From positions 310,001-374,000 of the forward strand of contig NZ_BBYF01000005.1 of assembly GCF_001894745.1 (NCBI RefSeq): a DNA stretch of 64,000 nucleotides, in the 5' to 3' direction. The notes under the pieces were generated by a model. The model saw only the letters and a list, made by a program, of their open reading frames with translations, was not told the origin of the DNA and searched no databases. Source of the stretch: Paenibacillus sp. NAIST15-1 (GTDB taxonomy: Bacteria > Bacillota > Bacilli > Paenibacillales > Paenibacillaceae). This document shows, one piece after another, positions 1 through 64,000 of this stretch (position 1 is the stretch's first letter; every line of letters begins with the position of its first letter). The translations under genes were made by a program, and so were the position numbers.

Positions 1-575
1 ATATTCCCTTCATCTGATGCGGGGATACAGATTCCTACCTCGCCGTGCTCCGGCGGAGTTAATTGCTCATACATCTTACTTTCCAAATTGCCTCCGATAT
101 ACGTATCCCAATAGGCTGCGATGTCTTTCGTATACCCGTTCGCCAGATTCGTGTGAATGCCATAGCCAGCTACTTTGAATTCGGATTTCGTTACAAAAAT
201 AGGGTGCATTCTGTCTCCCTCCAAATGAATGTATAGATTGCTTGAGTGCCATGCTTTGAACTTAGTAAGATAGACGGTCGGACTGTAGCCAAATTCTTTG
301 CGGAAGGATTTAGAAAAACCGCTTGCTGTTTCGAACCCGTAATCTAGGGCAATATCGATAATTTTACGGTTCGGGAGCAGCTCTCTCCTTGCCTGAATCA
401 ATCTTTTCTTACGCACAAAATCCATCAGAGGCATACCTTGGTGGACGCTGAATACTCTGCAAAAATGATATACCGAGTATCCGATATGCTCTGCGATTTC
501 AATGGCGGTAAGCTCTCTGGTTAGATTTGTTTCGATATACTCGATACTGCGCTGAATATCGTCCTTGTAATCCAA
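1..575 (-). CDS. AraC-family regulator with GyrI-like effector domain (partial)
   Basis: Partial gene; its 3' end lies left of the window. Translated leftward it opens with MDYKDDIQRSIEYIE followed by two AraC-type helix-turn-helix motifs (EIAEHIGYSVYHFCRVF, then DIALDYGFETASGFSKSF) within the first 100 residues. A segment resembling the GyrI-like/AraC effector-binding domain follows (HPIFVTKSEFKVAGYG and onward). This order, HTH first and small-molecule domain second, is typical of Rob-like one-component regulators. I chose the TTG at 573-575 because homologues usually start at this MDY and a GAGGAAAGG Shine-Dalgarno lies 12 nt upstream; no ATG is available in frame. Ligand and target genes cannot be read from the sequence. 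Confidence 0.8.
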   Translation of the reverse strand, partial: MDYKDDIQRSIEYIETNLTRELTAIEIAEHIGYSVYHFCRVFSVHQGMPLMDFVRKKRLIQARRELLPNRKIIDIALDYGFETASGFSKSFRKEFGYSPTVYLTKFKAWHSSNLYIHLEGDRMHPIFVTKSEFKVAGYGIHTNLANGYTKDIAAYWDTYIGGNLESKMYEQLTPPEHGEVGICIPASDEGN

Positions 576-768
576 TGCAAAATCTGTCCTTTCCTCTAGC
601 AGTGGTTCGTTGTTACCTTTATTGTATCTGTTCTGTGGGATAGATGCTGTTCCAATCTTGCTAAAGGCTTGTATGTTTGCAAAAGTCCTCAAGCTTGCGT
701 ATCAATGACACGACAAAACTTGGGGACATATGAACATCGATTTAAGTCTGACGACCCTGATGAGGTTC

Positions 769-1992
769 CTAAAACAATACAGGCAAGCTCGCAAGGGAAC
801 GCATTGAGTCCTTGTTATAGGTCAGTTCCTCGGGAGCAACGGCCAGGCGCAGATTAGGCAGTCGTCGCAGCAGTGTGCGGAAAGCAACCTGACCTTCCAA
901 TCGGGCCAATGGAGCGCCTAAGCAGTGATGAATTCCCTTGCCAAAGGTTAAGTGCTCATTCTCTTCGCGCGTAATGTTCAAAGTACCGGGATTCGCAAAC
1001 TTATGCGGATCAAAGTTGGCTCCGTTCAGCGTGATCACAATCATTTCGCCTTTGCGGATCGTCTGGCCGTGAAGCACTATATCTTCGCCCGCAATGCGGT
1101 TGCCAAGCAAGACTGGACCGGCATAACGCAATAATTCCTCCACTGCAGAAGGCACCAAAGAGGAATCGTTCTGGAGCAGACGCATCTGATCAGGGTGCTG
1201 AAGCAGAGCCAGCGTGCCATTCGCAATCAGATTGAATGTCGTTTCATGTCCGGCGGAGATAAGCAGCCATATGGTCGATAGGAGCTCATTCTCGCTTAAT
1301 TGATCGCCTTCGTCATAGGTCTGAACGAGACTGCTGATTACATCGTTCCCAGGATTTTTGCGTTTCTCGACTAGAAGTAATTGAATATATTGAATAAATT
1401 CATTCAGTGTGGCAACAACCGCCTCACTTTCCTTCGGATCCAGTGAGGCTTGCCCAAGTGTACGCGTCCATTCTCGGAATTGGCTTCGCTCAGCGACGGG
1501 AATGCCAAGCATTTCCGAAATGACGGTGATAGGAAGCGGATAGGCAAGATCCGATACAAGATCCATCTTTCCCTGCTCCTGCACAGCATCCAGCAATTCA
1601 TCGGCAATCTGCTGAATACGGGGATGTAGCTCCTCAATCATGTTGGGGGTGAAGGCTCTGGATACCAGCCTGCGCAGCCTGGTATGATCGGGCGGATCAA
1701 CAGTGAGCATATTCGGCATGTTGATTACCCATTCCATCAAGGCATTCACGGATACGTTCTCCTCTATGGGTTGTTCCCTTGGTGTCAGCTTGCGGATGTC
1801 TTTGATGAAGCGCGGGTCTTTCAATATTGCAACAACATCATCGTGGCGAAATGCGAGCCATGCTTCCCCCATGCCAAAAAAATTATCAAGGCGGTACAGC
1901 GGTTCCTGCTGCTCATAAAATTTCGCATAAAATGAGACGACATCGTGCATTGGTTCCGTAGAGATAAAGTCGTCACTCGTTAATCTCTTCAT
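769..1992 (-). CDS. Cytochrome P450 (soluble, class I bacterial type)
   Basis: A 407-residue soluble P450 monooxygenase. The I-helix oxygen-binding motif AGHETT, the K-helix EELLR (ExxR) and the haem-binding loop FGKGIHHCLGAP with its thiolate cysteine near residue 357 are all present. The length is normal for CYP107/CYP109-like bacterial enzymes, which need a separate ferredoxin and reductase; none is adjacent. I place the start at 1992 because an AAAGGAGC ribosome-binding site lies 7-8 nt before this ATG; a longer reading to 2073 would overlap the upstream tetR gene. It follows the TetR gene by 43 nt on the same strand, so the two are probably co-transcribed and controlled by that regulator. 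The substrate is unknown. Confidence 0.9.
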   Translation of the reverse strand: MKRLTSDDFISTEPMHDVVSFYAKFYEQQEPLYRLDNFFGMGEAWLAFRHDDVVAILKDPRFIKDIRKLTPREQPIEENVSVNALMEWVINMPNMLTVDPPDHTRLRRLVSRAFTPNMIEELHPRIQQIADELLDAVQEQGKMDLVSDLAYPLPITVISEMLGIPVAERSQFREWTRTLGQASLDPKESEAVVATLNEFIQYIQLLLVEKRKNPGNDVISSLVQTYDEGDQLSENELLSTIWLLISAGHETTFNLIANGTLALLQHPDQMRLLQNDSSLVPSAVEELLRYAGPVLLGNRIAGEDIVLHGQTIRKGEMIVITLNGANFDPHKFANPGTLNITREENEHLTFGKGIHHCLGAPLARLEGQVAFRTLLRRLPNLRLAVAPEELTYNKDSMRSLASLPVLF

Positions 1993-2035
1993 ATTTTCGC
2001 TCCTTTTCACATTCGCCGTTTCCATAATCATTGGG

Positions 2036-2668
2036 TCATGCATTCGTGTCAGTCGTGTCCGATGCAATTCCATGACGGATCATGCAGCAGAAGCTTTTCA
2101 TCTCATCAAGCAAGACATTAAGGCATTCTTCTTCAATGTTATCAATATCCTTGAGCTCCTCAATAAACTTCCTTTGGAAATGCTCTAGCGTAATCTTGAT
2201 TAGCTCAAAAGCTTGCTTGCGCTGAACGCCTTCTCGCAGCTGAACTTTTTCAAATAATCGTTCCCACTCTTGATACCTTATGGCAATTTCGTGCCCATAC
2301 TTCAGCTCAATATCTTCTTTCAGTTCATCAGGCGTTAAATAGAAAGCTTCGTACACCAATTTGTACTCATTGGCATGTTTGCGAAAGTAATTGAGTTTTA
2401 AGCGGCTGATCGTATCTATAGCCTCAAAAAAATCCTTGTTATCGAATATGCAATCCGCTTGAATTTCGCTGAATAGCTTTTCAAAGCAATGATCCAGTAA
2501 GCTGAAATACAGCTTTTTCTTGCTAGTAAAGTGATGAAATATTAAAGCCTTCGATGTGCCGGCTGCTTCAGCCAGCATCCCGGTCGAAGTGTTTTTATAA
2601 CCATTGCTCGCGAATACGGATATGCAGGCCTGCAACACTTTTTCTCTTTCGTAGAGCCTTACAGGCAA
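2036..2668 (-). CDS. TetR/AcrR-family repressor of the adjacent P450
   Basis: A 210-residue TetR-type regulator. The N-terminal HTH is clear (residues about 10-60: VFASNGYKNTSTGMLAEAAG, then SKALIFHHFTSKKKLYFSLL), followed by a helical ligand-binding domain of normal size with no recognisable sequence. It is the first gene of a two-gene unit with the P450 at 769-1992. A near-perfect inverted repeat at 2691-2708 lies just upstream, which suggests autoregulation and control of the P450. The inducer is unknown; by analogy it may be a hydrophobic P450 substrate, which is inference. Confidence 0.88.
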   Translation of the reverse strand: MPVRLYEREKVLQACISVFASNGYKNTSTGMLAEAAGTSKALIFHHFTSKKKLYFSLLDHCFEKLFSEIQADCIFDNKDFFEAIDTISRLKLNYFRKHANEYKLVYEAFYLTPDELKEDIELKYGHEIAIRYQEWERLFEKVQLREGVQRKQAFELIKITLEHFQRKFIEELKDIDNIEEECLNVLLDEMKSFCCMIRHGIASDTTDTNA

Positions 2669-2690
2669 AGCTACTCCTCCTTCACTTTTT

Positions 2691-2708
2691 ACTAACCTTT
2701 CGGTCAGT
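2691..2708. promoter_or_regulatory. Putative TetR operator
   Basis: ACTAACC-tttc-GGTCAGT: two 7-bp arms that match as an inverted repeat at 6 of 7 positions, 23-40 nt before the tetR start. The ACTGACC-type half-site resembles known TetR/AcrR-family operators. Binding by the adjacent TetR protein is inferred from position. Confidence 0.65.
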
Positions 2709-2917
2709 ATCGATCATATGATGAATCAATCCAAATATGACGTCCATCATCTTGAATTATTGTGAAATTAATCTCAAGTCAAAAAGAGTTCAAGCCAACT
2801 CCTTTGAGGAGACTGACTTGAACATCAAAAGATAAAATATGAATATAAAACACCCGATTACTTCGTTTATCATTTCACCAGCAATAGAATTACATGATTC
2901 TATTTCGATATAAAAGC

Positions 2918-3067
2918 TTAACCTGATGGATCATTTTTTAGTTCTAGATGCAGCAATGGAAAAGGTCGGCCTGTTCCGTCGAGAGCTGAACGCCCTTTCT
3001 TACGAAGCCATATGTCTACTAATCGTTCATGGTATTTCGCATCATACACGACAATTGGGTACCTCAT
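2918..3067 (-). pseudogene. Short ORF, possible remnant of a GNAT acetyltransferase N-terminus
   Basis: A 49-codon frame starting MRYPIVVYDAKYHERLVDIW. That beginning resembles the first beta strand and helix of GNAT acetyltransferases, but the sequence then diverges into KKGRSALDGTGRPF and stops, with no acetyl-CoA motif. A GGGAGAG sequence precedes the ATG pair. The same frame is open up to 3133, directly after the stop codon of the upstream GNAT gene. It is more likely a decayed or truncated gene than a functional protein. Confidence 0.3.
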
Positions 3068-3133
3068 CATTGACTCTCCCATGTATGACTCGCTACCTGG
3101 CCTGCTCATCTGCATACCGGACAGAACGACCAT

Positions 3134-3664
3134 TTATTCAAAAAATACACTTGGATATTGCACAACCCCGGATGCGTGATCCAGAGCGTGCTCTTGCAGC
3201 TCCAATGCCATAAATACCTCGTCAGCCACTTCAAATGGCGGTTGTATCCCCCATATAAAGGCCTTCTTGAAGCCAAACTTCGGATAATACTGAGGATGAC
3301 CCAATACGATTACAGAACTGTATTCCAACTGTACAGCTAGTTGCAGTGCTTCACGGATCAGCTTCTTTCCAATTCCGAGAGCTTGGTATTCCGGTAACAC
3401 GGATACGGGAGCCAAGGCAAGTGAATCTACGGTGTGCTGATCTCCACGAATTGTTATTCGAGATAACAGGATGTGACCGACGATATGATCACTGAGAACA
3501 GCGACTAAGGATAACTCCGGAATGAATGCGTCGGATTGCCGGATACGAGATATTAATTCATGTTCCTTTTGATCACTGAATTCCAATGAGTCGAATGCCT
3601 GTTTCACAACGGATTCAGTCACTTGGTAGTCTGCTTGTGTTTCTTTTCGAATGATGATGTTCAT
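3134..3664 (-). CDS. GNAT-family N-acetyltransferase (YhbS-like)
   Basis: A 176-residue single-domain GNAT protein. It starts MNIIIRKETQADYQVTESVVKQAF, carries the central strand GHILLSRITI, and has the acetyl-CoA pyrophosphate-binding segment LPEYQALGIGKKLIREAL (a Q/RxxGxG/A-type motif), followed by VIVLGHPQYYPKFGF, typical of the YhbS subgroup. The ATG at 3664 is chosen because GGAGG lies four nt upstream; an upstream ATG at 3688 would place that ribosome-binding site inside the protein. The gene starts 20 nt after the stop of the bis-aminopropyl-spermidine-synthase-like gene, so the two may be co-transcribed. The substrate is unknown; a polyamine is one possibility suggested only by the neighbour. 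Confidence 0.85.
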   Translation of the reverse strand: MNIIIRKETQADYQVTESVVKQAFDSLEFSDQKEHELISRIRQSDAFIPELSLVAVLSDHIVGHILLSRITIRGDQHTVDSLALAPVSVLPEYQALGIGKKLIREALQLAVQLEYSSVIVLGHPQYYPKFGFKKAFIWGIQPPFEVADEVFMALELQEHALDHASGVVQYPSVFFE

Positions 3665-3684
3665 GTTTCCTCCTTCTTGATATA

Positions 3685-4851
3685 TCAAAATGTTTTCTTA
3701 TTCATGAAATCAAACGTATCGTTGCCGCATGAGTGGCAGCCTCGGTGCTTGAGCTGCTCTATCGTTGCGATATCACATTGGCAGCCAACCGTGATCTTGT
3801 TCCCGCACTGTTTACATTTGTACGTTCGCATCGTCTGCCTCACTTCACCTGTGTATAATGCATCCTCAAATGTCCCTGAGCAATCCGGTATGGTACGCTC
3901 AGTCGTTTTGAGAATGATCATCTGGCTCCGATTCGCGATAATCTCTGCTCCTTCGTATTCATTAAATCGCGGCATTGTTGCACTGGTCGTCACCCCCATT
4001 CTTAGGAACTCACGCTGCATCGTAAACATGTAATCAGGTGACTTATGTGCGAAGGATAAGAAAATCGGCAAGCCTTTTCTCTTCCGCAGTGCGCTAATAC
4101 CTCGAGATACGAAGAGGCTCATCCCCTGCAGCGTATACGGGGGATCTGTGAAGAAACAATCGAACTTCCCTTGCAAGTTTGCCGGCAGTGGTTCTCTTAA
4201 ATCGTGATAGATGCATTGAATCGGCAATCGTTTGTGCTGTGCCACATCATGAATGTAATGTAAAAATCGCTCATCCATGTCAACGACATGCACTGCTGTT
4301 TTGGAATGTCTCCCATTAGGGAATAGAGCTTGAAGCAGCAGTCCAATTGATACACTAACCAAATCGTCGTCGCCCACACACATAATCTGTTTCCCAATTA
4401 AGAATTGCTGCTTCAAACAAAGCACTGCTCTGCGTAAGCTAGTCTCCGGTGTACATTTGGATTGATCGATTCGAGTATCGGCCTGTGGACGATACTTCAT
4501 GATTTCCCGCAAATCGGCTAATACATGGTGCAGATCGGAATGAATCCCATTTTCGAAAGCCATCAGCTCTTGATATAGGCTTCTATGGATTCCGAGATAT
4601 CCCCATTGTTCCTCAACCCATGCTTTTCCTTTCACGGTACAGCGTGCTCCTTTATCCTGAACAATGGCCCCGACCTTGATAAGTTCCCGTTTGACAGCAG
4701 CAGCAGTTGGTATCGGAATAAGAGCTTTCCGGGCCAATTCTTTGGTAGAGATTCCAGGGTTCAAATAACATTCCAACAAGAGCTGCTCGATAACAGTGAT
4801 CCCTTCTTCCAAGCGTACGCCTTCATTTGCGATGTCGATAAAATTGCGCAT
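3685..4851 (-). CDS. Bis-aminopropyl spermidine synthase family protein with N-terminal winged helix and C-terminal zinc ribbon
   Basis: A 388-residue protein with three parts. Residues about 15-75 form a predicted winged helix. Residues about 135-340 carry a Rossmann-type aminopropyl/methyl transferase core with VGDDDLVS (about 159-166) and TDPPYT (about 235-240), the signature of the BpsA family, which adds aminopropyl groups from decarboxylated S-adenosylmethionine to spermidine to make branched polyamines. The last 44 residues hold three closely spaced cysteine pairs (CKQC, CQC, CHSC), a probable zinc ribbon. Branched polyamines are best known from thermophiles, so the real substrate here is uncertain. 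The ATG at 4851 has GAGGAGG 9 nt upstream. Transcription appears to start near 5205, leaving a structured leader of about 350 nt. Confidence 0.8.
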   Translation of the reverse strand: MRNFIDIANEGVRLEEGITVIEQLLLECYLNPGISTKELARKALIPIPTAAAVKRELIKVGAIVQDKGARCTVKGKAWVEEQWGYLGIHRSLYQELMAFENGIHSDLHHVLADLREIMKYRPQADTRIDQSKCTPETSLRRAVLCLKQQFLIGKQIMCVGDDDLVSVSIGLLLQALFPNGRHSKTAVHVVDMDERFLHYIHDVAQHKRLPIQCIYHDLREPLPANLQGKFDCFFTDPPYTLQGMSLFVSRGISALRKRKGLPIFLSFAHKSPDYMFTMQREFLRMGVTTSATMPRFNEYEGAEIIANRSQMIILKTTERTIPDCSGTFEDALYTGEVRQTMRTYKCKQCGNKITVGCQCDIATIEQLKHRGCHSCGNDTFDFMNKKTF

Positions 4852-4854
4852 TGT

Positions 4855-4881
4855 GTCATTCCTCCTCTGTGGCGGAATGAC
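4855..4881 (-). promoter_or_regulatory. Hairpin sequestering the ribosome-binding site
   Basis: On the minus strand GTCATTCC (4881-4874) is perfectly complementary to GGAATGAC (4862-4855). The second arm overlaps the end of the AGGAGG ribosome-binding site of the gene starting at 4851. Closing this 8-bp stem would limit ribosome access. The same AATGA/TCATT words recur in the terminator just upstream, so alternative pairings are possible. Confidence 0.5.
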
Positions 4882-4898
4882 GCTCATTCATGGCACAC

Positions 4899-4935
4899 AA
4901 AAAAGGCGCAGAATGAACAAACGTCATTCTACGCC
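4899..4935 (-). terminator. Intrinsic terminator inside the leader (proximal to the gene)
   Basis: On the minus strand GGCGTAGAATGA pairs with TCATTCTGCGCC (one mismatch, 7-nt loop), followed by six T residues. It sits about 48 nt before the start codon at 4851 and downstream of the promoter at 5212-5241, so read-through is needed to express the gene. This is the arrangement of transcription attenuators. Confidence 0.7.
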
Positions 4936-4973
4936 CTACTTGATTGATACCTAAATAAGCCCCCAAATAAAGC

Positions 4974-5001
4974 AAAAATCCGTGCTTCAAGAAGCACGGA
5001 T
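4974..5001 (-). terminator. Second terminator-like hairpin in the leader
   Basis: An 11-bp perfect stem, ATCCGTGCTTC with GAAGCACGGAT, loop of two, followed on the minus strand by TTTTGC. The short T-run makes it a weaker terminator than the next one. It could instead serve as part of a regulatory structure. Confidence 0.55.
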
Positions 5002-5019
5002 GCGGGTTCAATAAATAGG

Positions 5020-5168
5020 CATACTTATGACCTAAGGCAAGTATGATATCCGTTGTTCTTAACTAATTCCGAGGGTACGCAAATCCACAGCAAATAAATA
5101 TTGCTAAGCAGCAACACTTCTCACTGGCATTACATATACCTCACTATGGAATTTGATTAGTTAAGAAC
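5020..5168 (-). ncRNA. Structured 5' leader RNA of unknown class
   Basis: A 13-bp perfect helix is formed by GTTCTTAACTAAT (5168-5156, minus) and its complement at 5067-5055. It is extended past a 5-nt bulge by UCC/GGA and then, across an internal loop, by GAGGUA (5142-5137) with UACCCUC (5077-5071). Inside lies a hairpin, UUGCU-gcuu-AGCAA. A separate hairpin CATACTT/AAGTATG follows at 5045-5020. The element lies between a good promoter and two terminators. I could not match it to TPP, FMN, SAM, lysine, purine, glycine, M-box, ydaO, ykkC, yybP or T-box consensus features from memory. It may be a new riboswitch-like element or a ribosome-mediated attenuator. Confidence 0.5.
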
Positions 5169-5186
5169 GACCGCCAACATCAACAT
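5157..5186 (-). CDS. Possible leader peptide (MLMLAVVLN or MLAVVLN)
   Basis: A nine-codon ORF in the leader. AGGGAGAG immediately precedes the first ATG, and the second ATG (5180) has a better spacing of 6-8 nt. Its last codons GTT CTT AAC TAA are the 5' strand of the 13-bp stem that organises the leader, so a ribosome translating it would prevent that stem from forming. This is the layout of leader peptides that control attenuation. Translation is not shown. Confidence 0.35.
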   Translation of the reverse strand: MLMLAVVLN

Positions 5187-5211
5187 CTCTCCCTAGAAAA
5201 TTTATGCATTT

Positions 5212-5241
5212 ATCGTAACACCTTGTAAATATACATGTCAA
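5212..5241 (-). promoter_or_regulatory. Promoter for the bis-aminopropyl-spermidine-synthase-like gene
   Basis: On the minus strand: TTGACA (5241-5236), 18-nt spacer, TACGAT (5217-5212). It lies only 21 nt beyond the selO stop codon and implies a start near 5205. The downstream gene therefore has its own transcript with a leader of about 350 nt rather than depending on selO. Confidence 0.6.
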
Positions 5242-5261
5242 GTTTCTGCTCGTGCTGTCTA

Positions 5262-6743
5262 TCACGTGCCGCAATAAGTCCGGTAAGGACGGGAAGGCGT
5301 AGGCGGCAATTTGCAGTATTCATCCTGATCCGCAGAGTACGCAAATGGATTCGCGAGAACATCCAACAGTCGCTTCATCACGCTAAAATCCCCTTCCTGC
5401 GACGCTGCATCCAATGCTTCTTCAACTCGATGATTACGCGGTATGACGCCTGGATTGCTGCTGCGCATAAGCTGAAGTGACTGCTCCTTGGATTGCGGTT
5501 GTTTGGCTAGTCTTGCTTGCCATTGCTCATGCCATTGTCCATACTCGGTGCTAGCGAATAAAGATGACTCTTTCTCGCCCGTATTGAGGGTCAATGCACG
5601 AAACGTATTGGTATAGTCAGCATGGTGCTTGTGCATCAGATTCAGCAGCTCGTCAATCAAGGCTTCATCGTGCTCATCTTCATTGAATATGCCTAACTTT
5701 GCTCTCATACCAGTCAGCCAGTGACCATGATACAACTCAAAGTATTCATTCAGGGCTTCCTCGGCCAATTCCACGGCCTTCAACTCGTTGTCATGCAGCA
5801 GCGGCAAGATGGATTCCGCGAACCGGGCAAGGTTCCACCCGCCAATATTCGGCTGATTGCCATATGCATAGCGGCCTTCTCGATCAATGGAACTGAAGAC
5901 GGTGTCTGGATTGTACGCATCCATGAAGGCGCAAGGGCCATAATCAATCGTTTCACCGCTAATCGCCATATTGTCCGTATTCATGACTCCGTGAATGAAT
6001 CCGACAAGCTGCCATTTAGCGATGAGCGATGCCTGGCGTTTTATAACCTCTTTGAGCAGGATCAAATATCGGTTGTCACTGTTGTCTGCTGCTCCTGGGA
6101 AGTGCCTGTTCAGCGTATAATCAGCCAAAGTATGCAAATCCTCGGCACCGCACCAATTGGATACGTATTGAAATGTCCCGACTCGTATATGACTCGCAGC
6201 GATACGAGTGAGTATCGCGCCCGGCAGCTCTGATTCACGTATGACTCCTTGACCGGTGGACACTACCGCTAAGCTGCGTGTCGTTGGAATGCCAAGACCG
6301 TACATCGCTTCACTGATGATGTATTCTCGCAGCATCGGCCCGAGGGCGGCTCGACCATCACCGCCTCGTGAATATGGGGTTCTGCCGGGGCCTTTCAATT
6401 GAATATCGAATCGTTCATCCGTAGGCGTAATATGTTCGCCAATCAGAATTGCTCTTCCGTCCCCCAGCATATTGAAATACCCGAATTGATGGCCAGCATA
6501 AGCCTGGGCGAGCGGTAGCGCCCCTTCTGGAATCGTATTGCCGGCAAGCGTAGCTACGCCATACTCACTTCTTAATGCTTCTGCACTCAATCCGAGGGAG
6601 GCTGCGAGCGATTCATTCAAAACACTAAGTTCCGGCGCTCGTACAGGAGTTGGATTCAGCTTGGAGTAAAATGAATGTGGAAGGCGGGAGTAACTGTTGT
6701 CAAAGTTCCATCCTGCGTCTAAATTAGAAGGCTTCTCGTTCAT
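5262..6743 (-). CDS. selO: Protein adenylyltransferase SelO (YdiU family)
   Basis: A 493-residue pseudokinase-fold AMPylase of the YdiU/SelO family, close to the usual 480-490 residues. Family hallmarks are [18 protein letters not shown] (about residues 135-153), the [15 protein letters not shown] segment, [20 protein letters not shown] with the metal-binding Asn-Asp residues, and the C-terminal CGT. SelO transfers AMP from ATP to Ser/Thr/Tyr of redox-related proteins. The C-terminal residue that is selenocysteine in eukaryotes is cysteine here. A GGAGATCC ribosome-binding site precedes the ATG. No operon partner is evident; the next gene has its own promoter. Confidence 0.93.
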
Positions 6744-6918
6744 TGGATCTCCTTTTCATTCCTGCTATTTCGTATGTATCGTGCTGTTAGGGTTTGCTAA
6801 CGTATATTTATTATACCTGTTCAGGAAAGCATGCGGCCAAGGTAAAGATAGATAAATCACCGAAATTACGCATTACCCTTCTCTATTCTTCTATTGACGG
6901 TGATAAGTTCTGTATAAA

Positions 6919-7452
6919 TTAGCTTGCGAATAACTGAAGAATCTCATCAATAGTGGGAGCAAGCTGGCGATTGCCATTCTTGATTGCAGTGAAAGTAGGC
7001 ACTGCCTGCTTCAATAAGTCAAAGCTATAGTAATAATAACTAAAGAACGGTATTGGATCATATCCAGGCGGCTCCCCTTCCTCCCACTGTTCCTCATCCT
7101 CTTCCTCGCTCTCCGGCCATAAGTACTTTTCTTCTAGTAAGTTTTCCATCTTGTCAACCGCTTGCCCCGCCTCCATGTCTTGAAAGGCTAATGCGGAGGC
7201 AACAGCTGCGTAAGGCGTCATTTCGTTTTCCGTAATTTGTTCTGGTTGGCGAGCTCGATCCGCCAGCTTCTGCAGCAACACAAGCAGTACCCATGGCGTT
7301 ACCTGCCACAATGTCCCCTGATGCTCGATTAAATTAGCCAATTCATGATATTGTCCTTCTTCAATCAGTTGAGGAATGTCCGTTCCCCTTCCATAAGCGG
7401 TTGTCATTCGCTGCCATGGAATACAGTCTAATGAGGCAAGCTTGCTATTCAT
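6919..7452 (-). CDS. Conserved hypothetical protein, acidic linker
   Basis: I do not recognise this 177-residue protein. It is probably soluble and alpha-helical. A strongly acidic run of Glu/Asp around residues 115-130 is followed by a Tyr-rich stretch (FFSYYYYSF). There is no signal peptide or membrane segment. The ATG at 7452 is preceded by GGAGAG; an ATG at 7476 is possible but lacks a site. It is the last of three consecutive small minus-strand genes of unknown function (with 7519-7944 and 7994-8494). Such groups of small unrelated cytosolic proteins often accompany polymorphic toxin loci, but no toxin is visible here. Confidence 0.65.
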   Translation of the reverse strand: MNSKLASLDCIPWQRMTTAYGRGTDIPQLIEEGQYHELANLIEHQGTLWQVTPWVLLVLLQKLADRARQPEQITENEMTPYAAVASALAFQDMEAGQAVDKMENLLEEKYLWPESEEEDEEQWEEGEPPGYDPIPFFSYYYYSFDLLKQAVPTFTAIKNGNRQLAPTIDEILQLFAS

Positions 7453-7518
7453 CCTATTCTCTCCAATCAAGTGCATGTATTTCCCTCGATATACCCTTGG
7501 TTCGCCTTCACGCTTTGC

Positions 7519-7944
7519 TCATTTCTCTTGATTGTTCAAGTATTCTCGATATAACCATAGTGCTTCATCCAATTGATCTTCGCTTTCCAATAATACCATC
7601 ACTGCATACGAGATCATGTCCACCCATTCGTCCATTTTTCGAACCTGTTCTTGGGAAAGCAGGCCATTGCTCTGCAGCATACCGTCAGGATATAAAGCCC
7701 ATGCTCGGGATAGCTGGCAGATGCTCCAGAAGCACGATATCAAGATTCTGTTTACTTGCGGCTTCGCGAACTCATCGGCCAGAACTTCAATGATCTTCAT
7801 CAGCTCGTGGAAATTATCTTCAATTAATTCACCGCGAAAAGGTCTCAGCATGCCTAAAAATCCATTCGTCATTTTCTCGTGCTCGATGTCATCATGTTGG
7901 AAGGCATGGCATTTGAGAAGAAATAGCGCCTCGTCTTTCGTCAT
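7519..7944 (-). CDS. Conserved hypothetical protein
   Basis: An unrecognised 141-residue, predicted all-helical soluble protein starting MTKDEALFLLKCHAF, with a ribosome-binding site (GGAGGAGATGAG) directly before its ATG. It contains SCFWSICQLSRAWALYP in the middle and an acidic C-terminal helix. The same-strand neighbours at 6919-7452 (66 nt downstream) and 7994-8494 (about 49 nt upstream) suggest one transcription unit. No catalytic motif is visible. An immunity-like role is a guess from size and context only. Confidence 0.65.
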   Translation of the reverse strand: MTKDEALFLLKCHAFQHDDIEHEKMTNGFLGMLRPFRGELIEDNFHELMKIIEVLADEFAKPQVNRILISCFWSICQLSRAWALYPDGMLQSNGLLSQEQVRKMDEWVDMISYAVMVLLESEDQLDEALWLYREYLNNQEK

Positions 7945-7993
7945 CTCATCTCCTCCTTTCTGAAAAAAGTTAGGTTCAATAGATACGATGCTT

Positions 7994-8494
7994 CTACTTA
8001 CAAAGCGCTTCCTCCGTCATCCTGCAGTCCTCCATGACCAGCCATAAATTGTTCTCATCATAGTCTGCGACGATCCCATCTACACAGTAGCCTGGATATA
8101 AATATTGTGACGGTGTTCGTTCTCTTAGTTTATTGTAATCTGTTATGGCATAAGCATTATCGCTCACTCGGATGATTGCTCCTCGCGGATAAAACATCGC
8201 AATTTCCCCGCGAACCGGACGCCCCGGGGGATACTGCTTCTTCGTTTTCTTCCATGCCGCTAGGCTAGGCTCAATTGCTTGCTGCCACTCGATTTCAAAT
8301 TGTTCCTTCGTAAGGATACGATCGCTCGCCTCAATAATTACTTCTTGATCGCACAGCACAAAATCGGGCGCAGTGGAGACCACGCTATGCAAATCGCCAT
8401 GTTTGCTTATTTGTCGATAAGCTGTTCCGTTCTCGTCAATCTCAAAATAGTACATTTCGTCTTCCTCGACCCCGGCAGCTTCAATATATATCAT
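7994..8494 (-). CDS. Conserved hypothetical protein
   Basis: An unrecognised soluble protein, 166 residues from the ATG at 8494 (GGGGTGG seven nt upstream). The frame is open to a TTG at 8554, but that start lacks a ribosome-binding site. The N-terminal part is beta-rich (MIYIEAAGVEEDEMYYFEID), and the C-terminal half (PGRPVRGEIAMFYPRGAIIRV, then AITDYNKL) may form a small beta barrel. It is the first gene of the three-gene group 8494-6919. No transmembrane segment, signal peptide or catalytic motif is visible. Confidence 0.6.
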   Translation of the reverse strand: MIYIEAAGVEEDEMYYFEIDENGTAYRQISKHGDLHSVVSTAPDFVLCDQEVIIEASDRILTKEQFEIEWQQAIEPSLAAWKKTKKQYPPGRPVRGEIAMFYPRGAIIRVSDNAYAITDYNKLRERTPSQYLYPGYCVDGIVADYDENNLWLVMEDCRMTEEALCK

Positions 8495-8626
8495 CGATAT
8501 TCCACCCCTACTAGTCAGCGATGCTAGAAAGTCTTCCGTGCTTTCCACCTCCAATCAAGTATATAAAGCCTGTTCTTGCAACACAATCACACGAATGACC
8601 TAGTTAGCTGTCTAAATGGTAAAGGA

Positions 8627-8648
8627 CGCCCATCTAGGGCGCCCTTGT
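8627..8648 (-). terminator. Terminator after the CYP102 gene
   Basis: GGGCGCCC-tagat-GGGCGTCC stem (one G-U pair) on the minus strand, 33 nt after the CYP102 stop, followed by a modest T-run (TTTACC). It separates the CYP102 unit from the small hypothetical genes. Confidence 0.55.
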
Positions 8649-8680
8649 CCTGCAACTCGTTTACAACTTGTTCTGGCTAA

Positions 8681-11600
8681 TTAAACTTTCCTGCCTGCCC
8701 ACACATCCTTCACATATCTCCCATCGACCCCGAGCTGCTCCAACCATCTGTTTGCTTTCGTCTCACTAACTGCATGAGCCTCTTGATACATTTGCTTAAG
8801 TGTTGCCTCCACATCTGGTGACATAGCGTTTCCGTCACCGCACACATAGAACTGTCCCCCATGATCAAGGAGACCGATCACTTCGTGCTGACGCTGCTTG
8901 ATGAGATGCTGGACATAAGTTTTTGGTTGACCTTCGTTTCGAGAAAATGCGGTGTGTACCGTAACAATCCCCTCTTGTTGATATTGCTCCAGCTCTTCTT
9001 CATAGATATGATCCGTCGCATCTCGACAACCGAAATAAAGATACGCGCTGCCGAGCGGAATCCCTTGCTCTTTCATAGCCTGCCGGGCTTGAAGAAATCC
9101 ACGGAATGGGGCAATCCCTACCCCGGGGCCTACCATAATAATAGGTGTGCTTGGATCCTCTGGCAGCCGGAAATTGGACTGCGGTGGCTGAATGAACATC
9201 ATAATAGATTCGCCTGGTTGTCTGTCGGCAAGATAGTTAGAAGCAACTCCTCGATATTCATGGCGCCCATCCCAAGCTGGACTCTGTACGACCCCTACTG
9301 TGAGACTAATCTGATTTGGCTGTACACGAGGAGAGCTTGATATCGAATAGTATCGTATTTTTAGTGGCGGGAGCAGCTCTAAAAAGCGCTCGAATGTCAT
9401 CGAGCAAGCTTCATATTTCTCAAGTAAATCTAACATTGATATTCGCTTCTCAAGGATGTTCCGCCTATAGGCTTCTGCCCCAAGCAGTGCTTCTAATTCG
9501 ATTCGATGCGGGGGACATACCGTCAAGGCGGCAAGCTCGCGAATTTGTGCTCGACTGGCAGGCTCCTGAAGTTCGACGCTCCGGCTTAGAAGATCATGTA
9601 TCAACACAGGTCGATGTAACGGCAAATGGGAAGAACGGTTCCCTGTTGTTCGCAACACCACGTGATCGCTTCCATTTAAGTCAAATCTGCTTATTACCCG
9701 TTCAACTAGATTATCCGAATTGATAGGGAACACACCTAAATGATCCCCCTCAAGATAAGACACTCCTTCAGGCAGTTCAATCTCGATATGGCGTGTACTA
9801 CGCCCGTTTCCCCCTCTTTGCAGCTCGTGATTGTCTATGACCGTTGCACAATGGACCTGGTATGATTCGGCAAACGGTGATTCAACCGATATGTTTACAA
9901 CCTCTACAGTTAACGAAGAAGCTGTCGATTTCTCTGTTCCTTCAATTCCATCAAATTCTAAATCCAAAGAACGCATAACTGCTGGCCACAGCTTAGCGCG
10001 CCACTCCTCCACTTCGGTTTCGAAGTCACCGCTGGCATCGCCATGGCCGACAGGCAGCAAACGATTCGCTCCTTTAGCTGCGAGCTGTTCGTCAATGGAT
10101 ATGGGAATGCTCTGATAGGTACTAGGCCAGTTATGATCGCCGCAACCAAAGACGCAATAGCGAACTCCTGTCAACGCTTCTGGCTCCACTTCCTTCAGCC
10201 ACTTCATGAAGCGTCGTGCATTGCTCGGCGGTTGACCGTTATATGATGCTGTTACGATATAGGTGATGCCTTCCTTAGGAAGACCATCTGGATAATCGTT
10301 AAGGGGTGCGACTTTACTTAGGAAGCCTAGTTCACGTCCTTTCTCTGCCAGTTCGCGGGCAATGCCCTCTGCTGTGCCAAGATTGGAGCCGTATAATACG
10401 AGGAGCGGCGTATGGTGAAGGGATCGTTGTTGAGGCTCTCGGCTTAAGGCTGCTCCTTCATTAGAGGGGTCACGATTTTCAATGAGAATGGCTGCAGCTC
10501 CGATCTTAGTGCGTCGCGGACGGACTTGCATGGTAAACCCTTCGGGCTTGATGGTCAGCGACTCCATAAGCTTCAATTGATAATTGGTGTGATCGATGAG
10601 TTCGAAATGTTTCAAGATTAAACCAAGCATTAATGTCGCCTCTTGCAGCGCAAATTGCTGACCGATACAAGCGCGTTGACCGATTCCGAAAGGCTTATAA
10701 GCATCATGAGGGATTTGGCTTGGATCCTCGAATCGCTCTGGACGAAATTCGTTCGCATCAGATCCCCATACTGCAGCATCTCGGTGCAATTGAGGAAGCA
10801 GTAGGAGCAGGCGATCTCCCTTCTTCATCTCATATCGATCCGCCAGCAGCGTATCTTTCTTCACATGCAAGTTGAACGCGGGTGCTGTCGGCCATAATCT
10901 CAGCGATTCATCGAGAATCATGCGAATGTATTTCAAATCCTTGATCTGTGTGTAGGTGGGAACGGGATCTTTCAATACACGATCTACTTCCTCATAGCCT
11001 TTTTGCAGCTTGTCGCGATTGTTCAGCAGAAAATACAGGGCGAAGGACAATAATCCGCTTGTTGTCTCATGTCCGGCTACTAAGAACGTAATAATTTGAT
11101 ACCGAATGTTGGCGTCGTCCAGAGCTTCACCTGTGTCTGGATCCTTGCCTTGCAGCATGTAAGCTAACAAGTCATCTGCCTGTTCGTGTCCGTGCGCTTT
11201 GCGTTCAGCGATCATTTTATCGACTAAGGAGAACATGACATCAATGTCCTGCTGGAATTGCCGCCGGGTTTTGATCATAAGCTTATCCTGAATGCCAAGC
11301 CGCTGCGCTTGATTCAAGGATTCATCCAATGCCCGAACCATACTTGTTACAAATGGGTGGGGTTGATCACGGTAGAAGCTGTTAAAGCGGTAATTGAAGC
11401 CGCATAGCCCGATCGTATCCATCGCCAGTCTTGTCATATCCTCCGGCACTTCAACATAGTCATCAGGATTTAGCCGCGACCACTTCTGGATTAACTGCAT
11501 GGCGAGATCCAGCATCTTGTCAAAATAGCCCCGCATTGCTGTGCGGCTGAAGCTCGGGAGCAAAATATTATGGGCCTTCTTCCAGTTCGGCTCCTCCGTC

Positions 11601-11872
11601 TCAGAAGTAAATAATCCATCCCCTGCAAAGGATCGCACATTGTTTAATACGGTTTTATCTACGATTTTGCCGAAGCGATCAGTGTCGCTAAATTCCTTGG
11701 CCAACTCGTACCCAGAGACGACATGAAGCGTTCCAAACGGCAGCTTCATGCGGTAGATTTCACCGTATTCATTAGCAAGATTCATGAAAGATAAGATGGG
11801 TGTATTCGGATTCAGTTGAGGAATGTTGCCGAGAGGGCCGTAGGTTTTGGGTTGTGGAATCGTAATAGACAT
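8681..11872 (-). CDS. Bifunctional cytochrome P450/NADPH-P450 reductase (CYP102, P450 BM3-type)
   Basis: A 1063-residue self-sufficient fatty-acid hydroxylase. The haem domain (1-470) carries [10 protein letters not shown] (Phe88 equivalent to BM3 Phe87), the I-helix AGHETT (about 266-271), ESLRLWP and [14 protein letters not shown] with the haem thiolate at Cys402. A linker leads to an FMN-binding flavodoxin domain starting [15 protein letters not shown], then an FAD/NADPH ferredoxin-reductase domain ([11 protein letters not shown] for [17 protein letters not shown] and YFGCRD for NADPH). It hydroxylates medium- and long-chain fatty acids near the omega end with electrons from NADPH. AGAGGAGG precedes the ATG. 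It lies downstream of a Bm3R1-like repressor gene, with an operator at 11989-12006 between them, matching the fatR/bm3R1-cyp102 arrangement of bacilli. Confidence 0.95.
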
Positions 11873-11988
11873 ATGATTTTGCCTCCTCTAAATGGAATAC
11901 AGGTTCGTTCGCAAGAGGTAGCTCATGGATGTCAGTGTTACATTGCAGCAAGGAACGATTGAAGTCGACAGTAGACAGTAGACAGGTA

Positions 11989-12006
11989 GGAATGAATATT
12001 CATTCC
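11989..12006. promoter_or_regulatory. Bm3R1-type operator upstream of the CYP102 gene
   Basis: GGAATGAATATTCATTCC, a perfect 18-bp palindrome in the 160-bp gap between the repressor stop and the CYP102 start. It differs from the palindrome before the repressor gene only in the two central base pairs. This suggests an additional regulated promoter directly in front of the P450. Confidence 0.75.
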
Positions 12007-12032
12007 GTGTTGCAGAAGGGAACACAATCGAG

Positions 12033-12599
12033 TTAATGAACTCTGATTGCATTCCAGCAGCATTCCTCCACTCCTACGAGGAGTTCGTGCGTTTCTTCGA
12101 GCACTTCTGCCCGGATTGTTTCGAACAATTTGACAAGCGCCCCGTAGAAAATAGAGATTAACGCATTTGGCGGCAATGGAGAGATAACGTTCTGCTGCTG
12201 GCCGTTGAATAAGAAGTGGCGAATAAAATCCATGCCTATTTCAAATGTTTTGAGGCTTTTCTCGTCCAATAATCGAGGATTCAAGTGAGAGTCAATGAAC
12301 GAGAAGGCTTCCCTGTTCTCTTTCGCGAAATGGATGGTCTGAACAAAAATGTGATGAAATTGTTCGCGGACGGTTGCAGATTCAGGAAAGCCTTGTTTGA
12401 CGGCGCGGAAGAACTGCTCGGTGCATTCTTGAAACAAAGAATTCAGCAGCTCCTCCTTGCTCTCAAAGTAACGATAGATGGTACCTGCGCCAACCTTGGC
12501 TCTTTCAGCGATCATCGGTACGGTAGTCGCGTCGAAACCGCGGTCAGTAAATAAATGCAATGCTGCGAGTAAAATATCGTCTCTTTTGTTCGTGGTCAC
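12033..12599 (-). CDS. TetR-family repressor, Bm3R1/FatR-like
   Basis: A 188-residue TetR regulator that strongly resembles Bm3R1 of Bacillus megaterium: residues 10-60 include LFTDRGFDATTVPMIAERAK and VGAGTIYRYFESKEELLN. The start is a GTG with GGGTGAT upstream. Known relatives repress their own gene and the downstream CYP102 and are released by fatty acids. Perfect palindromes at 12619-12636 and 11989-12006 fit that role. The gene precedes the CYP102 gene on the same strand with a 160-nt gap. Confidence 0.9.
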   Translation of the reverse strand: MTTNKRDDILLAALHLFTDRGFDATTVPMIAERAKVGAGTIYRYFESKEELLNSLFQECTEQFFRAVKQGFPESATVREQFHHIFVQTIHFAKENREAFSFIDSHLNPRLLDEKSLKTFEIGMDFIRHFLFNGQQQNVISPLPPNALISIFYGALVKLFETIRAEVLEETHELLVGVEECCWNAIRVH

Positions 12600-12618
12600 T
12601 AGCTATCACCCTTTTTTC

Positions 12619-12636
12619 GGAATGAACGTTCATTCC
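12619..12636. promoter_or_regulatory. Bm3R1-type operator upstream of the repressor gene
   Basis: GGAATGAACGTTCATTCC, a perfect 18-bp palindrome 20 nt before the GTG start. As I recall it, the operator of B. megaterium Bm3R1 has the same core. Autoregulation by the adjacent repressor is the likely function. Confidence 0.8.
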
Positions 12637-12672
12637 CTTACATAATATTCCACCAAAAAGGATGGTTCAAGA

Positions 12673-13284
12673 TCAAATTGTGGCGGAATGATGTCTTGCA
12701 ATCACTTGAATCACATGAGCTAATCCAGTATGGCCCTTTCCTTCCACTCGGTTCTGTTCCCCATAATAGAAGTGCAGAACCTCAAGCTCCTTGCACCAAG
12801 CTAGCAGCTCAGCGGGGTCGTATAGCATCTCTATATCCGGAGGGCCGCCTGTTCCATAACGAAGCTGCATCTTCGAATATACTTCAAGCATAATAATGCC
12901 CCCTGGCTTCACGGCCTGCTTCAGATTATTCACGATTAAGCCTTGGTCACGTTGGTGAAAGTGGCCGAAAACCATAATTGCAGCATCGTATTCTTGTTGA
13001 GCGATATGATCCGTAAGGAGATTTGCCTGCTTGGTATGCACTCGAACATTGTACTTGTGAGCCAGCTTTTCCGTTTTGATGAGACCGTTCTCGGAGTAGT
13101 CAATCGCTGTCACTTGATGTCCAGCACGAGCTAAATAGACGGCATTTCTGCCTTCTCCCTCCGCAAAAGCAACGATATTTCGGCAATTGTCAAGATGATG
13201 AGCTTGTTCTCGGATAAATGCATTCGGCTCTTCTCCATAGTAATATTCTGCTGAACCGTAACGCTCATTCCATGGAATGTTCAT
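12673..13284 (-). CDS. Class I SAM-dependent methyltransferase
   Basis: A 203-residue methyltransferase of the TehB/thiopurine-methyltransferase-like small class. It opens MNIPWNERYGSAEYYYGEEPN, followed by motif I (VAFAEGEGRNAVYLA, about residues 37-51), the acidic end of strand 2 (VTAIDYS), and the motif IV region YDAAIMVFGHFH. The ATG at 13284 has TGGAGGGG upstream; an earlier ATG at 13299 would swallow that site. It may be co-transcribed with the flavin oxidoreductase gene upstream (13338-14252; 53-nt gap). The substrate is unknown; detoxification of a metalloid or thiol compound is common for this class. Confidence 0.82.
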   Translation of the reverse strand: MNIPWNERYGSAEYYYGEEPNAFIREQAHHLDNCRNIVAFAEGEGRNAVYLARAGHQVTAIDYSENGLIKTEKLAHKYNVRVHTKQANLLTDHIAQQEYDAAIMVFGHFHQRDQGLIVNNLKQAVKPGGIIMLEVYSKMQLRYGTGGPPDIEMLYDPAELLAWCKELEVLHFYYGEQNRVEGKGHTGLAHVIQVIARHHSATI

Positions 13285-13337
13285 GTGTAACCCCTCCAAT
13301 AAAGATTTGAGTGACTACCAAAGTGATTTCGTGCCAT

Positions 13338-14252
13338 CTAGTTTTCCACTTGTTCGAACTCCTCCTCAGTCAATACTCTATTGATATGCATAGCAATTCG
13401 ACTGCCGTCTGCTGCAGCGAATACAACTTGGGAGGGAGAAAAGGAAGCCGCATCCCCTGCTGCGTAGACACCCGTTATCGTGGTGCGCCCTGAATCATCT
13501 GTTTGAATCCCTCCAGTCGCGGTCAATTCACAGCCCAACTGTGCAGCAAATGGTGCACTTTGTTCAAACTTGGGAGTGACGAAGCCCCCTGATCTCGCAA
13601 GCTCTGTTCTATCTGCGAATCGAACTTGTTGGAGCTTGCCATTATGTCCGATAAAAGCGGCTATCGGTTGTTCCATGACCTTCACCCCTTTGGATTGAAG
13701 CTGCATCTTCTGCTCGTGTGTAAGGGTTGAGTATCCGTTCGTACAAAGAACCAAATCATTGCTCCATTGATAGAGCAACTTGGCGGTGTGAAATCCAGCA
13801 GCATGTTCAGACACGACCACAAGTGGTTGATCACGCAATTCCCAGCCATCGCAGTATACGCAGTTGAACAAGCTTTTTCCGTATAGCGGAGTGAATCCTT
13901 CTATTTGCGGGAATATTTCCTTGACCCCTGTCGCAAGTATCAATTTCTTCGCTTGAATGCACTGCCCCATTGTGTCGTGTACGTTAAAGACACCATCCAC
14001 TTTGGCAACTGTCGTAACTTCAACATGCATCAGACGGATGGATGGATAGCGACCCAGTTCTTCGTGCGCGATGCGCCGGAATTCTGGAATTGTAACCCCG
14101 TCCCTCGTAATAAAACCGTGGGATGCATGTGTCACCGCATTTCTAGGGCGATTGTGGTCGAACAAGACGATGCTTCTTCTTGCTCTTCCTAGGACGAGAG
14201 CAGCATTCAGTCCTGCGGGTCCTCCCCCAATGATGACGCAATCGTAAATCAT
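13338..14252 (-). CDS. Thioredoxin-reductase-like FAD/NAD(P) oxidoreductase
   Basis: A 304-residue protein with the fold of low-molecular-weight thioredoxin reductases. The N-terminal FAD motif is IIGGGPAGLNAALVLGRARR, the redox pair is CVYCDGWE (about residues 130-137), and the C-terminal FAD motif is GVYAAGDAA. Thioredoxin reductases usually have CATC; CxYCDG proteins form a separate group that includes gliotoxin-type dithiol oxidases and unstudied bacterial reductases, so the partner is uncertain. The ATG at 14252 is chosen because AAGGAG is nine nt upstream, while the ATG at 14261 abuts that site. The methyltransferase gene follows at 53 nt. Confidence 0.85.
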   Translation of the reverse strand: MIYDCVIIGGGPAGLNAALVLGRARRSIVLFDHNRPRNAVTHASHGFITRDGVTIPEFRRIAHEELGRYPSIRLMHVEVTTVAKVDGVFNVHDTMGQCIQAKKLILATGVKEIFPQIEGFTPLYGKSLFNCVYCDGWELRDQPLVVVSEHAAGFHTAKLLYQWSNDLVLCTNGYSTLTHEQKMQLQSKGVKVMEQPIAAFIGHNGKLQQVRFADRTELARSGGFVTPKFEQSAPFAAQLGCELTATGGIQTDDSGRTTITGVYAAGDAASFSPSQVVFAAADGSRIAMHINRVLTEEEFEQVEN

Positions 14253-14276
14253 GATACTCATCTCCTTATTAAATAG

Positions 14277-14298
14277 GATATTACAGACTGATAATATC
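14277..14298. promoter_or_regulatory. Dyad upstream of the thioredoxin-reductase-like gene
   Basis: GATATTA-8 nt-TAATATC, perfect 7-bp arms, 25 nt before the start codon at 14252. It could be an operator; no regulator is adjacent, so this is only a sequence observation. Confidence 0.35.
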
Positions 14299-14360
14299 TA
14301 TGATAACATATTCTTCTCCTATTTATGAAGCAGTTATTACTCGCGTTACGTAAAAATACA

Positions 14361-14388
14361 GAAAGAACCCTCCTGACTTGGAGAGTTC
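14361..14388 (-). terminator. Terminator of the arsR-SRPBCC unit
   Basis: GAACTCTC/GAGGGTTC hairpin on the minus strand followed by TTTCTG, about 65 nt after the SRPBCC stop codon at 14453. Confidence 0.5.
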
Positions 14389-14452
14389 TTCTTAATAATT
14401 GATAACTGTGCCCATCATGCTGATTGCTGCATTATTGTGTACTTCTTTATTA

Positions 14453-14869
14453 CTAAGCGAATACCTTCTCAAGCTCACTGCACCACTTCGTCCAGCCATA
14501 CTTAGCGCCTGCGAGTGCTTGTTCATTGGAGATTCCGGTTTGTTCGAGATGAAGGTTAACGCTTCCGTTCCCTAAGTCTTGCAGTGTCCACGTGATCGTG
14601 TGTTTCTCCCCGCTTTCCCATGTATAGGACAGCTTGTTGGGTTCGTCTACAATCAGTACTTCACCATCAATAATTCCATTCCACCATTCGTTCGGCTGCG
14701 TGCGGAACTGAAAATGATGTCCAACGACGGCTTTAAAATCATTTTCCATTGCCTCACCAGTGTGGATATTCTGCACCCACTTGGCAAGCTTGCTGGAATC
14801 GGTTAATGCGGACCACAACTTCTCAATTGTAGTCTTGTATTGAAAATTCAGTGTTAATGTTACACTCAT
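14453..14869 (-). CDS. SRPBCC/AHSA1-family (Activator of Hsp90 ATPase 1-like) protein
   Basis: A 138-residue START-like domain protein of the bacterial AHSA1 type: MSVTLTLNFQYKTTIEKLWSAL at the start, KLAKWVQN, then FKAVVGHHFQFRT, KLSYTWESGEKHTITWTL and a C-terminal GWTKWCSELEKVF helix. These cup-shaped proteins bind hydrophobic ligands; a specific function is rarely known. The gene overlaps the ArsR stop codon by four bases (ATGA), so the two are translationally coupled. ArsR-AHSA1 pairs are a frequent Gram-positive arrangement. Confidence 0.88.
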   Translation of the reverse strand: MSVTLTLNFQYKTTIEKLWSALTDSSKLAKWVQNIHTGEAMENDFKAVVGHHFQFRTQPNEWWNGIIDGEVLIVDEPNKLSYTWESGEKHTITWTLQDLGNGSVNLHLEQTGISNEQALAGAKYGWTKWCSELEKVFA

Positions 14870-15195
14870 TCTTCTTCCTCCTCTAATAAATGTTGCAAGC
14901 GCAACATATTCAAACCCCAGAACTTGCTGTAGAAAGCCACCCAGTCTTGGACTTCTCTCAGTGGTGCGGCATTCAGCCTAAATCGTGTCTCTCGGCCGAC
15001 TTTGCGGTCATATACCAGTCCGGCTTCTTTAAGAATTGTCAAATGCTTGGATACCGCTGTACGTCCCATTTGAAATTGTGCCGTTAATTCATGAAGCGGT
15101 ATCTCCTCTTTCTCTGCTAACAAACGAATGAGTCTCCGCCTAGTTGGATCTGCAATCGCGTCAAACACATCCCGCAACTGATTATTCTCACCCAC
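14866..15195 (-). CDS. ArsR-family transcriptional regulator
   Basis: A 109-residue winged-helix regulator (FDAIADPTRRRLIRLLAEK, ELTAQFQMGRTAVSKHLTIL, then the wing VGRETRFRLN). It lacks the cysteine metal-binding motif of metal-sensing ArsR proteins and belongs to the SdpR-like group that travels with AHSA1/SRPBCC genes. The start is a GTG with GGAGAGG five nt upstream. It is the first gene of a coupled pair. The strong promoter with two operators at 15481-15532 lies about 290 nt upstream on the same strand and is a good candidate for autoregulation. Confidence 0.88.
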   Translation of the reverse strand: MGENNQLRDVFDAIADPTRRRLIRLLAEKEEIPLHELTAQFQMGRTAVSKHLTILKEAGLVYDRKVGRETRFRLNAAPLREVQDWVAFYSKFWGLNMLRLQHLLEEEEE

Positions 15196-15279
15196 AACAA
15201 CCTCTCCAATATCTTACATTCTGTAGTAGAAATCTGTTGGTGATATGAGGGATCAGCTATGACTACTTCTATCACCTCC

Positions 15280-15414
15280 TTAGAGTTTACGGCTATTTGG
15301 ACACAGTGTCCATGAGGCGATGTTCAGTGCTGCATAGGAAAGCGGGAGGATCGCATAAAAACCGTAATCACCATAATCATTAGCAAACGCATGAGAGAGA
15401 GCTGCACCAGTCAT
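15280..15414 (-). pseudogene. Remnant of a hydrophobic-protein gene
   Basis: A short frame between the promoter at 15481-15532 and the ArsR gene encodes MTGAALSHAFANDYGDYG, then FYAILPLSYAALNIASWTL and a stop. It looks like the last membrane segments of a larger protein. The frame stays open upstream but has no start codon with a ribosome-binding site, and the 467-nt gap (15196-15662) contains no intact gene. Confidence 0.3.
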
Positions 15415-15480
15415 GACAAAGAATATTTCAGGTGAAACATAATCAGGTTTGCAAATTTCGCTATGACTGTCTTCAAAATG

Positions 15481-15532
15481 GACACCTTTTGGTGTCGGTT
15501 TGATTATAAGACACCAAAAGGTGTCCTGTCAA
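15481..15532 (-). promoter_or_regulatory. Strong promoter with two GACACC-N4-GGTGTC operators
   Basis: On the minus strand: TTGACA (15532-15527), an 18-nt spacer, TATAAT (15508-15503), both boxes perfect. The spacer is almost entirely an inverted repeat with arms GACACC and GGTGTC (15525-15510); a second repeat with identical arms lies just downstream of the -10 box (15496-15481), about where transcription would start. The repeat centres are 29 bp apart. This is the layout of a tightly repressed promoter. The downstream ArsR gene is the nearest candidate repressor. Confidence 0.75.
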
Positions 15533-15592
15533 CGATTGATTTTCATGCGTCCGATCCAACCCCTATTGTTTGTATTGCCATGCATATAAATA

Positions 15593-15613
15593 AAAAAACC
15601 GCGCAATGCGCGG
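15593..15613 (-). terminator. Terminator of the YdeI-like gene
   Basis: CCGCGCAttGCGCGG-type stem followed on the minus strand by seven T residues, 50 nt after the stop codon at 15663. Confidence 0.75.
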
Positions 15614-15662
15614 ATCTACATGAAGGTATGTTCTTGTCCACCTACGATTATCGTCAAATAAT

Positions 15663-16256
15663 CTAATCTTTTAATCCCTTTCCATCAAGAATTTGCTGTG
15701 TATATTTCTCAACCCTTGACGTTCGCGTTTTGGATTGTTTGGGTTCTGAGAAATAATACAGGTATTGTCGTTGACGCCCTGGCGTTAACGCCTCAAATGC
15801 TTCTTTCAAGGCAGGGTTTTCATCGAGTTTAACTTGAAATTCTTCGGGAACTGTGTACTCTGCCGTTTGCTTAAAGTTCACTTCCAACCCCGCTTTTTCA
15901 ACTTCAATGGCCACCTTAATATAGGCCTTCAAGATATCTTCCATCTCAACGATTTCTTGAACATTGGTGAACCGAATCTGACGGGCTGCTTGTACATTCT
16001 CCGTCTGTTGGATGAGAATTCCGCTTGGATCTTTTAACAGGGCCCCTTTATGAAACAGAAGTGCACAGTACTCTTTAAACCCATGTATTAAAACGATGTT
16101 TTTGTTCTCATAGGTGTAGCATGGGTGCATCCACTTATAATCTTCGGTCAGCTCACAGTCAAGAACGATATGTCTCAGCTGCTCGTATTCTTCTTTCCAC
16201 GTTTTCGCTTTCCGTATAAATTCATCGACCTTCGGATTCAATTGACGATTTGACAT
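15663..16256 (-). CDS. YdeI/OmpD-associated family protein (DUF1801-like)
   Basis: A 197-residue protein with an N-terminal DUF1801-like domain (ELTEDYKWMHPCYTYENKNIVLIHGFKEYCAL) and a C-terminal YdeI segment (LDENPALKEAFEALTPGRQR, then YFSEPKQSKTRTSRVEKY). B. subtilis YdeI is the model; the biochemical function is not established, although DUF1801 folds resemble frataxin/heat-stable small-molecule-binding proteins. It is a single gene with its own terminator at 15593-15613. The ATG at 16256 is used; only a weak ribosome-binding site precedes it. Confidence 0.85.
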   Translation of the reverse strand: MSNRQLNPKVDEFIRKAKTWKEEYEQLRHIVLDCELTEDYKWMHPCYTYENKNIVLIHGFKEYCALLFHKGALLKDPSGILIQQTENVQAARQIRFTNVQEIVEMEDILKAYIKVAIEVEKAGLEVNFKQTAEYTVPEEFQVKLDENPALKEAFEALTPGRQRQYLYYFSEPKQSKTRTSRVEKYTQQILDGKGLKD

Positions 16257-16432
16257 CAGAACATACCCCTCTTCACTTTTCGTTCAGCGAACAGTTCAAA
16301 CCCTAGAGATTTATTCTGTCCCCCTGCATCAACACTTCCTATTTATTTGTAGTTTGGAACATTCGACATTTCGAGATACACATATTAAAAACAACATTAG
16401 GTACTAGACGAAATGATCTCCATTTCAGTAGA

Positions 16433-16840
16433 TTACGAATGCGATTTCTTATGGAGTTGTTGAGCGATATCGATTAATTTCTTATTCTTCAGATGATTCT
16501 CCATCTTCTCTTCCGCTTCCTTCATCACCGCTTGAATCAGACATTCTTCGCCGTGGACGAAATTACATTCGAATAACGAGGTCGAGCCTTCGATAGCATG
16601 GATAATATCCAGAAATGTAATATCATCTCGATGACGAGTCAGGCGATATCCCCCATTTGCTCCCGAGATCGATTCAATCATGCCGGCCTTCACAAGTCTC
16701 GTTAATATTTTGGACAAGTACGTTGGGGACACGCCCTGGGATTCTGCCAACTGTTGTACGCCAACTGGCTTAACGGTAGATGCCTCAATCAGCATGAGCA
16801 TAGTATGGAGCGCATAATTCGTTGCTTTTGTAAATTTCAT
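16433..16840 (-). CDS. Rrf2-family transcriptional regulator
   Basis: A 135-residue Rrf2 protein: MKFTKATNYALHTMLMLIEA, VQQLAESQGVSPTYLSKILT and SGANGGYRL are the family's winged helix. Only two cysteines occur in the region that holds the three iron-sulfur ligands of IscR/NsrR (FECNFVHGEECL), so cluster binding is uncertain and redox-thiol sensing is an alternative. The ATG at 16840 follows AAGAAGGG. It is divergent from the Rieske/FAD oxidoreductase gene at 17090, its probable target. AT-rich partial dyads (for example GATATCGATAATATC near 16868-16882) lie between the genes. Confidence 0.85.
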   Translation of the reverse strand: MKFTKATNYALHTMLMLIEASTVKPVGVQQLAESQGVSPTYLSKILTRLVKAGMIESISGANGGYRLTRHRDDITFLDIIHAIEGSTSLFECNFVHGEECLIQAVMKEAEEKMENHLKNKKLIDIAQQLHKKSHS

Positions 16841-17089
16841 GGACAACCCTTCTTAATCATAGATTTATGATATCGATAATATCCGTGAATGGCGACCCTG
16901 TCAATTGGGCTGCAAGGCATTGAACGTACGGACTATGTCTCGAAGCACTGCTATTTTATTTATTCGGCATGTACCGATCGATGTCTGTATTCCCTACTCT
17001 GTATGTACGATTTCAATCAGATACTGATTAAACACGGATTCCCAAGGAAATGAATAGACAAAGACAATCAATATAGGAGGTTCGCTACT

Positions 17090-18634
17090 ATGCTCAATGA
17101 TTCCTCGTCCATTCAAGATCTCCCCCAATTTCCTGAATCCTATTGGCGGGACTCCGTAACGATTCCCTCCTTCCCGAAACTTGCTAAACATACGGAAGCA
17201 GATGTTGTAGTAGTTGGAGGCGGAATTTCCGGCATAACAACGGCCTACCTCTTGGCACGGGAAGGACTCCGCGTCGTGCTTGTTGAGGCAGGTCAGCTGC
17301 TGAATGGCACGACTGGTCATACGACGGCCAAAATAACAGCGCAGCATGACCTTATTTACGACGAGTTCATTCACCATTTCGGTCAAGAACAGGCAAAGCT
17401 GTACTATCAAGCGAATATCGAGGCAAAGCAATTTATTAAGCATATGGTTCAGGAACATAAGATTCCATGCGATTATGAGGAACAGGACGCTTATATCTAT
17501 ACAAATTCGGATGAGTACCTGCCGAAGCTTCAAACGGAACTCGCTGCCTATGAGAAGCTGGGGATTGACGGTGAAATGGTCACTCAAATCGATCTGCCTG
17601 TGCCGATCAAGGCGGCCCTCGTCATGCGGAATCAAGCCCAATTTCACCCGGTTAAGTATTTGGACAAGTTAGTTCAGCTGTTTGTGGAATTAGGCGGGCA
17701 GATCTATGAACATACCACTGTAGAAACCATCGATAAGGGTACGCTGCCGACCGTAATTACGCAAGATGGCTTCAAGTTAACCTGCAAGCATGCCGTTTCA
17801 TGCTCCCACTTTCCTTGTTATGACGGGATGGGATTTTATTTTGCAAGAATGCATGCTGAACGCTCCTATGTTGTGGGCATCCCCAATAAGAATGTTCAAT
17901 TGTCAGGCATGTATATTAGCGCAGAGAACCCAAAACGCTCGATCCGTACAGCGGCATTGGATTCCGGTGAAAGCTTGTTACTCATTGGCGGCGAAGGTCA
18001 TAAGACCGGACAAGGCATTTGCACCATTAAGCACTATGAAGCACTGCAAGCATACGCGAATGATGTATTTGGAGCAGCAGAAATATCGTATCGATGGTCG
18101 GCTCAGGATTTAGTTACTTTGGATAAAATGCCGTATATCGGACAAATATCTTCTTCTGTACCGAATGTTTACATTGCAACCGGATACCGGAAATGGGGCA
18201 TGACCAATGGCACGGCTGCTGCGCTCCTGTTGAGGGATATGATTTTGGGGAGAGAGAATGCCTATCAGGAACTATATACACCGTCTCGCTTTCATGTCGA
18301 TCCTGATGTGAAAACATTTTTCGCTCAGAACGCGGATGTAGCCAAGCATCTCATTAGCGGCAAATTGGAGCGTGTTCACAACAAACCTGAGAATCTAACG
18401 AATGATGAAGGCGCTGTTGTATCGATTGACGGTAGAAGAGCTGGAGCTTATCGAGATGATCAGGGCATGCTTCATATCGTTGATACCACTTGTACACACA
18501 TGGGTTGTGAGCTGGAATGGAATCACGGCGAACGAAGCTGGGATTGTCCTTGCCATGGGTCAAGGTTCTCCTATGAAGGCGATGTATTAGAGGGCCCGGC
18601 AGCCAAACCATTGACCAAAATACAGGAATCCTGA
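17090..18634 (+). CDS. FAD-dependent oxidoreductase with C-terminal Rieske [2Fe-2S] domain (YhfW-like)
   Basis: A 514-residue two-domain enzyme. Residues about 36-400 form a DAO-type FAD oxidoreductase (VVVVGGGISGITTAYLLARE, then GQLLNGTTGHTTAKITAQHD, and the C-terminal ATGYRKWGMTNG). The last 70 residues are a Rieske domain with both cluster motifs, CTHMGC and CPCHGS. B. subtilis YhfW has the same architecture; its physiological substrate is not known. The ATG at 17090 follows AGGAGG. It is divergent from the Rrf2 regulator gene, which probably controls it. An inverted repeat at 18623-18657 follows the stop. Confidence 0.9.
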   Translation: MLNDSSSIQDLPQFPESYWRDSVTIPSFPKLAKHTEADVVVVGGGISGITTAYLLAREGLRVVLVEAGQLLNGTTGHTTAKITAQHDLIYDEFIHHFGQEQAKLYYQANIEAKQFIKHMVQEHKIPCDYEEQDAYIYTNSDEYLPKLQTELAAYEKLGIDGEMVTQIDLPVPIKAALVMRNQAQFHPVKYLDKLVQLFVELGGQIYEHTTVETIDKGTLPTVITQDGFKLTCKHAVSCSHFPCYDGMGFYFARMHAERSYVVGIPNKNVQLSGMYISAENPKRSIRTAALDSGESLLLIGGEGHKTGQGICTIKHYEALQAYANDVFGAAEISYRWSAQDLVTLDKMPYIGQISSSVPNVYIATGYRKWGMTNGTAAALLLRDMILGRENAYQELYTPSRFHVDPDVKTFFAQNADVAKHLISGKLERVHNKPENLTNDEGAVVSIDGRRAGAYRDDQGMLHIVDTTCTHMGCELEWNHGERSWDCPCHGSRFSYEGDVLEGPAAKPLTKIQES

Positions 18635-18657
18635 ATCTTGATGATTCAGGACTCCTG
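18623..18657 (+). terminator. Hairpin after the Rieske oxidoreductase gene
   Basis: CAGGA-CCTGAATC pairs with GATTCAGG-CTCCTG around a short loop, overlapping the stop codon. There is no good T-run on the plus strand, so it may be an mRNA-stabilising hairpin instead. Confidence 0.45.
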
Positions 18658-18730
18658 TCATGAATTTATATAATACTTGTTATGCACGACTATGTCTGAG
18701 GTCGTCGTTAATTGGATATGAATGTCTGCT

Positions 18731-20773
18731 TCAATTCGTGTAGTCGTTGATCATCCATATATCACCGTTTTCGTTAAACTCTATCGCAAATATACGCTCT
18801 CCATCTTTGACAAATTGAGCACTGCCGGGAGCCTTTGGATTTCTCTGCATTTCATATTCATGTAGATTATATCCGAGCAATTCAGCAACAAGAGGGAAAG
18901 CAGCTGTTTGTAATTGCTCATCCGTGATTTCAAGCTTTTTCTGCTTTTGGCTCGCGCTTGTTTTAGGATTGCTCGAATAGGTAGATAATGAAGAATCATA
19001 AATTTGACGAATCTTATAGGTTTTCGGATCGAAGCTGACACCGCCGTCAGAACCATAAGACAAATACACGGTATTGTAGCTGTCAGAGAAAAGTTTGGAT
19101 GCAGCGGTGAGCTGATCAGCTTTTTTGCCGCGCAGTACAGCAAGCATGTATTGACCTTTTTTATTTTCATCATCCGAAATTTGGTCAGGACCTACATCAT
19201 AGGACGTAGTGATTGTGTCATTCGAAAATCGCACTTCAACTCGATGATCGTTCTGATTATCTATCAATTTCGTTTGAACCGTATATTCATTCGTGTTTGG
19301 ATCATTGAAAATGGTACGACTGATTTTAAAATATGGATTCCCTTTGTATCCACTGTCTTGCAGCGCTTGCGCAGCCTTCTTCAACAATTCAGAGCCGGCT
19401 GCTTCTGGCGTCAGATCCAACCCTAGTTGTACTCTCGATAGCTTGCCGGTGTCAGCGTTTACCCATATGTAACGCTGACCGGGGCCGTCATTTGGAGAGC
19501 TTTTGAATGCAAGGAACAAATCCTTCGTGTCTTCTGTGGGCATGATCTCTTGGAGCGGAAGCGGCTTGCCCAACTGCTGCATGACATCACTAACCGTTTG
19601 CTTAACCGTAGTGCGGATTTTTTCATTAACCTGATTAAATAATGGTTCATTTGCATACAGCTCAAGGATTTCGGATTTCTTCGGCTCTGGTTTATCCGCT
19701 GCCGCGTTCGTTAGGGCAATGCAGGCAAAAATGGAAATGATCGCGATTCCGAGAATGGTCCATTTATACGAACCTCGTTTGAACAAAGCAATCATGTTTA
19801 TTCTCCTTTTAATGAGGGATTTGTCGGTTGAGAAGCTTGTCGCACTGACAGGACGAAAGCCGGTTGTCATATTCGCTTCCACCAGCTTGACAATGGTGTA
19901 TCCATACTGTTTGACCTCATCTTCTTCCAAACAAGAAATGACGCGATCGTCACAAGACAGCTCCTGGTCTTCCCTCATTTTACTGGATGCGTACCATAGA
20001 ATCGGATTGAACCAGTTCAGGATAAGCAGGATGGTGAATAACCAGTTTGTCACAATATCCTTGCGTATGTAATGAACAAATTCATGAAGCAGAATATGTC
20101 TTAGTTCTTCATTGCGAAACTGTGCAAAATACTTGCCGGGCAGCAATATCTTCGGTCGTAATACCCCATACAGTGTAGGACTGCTCACTCCATTCGATAT
20201 CAGCAGCGGCAGTGTTCTCTTTATCTTCAAATCCTCGCGACATTGCTGAAGTACACGCAAGCTGTCTTCATCGGATACGACATAGGATTCTCTCATCATC
20301 CCGCGCGAAAATTTGCGGTTCGATACAAGCACATAGGCTGTCATTGTCAATACGCCAAGTAACCAGCTAAGTGACAATGCGGAGTGAATGAATGTAGGAC
20401 TATCGTTATTCGTGACATCTGACCGCTCAGCACCAGACATGCTATTGTCCAAAATATGGCTGGTTTCGTTTGTTCCTGATGCATGTTCCGCCGATAATCT
20501 GTTCATATCATCATCCATTGACGAGATAGGAAGCGCAATTGGTTTATCTGCAAATGAAAATAGATTATATAAGCTGAACGAGCTTTCAGGTACCCAAGGC
20601 AGCAGCATCCTGGCAAGCAGAACGAACCAGAGCATGTACTGCCATTTGATCGGGAGACGATCCTTCAATGCGGCCCTCACAAGCAAGATAAGGACAACAA
20701 TGATTGATGCCATTAAGGAAGTCTTTGCAACCCAATCAAAAATTATAGTTAACCATGTTAATAAGTTATTCAT
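18731..20773 (-). CDS. M56-family (BlaR1/MecR1-like) membrane metallopeptidase sensor
   Basis: A 680-residue protein. Transmembrane helices lie near residues 6-34, 44-60 and 130-150. The cytoplasmic zinc-protease motif HEFVH is at 230-234, and another helix is near 335-360. The rest is an extracellular part without the SxxK/transpeptidase sensor of true BlaR1 (for example KSEILELYANEPL, KDGERIFAIEFNENGDIWMI). On sensing its signal the protease is expected to inactivate the BlaI-like repressor encoded just upstream. Its start overlaps the blaI stop by eight bases (ATGAATAA), so the two are translationally coupled. The unusual outer domain argues against beta-lactam sensing. Confidence 0.88.
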   Translation of the reverse strand: MNNLLTWLTIIFDWVAKTSLMASIIVVLILLVRAALKDRLPIKWQYMLWFVLLARMLLPWVPESSFSLYNLFSFADKPIALPISSMDDDMNRLSAEHASGTNETSHILDNSMSGAERSDVTNNDSPTFIHSALSLSWLLGVLTMTAYVLVSNRKFSRGMMRESYVVSDEDSLRVLQQCREDLKIKRTLPLLISNGVSSPTLYGVLRPKILLPGKYFAQFRNEELRHILLHEFVHYIRKDIVTNWLFTILLILNWFNPILWYASSKMREDQELSCDDRVISCLEEDEVKQYGYTIVKLVEANMTTGFRPVSATSFSTDKSLIKRRINMIALFKRGSYKWTILGIAIISIFACIALTNAAADKPEPKKSEILELYANEPLFNQVNEKIRTTVKQTVSDVMQQLGKPLPLQEIMPTEDTKDLFLAFKSSPNDGPGQRYIWVNADTGKLSRVQLGLDLTPEAAGSELLKKAAQALQDSGYKGNPYFKISRTIFNDPNTNEYTVQTKLIDNQNDHRVEVRFSNDTITTSYDVGPDQISDDENKKGQYMLAVLRGKKADQLTAASKLFSDSYNTVYLSYGSDGGVSFDPKTYKIRQIYDSSLSTYSSNPKTSASQKQKKLEITDEQLQTAAFPLVAELLGYNLHEYEMQRNPKAPGSAQFVKDGERIFAIEFNENGDIWMINDYTN

Positions 20774-21152
20774 CTCTACGCTGCCCCTCGTCGAGTATTT
20801 TCTTCAGCTCCTCTACTTCTTCTGTGGATAGCTTCTCTTGCTTCAGGAAATTAACAAACATCGGCTTCAAGGCGCCTCCATATAGACGCTGCAAGAAGGA
20901 ATTGCTCTCTGCCCTGACGCACTCTTCTTCACTGACTACAGGATAATATAGATAGGTTTTCCCTTCCTGTTCATAGCCGAGCGCATTTTTGTTGAGCAAT
21001 CGATTAATTAACGATTTAATCGTAGCTGGCTTCCAGTCGCTATTCTCACTTAGCTTCTCGATTACATCGTTCGCTGACAGCTTATGGTTTGTCCCCCAAA
21101 ATACCTTCATGACTTCCCATTCAGCATCCGAGATTCGCGGAATTTCTGTCAT
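20766..21152 (-). CDS. BlaI/MecI/CopY-family repressor
   Basis: A 128-residue winged-helix repressor starting MTEIPRISDAEWEVMKVFWG, with SANDVIEKLSENSDWKPATIKSLINRLL (recognition region), the wing GKTYLYYPVVSEEE, and a helical dimerisation tail. The ATG at 21152 is chosen because the family starts here and two operator-like palindromes at 21175-21221 would otherwise be coding. The gene overlaps the M56 sensor gene, giving a regulator-sensor operon. No resistance gene is adjacent; the ABC exporter genes upstream (21399-24994) end with their own terminator. Confidence 0.9.
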   Translation of the reverse strand: MTEIPRISDAEWEVMKVFWGTNHKLSANDVIEKLSENSDWKPATIKSLINRLLNKNALGYEQEGKTYLYYPVVSEEECVRAESNSFLQRLYGGALKPMFVNFLKQEKLSTEEVEELKKILDEGQRRDE

Positions 21153-21174
21153 ATCTTCAACCTTCTTTCTATTG

Positions 21175-21221
21175 ATTACATATGTAATTAACATCCCGAG
21201 GTATAGATTACACTCGTAATC
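21175..21221. promoter_or_regulatory. Two BlaI-type operators
   Basis: ATTACATATGTAAT (21175-21188) and GATTACactcGTAATC (21206-21221), both perfect dyads with the TTAC...GTAA core of BlaI/MecI/CopY operators (TACA-N2-TGTA). They lie 23-69 bp before the blaI start with centres 32 bp (about three turns) apart. Autoregulation of the blaI-M56 operon is the likely role. Confidence 0.75.
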
Positions 21222-21344
21222 GGAAATTGTCAAATTTTATTCGTTTCTGTAACGCGTAATTTACTCAAAAATAGAGATCTTGTAATTAAATGAAGTAACG
21301 TAATATTTATTATGTAAACTTATATTCGGGTTTCATTTGCAAAT

Positions 21345-21390
21345 AAAAAGCCCGAGTATGCTGACCCATCGTGGACTGACATACTCAGGC
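21345..21390 (-). terminator. Terminator of the MarR-ABC exporter operon
   Basis: GCCTGAGTATG pairs with CATACTCGGGC (one G-U) on the minus strand, then TTTTTATTT, directly after the ABC gene that ends at 21399. Confidence 0.75.
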
Positions 21391-21398
21391 TATAGAAA

Positions 21399-23270
21399 TT
21401 AAATTGCTTCTGGTGTTGATTCTTCGAATTGACTATTATATAGATCCGCGTAGAAGCCTTTTTGTTCGAGCAAATCATCATGGGTTCCTTGCTCAATTAC
21501 AGTACCTTTGTTCATTACAAGAATCAGGTCAGCGTTACGTATTGTCGACAAACGATGAGCGATAACGAAGCTCGTTCTTCCCTTCATTAATTCGTTCATT
21601 GCGCGCTGGATATGAACCTCAGTGCGTGTATCGACACTGCTCGTTGCTTCATCCAAGATAAGAATGGATGGATTCGCAAGAATCGCGCGCGCGATCGTAA
21701 GGAGCTGCTTCTGACCTTGTGAAATGTTGGAGGCTTCTTCATTCAGAACCGTATCATATCCCTTCGGCAGCGTACGGATAAAATGATCGGCGTGCGCAGC
21801 CTTCGCTGCGCGTACAATCTCCGCTTCCGACGCTCCTTCTCGGCCATACGCGATATTTTCACGAATGGTACCATTGAAGAGCCATGTATCTTGAAGCACC
21901 ATACCGAACATCGACCGCAGACTGCTGCGTTCCATGTCGGTTATATCCACGCCATCGATTTTAATGGCACCGCCATTAATTTCATAGAAGCGCATCAGCA
22001 GGTTAATGAGCGTTGTCTTCCCAGCTCCAGTAGGACCTACAATCGCAATCATTTGTCCTGGATTTACATGGATATTCATGTCTGTAATGAGCAGTTCATC
22101 TTCCTTATAGCCGAATTGCACATGCTCGAAGTCCACTTGGCCGACTGGATGTGCGATCTCAACCGGCTTCGCTGCTTCTGGAACCTCTTCTACCTCATCG
22201 AGTACTTCGAATACCCGCTCTGCAGAGGCAATCGTCGATTGAATGACGTTTGCAATGTTGGCTGTTTGAGCAATTGGCTGTGTGAATTGCCGAGCGTATT
22301 GAATGAATGCTTGAATATCACCGATCTCGATCGATTTCTTCGTCACGAGCAATCCGCCCACTACACAAATCAGCACATATCCAATATTGCCGATGAAGTT
22401 CATAAGCGGCATAATCATGCCGGAAATAAATTGTGCCTTCCAACCCGATTCATACAAGCGTTCATTAACCTCATTAAATTCTTCGAGTGATTTTTCCTCA
22501 TGGCCGAACGCTTTGACAATATTATGCCCCGTATACATTTCTTCCACATGCCCGTTTAGCTCACCAAGTGACTTTTGCTGTCCCATAAAGTGTTTCTGCG
22601 ACCGAGAAGCCACCATCTTAATGACGATCGCACTGAGCGGCAATGTCAGCATACAGATGAGGGTTAATAGCGGGCTGATGGTCAACATCATCACGATGAC
22701 TCCAATGATCGTGATGATGGACGTAATTAACTGCGTTAAGCTTTGTTGCAGCGTTGTACTTATGTTATCTACATCGTTCGTAACTCTGCTTAGAATCTCG
22801 CCATGCGTGCGCCCGTCAAAGTACTTGAGCGGTAGACGATTCAGCTTATCATTGACCTGCTGACGCATGTCATACACAATTTTTTGCGCTACACCTGCCA
22901 TCAAGTATTGTTGGATATAACTGAAAAACGCACTGAACAGGTACAAGCCAACAAGCAGCAGTAGGATATTATTAATAAAGTCAAAGTCCATGACAGCTGG
23001 GAGTCCGTTGAACTTCGCCATTGTAAATTCAAACAGTTTGGTTGTTGCCTTCCCCATAATTTTCGGACTGACGATTGAAAATATGGTACTGAGTATAGCC
23101 ATCAAAAAGATGATGAATAGCTTGGTTCGGCTCGGTTTCAAATAACCCAGAAGTCTGCGTAGGGTACCCTTGAAGTCCTTGGCCTTCTCGCCCGGCATCA
23201 TCATCCCTGGCCCCATCGGTCCACCACCATGCTTACGGCCGGAATTCGCTGCTTTATTTTTTTCACTCAT
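21399..23270 (-). CDS. ABC exporter half-transporter, catalytic subunit (YfiC-like)
   Basis: A 623-residue fused permease-ATPase. A Gly/Met-rich leader (GGGPMGPGMMMPGE) precedes six transmembrane helices (about 50-350), followed by an ATPase with Walker A GPTGAGKTT, a Q-loop, the altered signature ISQGQKQ and Walker B ILILDEATSSVD with the catalytic Glu. It forms a heterodimer with the product of 23267-24994, whose genes overlap by four bases; the order MarR-ABC-ABC matches B. subtilis yfiB-yfiC and other heterodimeric multidrug exporters. Combined with the partner's intact VSGGQ signature, its Walker motifs make the one hydrolytically competent site. Confidence 0.93.
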   Translation of the reverse strand: MSEKNKAANSGRKHGGGPMGPGMMMPGEKAKDFKGTLRRLLGYLKPSRTKLFIIFLMAILSTIFSIVSPKIMGKATTKLFEFTMAKFNGLPAVMDFDFINNILLLLVGLYLFSAFFSYIQQYLMAGVAQKIVYDMRQQVNDKLNRLPLKYFDGRTHGEILSRVTNDVDNISTTLQQSLTQLITSIITIIGVIVMMLTISPLLTLICMLTLPLSAIVIKMVASRSQKHFMGQQKSLGELNGHVEEMYTGHNIVKAFGHEEKSLEEFNEVNERLYESGWKAQFISGMIMPLMNFIGNIGYVLICVVGGLLVTKKSIEIGDIQAFIQYARQFTQPIAQTANIANVIQSTIASAERVFEVLDEVEEVPEAAKPVEIAHPVGQVDFEHVQFGYKEDELLITDMNIHVNPGQMIAIVGPTGAGKTTLINLLMRFYEINGGAIKIDGVDITDMERSSLRSMFGMVLQDTWLFNGTIRENIAYGREGASEAEIVRAAKAAHADHFIRTLPKGYDTVLNEEASNISQGQKQLLTIARAILANPSILILDEATSSVDTRTEVHIQRAMNELMKGRTSFVIAHRLSTIRNADLILVMNKGTVIEQGTHDDLLEQKGFYADLYNSQFEESTPEAI

Positions 23271-24994
23271 GCGATCTCCTCCTCCGACAGCTGCGAGGAT
23301 ACAATCTCACGATACACTTCACTAGATTTCAGCAGTTCTTGATGCGTGCCAATATCTGCGATTCGTCCTTCCTCCAGCACAATAATCTGATCGGCGTCCT
23401 TCACCGTACTTACACGTTGTGCGACGATAATTACAGTTGCGTTAGTTGTTTCTCCTTTTAATGCTGTCCGCAGCATGGCATCTGTTTTGAAGTCTAGAGC
23501 GGAGAAGCTGTCATCAAAGAGATAAATCTCAGGCTTGCGCACAAGTGCCCGCGCTATGGACAAGCGCTGCTTTTGGCCGCCTGATACGTTCGTTCCTCCT
23601 TGGGAAATAGCTGAATCGTATCCTTCCGGCATAGCTGCAATGAAATCAGCAGCTTGCGCAACTACTGCTGCATGCTGCAATTCCTCATCGGTCGCATCCT
23701 GCTTGCCATAGCGAATATTATCTGCAATTGTGCCTGAGAATAGTACGGCCTTCTGCGGCACGTACCCAATCTTCTCCCGCAAGCCCTCCTGAGATAACTC
23801 TCTGGCATCTACACCATCAATCAGGATGCGCCCACTGTCAATGTCATAGAATCGCGGAATAAGATTCAGCATCGTAGATTTACCGGAACCTGTACCGCCG
23901 ATAATGGCAGTCGTCTCTCCAGGGCGGGCGCTGAATGAGATATTGGACAATGCTGGATTCTCTGCACCCGGATAGCTGAACGTCACGCGATCGAACTCAA
24001 TGTATCCGCGAAGTCCTTCCGCTTTCTTTACATGATCCTGATCACGAATGACTGGTTCCATGTCAAGCACCTCGTTAATTCGTGTGGCAGATGCGGAGGC
24101 GCGCGGTATCATAACGAAAATGATCGATACCATAACAAGAGAGAACATAATCTGAGCCGCATATTGGATAAATGCCATCAGATCGCCCACCTGCATGCTG
24201 CCAGCATTGATTCGATCCGTTCCGAACCAAATAATCGCAAGAGTTGAGAAGTTAAAAGCAAGCATAATGACTGGCATTAGCGATGCCATAATGCGGTTTA
24301 CCTTTACCGCTGTCTGCGTTAGGTCTGTATTGGCTTCGTTGAAACGGTTCTTCTCATGCTCCGTGCGATTGAAGGAACGAATTACCCGAATACCAATTAA
24401 GCTTTCGCGAAGCACTTGATTCAGCTTATCCAGCTTCTTCTGCTGCGCCTTGAACAAGGGAATCCCTTTACTAGCTACGAGATAGATTGCAAGCGCCAAG
24501 ATTGGGATGACAACGGCTAGCACTAACGTTAGCTTGGCATCCTTATTAACGGCCATAATAATCCCGCCAATACACATCATCGGAGCACTGATCATCATGC
24601 GAAGAATCATGACAAGCACCTGTTGTACTTGTGTAATGTCATTGGTTGTGCGCGTAATAAGCGAAGCAGTACCAATGTTGTCGAACTCCTGCAGGGAAAA
24701 ATGCTGTACGTGGTTAAATACCTTGCCGCGCATTAATTTTCCATACCCCATTGCAACCTTGGCTGACAAATAACTGCTCACAATCGCACAGATTGTTCCT
24801 CCGATTGCTACCACTAGCATGAGACCGCCAATTTTCCAAATGTACGGGACATCTCCTTTTGAAATCCCGAAGTTTACAATATCAGACATGAGTGTCGGCA
24901 AATATAGCTCCGACAGCGATTGTACAAAGACAAGCGCTAATATGACGCCGATCGGCACTCGGTATGGTTTCAAATACCGAAACAACTTTATCAT
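23267..24994 (-). CDS. ABC exporter half-transporter, degenerate-site subunit (YfiB-like)
   Basis: A 575-residue permease-ATPase fusion: six transmembrane helices in residues 1-310, Walker A GGTGSGKST, intact signature VSGGQKQ and Walker B IYLFDDSFSALD, where the usual catalytic Glu is Asp. This is the typical mark of the non-catalytic subunit of heterodimeric exporters such as BmrCD or TM287/288. It overlaps the upstream MarR gene and the downstream partner by four bases each (ATGA), so all three are translationally coupled. Export of a toxic compound under MarR control is likely; the substrate is unknown. Confidence 0.93.
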   Translation of the reverse strand: MIKLFRYLKPYRVPIGVILALVFVQSLSELYLPTLMSDIVNFGISKGDVPYIWKIGGLMLVVAIGGTICAIVSSYLSAKVAMGYGKLMRGKVFNHVQHFSLQEFDNIGTASLITRTTNDITQVQQVLVMILRMMISAPMMCIGGIIMAVNKDAKLTLVLAVVIPILALAIYLVASKGIPLFKAQQKKLDKLNQVLRESLIGIRVIRSFNRTEHEKNRFNEANTDLTQTAVKVNRIMASLMPVIMLAFNFSTLAIIWFGTDRINAGSMQVGDLMAFIQYAAQIMFSLVMVSIIFVMIPRASASATRINEVLDMEPVIRDQDHVKKAEGLRGYIEFDRVTFSYPGAENPALSNISFSARPGETTAIIGGTGSGKSTMLNLIPRFYDIDSGRILIDGVDARELSQEGLREKIGYVPQKAVLFSGTIADNIRYGKQDATDEELQHAAVVAQAADFIAAMPEGYDSAISQGGTNVSGGQKQRLSIARALVRKPEIYLFDDSFSALDFKTDAMLRTALKGETTNATVIIVAQRVSTVKDADQIIVLEEGRIADIGTHQELLKSSEVYREIVSSQLSEEEIA

Positions 24995-25488
24995 GCTTCT
25001 TCAACTCCATCTCCATCATCATGTGTCTTTTCTTTTTCTCGTTGTTGGCTGCGGATGTCATAGTATTCGTATACTTTCTTTAACAAATCCGCGAGATGAA
25101 GGCTATCCTCCTCACCTAGATGCTGAATCAGCCCGTTAATCTGTTCCTCGAATTGTTTCTGACCTTCTTCTGTTGTCTTCAATCCCTCTTCGGTCAGTTG
25201 TACTCGAACGGCACGCCTGTCTTCCTTATCCATAAACCTCTCCACAAGTCCCTTCTTCTCCAACACATTCAAGGTCTGAGTAACCGTCGGAGAAGTGAGC
25301 CGCAGATGCTTGCTGATGTCGGATACCCGCATAGCCGGCTCTCCCTCTTGCTCATGGCGCTTGATGCAGAACAGCATCATCATCTCACTGCGCTTCTTGC
25401 CTGCTGACATCCGTTGATTCCACTCGGCCCGATTGAATCGCATGAACGATTGGACGAGCTTATACGCCGTTGTATCTGGATCGAACAT
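24991..25488 (-). CDS. MarR-family regulator of the ABC exporter
   Basis: A 165-residue MarR protein: RVSDISKHLRLTSPTVTQTLN is the recognition helix-turn-helix, and GLVERFMDKEDRRAVRVQLTEEG is the wing with the conserved D-x-D-R-R motif. It is the first gene of a three-gene operon with a heterodimeric ABC exporter. The C-terminal 15 residues are highly charged. AT-rich dyads at 25538-25576 lie about 50-90 nt upstream and are likely its operators. Confidence 0.9.
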   Translation of the reverse strand: MFDPDTTAYKLVQSFMRFNRAEWNQRMSAGKKRSEMMMLFCIKRHEQEGEPAMRVSDISKHLRLTSPTVTQTLNVLEKKGLVERFMDKEDRRAVRVQLTEEGLKTTEEGQKQFEEQINGLIQHLGEEDSLHLADLLKKVYEYYDIRSQQREKEKTHDDGDGVEEA

Positions 25489-25537
25489 TTCCGCATCACC
25501 TCATAGATTCTAGAACACGTTTTATCTCTATATTAGA

Positions 25538-25576
25538 TTAGCTAACTATTAGACAATCAAATAATTAGGTCACCTA
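25538..25576. promoter_or_regulatory. Putative MarR operators
   Basis: TTAGCTAA (25538-25545) and TAGGTcACCTA (25566-25576), both perfect short dyads in an AT-rich stretch upstream of marR, resembling MarR-type TTAG...CTAA sites. The rest of the 307-bp gap (25489-25796) shows only this and the terminator at 25724-25752. Confidence 0.4.
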
Positions 25577-25723
25577 TTATTTTACTACTGAATTATATAC
25601 CTCTAAAATAGATGATGTCAAATTCAGATCCTCCCATGTTCTCAATCATTCTGTTTACAAGTAAAGCACGATTAACTCCATTCCCCCCTTCTTAGAGTCG
25701 GTAGTCACTATCAGGAAGCATAG

Positions 25724-25752
25724 AAAAACCCCGCCCAAAGATGGACGAGGTT
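25724..25752 (-). terminator. Terminator of the CPBP protease gene
   Basis: ACCTCGTCC pairs with GGGCGGGGT (with mismatches) on the minus strand, followed by TTTTTC, about 45 nt after the stop at 25797. Confidence 0.6.
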
Positions 25753-25796
25753 CGTCAGAATAATCACCTGTACGGATTCGATTGGATAAATCAGCA

Positions 25797-26498
25797 TCAG
25801 CCTGCCACCGTTAATAGAACACCAATCGTATTCGTTATGCCATGGACAAGGATTCCAGGCCATACGGAACCCGTACGCTCATACGCCCATGCGAATATGA
25901 CTCCGCCAACGAAATTAACGGGCATCGCATTTGTCGTTGGGTAGTGCGCTGCAGTAAAGATCAACGCGCTTATAAGAAATGCTCCTACCATTCCAACACG
26001 TGTCCGCAGCCAGCGATAGATGAATCCTCGATAGAAGATTTCTTCATATACTGGCGAAATGATCCCTGCCGATATGACACCAAGCAGCAAAGTAAATAAC
26101 GTAACATGCTGTTTTAGGCTCTCTGTTTTACTATTCTCCACCGTAGTCCCTAGAAAGCTGGTAAGATAAACGGTTGCCAAGCTGAGTATAATAAGTGCAA
26201 GTATCCAGAGTATGATTCTCCACCAATCTTTAGCCGAAAATGACTTTACTCCAACCTCTGTCCAGCTCAATTTCTGTGGCCGTAAAGCAACGAAATATAT
26301 GCCCAGCATTAGCGTTATGGCTATAGTAAGTCCCGTCATCGTGCCTGCATATAGTGTGTTCTGCATCCAATCATCGTACAATTGCTGCAGTGGATATTTA
26401 ATCACAAAAATCACAAATACGAATTCCAGTGCCAGCAAGGCCAGCATTTGGCGCCAAGTCCAAGGATCATTTTTCTTCCACATCTCTGTTGTCTTCAA
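25797..26498 (-). CDS. CPBP-family intramembrane glutamic endopeptidase
   Basis: A 233-residue polytopic membrane protein of the CAAX/Abi (CPBP) type. Hydrophobic segments recur throughout; motif 1 EEIFYRGFIYRWLR (about 151-164), the FTAAHYP motif and the third motif GGVIFAWAYERTGSVWPGILVHG are present, giving the catalytic Glu-Glu, Arg and His residues. Bacterial members cleave membrane or pheromone substrates or confer bacteriocin immunity. It is divergent from a MerR regulator gene, and its promoter has the 19-bp spacer and central dyad expected for MerR activation (26532-26562). Confidence 0.88.
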   Translation of the reverse strand: MKTTEMWKKNDPWTWRQMLALLALEFVFVIFVIKYPLQQLYDDWMQNTLYAGTMTGLTIAITLMLGIYFVALRPQKLSWTEVGVKSFSAKDWWRIILWILALIILSLATVYLTSFLGTTVENSKTESLKQHVTLFTLLLGVISAGIISPVYEEIFYRGFIYRWLRTRVGMVGAFLISALIFTAAHYPTTNAMPVNFVGGVIFAWAYERTGSVWPGILVHGITNTIGVLLTVAG

Positions 26499-26531
26499 TC
26501 TTCATCCCTCAATCCTCTATGTTATAATCCA

Positions 26532-26562
26532 ACTATATTAGGTGACGTTACGTAACCTGCAA
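26532..26562 (-). promoter_or_regulatory. MerR-type promoter of the CPBP gene
   Basis: On the minus strand TTGCAG (26562-26557), a 19-bp spacer, TATAGT (26537-26532). The spacer contains the dyad AGGTTACGT-A-ACGTCACCT (26558-26540; 8 of 9 arm pairs match). An over-long 19-bp spacer carrying the regulator's dyad is the hallmark of MerR-activated promoters. The divergent MerR gene at 26586 is the obvious regulator. Confidence 0.65.
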
Positions 26563-26585
26563 GCACTTTTTTCAGGAGGACTGAC

Positions 26586-27326
26586 ATGAATCGCTGGACA
26601 ACAGGACAAGTATCGAAGATGAGAAATGTATCCGTACGAACATTGCGGTACTATGATCAGATTGGCCTACTTACGCCAAGTCATAAGGAAGACAACGGTC
26701 GACGCTATTATTCGGAAGCAGATTTATTTACGCTTGAGAAGATCACGCTCATGAAGTCATTGTCACTCCCGCTGGAGGATATTCAGCAATTGATAGACAA
26801 GCTGTCTTACCGTCACATCCTAACTGCCCATTATAATCATCTTCAGAAGCAGTTAACATCGCTGCAGACGAGCATTTCCAATACAGCGACACTCATACAT
26901 ATGATTGATATAGAGGGAAATCTCTCTTGGGAGAAGGTATCGAGTCTTGTGCAGAACGCACCAGAGAATTCCGAGCAGTGGATGGATTACTTCGGAGAAG
27001 AAGAAAGCAAGTTATTGCGCCAGACTCTTCCGAGTCTCGGCAATAGCGATCCAATCACTCAACAATATGTGTCCTGTCTGCGGCGGATCGAATGGTGTAT
27101 TCAACAGTCTATTCCGCCAGAATCGGATGAAGGTTGCAAAATTGCAATTGAGCTGCATGAGCTGTCGATGATTACATTTGAGGGTGATGAGGAGTTAAGC
27201 GAGAAGTTCTGGGAAGTAAGAAAACGTCCTGCCAGTGAGACGGGGTTATTTCCGATATCAGATGAGGTATTGGAGTTTCTAGAAAGAAGCACGGCCTATG
27301 CCCTGAACAAGAAAAAGCAGGGGTAA
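26586..27326 (+). CDS. MerR-family transcriptional activator
   Basis: A 246-residue MerR protein. The N-terminal domain WTTGQVSKMRNVSVRTLRYYD, followed by GLLTPSHKEDNGRRYYSEAD, is canonical; a coiled-coil dimerisation helix (residues about 75-115) leads into a roughly 130-residue helical effector domain of the Mta/TipA kind, without metal-binding cysteines. It probably senses a small organic molecule. AGGAGG lies six nt before the ATG. It is divergent from the CPBP protease gene and is followed by its own terminator. Confidence 0.88.
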   Translation: MNRWTTGQVSKMRNVSVRTLRYYDQIGLLTPSHKEDNGRRYYSEADLFTLEKITLMKSLSLPLEDIQQLIDKLSYRHILTAHYNHLQKQLTSLQTSISNTATLIHMIDIEGNLSWEKVSSLVQNAPENSEQWMDYFGEEESKLLRQTLPSLGNSDPITQQYVSCLRRIEWCIQQSIPPESDEGCKIAIELHELSMITFEGDEELSEKFWEVRKRPASETGLFPISDEVLEFLERSTAYALNKKKQG

Positions 27327-27350
27327 AATAAATACGGTATTCGATAGCAG

Positions 27351-27389
27351 ACCAGCTTGCTTGCCGATTAAGGAGGAAGCTGGTTTTTT
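27351..27389 (+). terminator. Terminator of the MerR gene
   Basis: ACCAGCTT pairs with AAGCTGGT, 18-nt loop, followed by six T residues. Confidence 0.7.
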
Positions 27390-27495
27390 AGTTTGTTGTT
27401 AGGATAAATCCTCTATAGATCGGTACTTCTATTATGAATTACATGATACCCATTCCTTTCTTATAATCTAGTATTGTAAATTAGCGAAAATTCGA

Positions 27496-28131
27496 TTATT
27501 GTCTCACAAGACCATTTGGTTCGATCGGCTTGCTTAACCAATGTTCATCGGTTTGTACATGATTGCGGCGGACAAACTTTGCTGCACTTTCCTTGAATGC
27601 ATCATAATGAAATGCAGACGCGAGTCGAACAACATAGCCCTCCTGTTCCCCACCGCAGCGGGATTGCATCGTATAGCACTTCCTGACGGCTTCCTCATCC
27701 CATATTCCCCGATACAGCACCGGAACAACAGTAAGCTGAAGCTGTTCAGCCCATTCGAGGGTATCGTCCCAAGATAGGCATATGTTCTGCCCATTCCATA
27801 CCGAGAACAGCATGAAATAACTCGGCAAGTCCGTATAAGATAGCGAATGCTTCGCATATACATTTTCACCGCATAATCGATAGCCTTCAGGGATCATGTA
27901 TTGAATGCCGCCATGCTGCATTTTGACGATGTGCCGAGAAGGATGATCCTTGCTGTCCAGGGAACGAGCGTGGATGCCATTGTTATACATCGTTGTATTC
28001 TCCCCGTCCATTTTTTCTGTAACAACAACCTCGCGGCCGATGAAATGATCCGTATTCCGCAAGATTTTATCGTCATTCGTATAGCTTCTGGACCAGGGAA
28101 GGTGCATCGTTTTCGGATATTTGATTTTCAT
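27496..28131 (-). CDS. RNA ligase (Rnl-type nucleotidyltransferase)
   Basis: A compact 211-residue ATP-dependent RNA ligase core with the covalent nucleotidyltransferase motifs in order: motif I EKMDGENT (AMP-lysine at Lys40), motif III GENVYAKHSLSY (88-99), motif IIIa YFMLFSVW, motif IV EQEGYVVR (Glu164) and motif V KFVRRN (Lys185). It would seal 5'-phosphate and 3'-OH RNA ends. It starts 14 nt after the kinase-HD gene on the same strand and has a strong AAGGAGGTGA site, so both healing and sealing enzymes come from one operon. The C-terminal domain usual for Rnl1/Rnl2 is absent, which is common in minimal bacterial ligases. Confidence 0.85.
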   Translation of the reverse strand: MKIKYPKTMHLPWSRSYTNDDKILRNTDHFIGREVVVTEKMDGENTTMYNNGIHARSLDSKDHPSRHIVKMQHGGIQYMIPEGYRLCGENVYAKHSLSYTDLPSYFMLFSVWNGQNICLSWDDTLEWAEQLQLTVVPVLYRGIWDEEAVRKCYTMQSRCGGEQEGYVVRLASAFHYDAFKESAAKFVRRNHVQTDEHWLSKPIEPNGLVRQ

Positions 28132-28145
28132 GTCGTTTCACCTCC

Positions 28146-29105
28146 TTATTTCGCGAAAGTGTCGGCTTCCGCAAAAAAATACAATTGAGCCAGCATCTCA
28201 TCGCCTAACAAATGATAAATATGAGATGCTCCAGCATCCCCGCCGTGCAGGATCTCCATATGGAAGCTGACTAGATTGACAACCTGCAGGACAAATTCCT
28301 CGTCGTACCCCATTTGCTTCAGGACATGGCAGGCGATCGCTGCGGATACATGTTCATGACCATAATAGGAGTAATATCCCCGTCTTTCCTTCCACACCTT
28401 GCAGAATGGCTTGCCTGCATCATGAAACAGTGCAGCGAACTGCATTGCCAGCATGTTATCTCCTTCGTAGAACGCACGTACATATTCCAGCACCGCATAG
28501 GTATGCTCGGACAACGTTCTCGAATGATGCGGATTTTGTTGATCATATCCTACCATCACCTGAAAATGCGGAGAGCGGGACAAATAGTTGAACAATTCGT
28601 CGTGATCCGGATTATCCGCAAGCAGCTCTTCCAGCTCCGAGCGCGAAAGCATAGCATCAGCTGGAGCATGCACGATATGAAGTTGTTGAAAGCCTTCGCC
28701 TAGTACCGGAAACTCAAAGTGCTTAGCAAACTTGGACATAACGGTCTCGTCAATCCTACGCTTCCTAGATTGAGCCCGCTGCATGGCGATATCATAGGGC
28801 GTGCTGCACACATGACATTCCACCGGGACCTCCCTGAACCGCTTCAAGAACTTCAATCTTCGTTCTCGGCTGACATTGGTTGCGTCAAATACTACATTGC
28901 GCCCAGAAGCCAATGCTTGCTCAATCTGAGAGAACGCTTCATCAAATACGACATACGTATTCTTTTGCTTCGCCTCATCTCCGAACAGCTTCTGACGTAT
29001 GGAGTCGGTTGCTACATGAACAGCCCTATGCTGCTTGCACAACTCCTTCGCGTAATGGCTCTTCCCGCTACCCGGTATGCCGGCCAGCATGTGAATGGAA
29101 CTCAT
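28146..29105 (-). CDS. Polynucleotide kinase domain fused to an HD phosphohydrolase domain (RNA end-healing)
   Basis: A 319-residue fusion. Residues 1-150 form a P-loop kinase of the polynucleotide-kinase type (AGIPGSGKSHYAKE at 8-21, TDSIRQKLFG with the likely general base Asp34, FDATNVSRERR, then the Arg-rich lid QSRKRR). Residues about 195-315 form an HD domain with His201, the HD pair His228-Asp229 (AALFHDAGKP), GHEH (250-253) and a later SFHMEILHGGD. Paired with the RNA ligase gene, it probably converts 2',3'-cyclic phosphate/5'-OH breaks to ligatable ends. Known HD-Pnk enzymes have the HD domain first; here the kinase is first. The ATG at 29105 has GGAGGTGAG upstream. Confidence 0.82.
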   Translation of the reverse strand: MSSIHMLAGIPGSGKSHYAKELCKQHRAVHVATDSIRQKLFGDEAKQKNTYVVFDEAFSQIEQALASGRNVVFDATNVSRERRLKFLKRFREVPVECHVCSTPYDIAMQRAQSRKRRIDETVMSKFAKHFEFPVLGEGFQQLHIVHAPADAMLSRSELEELLADNPDHDELFNYLSRSPHFQVMVGYDQQNPHHSRTLSEHTYAVLEYVRAFYEGDNMLAMQFAALFHDAGKPFCKVWKERRGYYSYYGHEHVSAAIACHVLKQMGYDEEFVLQVVNLVSFHMEILHGGDAGASHIYHLLGDEMLAQLYFFAEADTFAK

Positions 29106-29168
29106 CGATTTCTCACCTCCTTTCAATCGATACCTCTATTCATACATCAAACAGACATCAATCCAAAA

Positions 29169-29747
29169 CTAAGATCGAATCGTTTGATGTGACGGATGGC
29201 AGATGCATTCCAGCGTATGATCATTCACCATGCCAACCGCCTGCATGAATGAATAGCAAATCGTGCTGCCTACGAATGAGAACCCGTCTTTCTTAAGCTG
29301 TTTGCTCATTCGATCACTGATATCGGTTGTAACGGGAACCTCCTTGATTGTCGCCCAATGGTTCACAATGGGTTGGCTATCGACGAAGCTCCATATGTAC
29401 GTAGAGAAGGAGCCGTGCTCTTTCTGGAGTCGCAAAAAAGCGTGCGCGTTTTTAACGACACTGTGAATTTTCAATTTGTTGCGCACGATCCCTGCATCAT
29501 CAAGCAAGGATTCCAGTTTCTCTTCCGTGTACTGCACGATTTTTTCTGCCTCGAATTGATCGAAGGCTTCACGGTAATGCTCTCTCTTCTGCAAGATTGT
29601 CCACCAACTGAGCCCCGCCTGCGCACCTTCCAGGCACAGCATTTCAAATAACTTTCGATCGTCGTATACGGGAACGCCCCACTCTTTGTCATGGTAGTCC
29701 ACATATAGAGGCTCATTTTCTTTTACCCAAGCGCATCGTTTAGACAT
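29169..29747 (-). CDS. tag: DNA-3-methyladenine glycosylase I
   Basis: A 192-residue Tag enzyme, normal length. Typical features are RCAWVKENEPLYVDYHDKEWG at the N-terminus, LCLEGAQAGLSWWTILQKRE (helix-hairpin-helix region with the catalytic-pocket residues), and C-terminal GFSFVGSTICYSFMQAVGMVNDH. The zinc ligands Cys5, His and the C-terminal His/Cys pairs (ECICH) are present. It excises 3-methyladenine from alkylated DNA. The ATG at 29747 is used; a TTG 39 nt earlier is possible. It is upstream of the RNA repair pair on the same strand, so DNA- and RNA-damage functions are side by side. Confidence 0.93.
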   Translation of the reverse strand: MSKRCAWVKENEPLYVDYHDKEWGVPVYDDRKLFEMLCLEGAQAGLSWWTILQKREHYREAFDQFEAEKIVQYTEEKLESLLDDAGIVRNKLKIHSVVKNAHAFLRLQKEHGSFSTYIWSFVDSQPIVNHWATIKEVPVTTDISDRMSKQLKKDGFSFVGSTICYSFMQAVGMVNDHTLECICHPSHQTIRS

Positions 29748-29948
29748 CGTTGTATACCAGTCCTTCTTCAATAAATCTTTCTTCAATTAGAGATTTTACA
29801 TCATGATTTTATGGTGTGCTGCTGACAACTTACAAACTCAGAAACTCACACAGCGCAGATCATCAATATTATATTCTTATCTGGTTAGCAGGTTCGATCA
29901 GTAGAGCGTTTTATGCCATACTTCTTCCGTATTTCTACCTTACTTCAG

Positions 29949-31250
29949 CTACCAGCGGAGCGGTTCTTCATCCCGCCATAGAATCCAGCGGTCAATCTCT
30001 ATGATATTCGCAGTACCGATGCTGTACTCGCTCTTGACACCGCTCTGTAAGTCAATGAGATGCAGCATTCCTCCGTATGTGCCTACCGCTAATCGTGATT
30101 CATCTGGTGATACGATTATACCGGATAAGGTGCTGCCGACAAAATATCGCCATATCTCATTACCTTCACTGTCTATTTTGCGCAAATATCCATAGGCATC
30201 ACCCAATATATGACCATCTGTCAATGCAGCAGCGGCGTATACACGCATCTCATCATTCATGAGCGGCCACTCTTGTTCTGCCCCAGCTTCAAGCTGCTCC
30301 AAGTCTGCAAGCGGTACTTGAATCGTTGCCCCATTATAGAAATGGCATGCATTATACCACACTTCGCTACTGTCCTGGGCGAACAGGGAATAATGCGGAT
30401 AACTGGACTGCGGCTCGAACGTATACACCTTCCCACTTGCTGCATCTCGCAATAGATGTTCACTGCACTGGCTGCCGTACGCAAGCCAGCGTCCATCCGG
30501 AGACACAGCACCGTGTACCATATCGATGTGAGTATCCTCGTAATCATATTGCTGCATCTCCGTCAGTTCAGGATGAAGCAGCTCAACATTGTCTTTGCTA
30601 AGCAAGTAGATGCCGCAATCGGTTACGAGAAGAAGACGTGAGCCATTGTCGAATGGGATAGCCTCCTCAATATGGCTAGCCGGATGTTCTGAATCGGCAA
30701 GTGATTCACAATCATTCAAGATTGCCTTAATACGTTGCTGTATAACTTGCCATGACCAAGCGGCAATCTCTTCGCCCTTCCCCAAGCTTGTAACGATTCC
30801 TCGTATTATACGTATTCCTTGTTCATTACTCAGCGCGAAGTAGTTTCCGTCCGAAGAGCATCCAATATGATAGAAGTCAGGTAGCTCTGTAATTTGATCC
30901 TGCTGAATGAGATAGATGCTGCCGCCATAAGTACGAACAAGAACAGTTCCATCATTCAGGCAGACAATTGGTTTAATAGCTTGCTGCTTCTCCTCATAAC
31001 CGGGTGTAATTGGCCAGGATGCTGGCGGAATCTCCTGACGCAGCCGTTCGGTGTCCCCTGCTTGATTGGCAGCCCGTATCATGTTAACGATGTCTGCGGC
31101 CATGCCCGAACGCTGATCATCCACCGGCTCTTGTTGTGCCTGTTCCCAGTTGCTTTCCATCCCGACGCGCACATATTCATTAATTTCCGAGGCATACCGC
31201 TTTCCTTCTGTGCGCCACTTCATCGCAATTTCTTCTCTTAGCCAGCTCAT
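29949..31250 (-). CDS. Beta-propeller-like hypothetical protein
   Basis: A 433-residue protein of unknown function. After a helical N-terminus (MSWLREEIAMKWRTEGKRYA) it shows repeating beta-blade patterns such as CLNDGTVLVRTYGGSIYLI, SPDGRWLAYGSQCSEHLL and SPDESRLAVGTYGGMLHLID, which resemble WD40/PQQ propeller blades. There is no signal peptide, so it is probably cytosolic and a protein-binding scaffold. GGAGGAG precedes the ATG. It lies 42 nt after the SUFU gene on the same strand; the pair is probably one operon. Confidence 0.75.
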   Translation of the reverse strand: MSWLREEIAMKWRTEGKRYASEINEYVRVGMESNWEQAQQEPVDDQRSGMAADIVNMIRAANQAGDTERLRQEIPPASWPITPGYEEKQQAIKPIVCLNDGTVLVRTYGGSIYLIQQDQITELPDFYHIGCSSDGNYFALSNEQGIRIIRGIVTSLGKGEEIAAWSWQVIQQRIKAILNDCESLADSEHPASHIEEAIPFDNGSRLLLVTDCGIYLLSKDNVELLHPELTEMQQYDYEDTHIDMVHGAVSPDGRWLAYGSQCSEHLLRDAASGKVYTFEPQSSYPHYSLFAQDSSEVWYNACHFYNGATIQVPLADLEQLEAGAEQEWPLMNDEMRVYAAAALTDGHILGDAYGYLRKIDSEGNEIWRYFVGSTLSGIIVSPDESRLAVGTYGGMLHLIDLQSGVKSEYSIGTANIIEIDRWILWRDEEPLRW

Positions 31251-31292
31251 GACAACTCCTCCTCATACCCATTCATGTCTCTCGTGTCAGCC

Positions 31293-32354
31293 TTATCCAA
31301 TAACCTCGACGACGTTGCCTTCTTGATCCTTAATTTCTGTTATCTCAATCTGAAAGACGATGCTCTGTGTAGACGCAAGTTCGATCATGCCCGCCTTCGG
31401 CTCCAGCTTCGTGCTTAGTTCAGCAACCGTGCGATCATCTACGAACAACTGAATCGCATTTTCTGTCGTTTCGTGAGAAGTACGATCGCCCGATTTTATT
31501 ACGATTGTAACCTCTGGCCCAACCAGTGTAAGTTCTTTGCGCTTCAAGATCCGCCCCTGCAGCAGCTTCCCAATTAAGTCCGCCTGCTTTGCACCGATGA
31601 GGAGTTTAGCCGGCTTCTTGCCTAACCATCCATTCTTGCCAGATTCCCATCCTAATTGCTGAACGAATAAGATTCCGGTGTTTGAACCATCATTCTGCAT
31701 TCCTCGCTCAGCAGCTTCGGCCACTTCTGGCATGCGAAGAAGCGACTCCCGCTCCAGATCGGTAATGTAATAAGGCAGGTACGTTTGGGATACATTCAAA
31801 AGGCCGAGTGTATTCCAAGTTTGCATCGCTTCAAGCTCATCATTTATAATCCCTACCATTTGAATGAACTCTACCTTGCCATTCGGGGTATCGATTGCAC
31901 GCAAATCAGGATCTTCAGCGAAGGCGAGCGCTGTTAATTGGGTATCTGCATCCAAGCATATCGGCCCGTTCGCATCCAGATAATCTCCCGATCGAAATAC
32001 ATTGCCGGAGTTGAATACGTATCTCCCCATATTTTGCAACAGGTTAAGCGCCCATGCGGGAGGTTCCTCATCCTCAGCCTGCCTAACCACTCTGAATGTA
32101 AGTTCAAACCCGTATCCGCTACATTCTTCATCGTCTAATTCTTTATCATAAAGTTCTGAAAAACCATAGGTGACAAAATGCCAATGCGGGTATGGAAAAT
32201 CCGCCTTGAATGCACTGATTCCATCCAAGGGATCATGTCCACCCAATGCATATGAAATGATCGTGCCGTAGTGCTTAGGCTCCTGCTCGCCATAAATTGC
32301 TGTGACTGCTTGATCAATCGCATCCCATCCGGCGGTGCTTGCTTCTTGATCCAT
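31293..32354 (-). CDS. Suppressor-of-fused (SUFU) domain protein
   Basis: A 353-residue protein with an N-terminal SUFU domain: YGTIISYALGGHDPLDGISAF, YPHWHFVTYGFSELYDKE and SGYGFELTFRV are characteristic (residues about 20-190). The remaining part is unassigned. In bacteria SUFU domains frequently occur as immunity proteins of polymorphic toxins. No toxin gene is visible in this window, so that role is only a possibility. GGGAGGAAAC precedes the ATG; the propeller protein gene follows. Confidence 0.85.
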   Translation of the reverse strand: MDQEASTAGWDAIDQAVTAIYGEQEPKHYGTIISYALGGHDPLDGISAFKADFPYPHWHFVTYGFSELYDKELDDEECSGYGFELTFRVVRQAEDEEPPAWALNLLQNMGRYVFNSGNVFRSGDYLDANGPICLDADTQLTALAFAEDPDLRAIDTPNGKVEFIQMVGIINDELEAMQTWNTLGLLNVSQTYLPYYITDLERESLLRMPEVAEAAERGMQNDGSNTGILFVQQLGWESGKNGWLGKKPAKLLIGAKQADLIGKLLQGRILKRKELTLVGPEVTIVIKSGDRTSHETTENAIQLFVDDRTVAELSTKLEPKAGMIELASTQSIVFQIEITEIKDQEGNVVEVIG

Positions 32355-32612
32355 GTATCGTTTCCTCCCCTAAGGCTCAATCAATGTAAGTTAGTAATTA
32401 CGAATAAGCAGTTCATAACTGCCACGCTCTGTCGCGTAATTCTATCAATCTCCTATCCTGGTAATTATATCAATGATAGAAGCAAAAATGAAATCTCGAA
32501 ACTATTTTTGATTTAAACGTATTAATAATTGATTGCATTAAGCTTCTTGTAATAAAATTAGTAAGCTTAGGCAACAATTTCATTTATCTTATTCATCATT
32601 TAGGAGGAAGCA

Positions 32613-33614
32613 ATGGATCCCGAATCGGAACGAGAAACGGTATTACAGCTTATTAAGAAAGGAAACAAGTCCTCTGCAATTGCAATGATAGGAAATGCCA
32701 TTATTGCAGCTGCAAAAGGCGCAGGTGCTGCAATGAGCGGCAGTGGGGCGATGTTCGCATCTTCCATGCATTCTCTGGCGGACAGCGTGAATCAAGGCTT
32801 TGTATTCGTCGGCAGTATACTTGCGGAGAAGAAGCCCACTCGCCAATTCCCTACTGGATTCGGTCGAGTCATCAACCTCTTTTGTATGGTGGCTGTTATT
32901 GTTGTAACGATTATGGCCTACGAGACGATACGTGAGGGCCTGCATTTACTTCAGCACCCCGTACAAGCGAGCAGTGGGGCGTTCTGGATAAATATCGCGG
33001 CATTAGTATTCAATTTAGTTGTTGATGGAGCTATTTTGCTCAAAGCGATGAAGGAAATTACGAAGGAAGCAAGAGTTGAAACAAAAGGTATTGCATTTAT
33101 CCCTGCTTCATTTAAGCATGTTAGTCGTTCTGCACCGCCCACTCGCTTAGTATTCTATGAAGACCTTGTTGCTGTTACGGGTGCCTTATTGGCCATGAGC
33201 GCAGTTGTCGTCACTTCCTTGACAGCATTTAAGGCTTTGGATGGAATTGCGACGCTTCTAATCGGGATATTAATGATTGGCGTTGCTTTTCGAGTCGGGT
33301 ATGACAATATGGTTGGACTTATCGGGGTCGCAGCTCCTCGCGATGTTGCGGAGAAGGTAGCTTTCCTTATTCTTGCTGACTCAGACGTTACGGATATTAA
33401 TGATTTGCGAATTACGCAGGAAGGGCGCTATTATCACGTCGATGCGATGATCGAACTGCGCAAGGGCTTAACCTTAGCCGACGCTGATGATATTATTTTC
33501 CGCGTTCAAGACAAGCTGATGGCGGATCCAGATATTACAGACGTTATTTTGGGTGTTTTAGAGGATAACGGGGTTACGGACTGGACGCCTGAAGCGTTGA
33601 ACGAATTCTCATAA
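32613..33614 (+). CDS. Cation diffusion facilitator (CDF) family transporter
   Basis: A 333-residue membrane protein with about six transmembrane helices. Helix 2 carries the metal-site motif SMHSLADSVNQ (HxxxD), and GFGRVINLF follows the second helix, as in CDFs. The helix-5 site, normally HxxxD, reads YEDLVAVTGA, so the usual second His is Glu, as in the ZnT9-like subgroup. The C-terminal cytoplasmic domain (RITQEGRYYHVDAMIELRKG) is the ferredoxin-like CDF dimerisation module. It probably exports a divalent metal, but the altered site makes the ion uncertain. AGGAGG precedes the ATG, and a strong terminator follows. Confidence 0.88.
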   Translation: MDPESERETVLQLIKKGNKSSAIAMIGNAIIAAAKGAGAAMSGSGAMFASSMHSLADSVNQGFVFVGSILAEKKPTRQFPTGFGRVINLFCMVAVIVVTIMAYETIREGLHLLQHPVQASSGAFWINIAALVFNLVVDGAILLKAMKEITKEARVETKGIAFIPASFKHVSRSAPPTRLVFYEDLVAVTGALLAMSAVVVTSLTAFKALDGIATLLIGILMIGVAFRVGYDNMVGLIGVAAPRDVAEKVAFLILADSDVTDINDLRITQEGRYYHVDAMIELRKGLTLADADDIIFRVQDKLMADPDITDVILGVLEDNGVTDWTPEALNEFS

Positions 33615-33623
33615 TCCATATAC

Positions 33624-33670
33624 AAGAGCGGTACGATTCAAGAAGATTCTTGATCCGACCGCTCTTTTTT
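33624..33670 (+). terminator. Terminator of the CDF gene
   Basis: AAGAGCGGT pairs with ACCGCTCTT, with an inner ATCAAG-type stem, followed by a run of T residues. Confidence 0.8.
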
Positions 33671-33767
33671 ATACACAAGTGCATGAAGCATCATTCAACT
33701 ATAAATAAGAGGTTATCAGAACGATAAACGATATCATATACATGCAGATCTTCCCTAGCGTGCAAGG

Positions 33768-34415
33768 TTAACTTGATTCAGTTTTACTTTCGGTACGCAC
33801 AGCTTCTTCGATGATCTTTTCGAACGACATGCGTTGAATAAACTTAGCGTATTTCTCCTTCTTCTTGCCATTCGCTTGAAAGAAATCGATCATTCGGGTG
33901 ACGCAAGGGATTAACTGCTCCGCTGTCACTCCGGAAATCGCCAATTGTCCGAGGGTTGGCTTGATTGTTTTCGGTTCTCCGCCAATGTATATATCGAATG
34001 CATCCTTCATTTTCACAATTCCGATATCCTTCAGCAACGGTTCTCCTGTTCCGAGTGCACATCCAGAGTAGCCTATCCTGATCGGATATGGAACCTCTAT
34101 TCCGGCTATCGCTTCATTCAGTTGCTTAGCAAGCTCCATATTCGTGTCTTCTGCTCCTCTGCAGAAATTACATGTAATCAAGCTCTTGGTGTAGAAGCCC
34201 GCTGGGTAGATCTCTAACCCTACTTCCTTCAACCGCTGCTGTACCTCACCCATTCGTTCTTCTTCCATTTCGACATACAGCTGCTTGAAGGTAGTCAGCT
34301 CGATCTTTGCCTGATTGCCTACGATAGAACCAAGCAGTGACAACTGTTTAGGCGTAAAAAGACTTCCTCCTTCTTCAAAACCCGGAGTTACTGCAAACTT
34401 CGCGAGATGCGTCAT
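33768..34415 (-). CDS. Nitrite/sulfite reductase-like (NIR_SIR) iron-sulfur protein
   Basis: A 215-residue protein resembling one half of a sirohaem-type nitrite/sulfite reductase: a ferredoxin-like half-domain at the start (MTHLAKFAVTPGFEEGG), then cysteines in ITCNFCRGAED (about 83-92) and GYSGCALGTGEP (about 116-127), plausible [4Fe-4S]/sirohaem ligands. It is much shorter than full reductases. In bacilli similar small proteins sit with CoA-disulfide reductases or rhodaneses in sulfur-handling cassettes; here it is next to a persulfide dioxygenase and a sulfide:quinone reductase gene. A CsoR/CstR-like operator overlaps its promoter. Confidence 0.8.
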   Translation of the reverse strand: MTHLAKFAVTPGFEEGGSLFTPKQLSLLGSIVGNQAKIELTTFKQLYVEMEEERMGEVQQRLKEVGLEIYPAGFYTKSLITCNFCRGAEDTNMELAKQLNEAIAGIEVPYPIRIGYSGCALGTGEPLLKDIGIVKMKDAFDIYIGGEPKTIKPTLGQLAISGVTAEQLIPCVTRMIDFFQANGKKKEKYAKFIQRMSFEKIIEEAVRTESKTESS

Positions 34416-34466
34416 CCGATCCCTCCTCTATATACTTAGGGCGTATGTTCGTGTTTTGTTACTTTT

Positions 34467-34496
34467 ATAGTATACCCCCCTATAGTATATAGTCAA
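34467..34496 (-). promoter_or_regulatory. Promoter with CsoR/CstR-like operator
   Basis: On the minus strand TTGACT (34496-34491), 18-nt spacer, TACTAT (34472-34467). The spacer holds TATAC-TATAGGGGGG-type sequence: on the plus strand TATACCCCCCTATAGTATA (34471-34489), TATAC/GTATA arms around a C-tract. CsoR-family operators, including those of persulfide-sensing CstR, have this A/T-flanked C/G-tract form. No CstR gene is in the window. Confidence 0.6.
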
Positions 34497-34520
34497 TGGA
34501 TTACTCCCTGTACAGCCAAT

Positions 34521-34553
34521 AAAAAAAGCGAGCATGCTTTGCCCGCTTTTTAC
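34521..34553. terminator. Bidirectional terminator between the sulfur genes
   Basis: AGCG-GC/GC-CGCT hairpin flanked by seven A residues on the left and five T residues on the right, so it can stop transcription from both directions. It isolates the NIR_SIR gene from the CstB-like gene, which therefore are separate units. Confidence 0.65.
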
Positions 34554-34602
34554 TCATTATTTTATGGTATTCCTTGAAATGTATGGGCCAAGATCTTGCC
34601 AT

Positions 34603-36057
34603 CTATCGCGTTACAATAGGCAATCCCTCTTCTTGCCACCTGACAATGCCGCCCTGCAGGTTGAAGACATTCGTAACGCCATGTGCCTGAAGAATGCTGA
34701 CCGCAATGGCGGAACGCATTCCGGTTCGGCATTGGACGAGCACGGGCATTTCAGTCGGCACCTCACGAACACGTTCCGGCAGCTTGCCAAGCAGTATATG
34801 TTTGGCATGTTGAATGTGGCCTTCCTCCCATTCTGCACTTGAGCGCACATCCACAACTACGACCTCGCCGCCAACTACCTGGTCTGCGATGCTCGCAGGA
34901 GTAACGTCAGGATAAGATTCCAGCAATTCTTTGGAAGATGAACGGAGGGCGCTATCCACCCACATCTTCGTCGCTTCGATCAGACCTTCAATTCGATCGA
35001 TGCCAATGGATCGCAAATCTCGGGCAATGTGAGGCAATTGTTCCTCTTCCCCCATCACATACAGCGGATGCTCGTCATTCAGGAGCCATCCGGCCCATGA
35101 AGTAAAGGAACGATTGTATGGCACATTAATCGTTCCCTTTACATGCGCGGCACCAAATGCAGCACATGGGCGAGTATCCACGACGATTGCTCCTGCTTGC
35201 ACGAAACTCGCGACTTCTTCCACACTCCCTTCGATTTGCTCTGGAACAAAAAGCTGGCCAAGTAATGTAGGCCCTACCCGATTCACGTGCTTCATTCTCG
35301 GAAAATAAGTTGGCGGTTCGGGTTGCCCCGCCAGTAATGAGTTAACGAACTCATTTTCGTTCGTGAAGGACAGGGCCCAATTGAAGCGCTTCTCATAGCC
35401 TACCGTCGATGAAGGAACTGCGCCCAGCGCCTTGCCGCATGCGCTTCCCGCACCATGGGCAGGCCACACCTGCACGTATTCGGGAAGCTCCTTGAAGCGC
35501 TGTAAGGAGCGGAACATTTGCCTTGCTCCCTCCTCTGCCGTGCCTGCCAGCCCTACTGCCTTCTCCAGCAGATCAGGGCGTCCCACATCACCGACGAACA
35601 CGAAGTCGCCCGTAAAAATGCCGATCGGAGAATCGGCCCCTCCGCCCCGATCCGTTAGCAGGAACGAAATGCTCTCAGGCGTATGGCCAGGGGTATGAAG
35701 CACTTCGAATTCGAGATTGCCGATGTGGAATCGGTCTCCATCCTTCACAAGGCGATGATTGACCTCGTTCCCGCTCTCATCACTCACATACGAATATATC
35801 CAATCCGGGCCGCCTTCGCCCGATAAGTAAAGTGTTGCTTCTTGCTCCACTCCGAATTCGCGCATTCCAGACACGAAATCAGCGTGTATATGGGTTTCGG
35901 CAGCAGCGATGATGTTCAAGCCTTCGGATTTAGCCGTTGTGATATATGGCGTTACATCGCGAGCCGGATCGATCACGATCGCTTCCCCCGTAGCTTGGCA
36001 GCCGACCAGGTAGGAAGCGTGAGCTAACTTGTCATCATAAAAATAACGCAGCAGCAT
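34603..36057 (-). CDS. Persulfide dioxygenase-rhodanese fusion (CstB-like)
   Basis: A 484-residue protein with three domains. Residues 1-240 are a metallo-beta-lactamase-fold persulfide dioxygenase (ETHIHADFVSG, FEVLHTPGHTPESISF, VFVGDVGRPDL, VWPAHGAGSACG). A first rhodanese domain (about 270-365) lacks an active-site Cys. A second rhodanese (390-484) has the active loop VQCRTGMRS. This matches staphylococcal CstB, which oxidises low-molecular-weight persulfides and makes thiosulfate. The first motif has Phe where many enzymes have His (HADH); this variant is frequent in MBL-rhodanese fusions. The ATG at 36057 follows GGGGAGAG. The sulfide:quinone reductase gene lies 82 nt upstream on the same strand. 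Confidence 0.9.
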   Translation of the reverse strand: MLLRYFYDDKLAHASYLVGCQATGEAIVIDPARDVTPYITTAKSEGLNIIAAAETHIHADFVSGMREFGVEQEATLYLSGEGGPDWIYSYVSDESGNEVNHRLVKDGDRFHIGNLEFEVLHTPGHTPESISFLLTDRGGGADSPIGIFTGDFVFVGDVGRPDLLEKAVGLAGTAEEGARQMFRSLQRFKELPEYVQVWPAHGAGSACGKALGAVPSSTVGYEKRFNWALSFTNENEFVNSLLAGQPEPPTYFPRMKHVNRVGPTLLGQLFVPEQIEGSVEEVASFVQAGAIVVDTRPCAAFGAAHVKGTINVPYNRSFTSWAGWLLNDEHPLYVMGEEEQLPHIARDLRSIGIDRIEGLIEATKMWVDSALRSSSKELLESYPDVTPASIADQVVGGEVVVVDVRSSAEWEEGHIQHAKHILLGKLPERVREVPTEMPVLVQCRTGMRSAIAVSILQAHGVTNVFNLQGGIVRWQEEGLPIVTR

Positions 36058-36139
36058 TAGGTAATACTCTCCCCTTTCTAAATAAAACAACCACGGGCAC
36101 TTGATTAACTTAACATTATGAATTTTTCGTAGACTTCTC

Positions 36140-37339
36140 TTACATTCGGCCCTTCAGCATCCCGTGCCAGTACATTTTAGGCAGCAGATTTTTTTTCAGC
36201 ATATACATGCTGTACCGTTCCTTCGACTGATCAAACGGGAATGTTTCCTGCGGGGTCAGATCATAATCGAACTCCGCCAGAATAAGCCGATTATAGCCGG
36301 TAACGAGCGGACATGATGTATAGCCGTCATAACGTGCGGCAAGCGGTTGTCCAGCCAGCAAGCTGATGATATTTTGTACGGCGACGGGAGCCTGCTTGCG
36401 GATGGCTGCTCCCGTCTTGGAAGTCGGGAGATTGCTGCAATCTCCGAGCGCGAACACGTTCTTGAACCGGACATGCTGCAGCGTATGTTTGTCGACTTCG
36501 GCCCATCCTGCGGCTCCTGCAAGCGGGCTATTTCGAATGAAGTCGGGAGACGACATGGGCGGCACGACATGAATCATGTCATATCGGAGTGTCTCCCGAT
36601 CCTTCGTAACCACGTGCTCGAACACGGCTTCCTTCCTCACCGAATCAATCGAGATCAGATCAAGCTGGTATTTGGTCGCAATGTCTTTTCGTTCGATCAC
36701 CCGATTAAGTGCCGCAGCATATTTCGGAACGGCAAAGATTGACGCATTTCCCGAAGCGAAGATAATGTTCGTCTTATTTCTGATCCCTGCTTGCCGGAAT
36801 GCATCGTCGGCTAAATACATAATTTTCTGAGGCGCTCCCCCGCATTTGATTGGCGAGTTCGGCTGCGTGAAGATCGCATTGCCGCCACGGAACTGGCGAA
36901 TGGACTTCCACGTGCTATCGACGTATCGATAATCATAGTTGCTGCACACCCCATCCCGTCCGATACACTCCTTCAGTCCCTTGATCCGCTCCCAGTCCAC
37001 CTGAATTCCCGCCGCTACGACGAGGATCTCGTACTGGATGACGGTGCCCGCCTTGGTAACGAATCGGTTGACCTCCGGATTGAATTCCTCGACCGCCTCC
37101 TGAATCCAGTCGGCTCCCTTCGGGATCAGTGATTGCTGGCTGCGTTCGGTCGTCTCCTTGCTGACGACGCCTCCGCCGACAAGCGTCCACAAGGGCTGAT
37201 AATAATGTTTGGTTTGCGGATCAAGCAGCACGACTGAGCCGTGAAGCGCTTTCGATTCGCGTAGCAAGCGGGCCGCGACCGACAATCCGGCGCTGCCTGC
37301 CCCGACAATGGCAATGGTATAGTGAAGCTTTTTTGGCAT
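36140..37339 (-). CDS. sqr: Sulfide:quinone oxidoreductase-like FAD enzyme
   Basis: A 399-residue flavoprotein: FAD motif IAIVGAGSAGLSVAARLLRE, HYYQPLWTLVGGG, the cysteine-containing KCGGAPQKI (about residue 170) and a second cysteine in YTSCPLVTG (about 350), and ALGDCSNLPTSKTGAA for FAD. The two cysteines match the redox pair of type II sulfide:quinone oxidoreductases, which oxidise sulfide to persulfide and pass electrons to the quinone pool; a C-terminal amphipathic stretch (MYMLKKNLLPKMYWHGML) could anchor it to the membrane. Its product would feed the CstB-like dioxygenase encoded downstream. Confidence 0.9.
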   Translation of the reverse strand: MPKKLHYTIAIVGAGSAGLSVAARLLRESKALHGSVVLLDPQTKHYYQPLWTLVGGGVVSKETTERSQQSLIPKGADWIQEAVEEFNPEVNRFVTKAGTVIQYEILVVAAGIQVDWERIKGLKECIGRDGVCSNYDYRYVDSTWKSIRQFRGGNAIFTQPNSPIKCGGAPQKIMYLADDAFRQAGIRNKTNIIFASGNASIFAVPKYAAALNRVIERKDIATKYQLDLISIDSVRKEAVFEHVVTKDRETLRYDMIHVVPPMSSPDFIRNSPLAGAAGWAEVDKHTLQHVRFKNVFALGDCSNLPTSKTGAAIRKQAPVAVQNIISLLAGQPLAARYDGYTSCPLVTGYNRLILAEFDYDLTPQETFPFDQSKERYSMYMLKKNLLPKMYWHGMLKGRM

Positions 37340-37502
37340 TCAATGTCCTCCCCTGCTTACAAGTGCTGCTAGCTGGTGCACATGGGTATTTTCGCGCATT
37401 CTTGCTTGCCCTCATTTCCAAAGGAGTTATTGTGGGATAGTGAATCCACTTAATGTACCGATGGTCAAAATATATGGCTGGAATCCTCATTCTATGATTG
37501 CA

Positions 37503-37553
37503 TAACAAAAAAGCAATTCCGCTTCCATGTTGCGAGGCAGGAATTGCTTTTCA
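37503..37553. terminator. Bidirectional terminator
   Basis: AAAAAGCAATTCC pairs with GGAATTGCTTTT around a 19-nt loop. The A-rich and T-rich flanks allow termination in both directions; on the minus strand it follows nothing but separates the MFS gene end (37559) from upstream sulfur genes. Confidence 0.65.
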
Positions 37554-37558
37554 TTATA

Positions 37559-38767
37559 TTATTTCGCTTCTGAAGTATGGATTTGGCTCGTCTGTTTGCT
37601 CGTCGACAAGAACAAATTCAGGCGCTTTGATCCGAATACGAGCAGCAGCATCGTTACCATCACCCCGAAGAAAAGCCACATGACGGCTTGAACCGGCCAT
37701 ATGTCCATCATTCTACCGACTGCAATTGGCAGAAGCGAACCACCTAGTCCATTTGCCGCCAGCAAAATACTCGTTGTCCGCTCAGTCATGCCGGGAAGCG
37801 CACTGTTTGCATAAATCAGCATGATCGCGAACATGCCTGCCATTCCAAGCCCGAGGAGAAAACTAATGACGTATCCTCCCCATGCCTGTGAGATGAAAGG
37901 CAGAGTGAGCAATACAAGGACACTGAGCACTGTCGTGATCCATAAAAATCGATAGTACGTTATCTTCTCGGCAAGTACACCGCATAGCGCACGGCCGATA
38001 ACCATCGCCGTCCAATATACCGTAACCGTCAATGTTGCATCAGAGGTTGCGACGCCCCATCTCTCGATAAACAGGGATGGGAAGAAGTGCACAACAGACA
38101 CTTCGCTTCCTCCATAAAGCATGAAGAAGAAGGCGCATAGGACAAGGAAAGGAATGGACTTCCCTGAGTAAGATTCACGCTTGGCTTCGGAGCCCTTACC
38201 TACTGTGCGCGTCAACATGGCATCGACATGGCCAAATGACATTCGCTGCCAAGCGATTGCTGTAAAGAGTGCGCTCACACCGAGCAGCAGGAAGGAGTAT
38301 GTCCATATGCCGCGTGCAATTAGGAAGCTTGCCACGAATGGTATCGTCAGGGCGCCGAGGCCGAAAGTAACCTCCAGCTTGCTCATCGCGATGGCTTGCT
38401 TCTCTTTGACAGCGATAAGAATAATGGTACCGATCCCTGACTCCACAAGCCCCGCTCCTGCTCCCGCAAATCCAGCTATCAAAATAACGACTGGCCATGG
38501 CGGGAGGAGAAACAGCAGCAGCTCGGCGCTAATCATCAGCAATCCGATTATAACTCCTCGTTTCCGACTGAACCTTCGAGAAATAGCAGGCATACTGAGA
38601 ACGCCGAGCAGCATGCCGACGAATTGAACGAAGACGAGTATTCCCCCGTCTGTATAATTCAAGCCATAGTTCAGAAGCAGCTCAGGGAGAACTGCGCCCA
38701 TAATGACAAGTGTTACCCCAGTTACAATGTATGATAGACAACCCATCCAAATCAGTCTGTTAATCAT
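37559..38767 (-). CDS. MFS transporter (sugar permease-like)
   Basis: A 402-residue major facilitator with about 12 transmembrane helices. It has the loop 2-3 signature region (MPAISRRFSRKRGVIIG) and GAGAGLVESGIGT in helix 4. It resembles the FucP/GlcP-like sugar:proton symporters. Its start overlaps the upstream DeoR-regulator stop by eight bases, and GAGAGGTG precedes the ATG, so the two are translationally coupled. DeoR regulators usually answer to sugar phosphates, so a sugar or sugar derivative is the probable substrate. No sugar kinase or catabolic gene accompanies the pair. Confidence 0.85.
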   Translation of the reverse strand: MINRLIWMGCLSYIVTGVTLVIMGAVLPELLLNYGLNYTDGGILVFVQFVGMLLGVLSMPAISRRFSRKRGVIIGLLMISAELLLFLLPPWPVVILIAGFAGAGAGLVESGIGTIILIAVKEKQAIAMSKLEVTFGLGALTIPFVASFLIARGIWTYSFLLLGVSALFTAIAWQRMSFGHVDAMLTRTVGKGSEAKRESYSGKSIPFLVLCAFFFMLYGGSEVSVVHFFPSLFIERWGVATSDATLTVTVYWTAMVIGRALCGVLAEKITYYRFLWITTVLSVLVLLTLPFISQAWGGYVISFLLGLGMAGMFAIMLIYANSALPGMTERTTSILLAANGLGGSLLPIAVGRMMDIWPVQAVMWLFFGVMVTMLLLVFGSKRLNLFLSTSKQTSQIHTSEAK

Positions 38768-39536
38768 GGTGCACCTCTCTGTCAGCAATGATGATCTCGA
38801 CGCCTATTTCATTTACATAACGCTGCCACTCCGCATCTGGCTCACGATCTGTGACGATAAAATCTATATCTTCTAAGCCCGCTACACGATGGAACATCGT
38901 CTTGCCGAATTTGGAGTGGTCAGCAAGGACAATGACTTGGTCTGCACTGCGAATCACCTGACGGATGAGATATGTCTCTTCTTCAAAGTCGGTCGTCAGT
39001 CCATTCATAGACAATCCACAAGTGCCGATGAAGGCCTTGTCGAAGTGATAGTCGCCCAGCATCTCAATTGCCCGCGATCCATAAATCATCCGTTGATTAT
39101 TGTCCAATAGGCCGCCAAGCAGCTGAATGCGAGCTTCATTTCTCTCCGCCAACATACCGGCCATGTCGATGGAATTCGTAACGATGACATTACCCTTGGT
39201 CTTCATATGTTCTCCCACGAATCGTACCGTCGTGGATGAGTCCATGTATAAATAATCTTCGTCGTGAAGGAGAGTAGCGGCAACCTGACCGATCATCTGC
39301 TTGGACGTCGTCTCCTTCTGCAACCGTTGGCCGTAATTGGGCATCTCCTTCGAAATGGTAGGCAGGACTGCTCCGCCCCGTGTTCGAATGATAGAGCCTT
39401 GTTCCTCAAGCTTGATAATGTCCCTACGTGCTGTATCTCGTGATATAGACAGCAGGTCGCATACTTCTTCCACTTCAATGCGCTTGTTTCTCTTCAGGTG
39501 CTCTAATATAGCTGCCAAGCGTTCCTCTTGAAACAT
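38760..39536 (-). CDS. DeoR-family transcriptional regulator
   Basis: A 258-residue DeoR protein: N-terminal HTH (RLAAILEHLKRNKRIEVEEV, LSISRDTARRDIIKLEEQG, TRGGAVL) and a C-terminal sugar-phosphate-binding DeoRC domain with DSSTTV, VTNSIDMA, GTCGLSMNGLTT and LADHSKFG. It is the first gene of a two-gene unit with the MFS transporter. Four TAAGT boxes spaced exactly 10 bp apart (39555-39590) lie 20-55 nt upstream and are the likely operator. Confidence 0.9.
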   Translation of the reverse strand: MFQEERLAAILEHLKRNKRIEVEEVCDLLSISRDTARRDIIKLEEQGSIIRTRGGAVLPTISKEMPNYGQRLQKETTSKQMIGQVAATLLHDEDYLYMDSSTTVRFVGEHMKTKGNVIVTNSIDMAGMLAERNEARIQLLGGLLDNNQRMIYGSRAIEMLGDYHFDKAFIGTCGLSMNGLTTDFEEETYLIRQVIRSADQVIVLADHSKFGKTMFHRVAGLEDIDFIVTDREPDAEWQRYVNEIGVEIIIADREVHHD

Positions 39537-39554
39537 GGATTCTCCCCTGTTCTG

Positions 39555-39590
39555 TTAAGTAAAGTTAAGTGTTATTAAGTAAATCTAAGT
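39555..39590. repeat. Four phased TTAAGT direct repeats (putative DeoR operator)
   Basis: TTAAGT, TTAAGT, TTAAGT and CTAAGT end at 39560, 39570, 39580 and 39590, a strict 10-bp period, so all boxes face the same side of the helix. Direct-repeat operators are known for DeoR-family proteins. They lie directly before the deoR gene, which supports autoregulation. Confidence 0.65.
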
Positions 39591-39657
39591 ATTAATCATG
39601 ATTATAAGCCATAAATGGGAAGTGTCAATAGGAGAAGCGACACAGTTTACCTACATG

Positions 39658-39688
39658 AAAAAAGGAGTTCTGATCGATTCAGAACTCC
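39658..39688 (-). terminator. Terminator of the chitinase gene
   Basis: GGAGTTCTGA pairs with TCAGAACTCC on a short loop and is followed by TTTTTT on the minus strand, 16 nt after the chitinase stop codon. Confidence 0.85.
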
Positions 39689-39703
39689 CCTACTTCCGTT
39701 CTA

Positions 39704-41545
39704 TTAGGATTTGAGCTGCCACAGAGCTGGAACGTTAGACGGTTCCCAACCTAGCAATGAAGTATGAGCTTGCCGACATACATAAGTCTTTCCGCCATAA
39801 GTGACTTCGTCGTTTGCCTTATAGCTGACATTTGGAGCCCATGGCTGAGCTCCGCCTTGTACATCTGTCGTTACTTGAACACTAGTTCCAGTGGAAACAT
39901 TCCCGGCTGCATCCTTAGCAGTTACGGTAAATACGTAGTTTGTATTTGGCGTTAATCCCGTAATAGAAGCGGACGTAGCTGTCACATTGACTGCATTTGT
40001 CCCATAAGACACGGTATAGCCAGTTACGCCGACGTTATCCGTAGAAGCCGACCAGCTGAGTGTTACTGAAGTTGCAGATTTGCCTGTTACCTGTAAATTA
40101 CCTGGGGAGGTAGGAGGTGTTGTATCTCCACCTGATCCCGTTGGAGCTGTCTTCACCGTTAGCGGTGCGCTTGCAGCGGATTGGTTCCCCTTCGCATCCT
40201 TCGCAGAAATCGTGAAGGTATAATTCGTATCTGGCGTCAATCCCGAGATGACAGCATTCGGATTCGAAACGCTCACAGATTGAGTCCCATAGGAGACGGT
40301 ATATCCGGTCACCCCAACATTATCTGTGGAGGCCGTCCAGCTGAGACTGACACTGGTGGATGTCTTAGCTGTAACGATTACGTTTGTTGGTACGGAAGGA
40401 GGTTCCGTATCGGGAATAGGCGGAGTTAATGCATCCAGATAAGCACGATGACTGTTTGAGAATTCAAAGTTATTGAATTTATCCCAGTTCACTGACCATG
40501 TCATCAACCCACGGAAGTTCGGATATCCAGTCGAACTGCCTCGTGTCTTGTAGCTGGACAACTGTACGCCTTTCATGAGCGCATCAAGTGCTTTATGCAC
40601 TTCTGCAACCGTAGTGAACCCGCCCCCCGCATTCGTATTTGCAGGCAATCCGAGCATAACTTGATCCTGACGCAGTGCCGGGAAGAAGTTGTTTGGATTT
40701 TTGGCAACAGGGAATCCGGTCAAGAGCATGTCGGCCATTGCCACATGGAAGTCAGCATTCCCCATCGTGTGATACTGATCATCCAGTCCTGTAATCGGGC
40801 CTGAGTTGTAGTTCTGCACTTGTAGCCAATCCAGAATATCGCGGGTTGCATGGATGACGGGCAAATAAGCGCCTGCGCGGTTGTCGCAGCTAATACAGCT
40901 GCCCCCATAGAAGGTATAGCCTAATTGAACGAAGAAGGTTTCAGGAGCCATGGTCAGGTAGAAGTTATCGGTTCCAAAGTGGTTATTAATCGTACGGAGT
41001 GCTGCAATGAGGTTGACGATAACTGGAGTGGTGGGATTTTTGAAGTCACTGTCGCCAGCGTTCAGATAGAGGGAGTGTCCTTCGAAGTCCACATCAAGTC
41101 CGTTGAAGCCGTATTTCTCAATGATCGCAATGACTGAATTGACGAAATTATCTCGGGCTCCAGCGTTCGGCAGTTGCACCTGCCCGTTCTGTCCCCCGAT
41201 GGAGATGATGACTTTCTTGCCTTGGCTCTGTAAGTAAGCGACATCAGACTTGAAGTCGGTATCCGTATAATTGTAAGGCGTGAAGCCGATAGTACCATTC
41301 GTGACACCAGAGGTTGGCTCTGCGAAGGAGACGTTAATGACATCGAACTTAGGAGATACGTCACGGAGCTTGATGAACCCGGAACCATTATCGAAGTTGT
41401 GCCAGTAGCCTACAATCGTCTTGCTGGATACGGCAGCTTGAGCTTGCGGCGCCCAGAGTACCAGACCTTGCAGGAGCATCAATGCTAGAGCTGCATGTAA
41501 GACAACCATCCATTTGCGGCGGGATGTATTCCCTGTACGTAACAT
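39704..41545 (-). CDS. Secreted GH18 chitinase with two FN3 domains and a chitin-binding module
   Basis: A 613-residue exported enzyme. A Sec signal peptide (residues 1-38, ending WAPQAQA) precedes a glycoside hydrolase family 18 domain (about 42-370) with SIGGQ and the catalytic motif GLDVDFE (Glu155 as acid, Asp151 and Asp153 conserved). Two fibronectin type III domains follow (about 375-470 and 475-565, both with SWTASTDNVGVTGYTVSYG-like strands), then a C-terminal CBM5/12 chitin-binding module (WAPNVSYKANDEVTYGGKTY, ending WEPSNVPALW). It degrades chitin outside the cell. A cre-like box at 41573-41586 suggests catabolite repression by CcpA. Confidence 0.95.
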   Translation of the reverse strand: MLRTGNTSRRKWMVVLHAALALMLLQGLVLWAPQAQAAVSSKTIVGYWHNFDNGSGFIKLRDVSPKFDVINVSFAEPTSGVTNGTIGFTPYNYTDTDFKSDVAYLQSQGKKVIISIGGQNGQVQLPNAGARDNFVNSVIAIIEKYGFNGLDVDFEGHSLYLNAGDSDFKNPTTPVIVNLIAALRTINNHFGTDNFYLTMAPETFFVQLGYTFYGGSCISCDNRAGAYLPVIHATRDILDWLQVQNYNSGPITGLDDQYHTMGNADFHVAMADMLLTGFPVAKNPNNFFPALRQDQVMLGLPANTNAGGGFTTVAEVHKALDALMKGVQLSSYKTRGSSTGYPNFRGLMTWSVNWDKFNNFEFSNSHRAYLDALTPPIPDTEPPSVPTNVIVTAKTSTSVSLSWTASTDNVGVTGYTVSYGTQSVSVSNPNAVISGLTPDTNYTFTISAKDAKGNQSAASAPLTVKTAPTGSGGDTTPPTSPGNLQVTGKSATSVTLSWSASTDNVGVTGYTVSYGTNAVNVTATSASITGLTPNTNYVFTVTAKDAAGNVSTGTSVQVTTDVQGGAQPWAPNVSYKANDEVTYGGKTYVCRQAHTSLLGWEPSNVPALWQLKS

Positions 41546-41572
41546 ACGTAATCATCCTCCTTTAATCCATAA

Positions 41573-41586
41573 TGATAGCGCTTGCA
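41573..41586. promoter_or_regulatory. cre-like (CcpA) site upstream of the chitinase gene
   Basis: TGATAGCGCTTGCA matches the degenerate cre consensus at all but one position and is 28 nt before the start codon, in the leader or promoter, where it would repress. Confidence 0.55.
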
Positions 41587-41782
41587 AAATGTTGATAACA
41601 GATTTGGTTATCCCTCCTATTTCATCACCAGACATATGAGACAACACCTCCATGAGCATCTGCACTGATGTTCCATGCGGCTCAGCCTTACACCATCATT
41701 ATCTAGAAAAGAAGGACGGATCATAAGGGATAAATTGCAATAAAGTAGGGAGAAATACCTCTCTATATAAAAATGAGACAGG

Positions 41783-41828
41783 GCCAACTTCTTCCCCATG
41801 ATTTCATGGTTCGCAGAGTCGGCCCTGA
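41783..41828 (-). terminator. Terminator of the sigma/anti-sigma operon
   Basis: AGGGCCGAC pairs with GTTGGCCCT around an inner ATGAAATCAT stem, then TGTCTCATTTTT on the minus strand. The stretch between the chitinase start and this element (41587-41782) holds no gene that I can see. Confidence 0.55.
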
Positions 41829-41835
41829 CTATTTA

Positions 41836-43056
41836 TTATTTGAATTGCGGAATTTCGATCGTCATCTCAAGGTTTTTCCAGTATGTTCGATCTCCAAAAT
41901 CGTTCTTATTGGTTCGTTTCATTTCAAAGTTCTTGTTGCTAATTGTATAGTTGTAAGGCTTGATTGTGATCGATTTCGATTTCATCCCTGCTGGCGCATA
42001 CCAATCGTTGAGGTGATACTCGGTTGTTGGCAGAACAGGTGTATAGATAAGTTTGGATGGTCTTAGTACACGTCCCTGATCATCCACAATCTCATAGTAC
42101 ATTCTACTTGCATGATAATCCCCCGTTTGTTCCGCAGAGGCCGGAACTGGACCCTTGCTGTCCAGTACGATACGAGTGGATACAGGTGAGATATCAAGCT
42201 GCTTAACGGTATACGAGAACTTGCCGTCGGACTTGGTTGCATTCGGTTTCAAAATCATGGCTCTGTTCTCAACCTTCACAGGAATTTTTAATTCATACGT
42301 TTCCTTAACCTGTGTCACTTTTGTCCGCACAGTCAGTTCAAATTCATCCGGTAAGGTTGCGACATGTCTAAATTCCAGCATATACATCGGCTTATCATCC
42401 ATCATATAGCTGCTGAGTTGGCCAGAGGATTTGATAGGCTCACCGTTGATTAGAACTTCTGGGCTTCGAATATACCCTCTCTCCTGTTTCTCATCAGGAG
42501 TGCCGAAGGATTCCGCCATACTTTTGTTTGTCTCGTAGAATTTATTATAGAGCGCAACTCTTTCCTCATTCGAAAAGCCTTCTACATATGGAGAAGCCAG
42601 ATACTGAGGCAAATCTTTGCCCTCACGTTCGATACGGAATGACAAGCGAGTCCCGTCAAATAATACTTCAGTTACCTTTAACGTAATTCCATCATGCGTA
42701 ACGCTAACGTTTGGCGTTGATATAATCCCGCGCTCAATCGCCTTCTGAACCGCGTCTTCGCTCGCCTCATAGAATAGCAGTCCGATTACCGGCACTTTCT
42801 TCAAAGCTTCCGCCATCGTTGGGGATACATATCCAACTCCGACCATTCCTACTCCGAGAATGACTGCGGCAGAAGCAGCGAATAAGGTTCTTTTTAGTAT
42901 ACTCGGCTTACGATTGAATAGAGATGCGCTTGTCCACTCCATTTGTTCGATTCGATCCATGATTTTATCGGGTCGAATGGGAGGCGGTGAGGATTGACGA
43001 ATCATTTGTTCGATCCCGTCCATCTCAGCGTATTCCGTGCGCTGCATATGTCCCAT
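41836..43056 (-). CDS. Membrane anti-sigma-like protein (DUF4179/DUF5643 type)
   Basis: A 406-residue single-pass membrane protein. The cytoplasmic N-terminus (about 1-60: MGHMQRTEYAEMDGIEQMIR) precedes one transmembrane helix (about 62-85, RTLFAASAAVILGVGMVGVGYV). The extracellular part begins with a DUF4179-like segment (KKVPVIGLLFYEASEDAVQKA) and continues into a beta-rich DUF5643-like region (VSVTHDGITLKVTEVLFDGT, GKFSYTVKQLDISPVSTRIVLDS). Encoded just after an ECF sigma factor and overlapping it, it is the likely anti-sigma factor. The ATG at 43056 has AAGGAGAG nine nt upstream. Two secreted paralogues of its outer domain are encoded at 43881-45881. Confidence 0.85.
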   Translation of the reverse strand: MGHMQRTEYAEMDGIEQMIRQSSPPPIRPDKIMDRIEQMEWTSASLFNRKPSILKRTLFAASAAVILGVGMVGVGYVSPTMAEALKKVPVIGLLFYEASEDAVQKAIERGIISTPNVSVTHDGITLKVTEVLFDGTRLSFRIEREGKDLPQYLASPYVEGFSNEERVALYNKFYETNKSMAESFGTPDEKQERGYIRSPEVLINGEPIKSSGQLSSYMMDDKPMYMLEFRHVATLPDEFELTVRTKVTQVKETYELKIPVKVENRAMILKPNATKSDGKFSYTVKQLDISPVSTRIVLDSKGPVPASAEQTGDYHASRMYYEIVDDQGRVLRPSKLIYTPVLPTTEYHLNDWYAPAGMKSKSITIKPYNYTISNKNFEMKRTNKNDFGDRTYWKNLEMTIEIPQFK

Positions 43057-43621
43057 GGGCCTTCTCTCCTTTTTCACTAATTCGATCCATTAATTTTGCA
43101 CGTAATCTTTCATACTTCTTGCGCAGCGTTGCTGATTTCAGGCCCATAATTTCACTAATCTCTTCAAATGTATATTGCTCCACAGCCTTCAAGAGCAAAA
43201 TATGCCTCTCTTCTGCAGTGAGATAGGTTAGGAGATCGCTTACTATCGTTTCATGCTGGGAAAAGGCAATCTCTTGTTGTTCTGTCTCCTTCTCCACCTG
43301 CTTAATCAGATTAAGCCAACGGCTCTTCTTCTTCTTCAAATTAATCAGATGATGATAGGCAACTTTATATAACCATGCAGAAAAAGAAACTTGTCTATTA
43401 TATTGATGTAAATTTTCATAGGCACGGATAAATATTTCTTGAACAGCATCTTCCGTTTCCGCATGATTTTTTAAAATATAGTAGCAGTATGTATACATTT
43501 GGCGTTCGAAATTGTGTAGGATCGTTCGGTAAGCTTGTTTATCACCAGCTTGTACTCGCGTTACGATTTCTTCAACATTAACGGACTGCACTACTGACTC
43601 CCCGGGGCTGGTAGATTGCAA
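43025..43621 (-). CDS. ECF-type RNA polymerase sigma factor
   Basis: A 198-residue extracytoplasmic-function sigma factor. Region 2 covers residues about 25-90 (YCYYILKNHAETEDAVQEIF, YENLHQYNRQVSFSAWLYKV) and region 4 covers about 135-185 (LTAEERHILLLKAVEQYTFE, EISEIMGLKSATLRKKYERL). The start is a TTG with AAAGGAG eight nt upstream. Its 3' end overlaps the anti-sigma gene by 32 bases. Upstream, a bipartite motif shared with the promoter region at 45917-45949 suggests that it activates its own operon and the paralogue operon. Confidence 0.92.
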   Translation of the reverse strand: MQSTSPGESVVQSVNVEEIVTRVQAGDKQAYRTILHNFERQMYTYCYYILKNHAETEDAVQEIFIRAYENLHQYNRQVSFSAWLYKVAYHHLINLKKKKSRWLNLIKQVEKETEQQEIAFSQHETIVSDLLTYLTAEERHILLLKAVEQYTFEEISEIMGLKSATLRKKYERLRAKLMDRISEKGEKAHGTYAAHGIR

Positions 43622-43651
43622 GTGCTCAACTCCTTTCTTGTTGTCTTATTA

Positions 43652-43684
43652 TATATAACAATCTGAACCGTTTATTTTGTGACA
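43652..43684 (-). promoter_or_regulatory. Putative ECF promoter of the sigma operon
   Basis: On the minus strand TGTCACAAAA (43684-43675), 13-nt spacer, TTGTTATATA (43661-43652), 30 nt before the sigma start codon. The same two blocks with the same spacing occur at 45917-45949 before the paralogue operon; this repetition is the evidence for a shared, probably autoregulated, promoter. Confidence 0.65.
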
Positions 43685-43814
43685 CGTTCAATGAATTTTT
43701 TATTCTATGCACTGTAAAATAAGCGACCGTTTCATGTTAGCATAATATAACTGTACATAGTAGATACAAATTCGTAGATGTGCACAATAAGCGCCTCAGA
43801 CGACTTGTTACCAC

Positions 43815-43863
43815 ATGGAAAAAGGGCAGTTCCAGCCATGCTAACATGGTTCTGGAGCAACCC
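43815..43863 (-). terminator. Terminator of the secreted paralogue operon
   Basis: TCCAG-CCATG pairs with CATGG-GGA with further outer pairing, then CCCTTTTTCC on the minus strand, directly after the gene ending at 43881. Confidence 0.6.
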
Positions 43864-43880
43864 CCCTTGTGTTTTATTTA

Positions 43881-44864
43881 TTATCGATTGATCGGTATCG
43901 TGACTTGCAAATCCTTCAGATAGGTTCTCTTTCCTTCACTGCCCTTTTTTGCTCCGAGGATGCTCCAATCCTTGCTGTTTACCGTGTATGTATACGGCTT
44001 GATCGTGATAGATGTCGTCTTGTCGTCAATCGGATAGTAGAATTGATCAACATGGTATTTGGTTTCCGGTTTTTTATTAAAGAATCCGATCGTTTCTTGA
44101 TTTATTTCCTTCCCTTTGTTATCCATAAGCTCATAGTAGACCTTGCTTGCATGGTATTTCCCAGATTGCTCGGCAGAAGCAGGCACTGAACCTTGACTGT
44201 CTAGAATGAGTCGGGTCGAGAATGGCGTCAGTTCGAGTTGCTTGACGGTATAGCTGAATTTCCCAGACGTTTTGGATGCTTCTGGCTTGATAACGAGCGG
44301 TTTGCTTTTCAACTCGATCGGAACCTTGAGCTCAAATGGTTCACTAACTTTTGTAACTTCAGCCCTAATGGTAAGCTCGAATTTCTCGGGCGCTTTGACT
44401 CCTTTTGCGACATAATAAAAATTATTCTGAGGACCAGAGAAACTGGCACTGTTCAATTTTATCGGCTCTCCATCAACTAATACCTTCGGGCTTAGCTTAA
44501 TGTAACCCTTTAGCTGATCCTGCTCAGGGACGGCATTTTTTTTGATAAATTCATTGTTCGGATTTTCTTTTAGATCCTCCATGCTGAAATATGGGGATAC
44601 CGTACCGTCCAGATTTGCTCCTTCTCGCTTGACTAAGATGGATAATGTAGAACCGTCGTACTTCACTTCTTCCAGCTTCAAGGTAATCCCGTCATGCTTC
44701 ACACTCAAATTAGGCTTGTACAGGTAACCCTGCTCGATAGCCGTCTTTTCATTGATGCCGTCTAGTTTCGGCGCTGCTGCTGCGGGCAAATTCGAACCGA
44801 GTGCCCCCGTTCCAAGCAGTGCTGCCACAGATATTGCGATTGCCGTTTTTTTGATTGACTTCAT
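43881..44864 (-). CDS. Secreted DUF5643-like protein, paralogue of the anti-sigma outer domain
   Basis: A 327-residue protein with a signal peptide (residues 1-31, KKTAIAISVAALLGTGALG, cleavage after AAA) and then the same outer-domain order as the anti-sigma protein: YLYKPNLSVKHDGITLKLEE, a GEPIK strand, KFELTIRAEVTKV, GKFSYTVKQLELTPFSTRL and ITIKPYTYTV. It lacks the cytoplasmic sigma-binding part. A possible role is ligand binding or signal modulation for the sigma system; this is inference. It is 42 nt downstream of a close paralogue (44907-45881) with no promoter between them. Confidence 0.75.
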   Translation of the reverse strand: MKSIKKTAIAISVAALLGTGALGSNLPAAAAPKLDGINEKTAIEQGYLYKPNLSVKHDGITLKLEEVKYDGSTLSILVKREGANLDGTVSPYFSMEDLKENPNNEFIKKNAVPEQDQLKGYIKLSPKVLVDGEPIKLNSASFSGPQNNFYYVAKGVKAPEKFELTIRAEVTKVSEPFELKVPIELKSKPLVIKPEASKTSGKFSYTVKQLELTPFSTRLILDSQGSVPASAEQSGKYHASKVYYELMDNKGKEINQETIGFFNKKPETKYHVDQFYYPIDDKTTSITIKPYTYTVNSKDWSILGAKKGSEGKRTYLKDLQVTIPINR

Positions 44865-44906
44865 TTGTAACTATCATCCCTTCTACATTTGGAAATCATT
44901 TTTGTG

Positions 44907-45881
44907 TTATCGTTTGATTGGAATCGTGAGCTCCAAGCCTTTCAAATACGTTTTCTTATGAGTCATTTTCCCGTTGCTCCCCTTCTCCTCGAGGATAGCC
45001 CAGTTTTTGCTATTAATGGTATACGTATATGGCTTAATCGTGATGGAGGTCGCCTTGTCGTCCGTTGGATAGTAGAATTTATCAATATGGTATTTGGTTT
45101 CCGGCATTTTATGGAAGAATCCAATCATTTCAGGCCCTATCTCGTTGCCGTTGTTGTCGAATAACTCATAATAAACTGGACTTGCATGGTACTTCCCGGA
45201 TTGCTCAGCTGAAGCAGGGGGCAAACCTTCGCTGTCCAGGATAAGCCGTGTAGAGAACGGCGACAGAACAATCTGCTTAACGGTATAGCTGAATTTTCCG
45301 GAAGTTTTGGATGCGCGATCTGGCTTCACAACGAGCGGTTTGCTTTTCAACTTCACCGGCACTTTGAAATCATAAGTTTCCTTCACATGCGTCACTCCGG
45401 CCTTAATCGAGAGCTCGAATTCGTCAGGGAGCTTCACCCCTTTTGCATAGTATTGATAGCTCTTATTTGCTCCAAAGGTCTCAGAGCTGCTTATGGTGAT
45501 GGGTTTGCCATCGGCAAGCACCTCACACTCTGACTTGATGTAACCTTTGAGTTTCTCTTTCTCCGGGTTGATGGTAAAGGGGAAATCAAGATTCGCTCCT
45601 TCCGGACGCAATGCGAAGGATAATATCGTTCCATCGTAGCGAACATCGGTCAAAGTTAGGGTAATTACATCATGCTTGACACTCAAATTAGGCTTGTATA
45701 GGTACCCCTGCTTGATAGCCGTCTTTTCATTGAAGCCATCTATCCTCAGTGCTGCTGTAGCTGGCATGCTGGAACTGAATGCTCCAATGCCAAGCAGTGC
45801 TGCAGTGGAAGTGACAATGATGGTTTTTTTGATCAAGCTGAACTTGTTTTTCGAATTAGGATTGCTCTCTACATGATTCAT
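44907..45881 (-). CDS. Secreted DUF5643-like protein, second paralogue
   Basis: A 324-residue protein, clearly similar to the product of 43881-44864 along its whole length (for example YLYKPNLSVKHDVITLTLTD and GKFSYTVKQIVLSPFSTRL). A hydrophobic segment near residues 18-43 (KKTIIVTSTAALLGIGAFSS) is a signal peptide or anchor after a short charged start. It is the first gene of the two-gene operon and is preceded by the bipartite motif at 45917-45949 shared with the sigma operon, which ties it to that regulon. Confidence 0.75.
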   Translation of the reverse strand: MNHVESNPNSKNKFSLIKKTIIVTSTAALLGIGAFSSSMPATAALRIDGFNEKTAIKQGYLYKPNLSVKHDVITLTLTDVRYDGTILSFALRPEGANLDFPFTINPEKEKLKGYIKSECEVLADGKPITISSSETFGANKSYQYYAKGVKLPDEFELSIKAGVTHVKETYDFKVPVKLKSKPLVVKPDRASKTSGKFSYTVKQIVLSPFSTRLILDSEGLPPASAEQSGKYHASPVYYELFDNNGNEIGPEMIGFFHKMPETKYHIDKFYYPTDDKATSITIKPYTYTINSKNWAILEEKGSNGKMTHKKTYLKGLELTIPIKR

Positions 45882-45916
45882 ACGAATTCACCATTCCAAT
45901 CTCTCTTGTTCTACTC

Positions 45917-45949
45917 TATATAACAATTTCAGTCGGCTCTTTTGTGACA
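45917..45949 (-). promoter_or_regulatory. Putative ECF promoter of the paralogue operon
   Basis: TGTCACAAAA (45949-45940), 13-nt spacer, TTGTTATATA (45926-45917) on the minus strand, 36 nt before the start codon at 45881. Both ten-base blocks are identical to those before the sigma gene, while the spacers differ, as expected for functional -35 and -10 elements. Confidence 0.65.
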
Positions 45950-45989
45950 GAAGGCATGATTATTTATAAGAACTGTGAAATCTGGCAAC

Positions 45990-46013
45990 AAAAAAACGAG
46001 CCAATTAGCTCGT
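45990..46013 (-). terminator. Terminator overlapping the end of the GNAT gene
   Basis: ACGAGC-TAATTG-GCTCGT followed by TTTTTTG on the minus strand; the TAA stop of the GNAT gene lies in the loop. Confidence 0.8.
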
Positions 46014-46550
46014 TCTTTGTCTATATTCATCTCTTAACATGCCATAGAATGCCAGATCGTAATGCTGCCCGAATCGATACACATGTTGTTTCAGTGTTCC
46101 CTCATAAGCGAAGCCGATCTTCTCCATGATTCTCCACGATCTAGGATTAGAGGTGTATGCTTCAGCGAAAATTTTATGAAGCCCTAGCTCTTCGAACCCA
46201 TAAGATAGAAGCGCTTGAGCTGCTTCGGTGCCATACCCTTTGCCCCAATAAGGCTTCCCAATCCAGTATGCTAATTCTCCTCGGTTATGCATTGCTGAGA
46301 TGCTAATATTCATAATGCCGATTAAGTCTTCAGATGATTTCTCGCAAATCGCGAAAATGACTACTTTACCCTTCGCCTCAGCTTCCAGCATGCTGTTGAT
46401 AAATGGCTCGGCCGCTCCGCTCGGATATGGATACGGAATATTCAACGTCGTCTTGGCGACATCATAATCTCCAGCTAATTGTTCAATTCTCGCAGCATCG
46501 CTCAAGTACAGAGGTCTTAATGATAATCTATTCGTTTCAAGTTGTGGCAT
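46005..46550 (-). CDS. RimJ/RimL-type GNAT N-acetyltransferase
   Basis: A 181-residue acetyltransferase: MPQLETNRLSLRPLYLSDAA at the start, IMNISISAMHNRGELAYWIG, the acetyl-CoA motif YWGKGYGTEAAQALLSYGFE, and NPRSWRIMEKIGFAYEGTLK. These features define the Acetyltransf_3 group that modifies ribosomal protein N-termini or small amines. The ATG at 46550 has GGGGG eight nt upstream; the earlier ATG at 46565 contains that site in its coding sequence. It is a single gene with its own terminator. Confidence 0.88.
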   Translation of the reverse strand: MPQLETNRLSLRPLYLSDAARIEQLAGDYDVAKTTLNIPYPYPSGAAEPFINSMLEAEAKGKVVIFAICEKSSEDLIGIMNISISAMHNRGELAYWIGKPYWGKGYGTEAAQALLSYGFEELGLHKIFAEAYTSNPRSWRIMEKIGFAYEGTLKQHVYRFGQHYDLAFYGMLRDEYRQRTS

Positions 46551-46651
46551 ACTGATGTCCCCCATTTTCCTTCATGATTCATGATTTTAATAACAAGAAA
46601 TTGTTCGAATTCTACCATATTGAACCGGAATATACTAGTCACCACAAAAAA

Positions 46652-46677
46652 ACCATGGGGATATGAGTATCCTCATG
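46652..46677 (-). terminator. Terminator-like hairpin
   Basis: CCATGAGGAT pairs with ATCCCCATGG on the minus strand (one mismatch), followed by seven T residues. It is 190 nt after the ABC ATPase gene that ends at 46866; a second hairpin, GCGGGC/GCCCGC near 46840-46858, lies closer. The rest of this 315-nt gap shows nothing else. Confidence 0.65.
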
Positions 46678-46865
46678 GCAAATTGCATGGTCTGTGCTGC
46701 AAATAAGCAGCGTTAGACAGCTCTACTAATTTCATTTTAATTAGACATGCTGAACAGCAAGTTTCTCTGCTTGTATGAAAATAAGGATGTCGTCTCCCGG
46801 ATCGCACATAGCTAAGGAGGTGGAGGTTGATTCGCTAAAGCGGGCACTCTCGCCCGCTTCCGTCA

Positions 46866-47666
46866 TTACTTATGATAATGTGGTTCATTTGACAGCAATT
46901 GAAGGGAATAACGTTGTCCCAGCTCTTGCCGCACCTCGATAGTCGAATCGAAAAATTCGCTCAGATGAGCCGAGGTCAGCTGATCGGCTGTATTGCCTGA
47001 TGAAAATACAGATCCCTGTTTAATAAGCAGCGTTTTGTTGAAGCAGGGCATGATCTCTTCAACATGATGTGTGACATAGATGAGTGTTGGCGCTTCAGGC
47101 TCGCGTGCAATCGCTTGAATCATGTGGAGCAGTTGATCACGCGCGAAGATATCAAGTCCCGTGCACGGTTCATCGAGGATCAGAAGCTTCGGAGAAGCCA
47201 TTAACGCACGCCCGATGAGCACACGCTGCCGCTCGCCCTGGGATAATGTATCATAAGTGCGGCCTAGCAGTCGCTCGCAGCCGAGCAGCTTAATTAAGGT
47301 TAATGCCTTGTCCTCATCAGACTCTTCGATGTTATCGTATAGTCCGATTGAAGCGAACTTTCCGCTAAGAACGATCTTCTGAACTGTCTCGTGTCCATGG
47401 AGTCTCTGCTGCAGCGAGGTGCTTACCCAACCGATCTGCTTCCGCAACTCGCGGAGATCGAATGTGCCGAATTTCTTTCCGAGGACGGATACGCTGCCTG
47501 AGGTCGGCCAGATGTAGCCATTGATCATATTCAGCAAGGTAGTCTTCCCTGAGCCGTTAAGGCCCAGCAAGCACCAATGCTCTCCCTGTTTAACCTCCCA
47601 AGAGACCTGTTCCAGAATCATCTTGTTATCCCTACTCCAAGTTACATCGCGAACATCAATAACCAT
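46866..47666 (-). CDS. ABC transporter ATP-binding protein (YlmA-like)
   Basis: A 266-residue single ABC ATPase: Walker A GLNGSGKTT, signature LSQGERQRV, Walker B LLILDEPCTGLD and the H-loop YVTHHVEE. It resembles YlmA/ModF-type ATPases encoded without an obvious permease; none is adjacent here. It is 32 nt downstream of a FadR-type regulator on the same strand, so the two are probably co-transcribed. The partner membrane protein and substrate are unknown. Confidence 0.88.
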   Translation of the reverse strand: MVIDVRDVTWSRDNKMILEQVSWEVKQGEHWCLLGLNGSGKTTLLNMINGYIWPTSGSVSVLGKKFGTFDLRELRKQIGWVSTSLQQRLHGHETVQKIVLSGKFASIGLYDNIEESDEDKALTLIKLLGCERLLGRTYDTLSQGERQRVLIGRALMASPKLLILDEPCTGLDIFARDQLLHMIQAIAREPEAPTLIYVTHHVEEIMPCFNKTLLIKQGSVFSSGNTADQLTSAHLSEFFDSTIEVRQELGQRYSLQLLSNEPHYHK

Positions 47667-47698
47667 AACATCCCTCCTCTCCCATATGTGTTCGGCAG

Positions 47699-48394
47699 TT
47701 ATTTGCTGCTTCTGCGGCTGCCTTGCGGCTCCAGATTGGCAAGCGACAAGCGAACGGCGGTATCGGCGTCTCTATTCGCAATCGCCTGCAGCAGTTGATC
47801 ATGCAGCTCCGACCGGTCTTCATAATGCTGCGTGTCGACGATGAGGTGGCTTAGTTCACCGCGAAGCGCGCTGCAGAAGGCACGGTACAGATCAATCAGC
47901 ACAGGATTGTGGCTCGCTTCTGCAATCGAACAGTGGAATTCCACATCATAATCTACATAGGCAGCGTAATTGCCAACCTCCAGTGCCTTTTTTCGTTCTT
48001 CAAGAAGCTGCTTCATTCGCTCAAGCTCCGTATCCGTGCGGCGCTCTGATGCCAAGCGTGCTGCCTGAGCATCCATCATGCTTCTCACTTCGGTAATGTG
48101 CACAGTCTCCGCTCTAAGCAGCCGCTGTTCCAACGAGTCTGAATCAGAAGGGCGTGAACGAACATACGTCCCATCCCCCTGTCGCACTTCCAGCACTCCA
48201 GCATGCACCAGAATCTTGACGGCTTCACGAATCGTTGAACGTCCTACGCCTAACATCTCCATCAGCTCCGGCTCAGTCGGCATGCGATCGCCAGGACGAT
48301 AGTGGTGGTCAAGCGCATCGTGCAGCTGTTCAAGCACTTGATCCACCAGTTTGCGGCGAGGGACGGCAGAGAACTTGGGTGTATTCAAATTCAT
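47699..48394 (-). CDS. GntR-family regulator, FadR subfamily
   Basis: A 231-residue regulator with an N-terminal winged helix (LVDQVLEQLHDALDHHYRPG, PTEPELMEMLGVGRSTIREA, then VRQGDGTYV) and an all-helical FCD ligand-binding domain (about 95-225) with the metal-ligand pattern including DVEFHCSIAEASHNPVL and LHDQLLQAI. The ATG at 48394 has CAGGAGA nine nt upstream; the frame stays open about 70 codons further but that part is not protein-like and includes the SDR gene's terminator. It heads a probable operon with the ABC ATPase. Ligands of FCD regulators are usually small organic acids. Confidence 0.88.
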   Translation of the reverse strand: MNLNTPKFSAVPRRKLVDQVLEQLHDALDHHYRPGDRMPTEPELMEMLGVGRSTIREAVKILVHAGVLEVRQGDGTYVRSRPSDSDSLEQRLLRAETVHITEVRSMMDAQAARLASERRTDTELERMKQLLEERKKALEVGNYAAYVDYDVEFHCSIAEASHNPVLIDLYRAFCSALRGELSHLIVDTQHYEDRSELHDQLLQAIANRDADTAVRLSLANLEPQGSRRSSK

Positions 48395-48485
48395 CAGATC
48401 ATCTCCTGTTATAGAGGAGTATATTCCTTTTTTTACAAATGTCAATCCATTAGTTAGGTGTAACTCGAATCCTGCGTATGAAAAG

Positions 48486-48511
48486 CAAAAAACCGTGCAT
48501 CGCACGGTTTT
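48486..48511 (-). terminator. Terminator of the SDR gene
   Basis: AACCGTGC-gat-GCACGGTT, perfect 8-bp stem, followed by TTTTGC on the minus strand, 18 nt after the SDR stop codon. Confidence 0.85.
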
Positions 48512-48528
48512 AGATAGTAAATTCGAAA

Positions 48529-49248
48529 TTAAGCATTCGTATCCTGCATCGCAGGAATATTGATTTCTTTGACACAGGCTGCTTTGGATAATCCGATTAC
48601 GCATGTGACGAGTGATAAGATATCTTGTACTGGGATGCGGGTACTGTCATAGGCAGAGAGTGCCTTTTCTGCGCCCTCTTCATAAGGAATTTCAGCAGCA
48701 AGCTCGCCTGGATTAATGCAGGTAACGGCTATCTGATCTTGGCGAACATGCTCACGCAGCGCATTCGTTATTCCTCGCAGTCCAAACTTCGACGCAACGA
48801 AGGAAACTTGTGAATTGTTCGTATGATCTAGCCCAGCCGTCGAACCAATGAAGATGATCTTGCCTGCTTCTGACTTGCGGATATTCGGAAGCAGCGACTG
48901 GATACATGTTATTGTTGATGTAATGTTGACTTGAATGATTCTGGCAATTTCCGCAGGATCATCATTGTCGAAATTGTAATCGTCCCCAAAACCATCTTGT
49001 TCCCAAATGCCTACATTGTATATGATTACATCAATCACATCTTCTGCAACTGCATTCGCTATACGGGAGGAAGCCTCCTGCTGCGACAGGTCAGCTTGAA
49101 TCCAGATTCGCTTGACCCCATCTTTCAGATCTAAGCTGGACGGACGATTACGCGAGACAACCCACACTTGATCTCCTTGCTTGGGCAAACCTTTTACGAA
49201 TGCATCACCTAGTCCCTTACTTGCACCGAAAATAATGTATTTTTTCAT
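48529..49248 (-). CDS. Short-chain dehydrogenase/reductase-like protein with altered catalytic Tyr
   Basis: A 239-residue Rossmann-fold protein of the SDR family: the cofactor motif IIFGASKGLGDAFVKG, the YNVGIWE region (NNAG equivalent), IIFIGSTAGLDH with the catalytic-position Ser, and SFVASKFGLRGI, where the YxxxK motif has Phe in place of Tyr. The Lys is kept. Loss of the catalytic Tyr usually abolishes oxidoreductase activity, so the protein may be regulatory or bind NAD(P) without turnover. It is a single gene with its own terminator. Confidence 0.85.
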   Translation of the reverse strand: MKKYIIFGASKGLGDAFVKGLPKQGDQVWVVSRNRPSSLDLKDGVKRIWIQADLSQQEASSRIANAVAEDVIDVIIYNVGIWEQDGFGDDYNFDNDDPAEIARIIQVNITSTITCIQSLLPNIRKSEAGKIIFIGSTAGLDHTNNSQVSFVASKFGLRGITNALREHVRQDQIAVTCINPGELAAEIPYEEGAEKALSAYDSTRIPVQDILSLVTCVIGLSKAACVKEINIPAMQDTNA

Positions 49249-49275
49249 TATTCCATTCCCCTTTCAGGATTCGGA

Positions 49276-50703
49276 TTATTTCGGATTAACCATCGGTTGT
49301 GAATCGGTTATTGCTACTCGCTGGGCGATTTGCGCTAGCTGCTGAATTCCCTCTCGTATTTGGATCTCGTTCATGAGTGAATAGCTTAGACGAATCCAAG
49401 ATTGCATGTCGTTCAGCGGATCACATATATGACCAGGGACAAAGGAAATAGATTGCTGGAAACAGTTGTGCAGGAGTGCGCCACAGGAAATGTTGCTTGG
49501 CAGACGGAGCCATATGTTCAATCCGCCTTGCGGCGTTGTCCATCTCCAATCAATGGGGGCTGCCGATAGTTCCTCTTCCATTACGTCCCGTCTAATTTGC
49601 AGCGCGATCCGCAACTTCTCTAGGTGCTGCTGCATCCGTTCAGATTGATAATAATGAAGAAATATTTTTTGCGTGACGAGTGGTGTTCCGTTATCTGCAA
49701 GCGATTTGGCTGTAATCAGCGGATCGATCATCGATTTGCGAGCGAACACCGCGCAAATGCGCAAACCAGGAGCAACGTACTTGCTGAAGCTTCGCAGATA
49801 GACAACCCATCCATAGGTATCATACATGAATAAAGGCTGCGGCGGCCCCTCATCGAAATAAATATCATGAAATGCATCATCTTCCACAAGCATGCAACGA
49901 TACCGCTCAGCCAATTCTACAAGTTGCTTGCGCTGGGACGGAGGAAGCGTATAACCCGTCGGATTATGGAAGGTTGGGTTCATATAGAACATTCGTGGAC
50001 GATGCTGCTTCATCAGCTTCTCTATCGCTTCCAAATCGTACCCCTCCGGCGTGAACTCCACCGGTATCAATCGGGCGCCATGCCCTCGGAAGATGTCAAT
50101 CGCAGCGCTGTATGTTGGCCGCTCTACGAGAATGGCATCGAGCGGTCTAATTAGGATTCTGGCTAGGAGATCAATCGCCTGCTGTGCACCCGTTGTGATC
50201 AGAATTTCGTCAATAGTCAGATCGACTCGATATTGCCGCATGAAATATTGACACAGCACATCACGCAGTTCCTCATCCCCTTGCGGTGTTGAATAGCTTC
50301 CCATGAGCTTGGGGTACTTATCGAATACTTTCTTTACGTATTCCGACAGGAACAGATTAGGCAGTAAATTCGGATCGATTATAGCTTGAGAAAATTTATA
50401 GTTAGCCGCCACTCGGTGAATATCGGACAGATTGCTTGTTAACTGTATGGCTGTTGAGCTGTTCTTACTATTGAAATAATCCAGTTCAACTGCTGACTTC
50501 GATGGGCTTACGTAGTAGCCGGATTTCTCCTTGACATAGGTCACACCGTGCTGCTTCAACAATTTGTAGACTTTGAACACGGTCAATCGATTCACGCCGA
50601 GTTCAGCGGCAAGGGATCGTACCGAAGGGAGCTTATCATGAGCCCCCCACTCTCCTCGTTCAATATTCGTCAATATGTAATCATATATTTGCTTGGATCG
50701 CAT
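49276..50703 (-). CDS. MocR-family regulator (GntR HTH fused to aminotransferase-like domain)
   Basis: A 475-residue fusion. Residues 1-70 form a GntR winged helix (SKQIYDYILTNIERGEWGAH, LAAELGVNRLTVFKVYKLL). Residues about 110-465 form a fold-type I PLP aminotransferase domain with NPTFHNPTG, VEDDAF and the PLP-lysine motif RSFSKYVAPGLR. MocR proteins use PLP to sense amino compounds. The ATG at 50703 is used (GGGG seven nt upstream). Direct repeats AATCTGTTCTA at 50753-50782 lie just upstream and recur in front of the EamA transporter gene at 55257, its probable target. Confidence 0.92.
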   Translation of the reverse strand: MRSKQIYDYILTNIERGEWGAHDKLPSVRSLAAELGVNRLTVFKVYKLLKQHGVTYVKEKSGYYVSPSKSAVELDYFNSKNSSTAIQLTSNLSDIHRVAANYKFSQAIIDPNLLPNLFLSEYVKKVFDKYPKLMGSYSTPQGDEELRDVLCQYFMRQYRVDLTIDEILITTGAQQAIDLLARILIRPLDAILVERPTYSAAIDIFRGHGARLIPVEFTPEGYDLEAIEKLMKQHRPRMFYMNPTFHNPTGYTLPPSQRKQLVELAERYRCMLVEDDAFHDIYFDEGPPQPLFMYDTYGWVVYLRSFSKYVAPGLRICAVFARKSMIDPLITAKSLADNGTPLVTQKIFLHYYQSERMQQHLEKLRIALQIRRDVMEEELSAAPIDWRWTTPQGGLNIWLRLPSNISCGALLHNCFQQSISFVPGHICDPLNDMQSWIRLSYSLMNEIQIREGIQQLAQIAQRVAITDSQPMVNPK

Positions 50704-50752
50704 CGGCACGCCCCTTTCCTATCTGAACTTATATTGTACTACATTCATCTTC

Positions 50753-50782
50753 AATCTGTTCTATTTGAAGTAATCTGTTCTA
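50753..50782. repeat. MocR-type direct-repeat operator, copy 1
   Basis: AATCTGTTCTA at 50753-50763 and again at 50772-50782, 19 bp apart, 50 nt before the mocR start. The same pair, same spacing and same orientation, occurs at 55187-55216. MocR regulators characteristically bind direct repeats. Confidence 0.7.
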
Positions 50783-50915
50783 GTTAAGCACATGTACGAC
50801 CATACCATAGGGAATTACAGCAATCGTGATCCAGTCAGTATTGAAGCACGCATCTCAGACATGAATCCTAAAAACCTTCTATAATTATCCGAGCACTACC
50901 CCTAGTGCATTCTAC

Positions 50916-51905
50916 TCAAATCTTGTACAGCTCATGCCGTGAAGTTGATGCGGTCAATCGGCCGCATTCACTTGGGTTGTAGCCATAGGTTTTCCGGAAG
51001 AGAGAAGCAAAATGGCTGACATTATGATACCCAACCATCATTGCCGTCTGGCTTACATTGGCTTCCCCTCGTTCCAGCACTCGTCTTGCTTCATTCATGC
51101 GCAGTTCCCGTACGTAACCAAATACAGTAGTCCCGAATAATGTCTTGAAACCTAGCTTCAACTTATAATCATTAAGTCCTGTTAAGCGCGCAAGCCCAAG
51201 CAGGCTGGGCGGCTGCTTCCACGTTCTTGTCAAGATATCCTTCGCTTCATACAGACATTGAATGTCTTCGGCAGTCAGCTTGGAAGTGGTCTGTTGCGCT
51301 TGCCCCTTCTCTTCCAAGCCATCTAAATGAAGCGCCAGCAGCTCAAGCGCTTTTCCTTCCAAATATAGCTTTTGGAGCGCGCCTTGGTAAGGGCACTGCT
51401 TCATCTGTTCTACAAGCAATGAGATCTGGGCTGAGCCAGCCGTTTGCTTACAGAAGACGGAGCTGCGAGTCAATCGTTCAAGCTCAGGAAGATCGTTGTC
51501 GAAATACCTGAGATCAATCCGGAGCTCCATATGCTGCATCCGTTCATTAGGGTGCAGCTGCGCAATCATGTTGGCTTCCTTGACATAGATGAGCGAGGAC
51601 ATCCCCGGGGTCATTGCATATTCTTGCGATGATGCTGACCAGCTGCCGCTGCCTGAAGTCGTATATGAAATTTCAAGATGCGGATAATGGATATCGACGT
51701 CCATCGTTACCGGACGATGAAATTCTGCGTCGAAAAAATTGATTTCTAGCCCTTTTCTTAAGAGAAATCGCTGTAGATGCCCTGTTCCGCTGGGTGCCAG
51801 AATGGAATAGATGCGCTTCTGGTCATTTGGCCGAAGTGAAGGAGTGATATCTATGAAATCTCCGAATGTATCGTTTAAGTCGCGGGAATCGATGTGCAGT
51901 TTCAA
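50916..51905 (-). CDS. AraC-family regulator, probably iron-responsive (PchR-like)
   Basis: A 329-residue protein with a C-terminal AraC double HTH: SLLGLARLTGLNDYKLKLGF, VRELRMNEARRVLERG and QTAMMVGYHNVSHFASLFRK, then TYGYNPSECGR. The N-terminal sensor part resembles PchR-type siderophore-responsive regulators. I choose the TTG at 51905 because GTGGAGGAG lies six nt upstream; the frame is open to 52100, but that reading would place a Fur box inside the coding region. The box at 52084-52098 points to iron control. An MFS transporter gene lies upstream on the same strand, so siderophore or metal transport is a plausible target. Confidence 0.78.
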   Translation of the reverse strand: MKLHIDSRDLNDTFGDFIDITPSLRPNDQKRIYSILAPSGTGHLQRFLLRKGLEINFFDAEFHRPVTMDVDIHYPHLEISYTTSGSGSWSASSQEYAMTPGMSSLIYVKEANMIAQLHPNERMQHMELRIDLRYFDNDLPELERLTRSSVFCKQTAGSAQISLLVEQMKQCPYQGALQKLYLEGKALELLALHLDGLEEKGQAQQTTSKLTAEDIQCLYEAKDILTRTWKQPPSLLGLARLTGLNDYKLKLGFKTLFGTTVFGYVRELRMNEARRVLERGEANVSQTAMMVGYHNVSHFASLFRKTYGYNPSECGRLTASTSRHELYKI

Positions 51906-52083
51906 GACCTTCTCCTCCACTCCATGTCTATATAAGTTTCTGTATGGTACATGAACAAAGCAATCCAGTGTCGGTATATTCCTATGAAGCCTGGCAGGCT
52001 TAGATGTGACGATCCTGATGTGCCGTCCCCCAATGTTAGTCCAAATCGAGCAAATCCATGTATATATCTCCATATTAAAGCAA

Positions 52084-52098
52084 ATGATTATCATTATC
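52084..52098. promoter_or_regulatory. Fur box
   Basis: ATGATTATCATTATC matches the core of the Fur consensus at 14 of 15 positions. It lies upstream of the AraC-type regulator gene in the 97-bp gap after the MFS gene and would confer repression by iron. Confidence 0.75.
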
Positions 52099-52197
52099 AA
52101 TGAATGAAAATAAAAAATCTCTTTTTACCATTTCACTTGTCTTCTTGCCGTTCTTGTTATTTTTAGATGCTTATTAGTCTACGGTTAGAGTCTTATT

Positions 52198-53394
52198 TTA
52201 TTTCTCGATAGCTGAATTGCTTATGGCCGTCTTATTCAGTACAGCAACCATAGTAATGCTCAATATAAGAACGAGTACACCCATGATTGCAAATGGAACA
52301 TGCTTATCCAGCCGATACAGCATCGTGCTTAGAATAGGTGCAATTACCGCAGAAATTCCTTGTACGGCCGCAATCAGTCCTGCAACCCCTCCCTGTTGTT
52401 CACTGGATACCGCAAGCGATGCGCCTGTCATGAAGCCGGGCATCAACAATCCTGCCCCTACTCCGAACAGGGAGAACGCGATATAGTAGCTGAGTAAGCT
52501 ATTAATAAACAAGAACAGTGCGATACTGCATAGAAGGAGCAGCGATCCGATGAGCAGCAGCTGCTTGGGATGCAGCTTCGATGTCTTCATTTGAATGCCC
52601 TGCGTCAAAATCATTGCGAATCCTGTCAGCATTAATCCCATGGATACCATGCGGGCAGTTTCTTGCGTAGTGAGTGCAAGCTGGTCTTGAAAATAGAAGC
52701 CGCCAACTACCTGCAGCGTAATGATACTGAGCATGGTAATCATCCCGGCTAGTAAGTTAAGGGGAATCCCTCTCTGGAACGGACTCACTTTGGGCGGCTT
52801 GGTGTGATTCAACTGCTTATGAGTAGGAACTAACATGAGCACGACAAAGAATGCGATAATCGGTAGTAATGCCCCAATATACAGAGGCCATATCAGCCCA
52901 ATAAATGCGAATACAGCGGCAATTGCAGGACCGAGCACAAGCCCAAGCCCGTTTGCTGCCCCTATAAGGGCCATGCCTGAAGAACGCCCCTTTTCATCGG
53001 TTACGTCAGCCATATACGCCTGTGCGGATGAAGGTACAGCTGGAATGAACATGCCAACCATGGCTCGTGCAGCGATTAGAAGTCCAAGGAGCAGCCCCCC
53101 TTCTATTGCTCCATGTAATCCGGCATACATCGTTGCAGTGAAAATGACATAACTGACGAACATTCCGATGAAGCCCATTAAGATAACCGGCTTTCTCCCT
53201 TTGAGATCACTGAGTCGTCCCCATACAGGAGCCATAATGGCCATGGCGACAGAGCCTAATGAAATGATGATGCCTGAATGCACCTCACTTAATCCCAATT
53301 CACGAATGAGCGGCGGCATGACCGGCGCAATGATCATTAACGCTACCATCGAGACAAATACACTGAAAAATACGCTAAATCGAATTCTAGCCAT
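52198..53394 (-). CDS. MFS transporter (drug/siderophore exporter-like)
   Basis: A 398-residue major facilitator with about 12 transmembrane helices. The antiporter motif after helix 2, MAPVWGRLSDLKGRKPVILM, is well conserved, as is GAANGLGLVLGPAIA in helix 5 (motif C of drug:proton antiporters). This marks it as an efflux-type permease. It precedes the iron-linked AraC regulator gene on the same strand, so export of a siderophore or another metallophore is one hypothesis; a general drug exporter is the alternative. GGAGG precedes the ATG by ten nt. Confidence 0.85.
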   Translation of the reverse strand: MARIRFSVFFSVFVSMVALMIIAPVMPPLIRELGLSEVHSGIIISLGSVAMAIMAPVWGRLSDLKGRKPVILMGFIGMFVSYVIFTATMYAGLHGAIEGGLLLGLLIAARAMVGMFIPAVPSSAQAYMADVTDEKGRSSGMALIGAANGLGLVLGPAIAAVFAFIGLIWPLYIGALLPIIAFFVVLMLVPTHKQLNHTKPPKVSPFQRGIPLNLLAGMITMLSIITLQVVGGFYFQDQLALTTQETARMVSMGLMLTGFAMILTQGIQMKTSKLHPKQLLLIGSLLLLCSIALFLFINSLLSYYIAFSLFGVGAGLLMPGFMTGASLAVSSEQQGGVAGLIAAVQGISAVIAPILSTMLYRLDKHVPFAIMGVLVLILSITMVAVLNKTAISNSAIEK

Positions 53395-53434
53395 CTTGAA
53401 TGGCCCTCCTCTCCCCTACATCTTCTTCGGATGA

Positions 53435-53620
53435 TTCCCTCTAGATGGTATAAGAAAAAGGATTGATCCTGCTACCGCAAAACGGATTGATTATGCCGGT
53501 AAACGGATTTTTCTTGATCCCGGGAGAGAAATAATTGCGGTTGAGGAAGCCAACAATATTTTAACTCTTGCTCCTGTTCCATATGTAGGTTCTGAAAGAT
53601 TCTATACAATTCGATTATGA
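53435..53620 (+). pseudogene. C-terminal remnant of an unknown protein gene
   Basis: A plus-strand frame with no start codon begins just after a TGA and encodes IDPATAKRIDYAGKRIFLDP, then GREIIAVEEANNILTLAP and a TGA at 53618-53620. The composition is protein-like and unlike intergenic DNA. It appears to be the last roughly 60 residues of a gene whose front was lost, between two genes of opposite orientation. I do not recognise the family. Confidence 0.4.
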
Positions 53621-53745
53621 ATTAACTGATAGATTCTGTCATGTTATCTAACTTAGAAGAGCATGCAGATTGCCTTTGCAAGAATATAGCAGAAGAAATG
53701 TGAACCATTGATCGGACTTGAAATTATTCATATGAACAAAGCAAA

Positions 53746-53795
53746 GAATCGGCAGCTTCCACGCCTTTCTATGAAAAGTGTATTACTGCCGATTC
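53746..53795 (-). terminator. Terminator of the collagen-like gene
   Basis: GAATCGGCAG pairs perfectly with CTGCCGATTC across a 30-nt loop and is followed by TTTGCTTTG on the minus strand. Confidence 0.65.
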
Positions 53796-53833
53796 AATGC
53801 GTGATATTAATTATTTCGTCCTAATGATAGTGA

Positions 53834-54940
<1,107 letters not shown>

Positions 54941-55186
54941 TCAATTACCCTATAATTATATGAACATATGAAAGAAATGATTGGGTAAACAACGCAAGGT
55001 AAAGACATAAAGTATGTTCCGTTTCTACGCGTCATTACAGACGTGTACTCCTATAATTAGGCTGGAAACCAACATCGTGTTTACATCCAATGAAACGATA
55101 GTAAGGTGGATACTGATCGTTATTACACTTGCTCTCATCGTATGGACATGATCTTATCTTCCTTCCATTGATTAACGTATCGAAGT

Positions 55187-55216
55187 AATCTGTTCTATTT
55201 GTAGTAATCTGTCCTA
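55187..55216. repeat. MocR-type direct-repeat operator, copy 2
   Basis: AATCTGTTCTA (55187-55197) and AATCTGTCCTA (55206-55216), 19 bp apart, 40 nt before the EamA transporter start. Over 31 bp it matches the mocR upstream copy at 29 positions. The rest of the 342-nt gap (54914-55256) shows no other feature. Confidence 0.7.
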
Positions 55217-55256
55217 TCTCACAGCGTGTATGATCAATCCAAAAGGAGGAGGAACC

Positions 55257-56192
55257 ATGGTTATCTTCAATTATGTGCTCGTTTGTCTTATCTTCAGCAC
55301 AACCTTCCTAGCGGTGAAAATTGGTGTGGACGCCTCTGCCCCGCCTTTCCTGTCAGGGGGGCTTCGATTTTTCATTGCTGGAATCCTATTGTTCAGTTGG
55401 ATGCTATGGAGGAAGAAAGCAAGCCTGTCCTTGTTATTGCACAAAGATTCGCTCCTTACAGGGATAGGTCTTACGTTCGGAACTTTTGCTGCTCTATATT
55501 GGGGAGAACAATTTGTTGCTTCGGGGATCGCAGCGATTCTGTCAGCTACAGCGCCTATTCTAGTACTTGTGCTGCAGATGATCTTCATGCGCCACAAACC
55601 CACCATTCACGCTTTACTAGGTTGTGTCATAGGATTCCTAGGAGTTGTTCTTATGCTAGTACCTGGGATCTCAGTATCGGCAAGCGTATGGGTTATTGTC
55701 GGCAGCATCGTTATAATCTTAGGTCAATTGTTCTATGCAGGGGGTGCAATTTACTCCAAACGGGTTGCAAAGCGCTTTGCAACTACGTCACCATTTGCAC
55801 TTAATGCGGTTCAGATGATATATGGAGGAGCTCTACTGCTTACTCTATCCGCATTTACGGAGGATTGGGACTTTGGGAGTATGCTATCTGGTCGCGCACT
55901 TGGCTCATTGCTTTATTTAATTGTGATTGGTTCGATGATTGGGCATAGCCTGTTCTATTGGCTTGTCGCCAAGACGACGCCAATATTTGCTTCTACTTGG
56001 CTGTACGTATCTCCGATGCTCGCGCTCGTAGTTGGCGTACTGTTCTATGGGGAGAGGATCACATGGGTATCGGCTGCTGGTGCAGTAATCATTATTGTCG
56101 GCACAGCCTTTATCAATTACGACAGCTTGAAGCAATTGTTCCAGCGGCCAAAGAAAAGCCATACTGATCTCCAAACAGTACAGTCTGGATGA
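55257..56192 (+). CDS. EamA-family (DMT superfamily) transporter
   Basis: A 311-residue membrane protein with ten predicted helices in two EamA repeats (first: FSTTFLAVKIGVDASAPPFLSGGLRFF, second: FYAGGAIYSKRVAK onward to MLALVVGVLFYGERITWVSA). The EGE-like motif at the end of each repeat is typical of metabolite exporters. The ATG at 55257 has AGGAGGAGG upstream. MocR-type direct repeats 40 nt upstream match those before the mocR gene at 49276-50703, so this is its likely target; MocR-EamA pairs are common and often handle amino compounds. Confidence 0.88.
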   Translation: MVIFNYVLVCLIFSTTFLAVKIGVDASAPPFLSGGLRFFIAGILLFSWMLWRKKASLSLLLHKDSLLTGIGLTFGTFAALYWGEQFVASGIAAILSATAPILVLVLQMIFMRHKPTIHALLGCVIGFLGVVLMLVPGISVSASVWVIVGSIVIILGQLFYAGGAIYSKRVAKRFATTSPFALNAVQMIYGGALLLTLSAFTEDWDFGSMLSGRALGSLLYLIVIGSMIGHSLFYWLVAKTTPIFASTWLYVSPMLALVVGVLFYGERITWVSAAGAVIIIVGTAFINYDSLKQLFQRPKKSHTDLQTVQSG

Positions 56193-56209
56193 ATCACAGC
56201 AATAAAATA

Positions 56210-56241
56210 AGCTCTCCCGAATGTGTTCCTTCGAGAGAGCT
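56210..56241 (+). terminator. Terminator of the EamA gene
   Basis: AGCTCTC pairs with GAGAGCT, 18-nt loop, then CTTTCTCC, 17 nt after the stop codon. Confidence 0.55.
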
Positions 56242-56413
56242 CTTTCTCCATTTTCGTTCATATTCTCCAAAGAAAATGATACATTTTGCAGAAAAGCAAA
56301 GATCTATCATGTTATTTCGCCAATACTTCAACAACAAACGTCTTCACAGCAATGAAACGACAAGCAGATTATACAGCATAAGTGGCATCCAAATGATTCG
56401 CACCATACAGAGC

Positions 56414-58087
56414 TTATTTCTTGACCCAGGAATCCTTCAACGGTACGATCCGATGAAATTCGAGATGTGTGCCCTCCCTACCTTGCTCCCTGGCAAAATA
56501 ACCATGTCTGATAAACTGGAATCGCTGTTCTGTTAGAGCTTGTGCTGCCCAAGGCTCCAACATAACGTTTGAGATACGAGTATGTGAGTCTGGGCAGATT
56601 CGGTCAGTCCAGATGATGTCGTTATCCTTCGGCACAGACTCATCTAGCAAGAGGTTTTCGTACAAATGAACGACGGCCTCCACCGCATGAGCAGCTGACA
56701 CCCAGTGAATGGTTCCCTTCACTTTCCGTCCAGTAAAGCCTGTGCCGCTCTTCGTGACCGGATCATATGTGCATCGAAGTTCTGTAATTTCGTCGGTTGC
56801 TGGATCTTTGATTACTTCATCACACCGGATAAAATAAGCACCCTTCAATCGAACCTCGCCATTTGGACGTAGCCGGTGGAACTGGCTTGGTGGCTGCTCC
56901 AGAAAATCATCTCGCTCGATATAAATGGTTCTCGAAAAGGGAACATCCCGTTGGCCCAGCTGCTCATTATGAGGATTGTTCTCCAATTGCAGCCATTCTA
57001 CCTTATCCTCAGGATAGTTTGTTATGACAACCTTTAACGGGTGCAGTACTGCCATGATGCCGCTAGTTCGGTCTTGAAGATCCTGTCTTGCGTAATGATC
57101 CAGCAGCGAGATATTCGCGGTGCTCTCCGTCCGAATACTGCCGATCTCTTCGATGAATGCGCGTATACTCTCTGACGTGTACCCTCTTCTACGAAGGCCC
57201 CGAATCGTTGGCAATCTTGGATCGTCCCAGCCCTCAACGAGTCTCTCCTCGACTAACTGACGTAAGTAACGCTTGCTTGTTACGACACCCGTAAGATTCA
57301 ATCGTCCGAATTCGCGCTGCCTTGGAGGCTCTGGAACTTCGAGTTCGCGGAGAACCCACTCGTACAGCGGACGATGGTCTTTGAATTCAAGCGAGCATAA
57401 CGAGTACGTGATGCCTTCGATGGCGTCTTGAATCGGATGGGCAAAATCATACATTGGGTATATACACCAGTTATCCTTGGTTCGATAGTGCGCAGCATGA
57501 ATAATTCGATATAAAACCGGATCCCGCAAATTCATGTTCGGCGAGCTCATATCGATCTTGGCGCGAAGCACTTTAGATGCGGTAGGAAAGACTCCTTGTC
57601 TCATGTTAGTAAATAGCTCTAAGTTCTCTTGTATCGTGCGGCTGCGATAAGGGCTATTTCGGCCAGGCTCTGTCAACGTCCCCCGATATTTCGCTACTTC
57701 GTCTGGCGCAAGATCGCAGACATAGGCCTTCCCTTTTCTAATTAAGGTCACAGCTGCTTGGTAAATCTGCTCCGAATAGTCCGATCCATAATAAATATAA
57801 TCGGGGTCATATCCAAGCCATTTCATATCCTCAATGATGGAGTGAACATAATGGATGTCCTCCTTCAGAGGATTCGTGTCGTCGAATCGCAGATGAAATG
57901 AGCCTCCATACTGCTTCGCAAGCATATAGCTTGTGTGGATGGCATAGGCGCTCCCAATGTGGAGATAGCCATTCGGCTCTGGGGGGAACCGCGTGCACAT
58001 GCTTCGACTGAACGGCGAAGCTTCCTGTTCCTCATGTATGAGTCTGTATAAATAATGGTCAGTTGAATAGGCAGTATCTTGATTCAT
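56414..58087 (-). CDS. glnS: Glutaminyl-tRNA synthetase
   Basis: A 557-residue class I synthetase of the GlnRS type, normal length. The N-terminal catalytic domain has FPPEPNGYLHIGSAYAIHTS, LRFDDTNPLKEDIHYV and MYDFAHPIQDAIEGITYSLC; the KMSKS-equivalent is VVTSKRYL, and a C-terminal anticodon-binding beta-barrel region follows (residues about 340-550). The HIGH motif reads HIGS, so its last His is Ser, and the second loop has TSKR. Most Firmicutes lack GlnRS and make Gln-tRNA by transamidation, so the gene was probably acquired. A T-box leader with a CAA codon in the specifier position precedes it, which supports glutamine specificity and a functional role. Confidence 0.9.
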   Translation of the reverse strand: MNQDTAYSTDHYLYRLIHEEQEASPFSRSMCTRFPPEPNGYLHIGSAYAIHTSYMLAKQYGGSFHLRFDDTNPLKEDIHYVHSIIEDMKWLGYDPDYIYYGSDYSEQIYQAAVTLIRKGKAYVCDLAPDEVAKYRGTLTEPGRNSPYRSRTIQENLELFTNMRQGVFPTASKVLRAKIDMSSPNMNLRDPVLYRIIHAAHYRTKDNWCIYPMYDFAHPIQDAIEGITYSLCSLEFKDHRPLYEWVLRELEVPEPPRQREFGRLNLTGVVTSKRYLRQLVEERLVEGWDDPRLPTIRGLRRRGYTSESIRAFIEEIGSIRTESTANISLLDHYARQDLQDRTSGIMAVLHPLKVVITNYPEDKVEWLQLENNPHNEQLGQRDVPFSRTIYIERDDFLEQPPSQFHRLRPNGEVRLKGAYFIRCDEVIKDPATDEITELRCTYDPVTKSGTGFTGRKVKGTIHWVSAAHAVEAVVHLYENLLLDESVPKDNDIIWTDRICPDSHTRISNVMLEPWAAQALTEQRFQFIRHGYFAREQGREGTHLEFHRIVPLKDSWVKK

Positions 58088-58150
58088 GGTGACGCCTCCT
58101 CATGAACTTGTGGGGTGAATCGAGTGTTAACACATATCTAAAAAACGCAA

Positions 58151-58436
58151 TAAAAAAACCTCACCTCCAAGACGTTAAGTCTTGGGGACGAAGTTATCGT
58201 GGTACCACCCCGGGTTCATTAATATGTCGCCATATTAATCTCATCAAGTACGGCATAAGAAGCATGCTTATACTCTAGCTCTGTAACGGGAGCTCCCGTC
58301 ATGCCATCCCACGGTTGAACGGATCCGGCATGCTGCTCAGAGGCTTGGTTCGGGAAATGGCTCATTGCTCCTTCTCAGCTGCAGGAGCTCTCTGTATATG
58401 GGCATATTTCCTTACTCTTCTCATCATCGCGTTTCT
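58151..58436 (-). promoter_or_regulatory. T-box leader of glnS (CAA specifier)
   Basis: The minus strand contains the T-box GGGTGGTACCACG (58211-58199), a competing terminator CCAAGAC/GTCTTGG (58185-58167) with seven T residues, and a long stem I beginning near 58430. In stem I, AGTA is followed on the other strand by GAAC and then CAA (58347-58345), a glutamine codon at the expected specifier place. Uncharged tRNA-Gln would bind and allow read-through into glnS. Confidence 0.88.
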
Positions 58437-58553
58437 TTTATTGGGATAGATAATAACAAATCATTCCACCAATGTAAAGTCGGATGTTAGACTGCTTTGT
58501 GTGAGAACATGATGGCAATGGCGCACCACAGAACATGACCGTATCCGTATTGC

Positions 58554-59696
58554 CTACTCCTTACTCCCCTCTTGATGACATGATTCCTCTCTCGATTGTG
58601 CCCGCTTGTATCGAATAGAAACAGCGAGCAGCAGAAGCGGGACTAAGATTCCGAAGGTAGCAACGAACGGAATCCAGGTTGTCTTGTTATAATCGCTGTA
58701 GTGCACCGAGCTCGGATGAACAATTATGGAGAAGATGACTAATAGAAGACCTAACGGATACACAAGGATGCGGTAATCGTGCAGTCGCAATGTCTGTGAC
58801 AGACCTACACACGAGACGTAAAAATACATCGACATTTTGAAGTAAATGGTAATGAACCACATGACAGCTACAACTACTTCGACATGCTGAAAAAAAGTAC
58901 CTACCATAATTCTTTTTGCCAGCGCATAGCTCGGATATAATTGCCGTGAAGTTGTCTCTGCTCCGAGAACCAGGATCGTACAGGCGATAATGATTGTCAA
59001 CACAATACCGGCTAGAAGCACTCCGATATAGAACGCTTTTGTTGCTTTGCTCACTTCTGGAGTGGATGACGGATAGATCATTAAGAAGACGACAGCTGGA
59101 AACAAGTATATACTGCTGAACAATAATGTCGCACGGATCATCGGCTTCATACTCGACTCGAAGATAGGCTGAATCTTATGTATATCGATCTGTGGCGCAA
59201 TGCATAACAATAGAATGAGGAGCAAGAGTATGAAGTATGGAAATACAATCTCTGCAGATCTTGCAAGCACCTCTAAGCCTAAGCGCACGCCCATAACAAC
59301 GATGAATGCGAATATGATATTCGTAGCGATCATAGGAGTATTGGGCAATATCTGAGTTGTCATGAAGAAGCCCATATAGTTTAGCAGCTCCGATGAAGTA
59401 ATTAATGCAAAGAAAACGAAGAACCACGAAATAGCTGTCCCAATCCATTTTCCTAAGCGCTTCTCAATCATTTCAACGAGTGTCATTCTCGGATGATGCT
59501 GTGCGACGATGCTATACAGCTTCACAAGAAGCATGCTTATTCCAATGCTAATAATTGAAGCAATCCATGCATCCTGCTTCACCTCTTCTGCCAAGCTTGA
59601 AGGGATAACTAAAATCGCAGTTCCAACGGAATATAAGAAGACGAGAATTGTAAACTGACGAACGCTGATATTATTCTGTTCCCCTTTTCCCATCAT
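58554..59696 (-). CDS. Spore germinant receptor permease, GerB/GerAB-type subunit
   Basis: A 380-residue protein with about ten transmembrane helices of the APC-superfamily spore-permease type: ISVRQFTILVFLYSVGTAIL at the start, IPSSLAEEVKQDAWIASIIS, RMTLVEMIEKRLGKWIG and a C-terminal charged tail. GerB subunits bind the germinant in the inner spore membrane. Genes for the A and C subunits are not adjacent: upstream is only a 93-residue membrane protein gene, and downstream is the glnS T-box. It may be an orphan subunit or part of a broken operon. GGAG precedes the double ATG. Confidence 0.88.
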   Translation of the reverse strand: MMGKGEQNNISVRQFTILVFLYSVGTAILVIPSSLAEEVKQDAWIASIISIGISMLLVKLYSIVAQHHPRMTLVEMIEKRLGKWIGTAISWFFVFFALITSSELLNYMGFFMTTQILPNTPMIATNIIFAFIVVMGVRLGLEVLARSAEIVFPYFILLLLILLLCIAPQIDIHKIQPIFESSMKPMIRATLLFSSIYLFPAVVFLMIYPSSTPEVSKATKAFYIGVLLAGIVLTIIIACTILVLGAETTSRQLYPSYALAKRIMVGTFFQHVEVVVAVMWFITIYFKMSMYFYVSCVGLSQTLRLHDYRILVYPLGLLLVIFSIIVHPSSVHYSDYNKTTWIPFVATFGILVPLLLLAVSIRYKRAQSREESCHQEGSKE

Positions 59697-59711
59697 GATT
59701 GCTCCTCTCGT

Positions 59712-59993
59712 TCATCCCTTCAAGAATGTTGAAATCAGGCGTGTAATTGGTTTATAGATGGTTGCAACCATGTCCAGCGGACTTGGTACCTTAACATGAA
59801 ATGCCAGAGCGATGCCAAGTACTGTGCCGAGTGTAAGCAGTGTACCGAATGCGACAGCTTCTTGTTTACTTCCGCTCTTCGACAATGCTGGGTATTCCAT
59901 GATAATAATGGTGGCTGCAATAATGAGGATCCCTAAACTAGCTAAAATATGTCGTAATCCTCCATTTCCTATATTGTGGATATTTGTGATCAA
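59712..59993 (-). CDS. Small two-helix membrane protein, possible germinant-receptor D subunit
   Basis: A 93-residue protein with two predicted membrane helices (LASLGILIIAATIIIMEYPA and FGTLLTLGTVLGIALAFHV) and a short basic tail. Two-helix D subunits occur next to some germinant receptor operons in bacilli, and this gene ends 15 nt before the gerB-type gene, so that is the best guess. The start is uncertain: the TTG at 59993 has no clear ribosome-binding site. Confidence 0.6.
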   Translation of the reverse strand: MITNIHNIGNGGLRHILASLGILIIAATIIIMEYPALSKSGSKQEAVAFGTLLTLGTVLGIALAFHVKVPSPLDMVATIYKPITRLISTFLKG

Positions 59994-60116
59994 TCTATTT
60001 CAATTATCGTCGTTGAGCATTTTTTTAAACGAATTGGGAAAAATTTTTCAATGCAAGTAGCTCATCATCATTGTAAGGAGCTCTTGTGCAATGTACGAAG
60101 CTGATCGCTCCTTAAT

Positions 60117-60302
60117 ATGTCCTTCACAGGCGGAACGGGCGGTGCAATGCCGAATGAGACTGCATCCGTATTTACGATGTATCCCGGCAACCGCTTGTTC
60201 GTTATGATTTCGACAGGCTTACCGCAATTGCTGTACGGAGAATTAGGTTTTAAGCGCGTCTTACTTCGGATTAGAATTGACTATGCGGATGAAATGAAAT
60301 AA
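60117..60302 (+). pseudogene. Possible frameshifted gene remnant
   Basis: The frame from ATG 60117 encodes SFTGGTGGAMPNETASVFTM, then NRLFVMISTGLPQLLYGELG and a charged end; it has no ribosome-binding site. A second frame starts at an ATG near 60091 with AAGGAG upstream and runs MYEADRSL before drifting out of frame. Joining the two by one frameshift would give a single small protein of about 70 residues. I do not recognise the family. It may be decayed. Confidence 0.3.
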
Positions 60303-60326
60303 AATACATCTATATTAAGTTGAATA

Positions 60327-60408
60327 GGCGATGGAGTTCGCCATAACCGCCGTCTAGGCTAATGACTCCTACCAGAGAATAACTTCCCTGGTAGGAGTCT
60401 GTTTTTTT
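60327..60408 (+). promoter_or_regulatory. Fluoride riboswitch (crcB motif) with terminator
   Basis: GGCGATGGAGTTCGCC followed by ATAACCGCC and GGCTAATGACTCCTAC is the conserved core of the crcB fluoride riboswitch (pseudoknotted aptamer). The last part, GACTCCTACCAG (60364-60375), also pairs perfectly with CTGGTAGGAGTC (60388-60399) to form a terminator with seven T residues. Fluoride binding should stabilise the aptamer and allow read-through into the CLC-F gene that starts 38 nt later. Confidence 0.92.
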
Positions 60409-60446
60409 GTCCAGAATGGTAAAGACAGAAAGGATGATGAGATGTT

Positions 60447-61772
60447 GTGAAGAAATGGAGAGGGTTGCTCGTACCTGTCTTACAGAAATCTACATACGCC
60501 GCTATTATGGCTTCTTTATTAAAGTGGATTGTACTTGGGAGTATCGTTGGGCTATTGACTGGTTCTGCTTCTGCGATATTTCTCATCAGCTTGGACTATG
60601 TTACGGGGACGAGAATCGAGCATCCTTGGTTGTTGTACCTGTTGCCGCTGGGCGGTGCTGTGGTCAGTTACATGTATTTGAAATTCGGTAAGAACAGCGC
60701 GAAAGGCAATAATCTTATTATTGAACAGATTCATGATGGCAAAGAAGCGATTCCACTGCGTATGGCGCCCCTAGTCTTGTTCGGTACGCTCATTACGCAT
60801 CTGTTCGGCGGCTCCGCAGGCCGTGAAGGGACGGCAGTCCAGATGGGCGGCAGCTTATCCGAATGGCTTGGCAAAATGCTGCGAGTCGATCACACTGATC
60901 GTAGAATTCTTCTCATCTGCGGCATTAGTGGTGGGTTCGGTTCTATATTCGGCACCCCGCTTGCGGGTACAGTATTTGGACTTGAGGTGCTGGCCATCGG
61001 ACTCATCCGTCACGAGGCCTTGGTTCCAGCATTCGTAGCGAGCTTTGTCGGGAATATTGTCACCTCGTCAGTATGGGGAGTATCACATGTCCATTACGTC
61101 GTCAATGAATTTCCGGAGTTATCGCTGCTTGTACTGGGAAAGGTTGTGCTGGCCTCCATCTTGTTCGGACTTACGAGCCGGCTGTTCAGTCAACTGACCC
61201 ACTATTTGAAAAAAGGGTACGCCAAGCTATTCGCAAATCCGATGCTCAAAAGTGCAGTAGGCGGACTTGTTATTATCGCATTTGTGTATATCGTCGGATC
61301 ACGCGATTATCTTGGCTTAGGAATTCCGCTTATTCAGAACTCATTTACGGAGGACGTATCTCCATTTGCCTTTCTTGGGAAGCTCATTTTCACTTCCTTT
61401 ACGTTGGGTGCAGGCTTTCAGGGCGGTGAGGTCACGCCGTTATTTGCCATCGGAGCTACATTAGGCAATGCATTGTCGGGCATCTTGCAGTTGTATGCCC
61501 CCTTCTTGGCTGCACTCGGATTTATTGCCGTATTTTGTGGAGCAACGAACACACCGATCGCCTGCTTCCTGATGGGAATTGAATTGTTCGGTTCTGAGGG
61601 CGCCATTTATATGTTTATCGCCTGCTTAATCAGCTATTTATTTTCAGGTCATACCGGTATCTATACTTCACAACAAATTGGAGTATCTAAGGCGAAATTG
61701 ATACGGATTGCAGCAGGAAGTACGATTGGCGCAGTCAAAACGGAGCAGCGGCAACAGGATCGTACTGAGTAA
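60447..61772 (+). CDS. CLC-F type fluoride/proton antiporter
   Basis: A 441-residue CLC channel-family protein with the CLC-F subgroup motifs: GNNLI (87-91) in place of the chloride-selective GSGIP, GGSAGREGTAVQMGGSL (121-137) and GFQGGEVTPLFAIGATLG (GKxxxP-equivalent region). CLC-F proteins export fluoride in exchange for protons and protect against its toxicity. The start is a GTG. The fluoride riboswitch directly upstream confirms the function independently. A strong terminator follows at 61846-61892. Confidence 0.93.
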   Translation: MKKWRGLLVPVLQKSTYAAIMASLLKWIVLGSIVGLLTGSASAIFLISLDYVTGTRIEHPWLLYLLPLGGAVVSYMYLKFGKNSAKGNNLIIEQIHDGKEAIPLRMAPLVLFGTLITHLFGGSAGREGTAVQMGGSLSEWLGKMLRVDHTDRRILLICGISGGFGSIFGTPLAGTVFGLEVLAIGLIRHEALVPAFVASFVGNIVTSSVWGVSHVHYVVNEFPELSLLVLGKVVLASILFGLTSRLFSQLTHYLKKGYAKLFANPMLKSAVGGLVIIAFVYIVGSRDYLGLGIPLIQNSFTEDVSPFAFLGKLIFTSFTLGAGFQGGEVTPLFAIGATLGNALSGILQLYAPFLAALGFIAVFCGATNTPIACFLMGIELFGSEGAIYMFIACLISYLFSGHTGIYTSQQIGVSKAKLIRIAAGSTIGAVKTEQRQQDRTE

Positions 61773-61845
61773 TATGACGATAACCACGGAATGAGGCTGT
61801 CCAATTCGTTAGCTTACCTTCTGCGGGATCCTATCTAATAAGACA

Positions 61846-61892
61846 AAGGTCGAGTTCAGGGTAATATGGCGCCCTGCTCTCGACCTTTTTTT
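61846..61892. terminator. Terminator between the CLC-F and NRPS genes
   Basis: AAGGTCGAG pairs with CTCGACCTT across a loop, followed by seven T residues on the plus strand. On the minus strand the T-run is weaker (TTTGTCTT), so it may also end the convergent NRPS transcript. The 150 nt between it and the NRPS stop hold nothing recognisable. Confidence 0.8.
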
Positions 61893-62044
61893 CATGACTA
61901 TCCGATTTAATTGTGGATTGCGTCACATTCAATGGAAAATAGGAGGACTTTCCCATCTTACTTGTGATGACTCAGGCTATCTCATTCCTACTTATTCGGA
62001 TGAAGATACCGATATAGTCGAAGCAGCATCGGTCTCTGTTACGC

Positions 62045-64000
62045 TTAGACGGTTAGACTGGAACTCGGCCCTGATGCATATCCGTGCTTGTGTAATTCAA
62101 GCAATGCTTCGAGACGGGCCTTATATCGATTGACGAGCACCTGAATATTGGAATGCTCATAGTCCCGTGTGTTGTACACGAACCGAACGACAAGCTGCCC
62201 TGCTACAATCATGGCAACCGCCTCTAATTGATACATTCGTCCATTGTCCAGTCCTATCGTATCACCTGGCGGCATCGCTGAGAACGTAAAATTTTCATTT
62301 TTCAGCTCGTTACCGAATTGACCCATATAATTGAAATTTATATTTGCCTTCCTCTCCAAAATTGCTGTACCGCTTGCTGACTCATGCTTGGTCAAATACT
62401 TCAGTACCCCATAATTCATTCCCTTGTTCGGAATGCTGCGCAGCATTTGCCGAGTCTGTTCGACAGCTGCGGGAAGGGAATCGGCTCGTGACATATCGAG
62501 AATGATCGGATACATCGTCATGAACCAGCCGATCGTACGCGACACCTCGATCTCTTCCCCGATTGCTTCTCTTCCATGGCCTTCAACATCCAAGCGAAAT
62601 GTGCGTCCTCCACTCCAATCCGCAAGCGCCATTCCGAACGCAGTTAGCATGAGGTCATATGCTTCCGGGCTTGCTGACGTATTATTGCTCCGAAGCAGTG
62701 TGTCGGTTGCTTCCGAAGAGAATTCAACCGCAATCATGCCATTATCGCTCCATACGCCAAGATCGGCAGCTTGCACATCGCTGCGTATACCGAGCGGTAA
62801 TGGATCTCCAGAATATTGTTCAAGCGCAAGCCAATAAGGAAGTTCCTGAATAACCTCATCCTGCTGAGCATAGGTGTGTAGTCTCTCTGCCCACTGCTTC
62901 AGAGAAGTTGACTTTGGCCTAACACGCAGTGGATGTCCGTTCACAAGCTGATCGTATCCATCAGCAAAATCTTCGAGGAGCACACGCCAAGCATATCCGT
63001 CTACAATCAGATGATGAATCGTGAGCAACAGGTGATCCCCACCCTTCGTACGGAATAGACCAAGCTTGACAATTGGGCCCTTGTAGAGATTAATACTCTG
63101 CTGCAGTTGAGTTGCAATCTGTTCCATTTCTCGCTCAGGATGGTCAGCATCTTCTAGATCGTATGATACGAAATGATAGAAGGGCCCTTCATCCGGCTGG
63201 CGGATGGTCTGAACGATCGACTTTCCATCTGAGCGGTAGGTCATTCGCAATGCATCATGGTGAAGAACAAGATGGTCAAATACATGTTCGATGTGCTCTT
63301 GCACAAATCTCGTCTTACTGAATAGGACGAATGACTGATTCCAATGATGCGGGTTCGCGAACCGCTGCTCCCAGAACCACTGTTGTATAGGTGTGAATGG
63401 AACGACTCCAGTTATGATCTCGTTCTGAGTGCGCTTATCTGTAGATCTCATGCGGGCGGCTGCCTCACCCAACGTTGGGTATAAATGAAGTTCCTTTACT
63501 GGCAAGGTATATCCGTATTGATGCAATCGTCCCATGAGTTGAAGCGCTTTGATGGAATCGCCGCCGAGCTCCCAGAAGCTGTGGTGTAATCCGATTGAGT
63601 GCCTATTTAGCGTCTCTGCCCACAGCTCCGCCAGCAGCTGCTCACGTTCGGTAACAGGCGCAATATACGGTTGATTGCCAGAAGACAGTGCGGTCATGTG
63701 AAGCAGTGCATTGCGGTCAATCTTGCCATTGTGTGTTAGCGGCATGCTGTCAATCTTCATGAAGTGTGCAGGAACCATATAGCTAGGAAGCTGATTCAGA
63801 AGCTGAGTGCGAATGTCTGAGATCACGAGTTCTTGATCCGTGACAATATAGGCAGATAGCGTCGAGTCGGAAGTATCTTGCTTGATCATAAGCACGGCAG
63901 CTTCTTGAATGCCTGGCAAGCGCTGCAGCTGCGATTCAATTTCACCAATTTCAATTCGATAACCACGAATTTTCACTTGGTCGTCTGTTCGACCAATGAA
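62045..64000 (-). CDS. Nonribosomal peptide synthetase, C-terminal part (A-PCP-E), partial
   Basis: The 3' end of a large NRPS gene whose 5' part is beyond the window. The frame remains open at the window edge (FIGRTDDQVKIRGYR, the A8 motif of an adenylation domain). It continues through A10 (NGKIDR), a peptidyl carrier domain with the phosphopantetheine serine in WELGGDSIKALQL, and an epimerisation domain of about 450 residues: VVPFTPIQQWFWEQ, the HHLIVDG active-site motif and NFNYMGQFG. After a short tail (ASGPSSSLTV) it stops. There is no thioesterase. Epimerisation domains at the end of a subunit usually hand a D-residue to a next subunit through a short docking tail, but no such gene follows. 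Confidence 0.92.
   Translation of the reverse strand, partial: FIGRTDDQVKIRGYRIEIGEIESQLQRLPGIQEAAVLMIKQDTSDSTLSAYIVTDQELVISDIRTQLLNQLPSYMVPAHFMKIDSMPLTHNGKIDRNALLHMTALSSGNQPYIAPVTEREQLLAELWAETLNRHSIGLHHSFWELGGDSIKALQLMGRLHQYGYTLPVKELHLYPTLGEAAARMRSTDKRTQNEIITGVVPFTPIQQWFWEQRFANPHHWNQSFVLFSKTRFVQEHIEHVFDHLVLHHDALRMTYRSDGKSIVQTIRQPDEGPFYHFVSYDLEDADHPEREMEQIATQLQQSINLYKGPIVKLGLFRTKGGDHLLLTIHHLIVDGYAWRVLLEDFADGYDQLVNGHPLRVRPKSTSLKQWAERLHTYAQQDEVIQELPYWLALEQYSGDPLPLGIRSDVQAADLGVWSDNGMIAVEFSSEATDTLLRSNNTSASPEAYDLMLTAFGMALADWSGGRTFRLDVEGHGREAIGEEIEVSRTIGWFMTMYPIILDMSRADSLPAAVEQTRQMLRSIPNKGMNYGVLKYLTKHESASGTAILERKANINFNYMGQFGNELKNENFTFSAMPPGDTIGLDNGRMYQLEAVAMIVAGQLVVRFVYNTRDYEHSNIQVLVNRYKARLEALLELHKHGYASGPSSSLTV

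Follow-up and report, generated by a model that had tools for sequence, protein, structure and literature searches.

A conserved leader RNA with a seven-codon upstream open reading frame, a probable ribosome-mediated attenuator, precedes bpsA-family and short mutS2 genes

In the leader of Bacillus subtilis vmlR, a three-codon upstream open reading frame (uORF) is described as lying within an anti-antiterminator stem and as being combined with a TTATTT NusG pause motif and an intrinsic terminator (PMC9226507). The gene is reported to be induced by drugs that stall initiation, with lincomycin and retapamulin stalling initiating ribosomes, and both the uORF and the NusG motif were tested there by mutation (PMC9226507). 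Consensus uORF peptides have been given for several such leaders, namely MIN for VmlR, MK[L/Q] for VmlR2, MR[I/M] for CplR and MAGN for LsaA (PMC10201436). A protein that acts on stalled ribosomes is B. subtilis MutS2, which splits them; its SMR domain is described as promoting collision binding, and its ATPase as mattering most for erythromycin survival (PMC10897456).

We analysed a window of 64,000 nt from Paenibacillus sp. NAIST15-1 (contig NZ_BBYF01000005.1, positions 310,001 to 374,000), in which the minus-strand interval between the end of selO (5262) and the start of a BpsA-family gene (4851) holds a leader RNA. This leader is a real, conserved RNA element. It represents a new family within a known type of RNA switch and has no counterpart in Rfam. 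It is very probably a VmlR-like, ribosome-mediated transcription attenuator controlled by a seven-codon uORF and answering ribosome-targeting antibiotics, the drugs being the proposed inducing signal. A first-pass annotation made from the sequence alone had described a promoter, a perfect 13-bp stem with two inner helices, a separate hairpin and two terminator-like hairpins in this interval, all of which were located at the positions given below. The uORF and the TTATTT motif were absent from that description. Coordinates of the features refer to the window.

5236..5241, minus strand: -35 element TTGACA (sequence; a promoter-like pair is also present in related leaders)
5212..5217, minus strand: -10 element TACGAT, separated by an 18-nt spacer (sequence)
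5187..5194, minus strand: Shine-Dalgarno (SD) sequence of the uORF, AGGGAGAG (sequence and comparison of bpsA leaders)
5157..5180, minus strand: uORF of seven codons, MLAVVLN-stop (equivalent uORF in 26/26 bpsA leaders)
5156..5168, minus strand: P1 5' arm, GTTCTTAACTAAT, overlapping uORF codons 5-7 and the stop codon (folding; compensatory changes in divergent copies)
5097..5117, minus strand: apical hairpin within the P1 loop, a possible pause hairpin (folding)
5092..5097, minus strand: TTATTT, fitting the NusG pause motif TTNTTT (putative role borrowed from vmlR as described in PMC9226507)
5055..5067, minus strand: P1 3' arm, ATTAGTTAAGAAC (folding; compensatory changes in divergent copies)
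5048..5053, minus strand: candidate antiterminator strand ACGGAT, immediately 3' of P1 (swap test and nascent-transcript folding)
5020..5045, minus strand: separate hairpin, CATACTTG...AAGTATG, within the candidate antiterminator (folding)
5016..5022, minus strand: candidate P3 5' strand ATGCCTA, with its partner at 4953-4947, enclosing T1 (weak swap-test signal)
4974..5001, minus strand: terminator T1, hairpin 5001-4978 and T-run to 4974 (folding, homologues)
4947..4953, minus strand: candidate P3 3' strand TAGGTAT (sequence)
4899..4937, minus strand: terminator T2, hairpin 4937-4904 and T-run to 4899 (folding, homologues)
4853..4889, minus strand: hairpin over the bpsA ribosome-binding site, about 4889-4853, -15.5 kcal/mol (folding; not conserved)
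3685..4851, minus strand: bpsA-family gene, 388 aa, PF01861, motifs GDDD, DxDER and DPPYT (profile match, motifs)

The two P1 arms (5168-5156 and 5067-5055) pair perfectly over 13 bp in the window, and the 5' arm of T1, ATCCGT (5001-4996), is complementary to ACGGAT (5053-5048), which provides an alternative pairing. The 376-nt leader folds at -136.8 kcal/mol compared with -95.9 (sd 4.8) for its dinucleotide shuffles (z -8.5), none of 100 shuffles being as good. P1, the inner helix P2, T1 and T2 were all found again in homologues. A stem over the ribosome-binding site had also been proposed; it is present in the window but not conserved, the mean unpaired probability of the SD being 0.47 over 26 loci and 0.34 in the window. 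A promoter-like pair was detected upstream of 24 of the 26 bpsA leaders with a permissive, uncontrolled pattern.

The candidate helix P3 (5022-5016 with 4953-4947) surrounds T1 in type-A leaders; its formation would require read-through RNA, so that T2 or the stability of the mRNA may be its target. By eye, many but not all leaders have at the apex of T2 a GUUC (window 4918-4915) complementary to the GAAC that ends the P1 3' arm, a possible second antiterminator contact. In some leaders, including L009 and L012, we also saw by eye a second small ORF of about 23 codons that lies between T2 and bpsA and reaches the bpsA start, possibly providing translational coupling.

The product of the downstream gene matches PF01861 with 157 bits (cut-off 27) and has PDB matches 2qm3 and 5xnc; it is a BpsA-family protein for which branched-polyamine synthesis from decarboxylated AdoMet and spermidine is predicted. 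AdoMet decarboxylase is encoded in 19/19 genomes tested (bpsA was seen in 18 of them, and its presence in G710 was deduced from a second leader), so the substrate for aminopropyl transfer is available. A term search of a review on branched polyamines did not find the word Paenibacillus (PMC12979288). Directly after bpsA, the window encodes a GNAT acetyltransferase (3134-3664, minus strand), and GNAT-like sequence was seen by eye behind bpsA in several related loci.

Among 295 genomes of the family searched with the protein, 32 encode bpsA. Cohnella sp. REN36 is one of these, so that the family belongs to the Bacillota; its loci L010 and L031 lie on the same contig, and L031 was dropped. Of the 42 match rows of this search, 30 had their locus read and the 12 rows lacking a locus were left out; the leader is present at 26 of these 30 loci, its presence having first been scored by the exact 9-mer GTTCTTAAC. 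The four loci lacking it (L027-L030) are paralogues with carrier-domain sequence before the gene (4/4), and the leader model gave no match at four cluster-linked copies. In the two read further (L160, L161) this sequence ends ORFs that exceed 2100 codons and by eye appear polyketide/NRPS-like. An FkbH-like ORF was also seen by eye behind the bpsA paralogue in both. Judging from this gene neighbourhood, the leaderless, cluster-linked BpsA may serve there in tailoring or in self-protection.

The uORF of the window (5180-5157) starts 8 nt downstream of the AGGGAG Shine-Dalgarno sequence, and the final codons GTT CTT AAC together with the stop TAA sit within the P1 5' arm; an in-frame ATG at 5186, just 2 nt from the SD core, would make a nine-codon uORF. 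All 26 bpsA leaders have a uORF of 6-7 codons ending inside the P1 5' arm, preceded in every case by an SD-like match (at least 4/6 to AGGAGG). The peptide ends in VLN in 22 of the 26, and in the other four (L019, L020, L021 and L023) the uORF is shifted by one base and reads MSVFCS or MSVLCS. Residues 2-4 vary freely across copies. At the nucleotide level, GTTCTTAAC and GTTAAGAAC do not vary among the 26 bpsA leaders, even at third codon positions, an indication that the RNA itself is under constraint. For the 5' arm this uniformity follows in part from the scoring, because GTTCTTAAC was the search criterion; the 3' arm is unaffected, GTTAAGAAC not having been a criterion.

Comparison of more divergent leaders provided evidence for the pairing itself. 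In the alignment of 38 rows, divergent copies included, 95.1% of P1 cells pair, and double changes occur at three of 12 pairs (5 cells); none of 500 shuffles reached either value, and controls with slid arms gave 20-48% pairing and up to two double-change pairs. The changes comprise C-G to A-U in L102 and L105, which are close relatives with the uORF MIKGVLK, C-G to U-A in L108 and A-U to U-A in L101, as well as a double change in L104 that hinges on a gap in the alignment. Since the divergent uORFs MIKGVLK and MKQVFLTK retain P1 through compensatory changes, the constraint on the uORF is base pairing. In swap tests, whose p-values treat overlapping comparisons as independent, P2 pairs with itself at -18.3 kcal/mol versus -10.5 for swapped arms (31 group representatives, p=6.6e-17), the antiterminator strand, a segment picked after viewing the alignments, pairs with the T1 5' arm at -7.45 within versus -5.52 between leaders (n=27, p=1.4e-5), and P3 gives a weak signal (p=0.0074). 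An outward extension of P1 that would hide the antiterminator strand covaries weakly (p=0.02). The first-pass annotation had proposed a covariation check on homologous leaders, and its proposal of an attenuator ahead of a BpsA-family gene agrees with the PF01861 match, the leader at 26/30 loci and the covariation of P1 and P2.

In 70 of 71 leaders the automatic caller reported a hairpin followed by a T-run, which was not always the true T1; in a few (e.g., L033, L048, L051 and L052) it probably took T2 for T1. Two leaders in which T1 was called too far off (L024, L040) were excluded from the T1 and antiterminator foldings and swap tests, and two others with a wrong hairpin called (L034, L086) also from the T1 swap test and the nascent-transcript folding. 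The TTNTTT motif occurs within the P1 loop in 57/71 leaders and 22/31 representatives, compared with 26% of mononucleotide-shuffled loops; it is absent from 14 of the 71 leaders and displaced from its usual place in some others.

Rfam searches over the whole window and in a permissive scan of the leader gave no relevant match for it, in line with the earlier statement that no common class could be recognized. The permissive scan returned trpB, mir-1889 and EF3314_EF3315, all far below cut-offs, and a search of 12 related loci returned two tRNAs only. Elsewhere in the window there are a T-box leader (58181-58436, minus strand, RF00230, 106.6 bits) and a Fluoride riboswitch (60318-60378, plus strand, RF01734, 62.2 bits). 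The window also contains a 1063-aa ORF (8681-11872, minus strand) that resembles a cytochrome P450 fused to its own reductase, which we take to be a CYP102/BM3-like protein. Among the matches listed in a search of the open-access literature (titles and starts of abstracts, with subscription papers and preprints outside its scope), neither such a leader nor a drug-inducible MutS2 appeared, and none described a bpsA-family gene or a second, SMR-less MutS2 as drug-inducible.

The competing explanation that fares best is a peptide-specific arrest, in which nascent M-x-x-x-V-L-N would itself arrest translation in the presence of one drug class, as ErmCL does with macrolides, or at the stop codon in response to polyamines. 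It could account for the recurrence of the three-codon spacing and VLN-stop in 87 distinct leaders (82 with TAA and 5 with TAG), a form that the search pattern itself demands, and a ribosome poised at the stop codon (A site) would be expected to mask almost all of the P1 5' arm. As the main mechanism it is nevertheless unlikely: residues 2-4 are free to vary, four leaders use another frame (MSVFCS or MSVLCS), the copies encoding MIKGVLK and MKQVFLTK conserve P1 rather than the peptide, and in vmlR lincomycin and retapamulin are described as stalling ribosomes already at initiation (PMC9226507).

The genes found behind the leader also favour the preferred reading, attenuation by a ribosome on the uORF. 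A pattern search detected the leader in 11 of 392 genomes of the order and in 62 of 398 genomes of the class, where a reversed control pattern occurred in 6 of 398. Copies are also present in genomes with no bpsA match in the protein search, e.g., in G190 ahead of a MutS2 paralogue. Among loci L001-L159 the exact motif marks 119 distinct sites, of which 29 are antisense, each being a leader on the other strand (29/29), and 90 are sense. The genes behind the 90 sense sites encode short MutS2 (46), BpsA (35), an ABC exporter (8) and ABC-F (1), counts that reflect the fetched loci, some of them chosen from earlier hits, and are no census. After removal of the 25 sites found via bpsA, the remaining 65 are distributed over the same four families (46 short MutS2, 10 BpsA, 8 ABC exporter and 1 ABC-F; 65/65). 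Outside the exact motif, divergent copies precede another ABC-F gene, a pair encoding an APH-like kinase and ABC-F, and a second APH-like kinase. Three ribosomal-protection-like ABC-F proteins behind leader copies match NF000355 with 463, 504 and 456 bits (cut-off 380); the APH-family kinase located behind the leader and in front of one ABC-F gene matches PF01636 with 127 bits, and the second APH-like kinase, behind a divergent leader elsewhere, matches more weakly (24.7 bits, cut-off 23.2). At both exporter loci read (L156, L159), the ABC exporter consists of two genes in a row.

Covariance models extended this distribution. R1, built from 38 leaders, matched in 14 of 299 genomes of the phylum, and 13 of its 15 matches lie ahead of short MutS2, BpsA, ABC-F or ABC-exporter genes. 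The other two, L107 inside a mutS2-like coding sequence and L109 before a glycosyltransferase-like ORF, are chance or unclear matches, a few of which are expected among 299 genomes because E-values are per genome. L089, which lies ahead of sbcD and lacks an SD, was likewise set aside as chance or unclear. The second model, R2, matched in 36 of 220 genomes of the class, as well as in 9 of 24, 2 of 8 and 1 of 3 genomes in the orders of G924, G1114 and G915, respectively. Sites of R2 and of the class-wide pattern search that are listed with no locus were read only where fetched.

The MutS2 paralogue linked to the leader has about 640-700 aa and covers profile positions 1 to about 510-575. TIGR01069 scores above its cut-off in 6/6 short proteins, which therefore retain the MutS2 core with the ATPase, and the Pfam domains Smr and MSSS gave no match in 7/7 short proteins scanned, both being found in 2/2 full-length controls. 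A few copies have weak matches around profile positions 603-721, so a KOW-like remnant is possible in some of them. In a sample of 18 genomes picked for carrying the leader, full-length MutS2 is encoded in 18/18 and the short one in 17/18; the copy in G065 is broken by a stop, and those at L080 and L087 are interrupted. A search through the protein family showed that the genome of the window itself encodes a short MutS2 paralogue preceded by a second leader copy (contig C1 215998-216201, minus strand; L094 and L110), the uORF of which ends in TAG instead of TAA. Conversely, in a plasmid collection we took the best three of nine records covering at least 80% of the short MutS2, and these loci, found by protein alone, carry the leader in 3/3 cases (Cytobacillus spongiae, E-value 3e-14; Paenibacillus sp. 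IHB B 3084, 7e-16; P. cellulosilyticus, 9e-10). At two full-length mutS2 loci the best R2 match had an E-value of 0.49.

This range of genes bears on the first-pass suggestion of a polyamine or S-adenosylmethionine derivative as the signal. A metabolite riboswitch, with P1 and its loop as an aptamer for a polyamine, AdoMet, its decarboxylated form or a metal that would set T1 and T2, would fit the long-range P1 with terminators behind it and the conserved positions among close relatives, and the occurrence of AdoMet decarboxylase in 19/19 genomes means that the metabolites are available. It is very unlikely all the same and was dropped, because the same leader precedes the unrelated MutS2 paralogues, ABC-F proteins, APH-like kinases and ABC exporter and carries a uORF in the P1 5' arm in the copies read; moreover, a 38-leader alignment has no invariant column in the P1 loop interior, between window-leader positions 55 and 135, unlike an aptamer core. 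Translation stress, named by the same annotation as a third option, agrees with the signal to which the gene associations and the uORF point. A reading in which T1 and T2 serve only to terminate the selO unit, which ends just upstream, and the remainder is an unregulated 5' UTR is scarcely credible against the promoter-like pair between selO and the leader and at other bpsA loci, the recurrence of the leader ahead of other gene families and the covariation of P1 and P2.

On the ribosome-mediated attenuator reading, the leader would operate as follows. With working ribosomes the uORF would be translated fast and vacated; the uORF start region would pair with the nucleotides immediately 3' of P1, lengthening this stem outward, and P1 in this form would act as an anti-antiterminator, so that T1 and then T2 would end transcription. 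A ribosome held on the uORF by an antibiotic, at the start or later, would block the outward extension; the freed ACGGAU would then pair with the T1 5' arm before the T1 3' arm exists, and the polymerase would read into bpsA. The NusG-type motif in the P1 loop is presumed to hold the polymerase ahead of the P1 3' arm, which would allow a ribosome to load.

Folding supports this scheme in kinetic form only. In transcripts cut before the T1 3' arm, the predicted pairing of the antiterminator with the T1 5' arm is 0.03 in free RNA, where the strand is hidden, compared with 0.47 for a start-stalled and 0.44 for a late-stalled ribosome, modelled as blocks up to +16 (initiation complex) and up to +34 (stop codon in the A site). 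The gain exceeds 0.2 in 23/27 and 22/27 leaders, respectively. With T1 complete, most leaders, that of the window among them, retain this hairpin in equilibrium folding, and with a late-stalled ribosome the gain exceeds 0.2 in only 4/29. An equilibrium antiterminator was thus not supported, and the kinetic model was retained: since complete T1 wins at equilibrium, timing would have to decide the outcome of the switch. Timing of this kind is usual for attenuators.

A uORF attenuator is often a sign that the gene behind it helps the cell to withstand drugs that target the ribosome. As this leader also stands ahead of resistance and ribosome-rescue genes, bpsA and the gene for the short MutS2 can be regarded, by association, as candidates for a role in antibiotic tolerance. 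The SMR-less copy is of interest in this respect, given that in full-length MutS2 the SMR domain aids collision binding while the ATPase matters most for survival of erythromycin. We tentatively propose a wider reading, in which one attenuator family marks a ribosome-drug tolerance regulon across Bacillota; the SMR-less MutS2 would split drug-stalled ribosomes without a collision, and BpsA of mesophiles would protect ribosomes under drug, via branched polyamines or RNA aminopropylation. If so, branched polyamines would form an inducible antibiotic-tolerance system, beyond heat adaptation. The associations open testable hypotheses on ribosome rescue without collisions and on the function of BpsA in non-thermophilic bacteria.

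Among described systems, vmlR (PMC9226507) shares with this leader a very short uORF with its SD in an anti-antiterminator stem, TTATTT, an intrinsic terminator and a gene against ribosome drugs. As judged from its description only, it differs in having the three-codon uORF MIN and one terminator, compared with seven codons and two terminators here, and in the NusG pause hairpin that follows SL-1, whereas the pause motif of the present leader lies inside the P1 loop; the long P1 and the downstream genes are also different. None of the uORF consensus types given for VmlR, VmlR2, CplR and LsaA resembles M-x-x-x-V-L-N (PMC10201436). The short MutS2 is like B. subtilis MutS2 (PMC10897456) by TIGR01069, i.e., by core and ATPase, and differs from full-length MutS2 in the Smr and MSSS hits, seen in the two full-length proteins and lacking in 7/7 short ones. 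The B. subtilis bmrB-bmrCD leader (PMC4191407) is described as containing a 53-aa ORF with the terminator inside it, unlike the leader here, yet there too antitermination depends on the ribosome and acts ahead of an ABC exporter of two genes, like the one behind the leader copies of g274. Finally, in Listeria hflXr (rli80; PMC6310831) the peptide has 14 aa with an RLR motif and the splitting factor is the GTPase HflX instead of the ATPase MutS2, but there as well the gene behind the uORF attenuator is a second, inducible version of a ribosome splitter, paralleling the second MutS2 found here.
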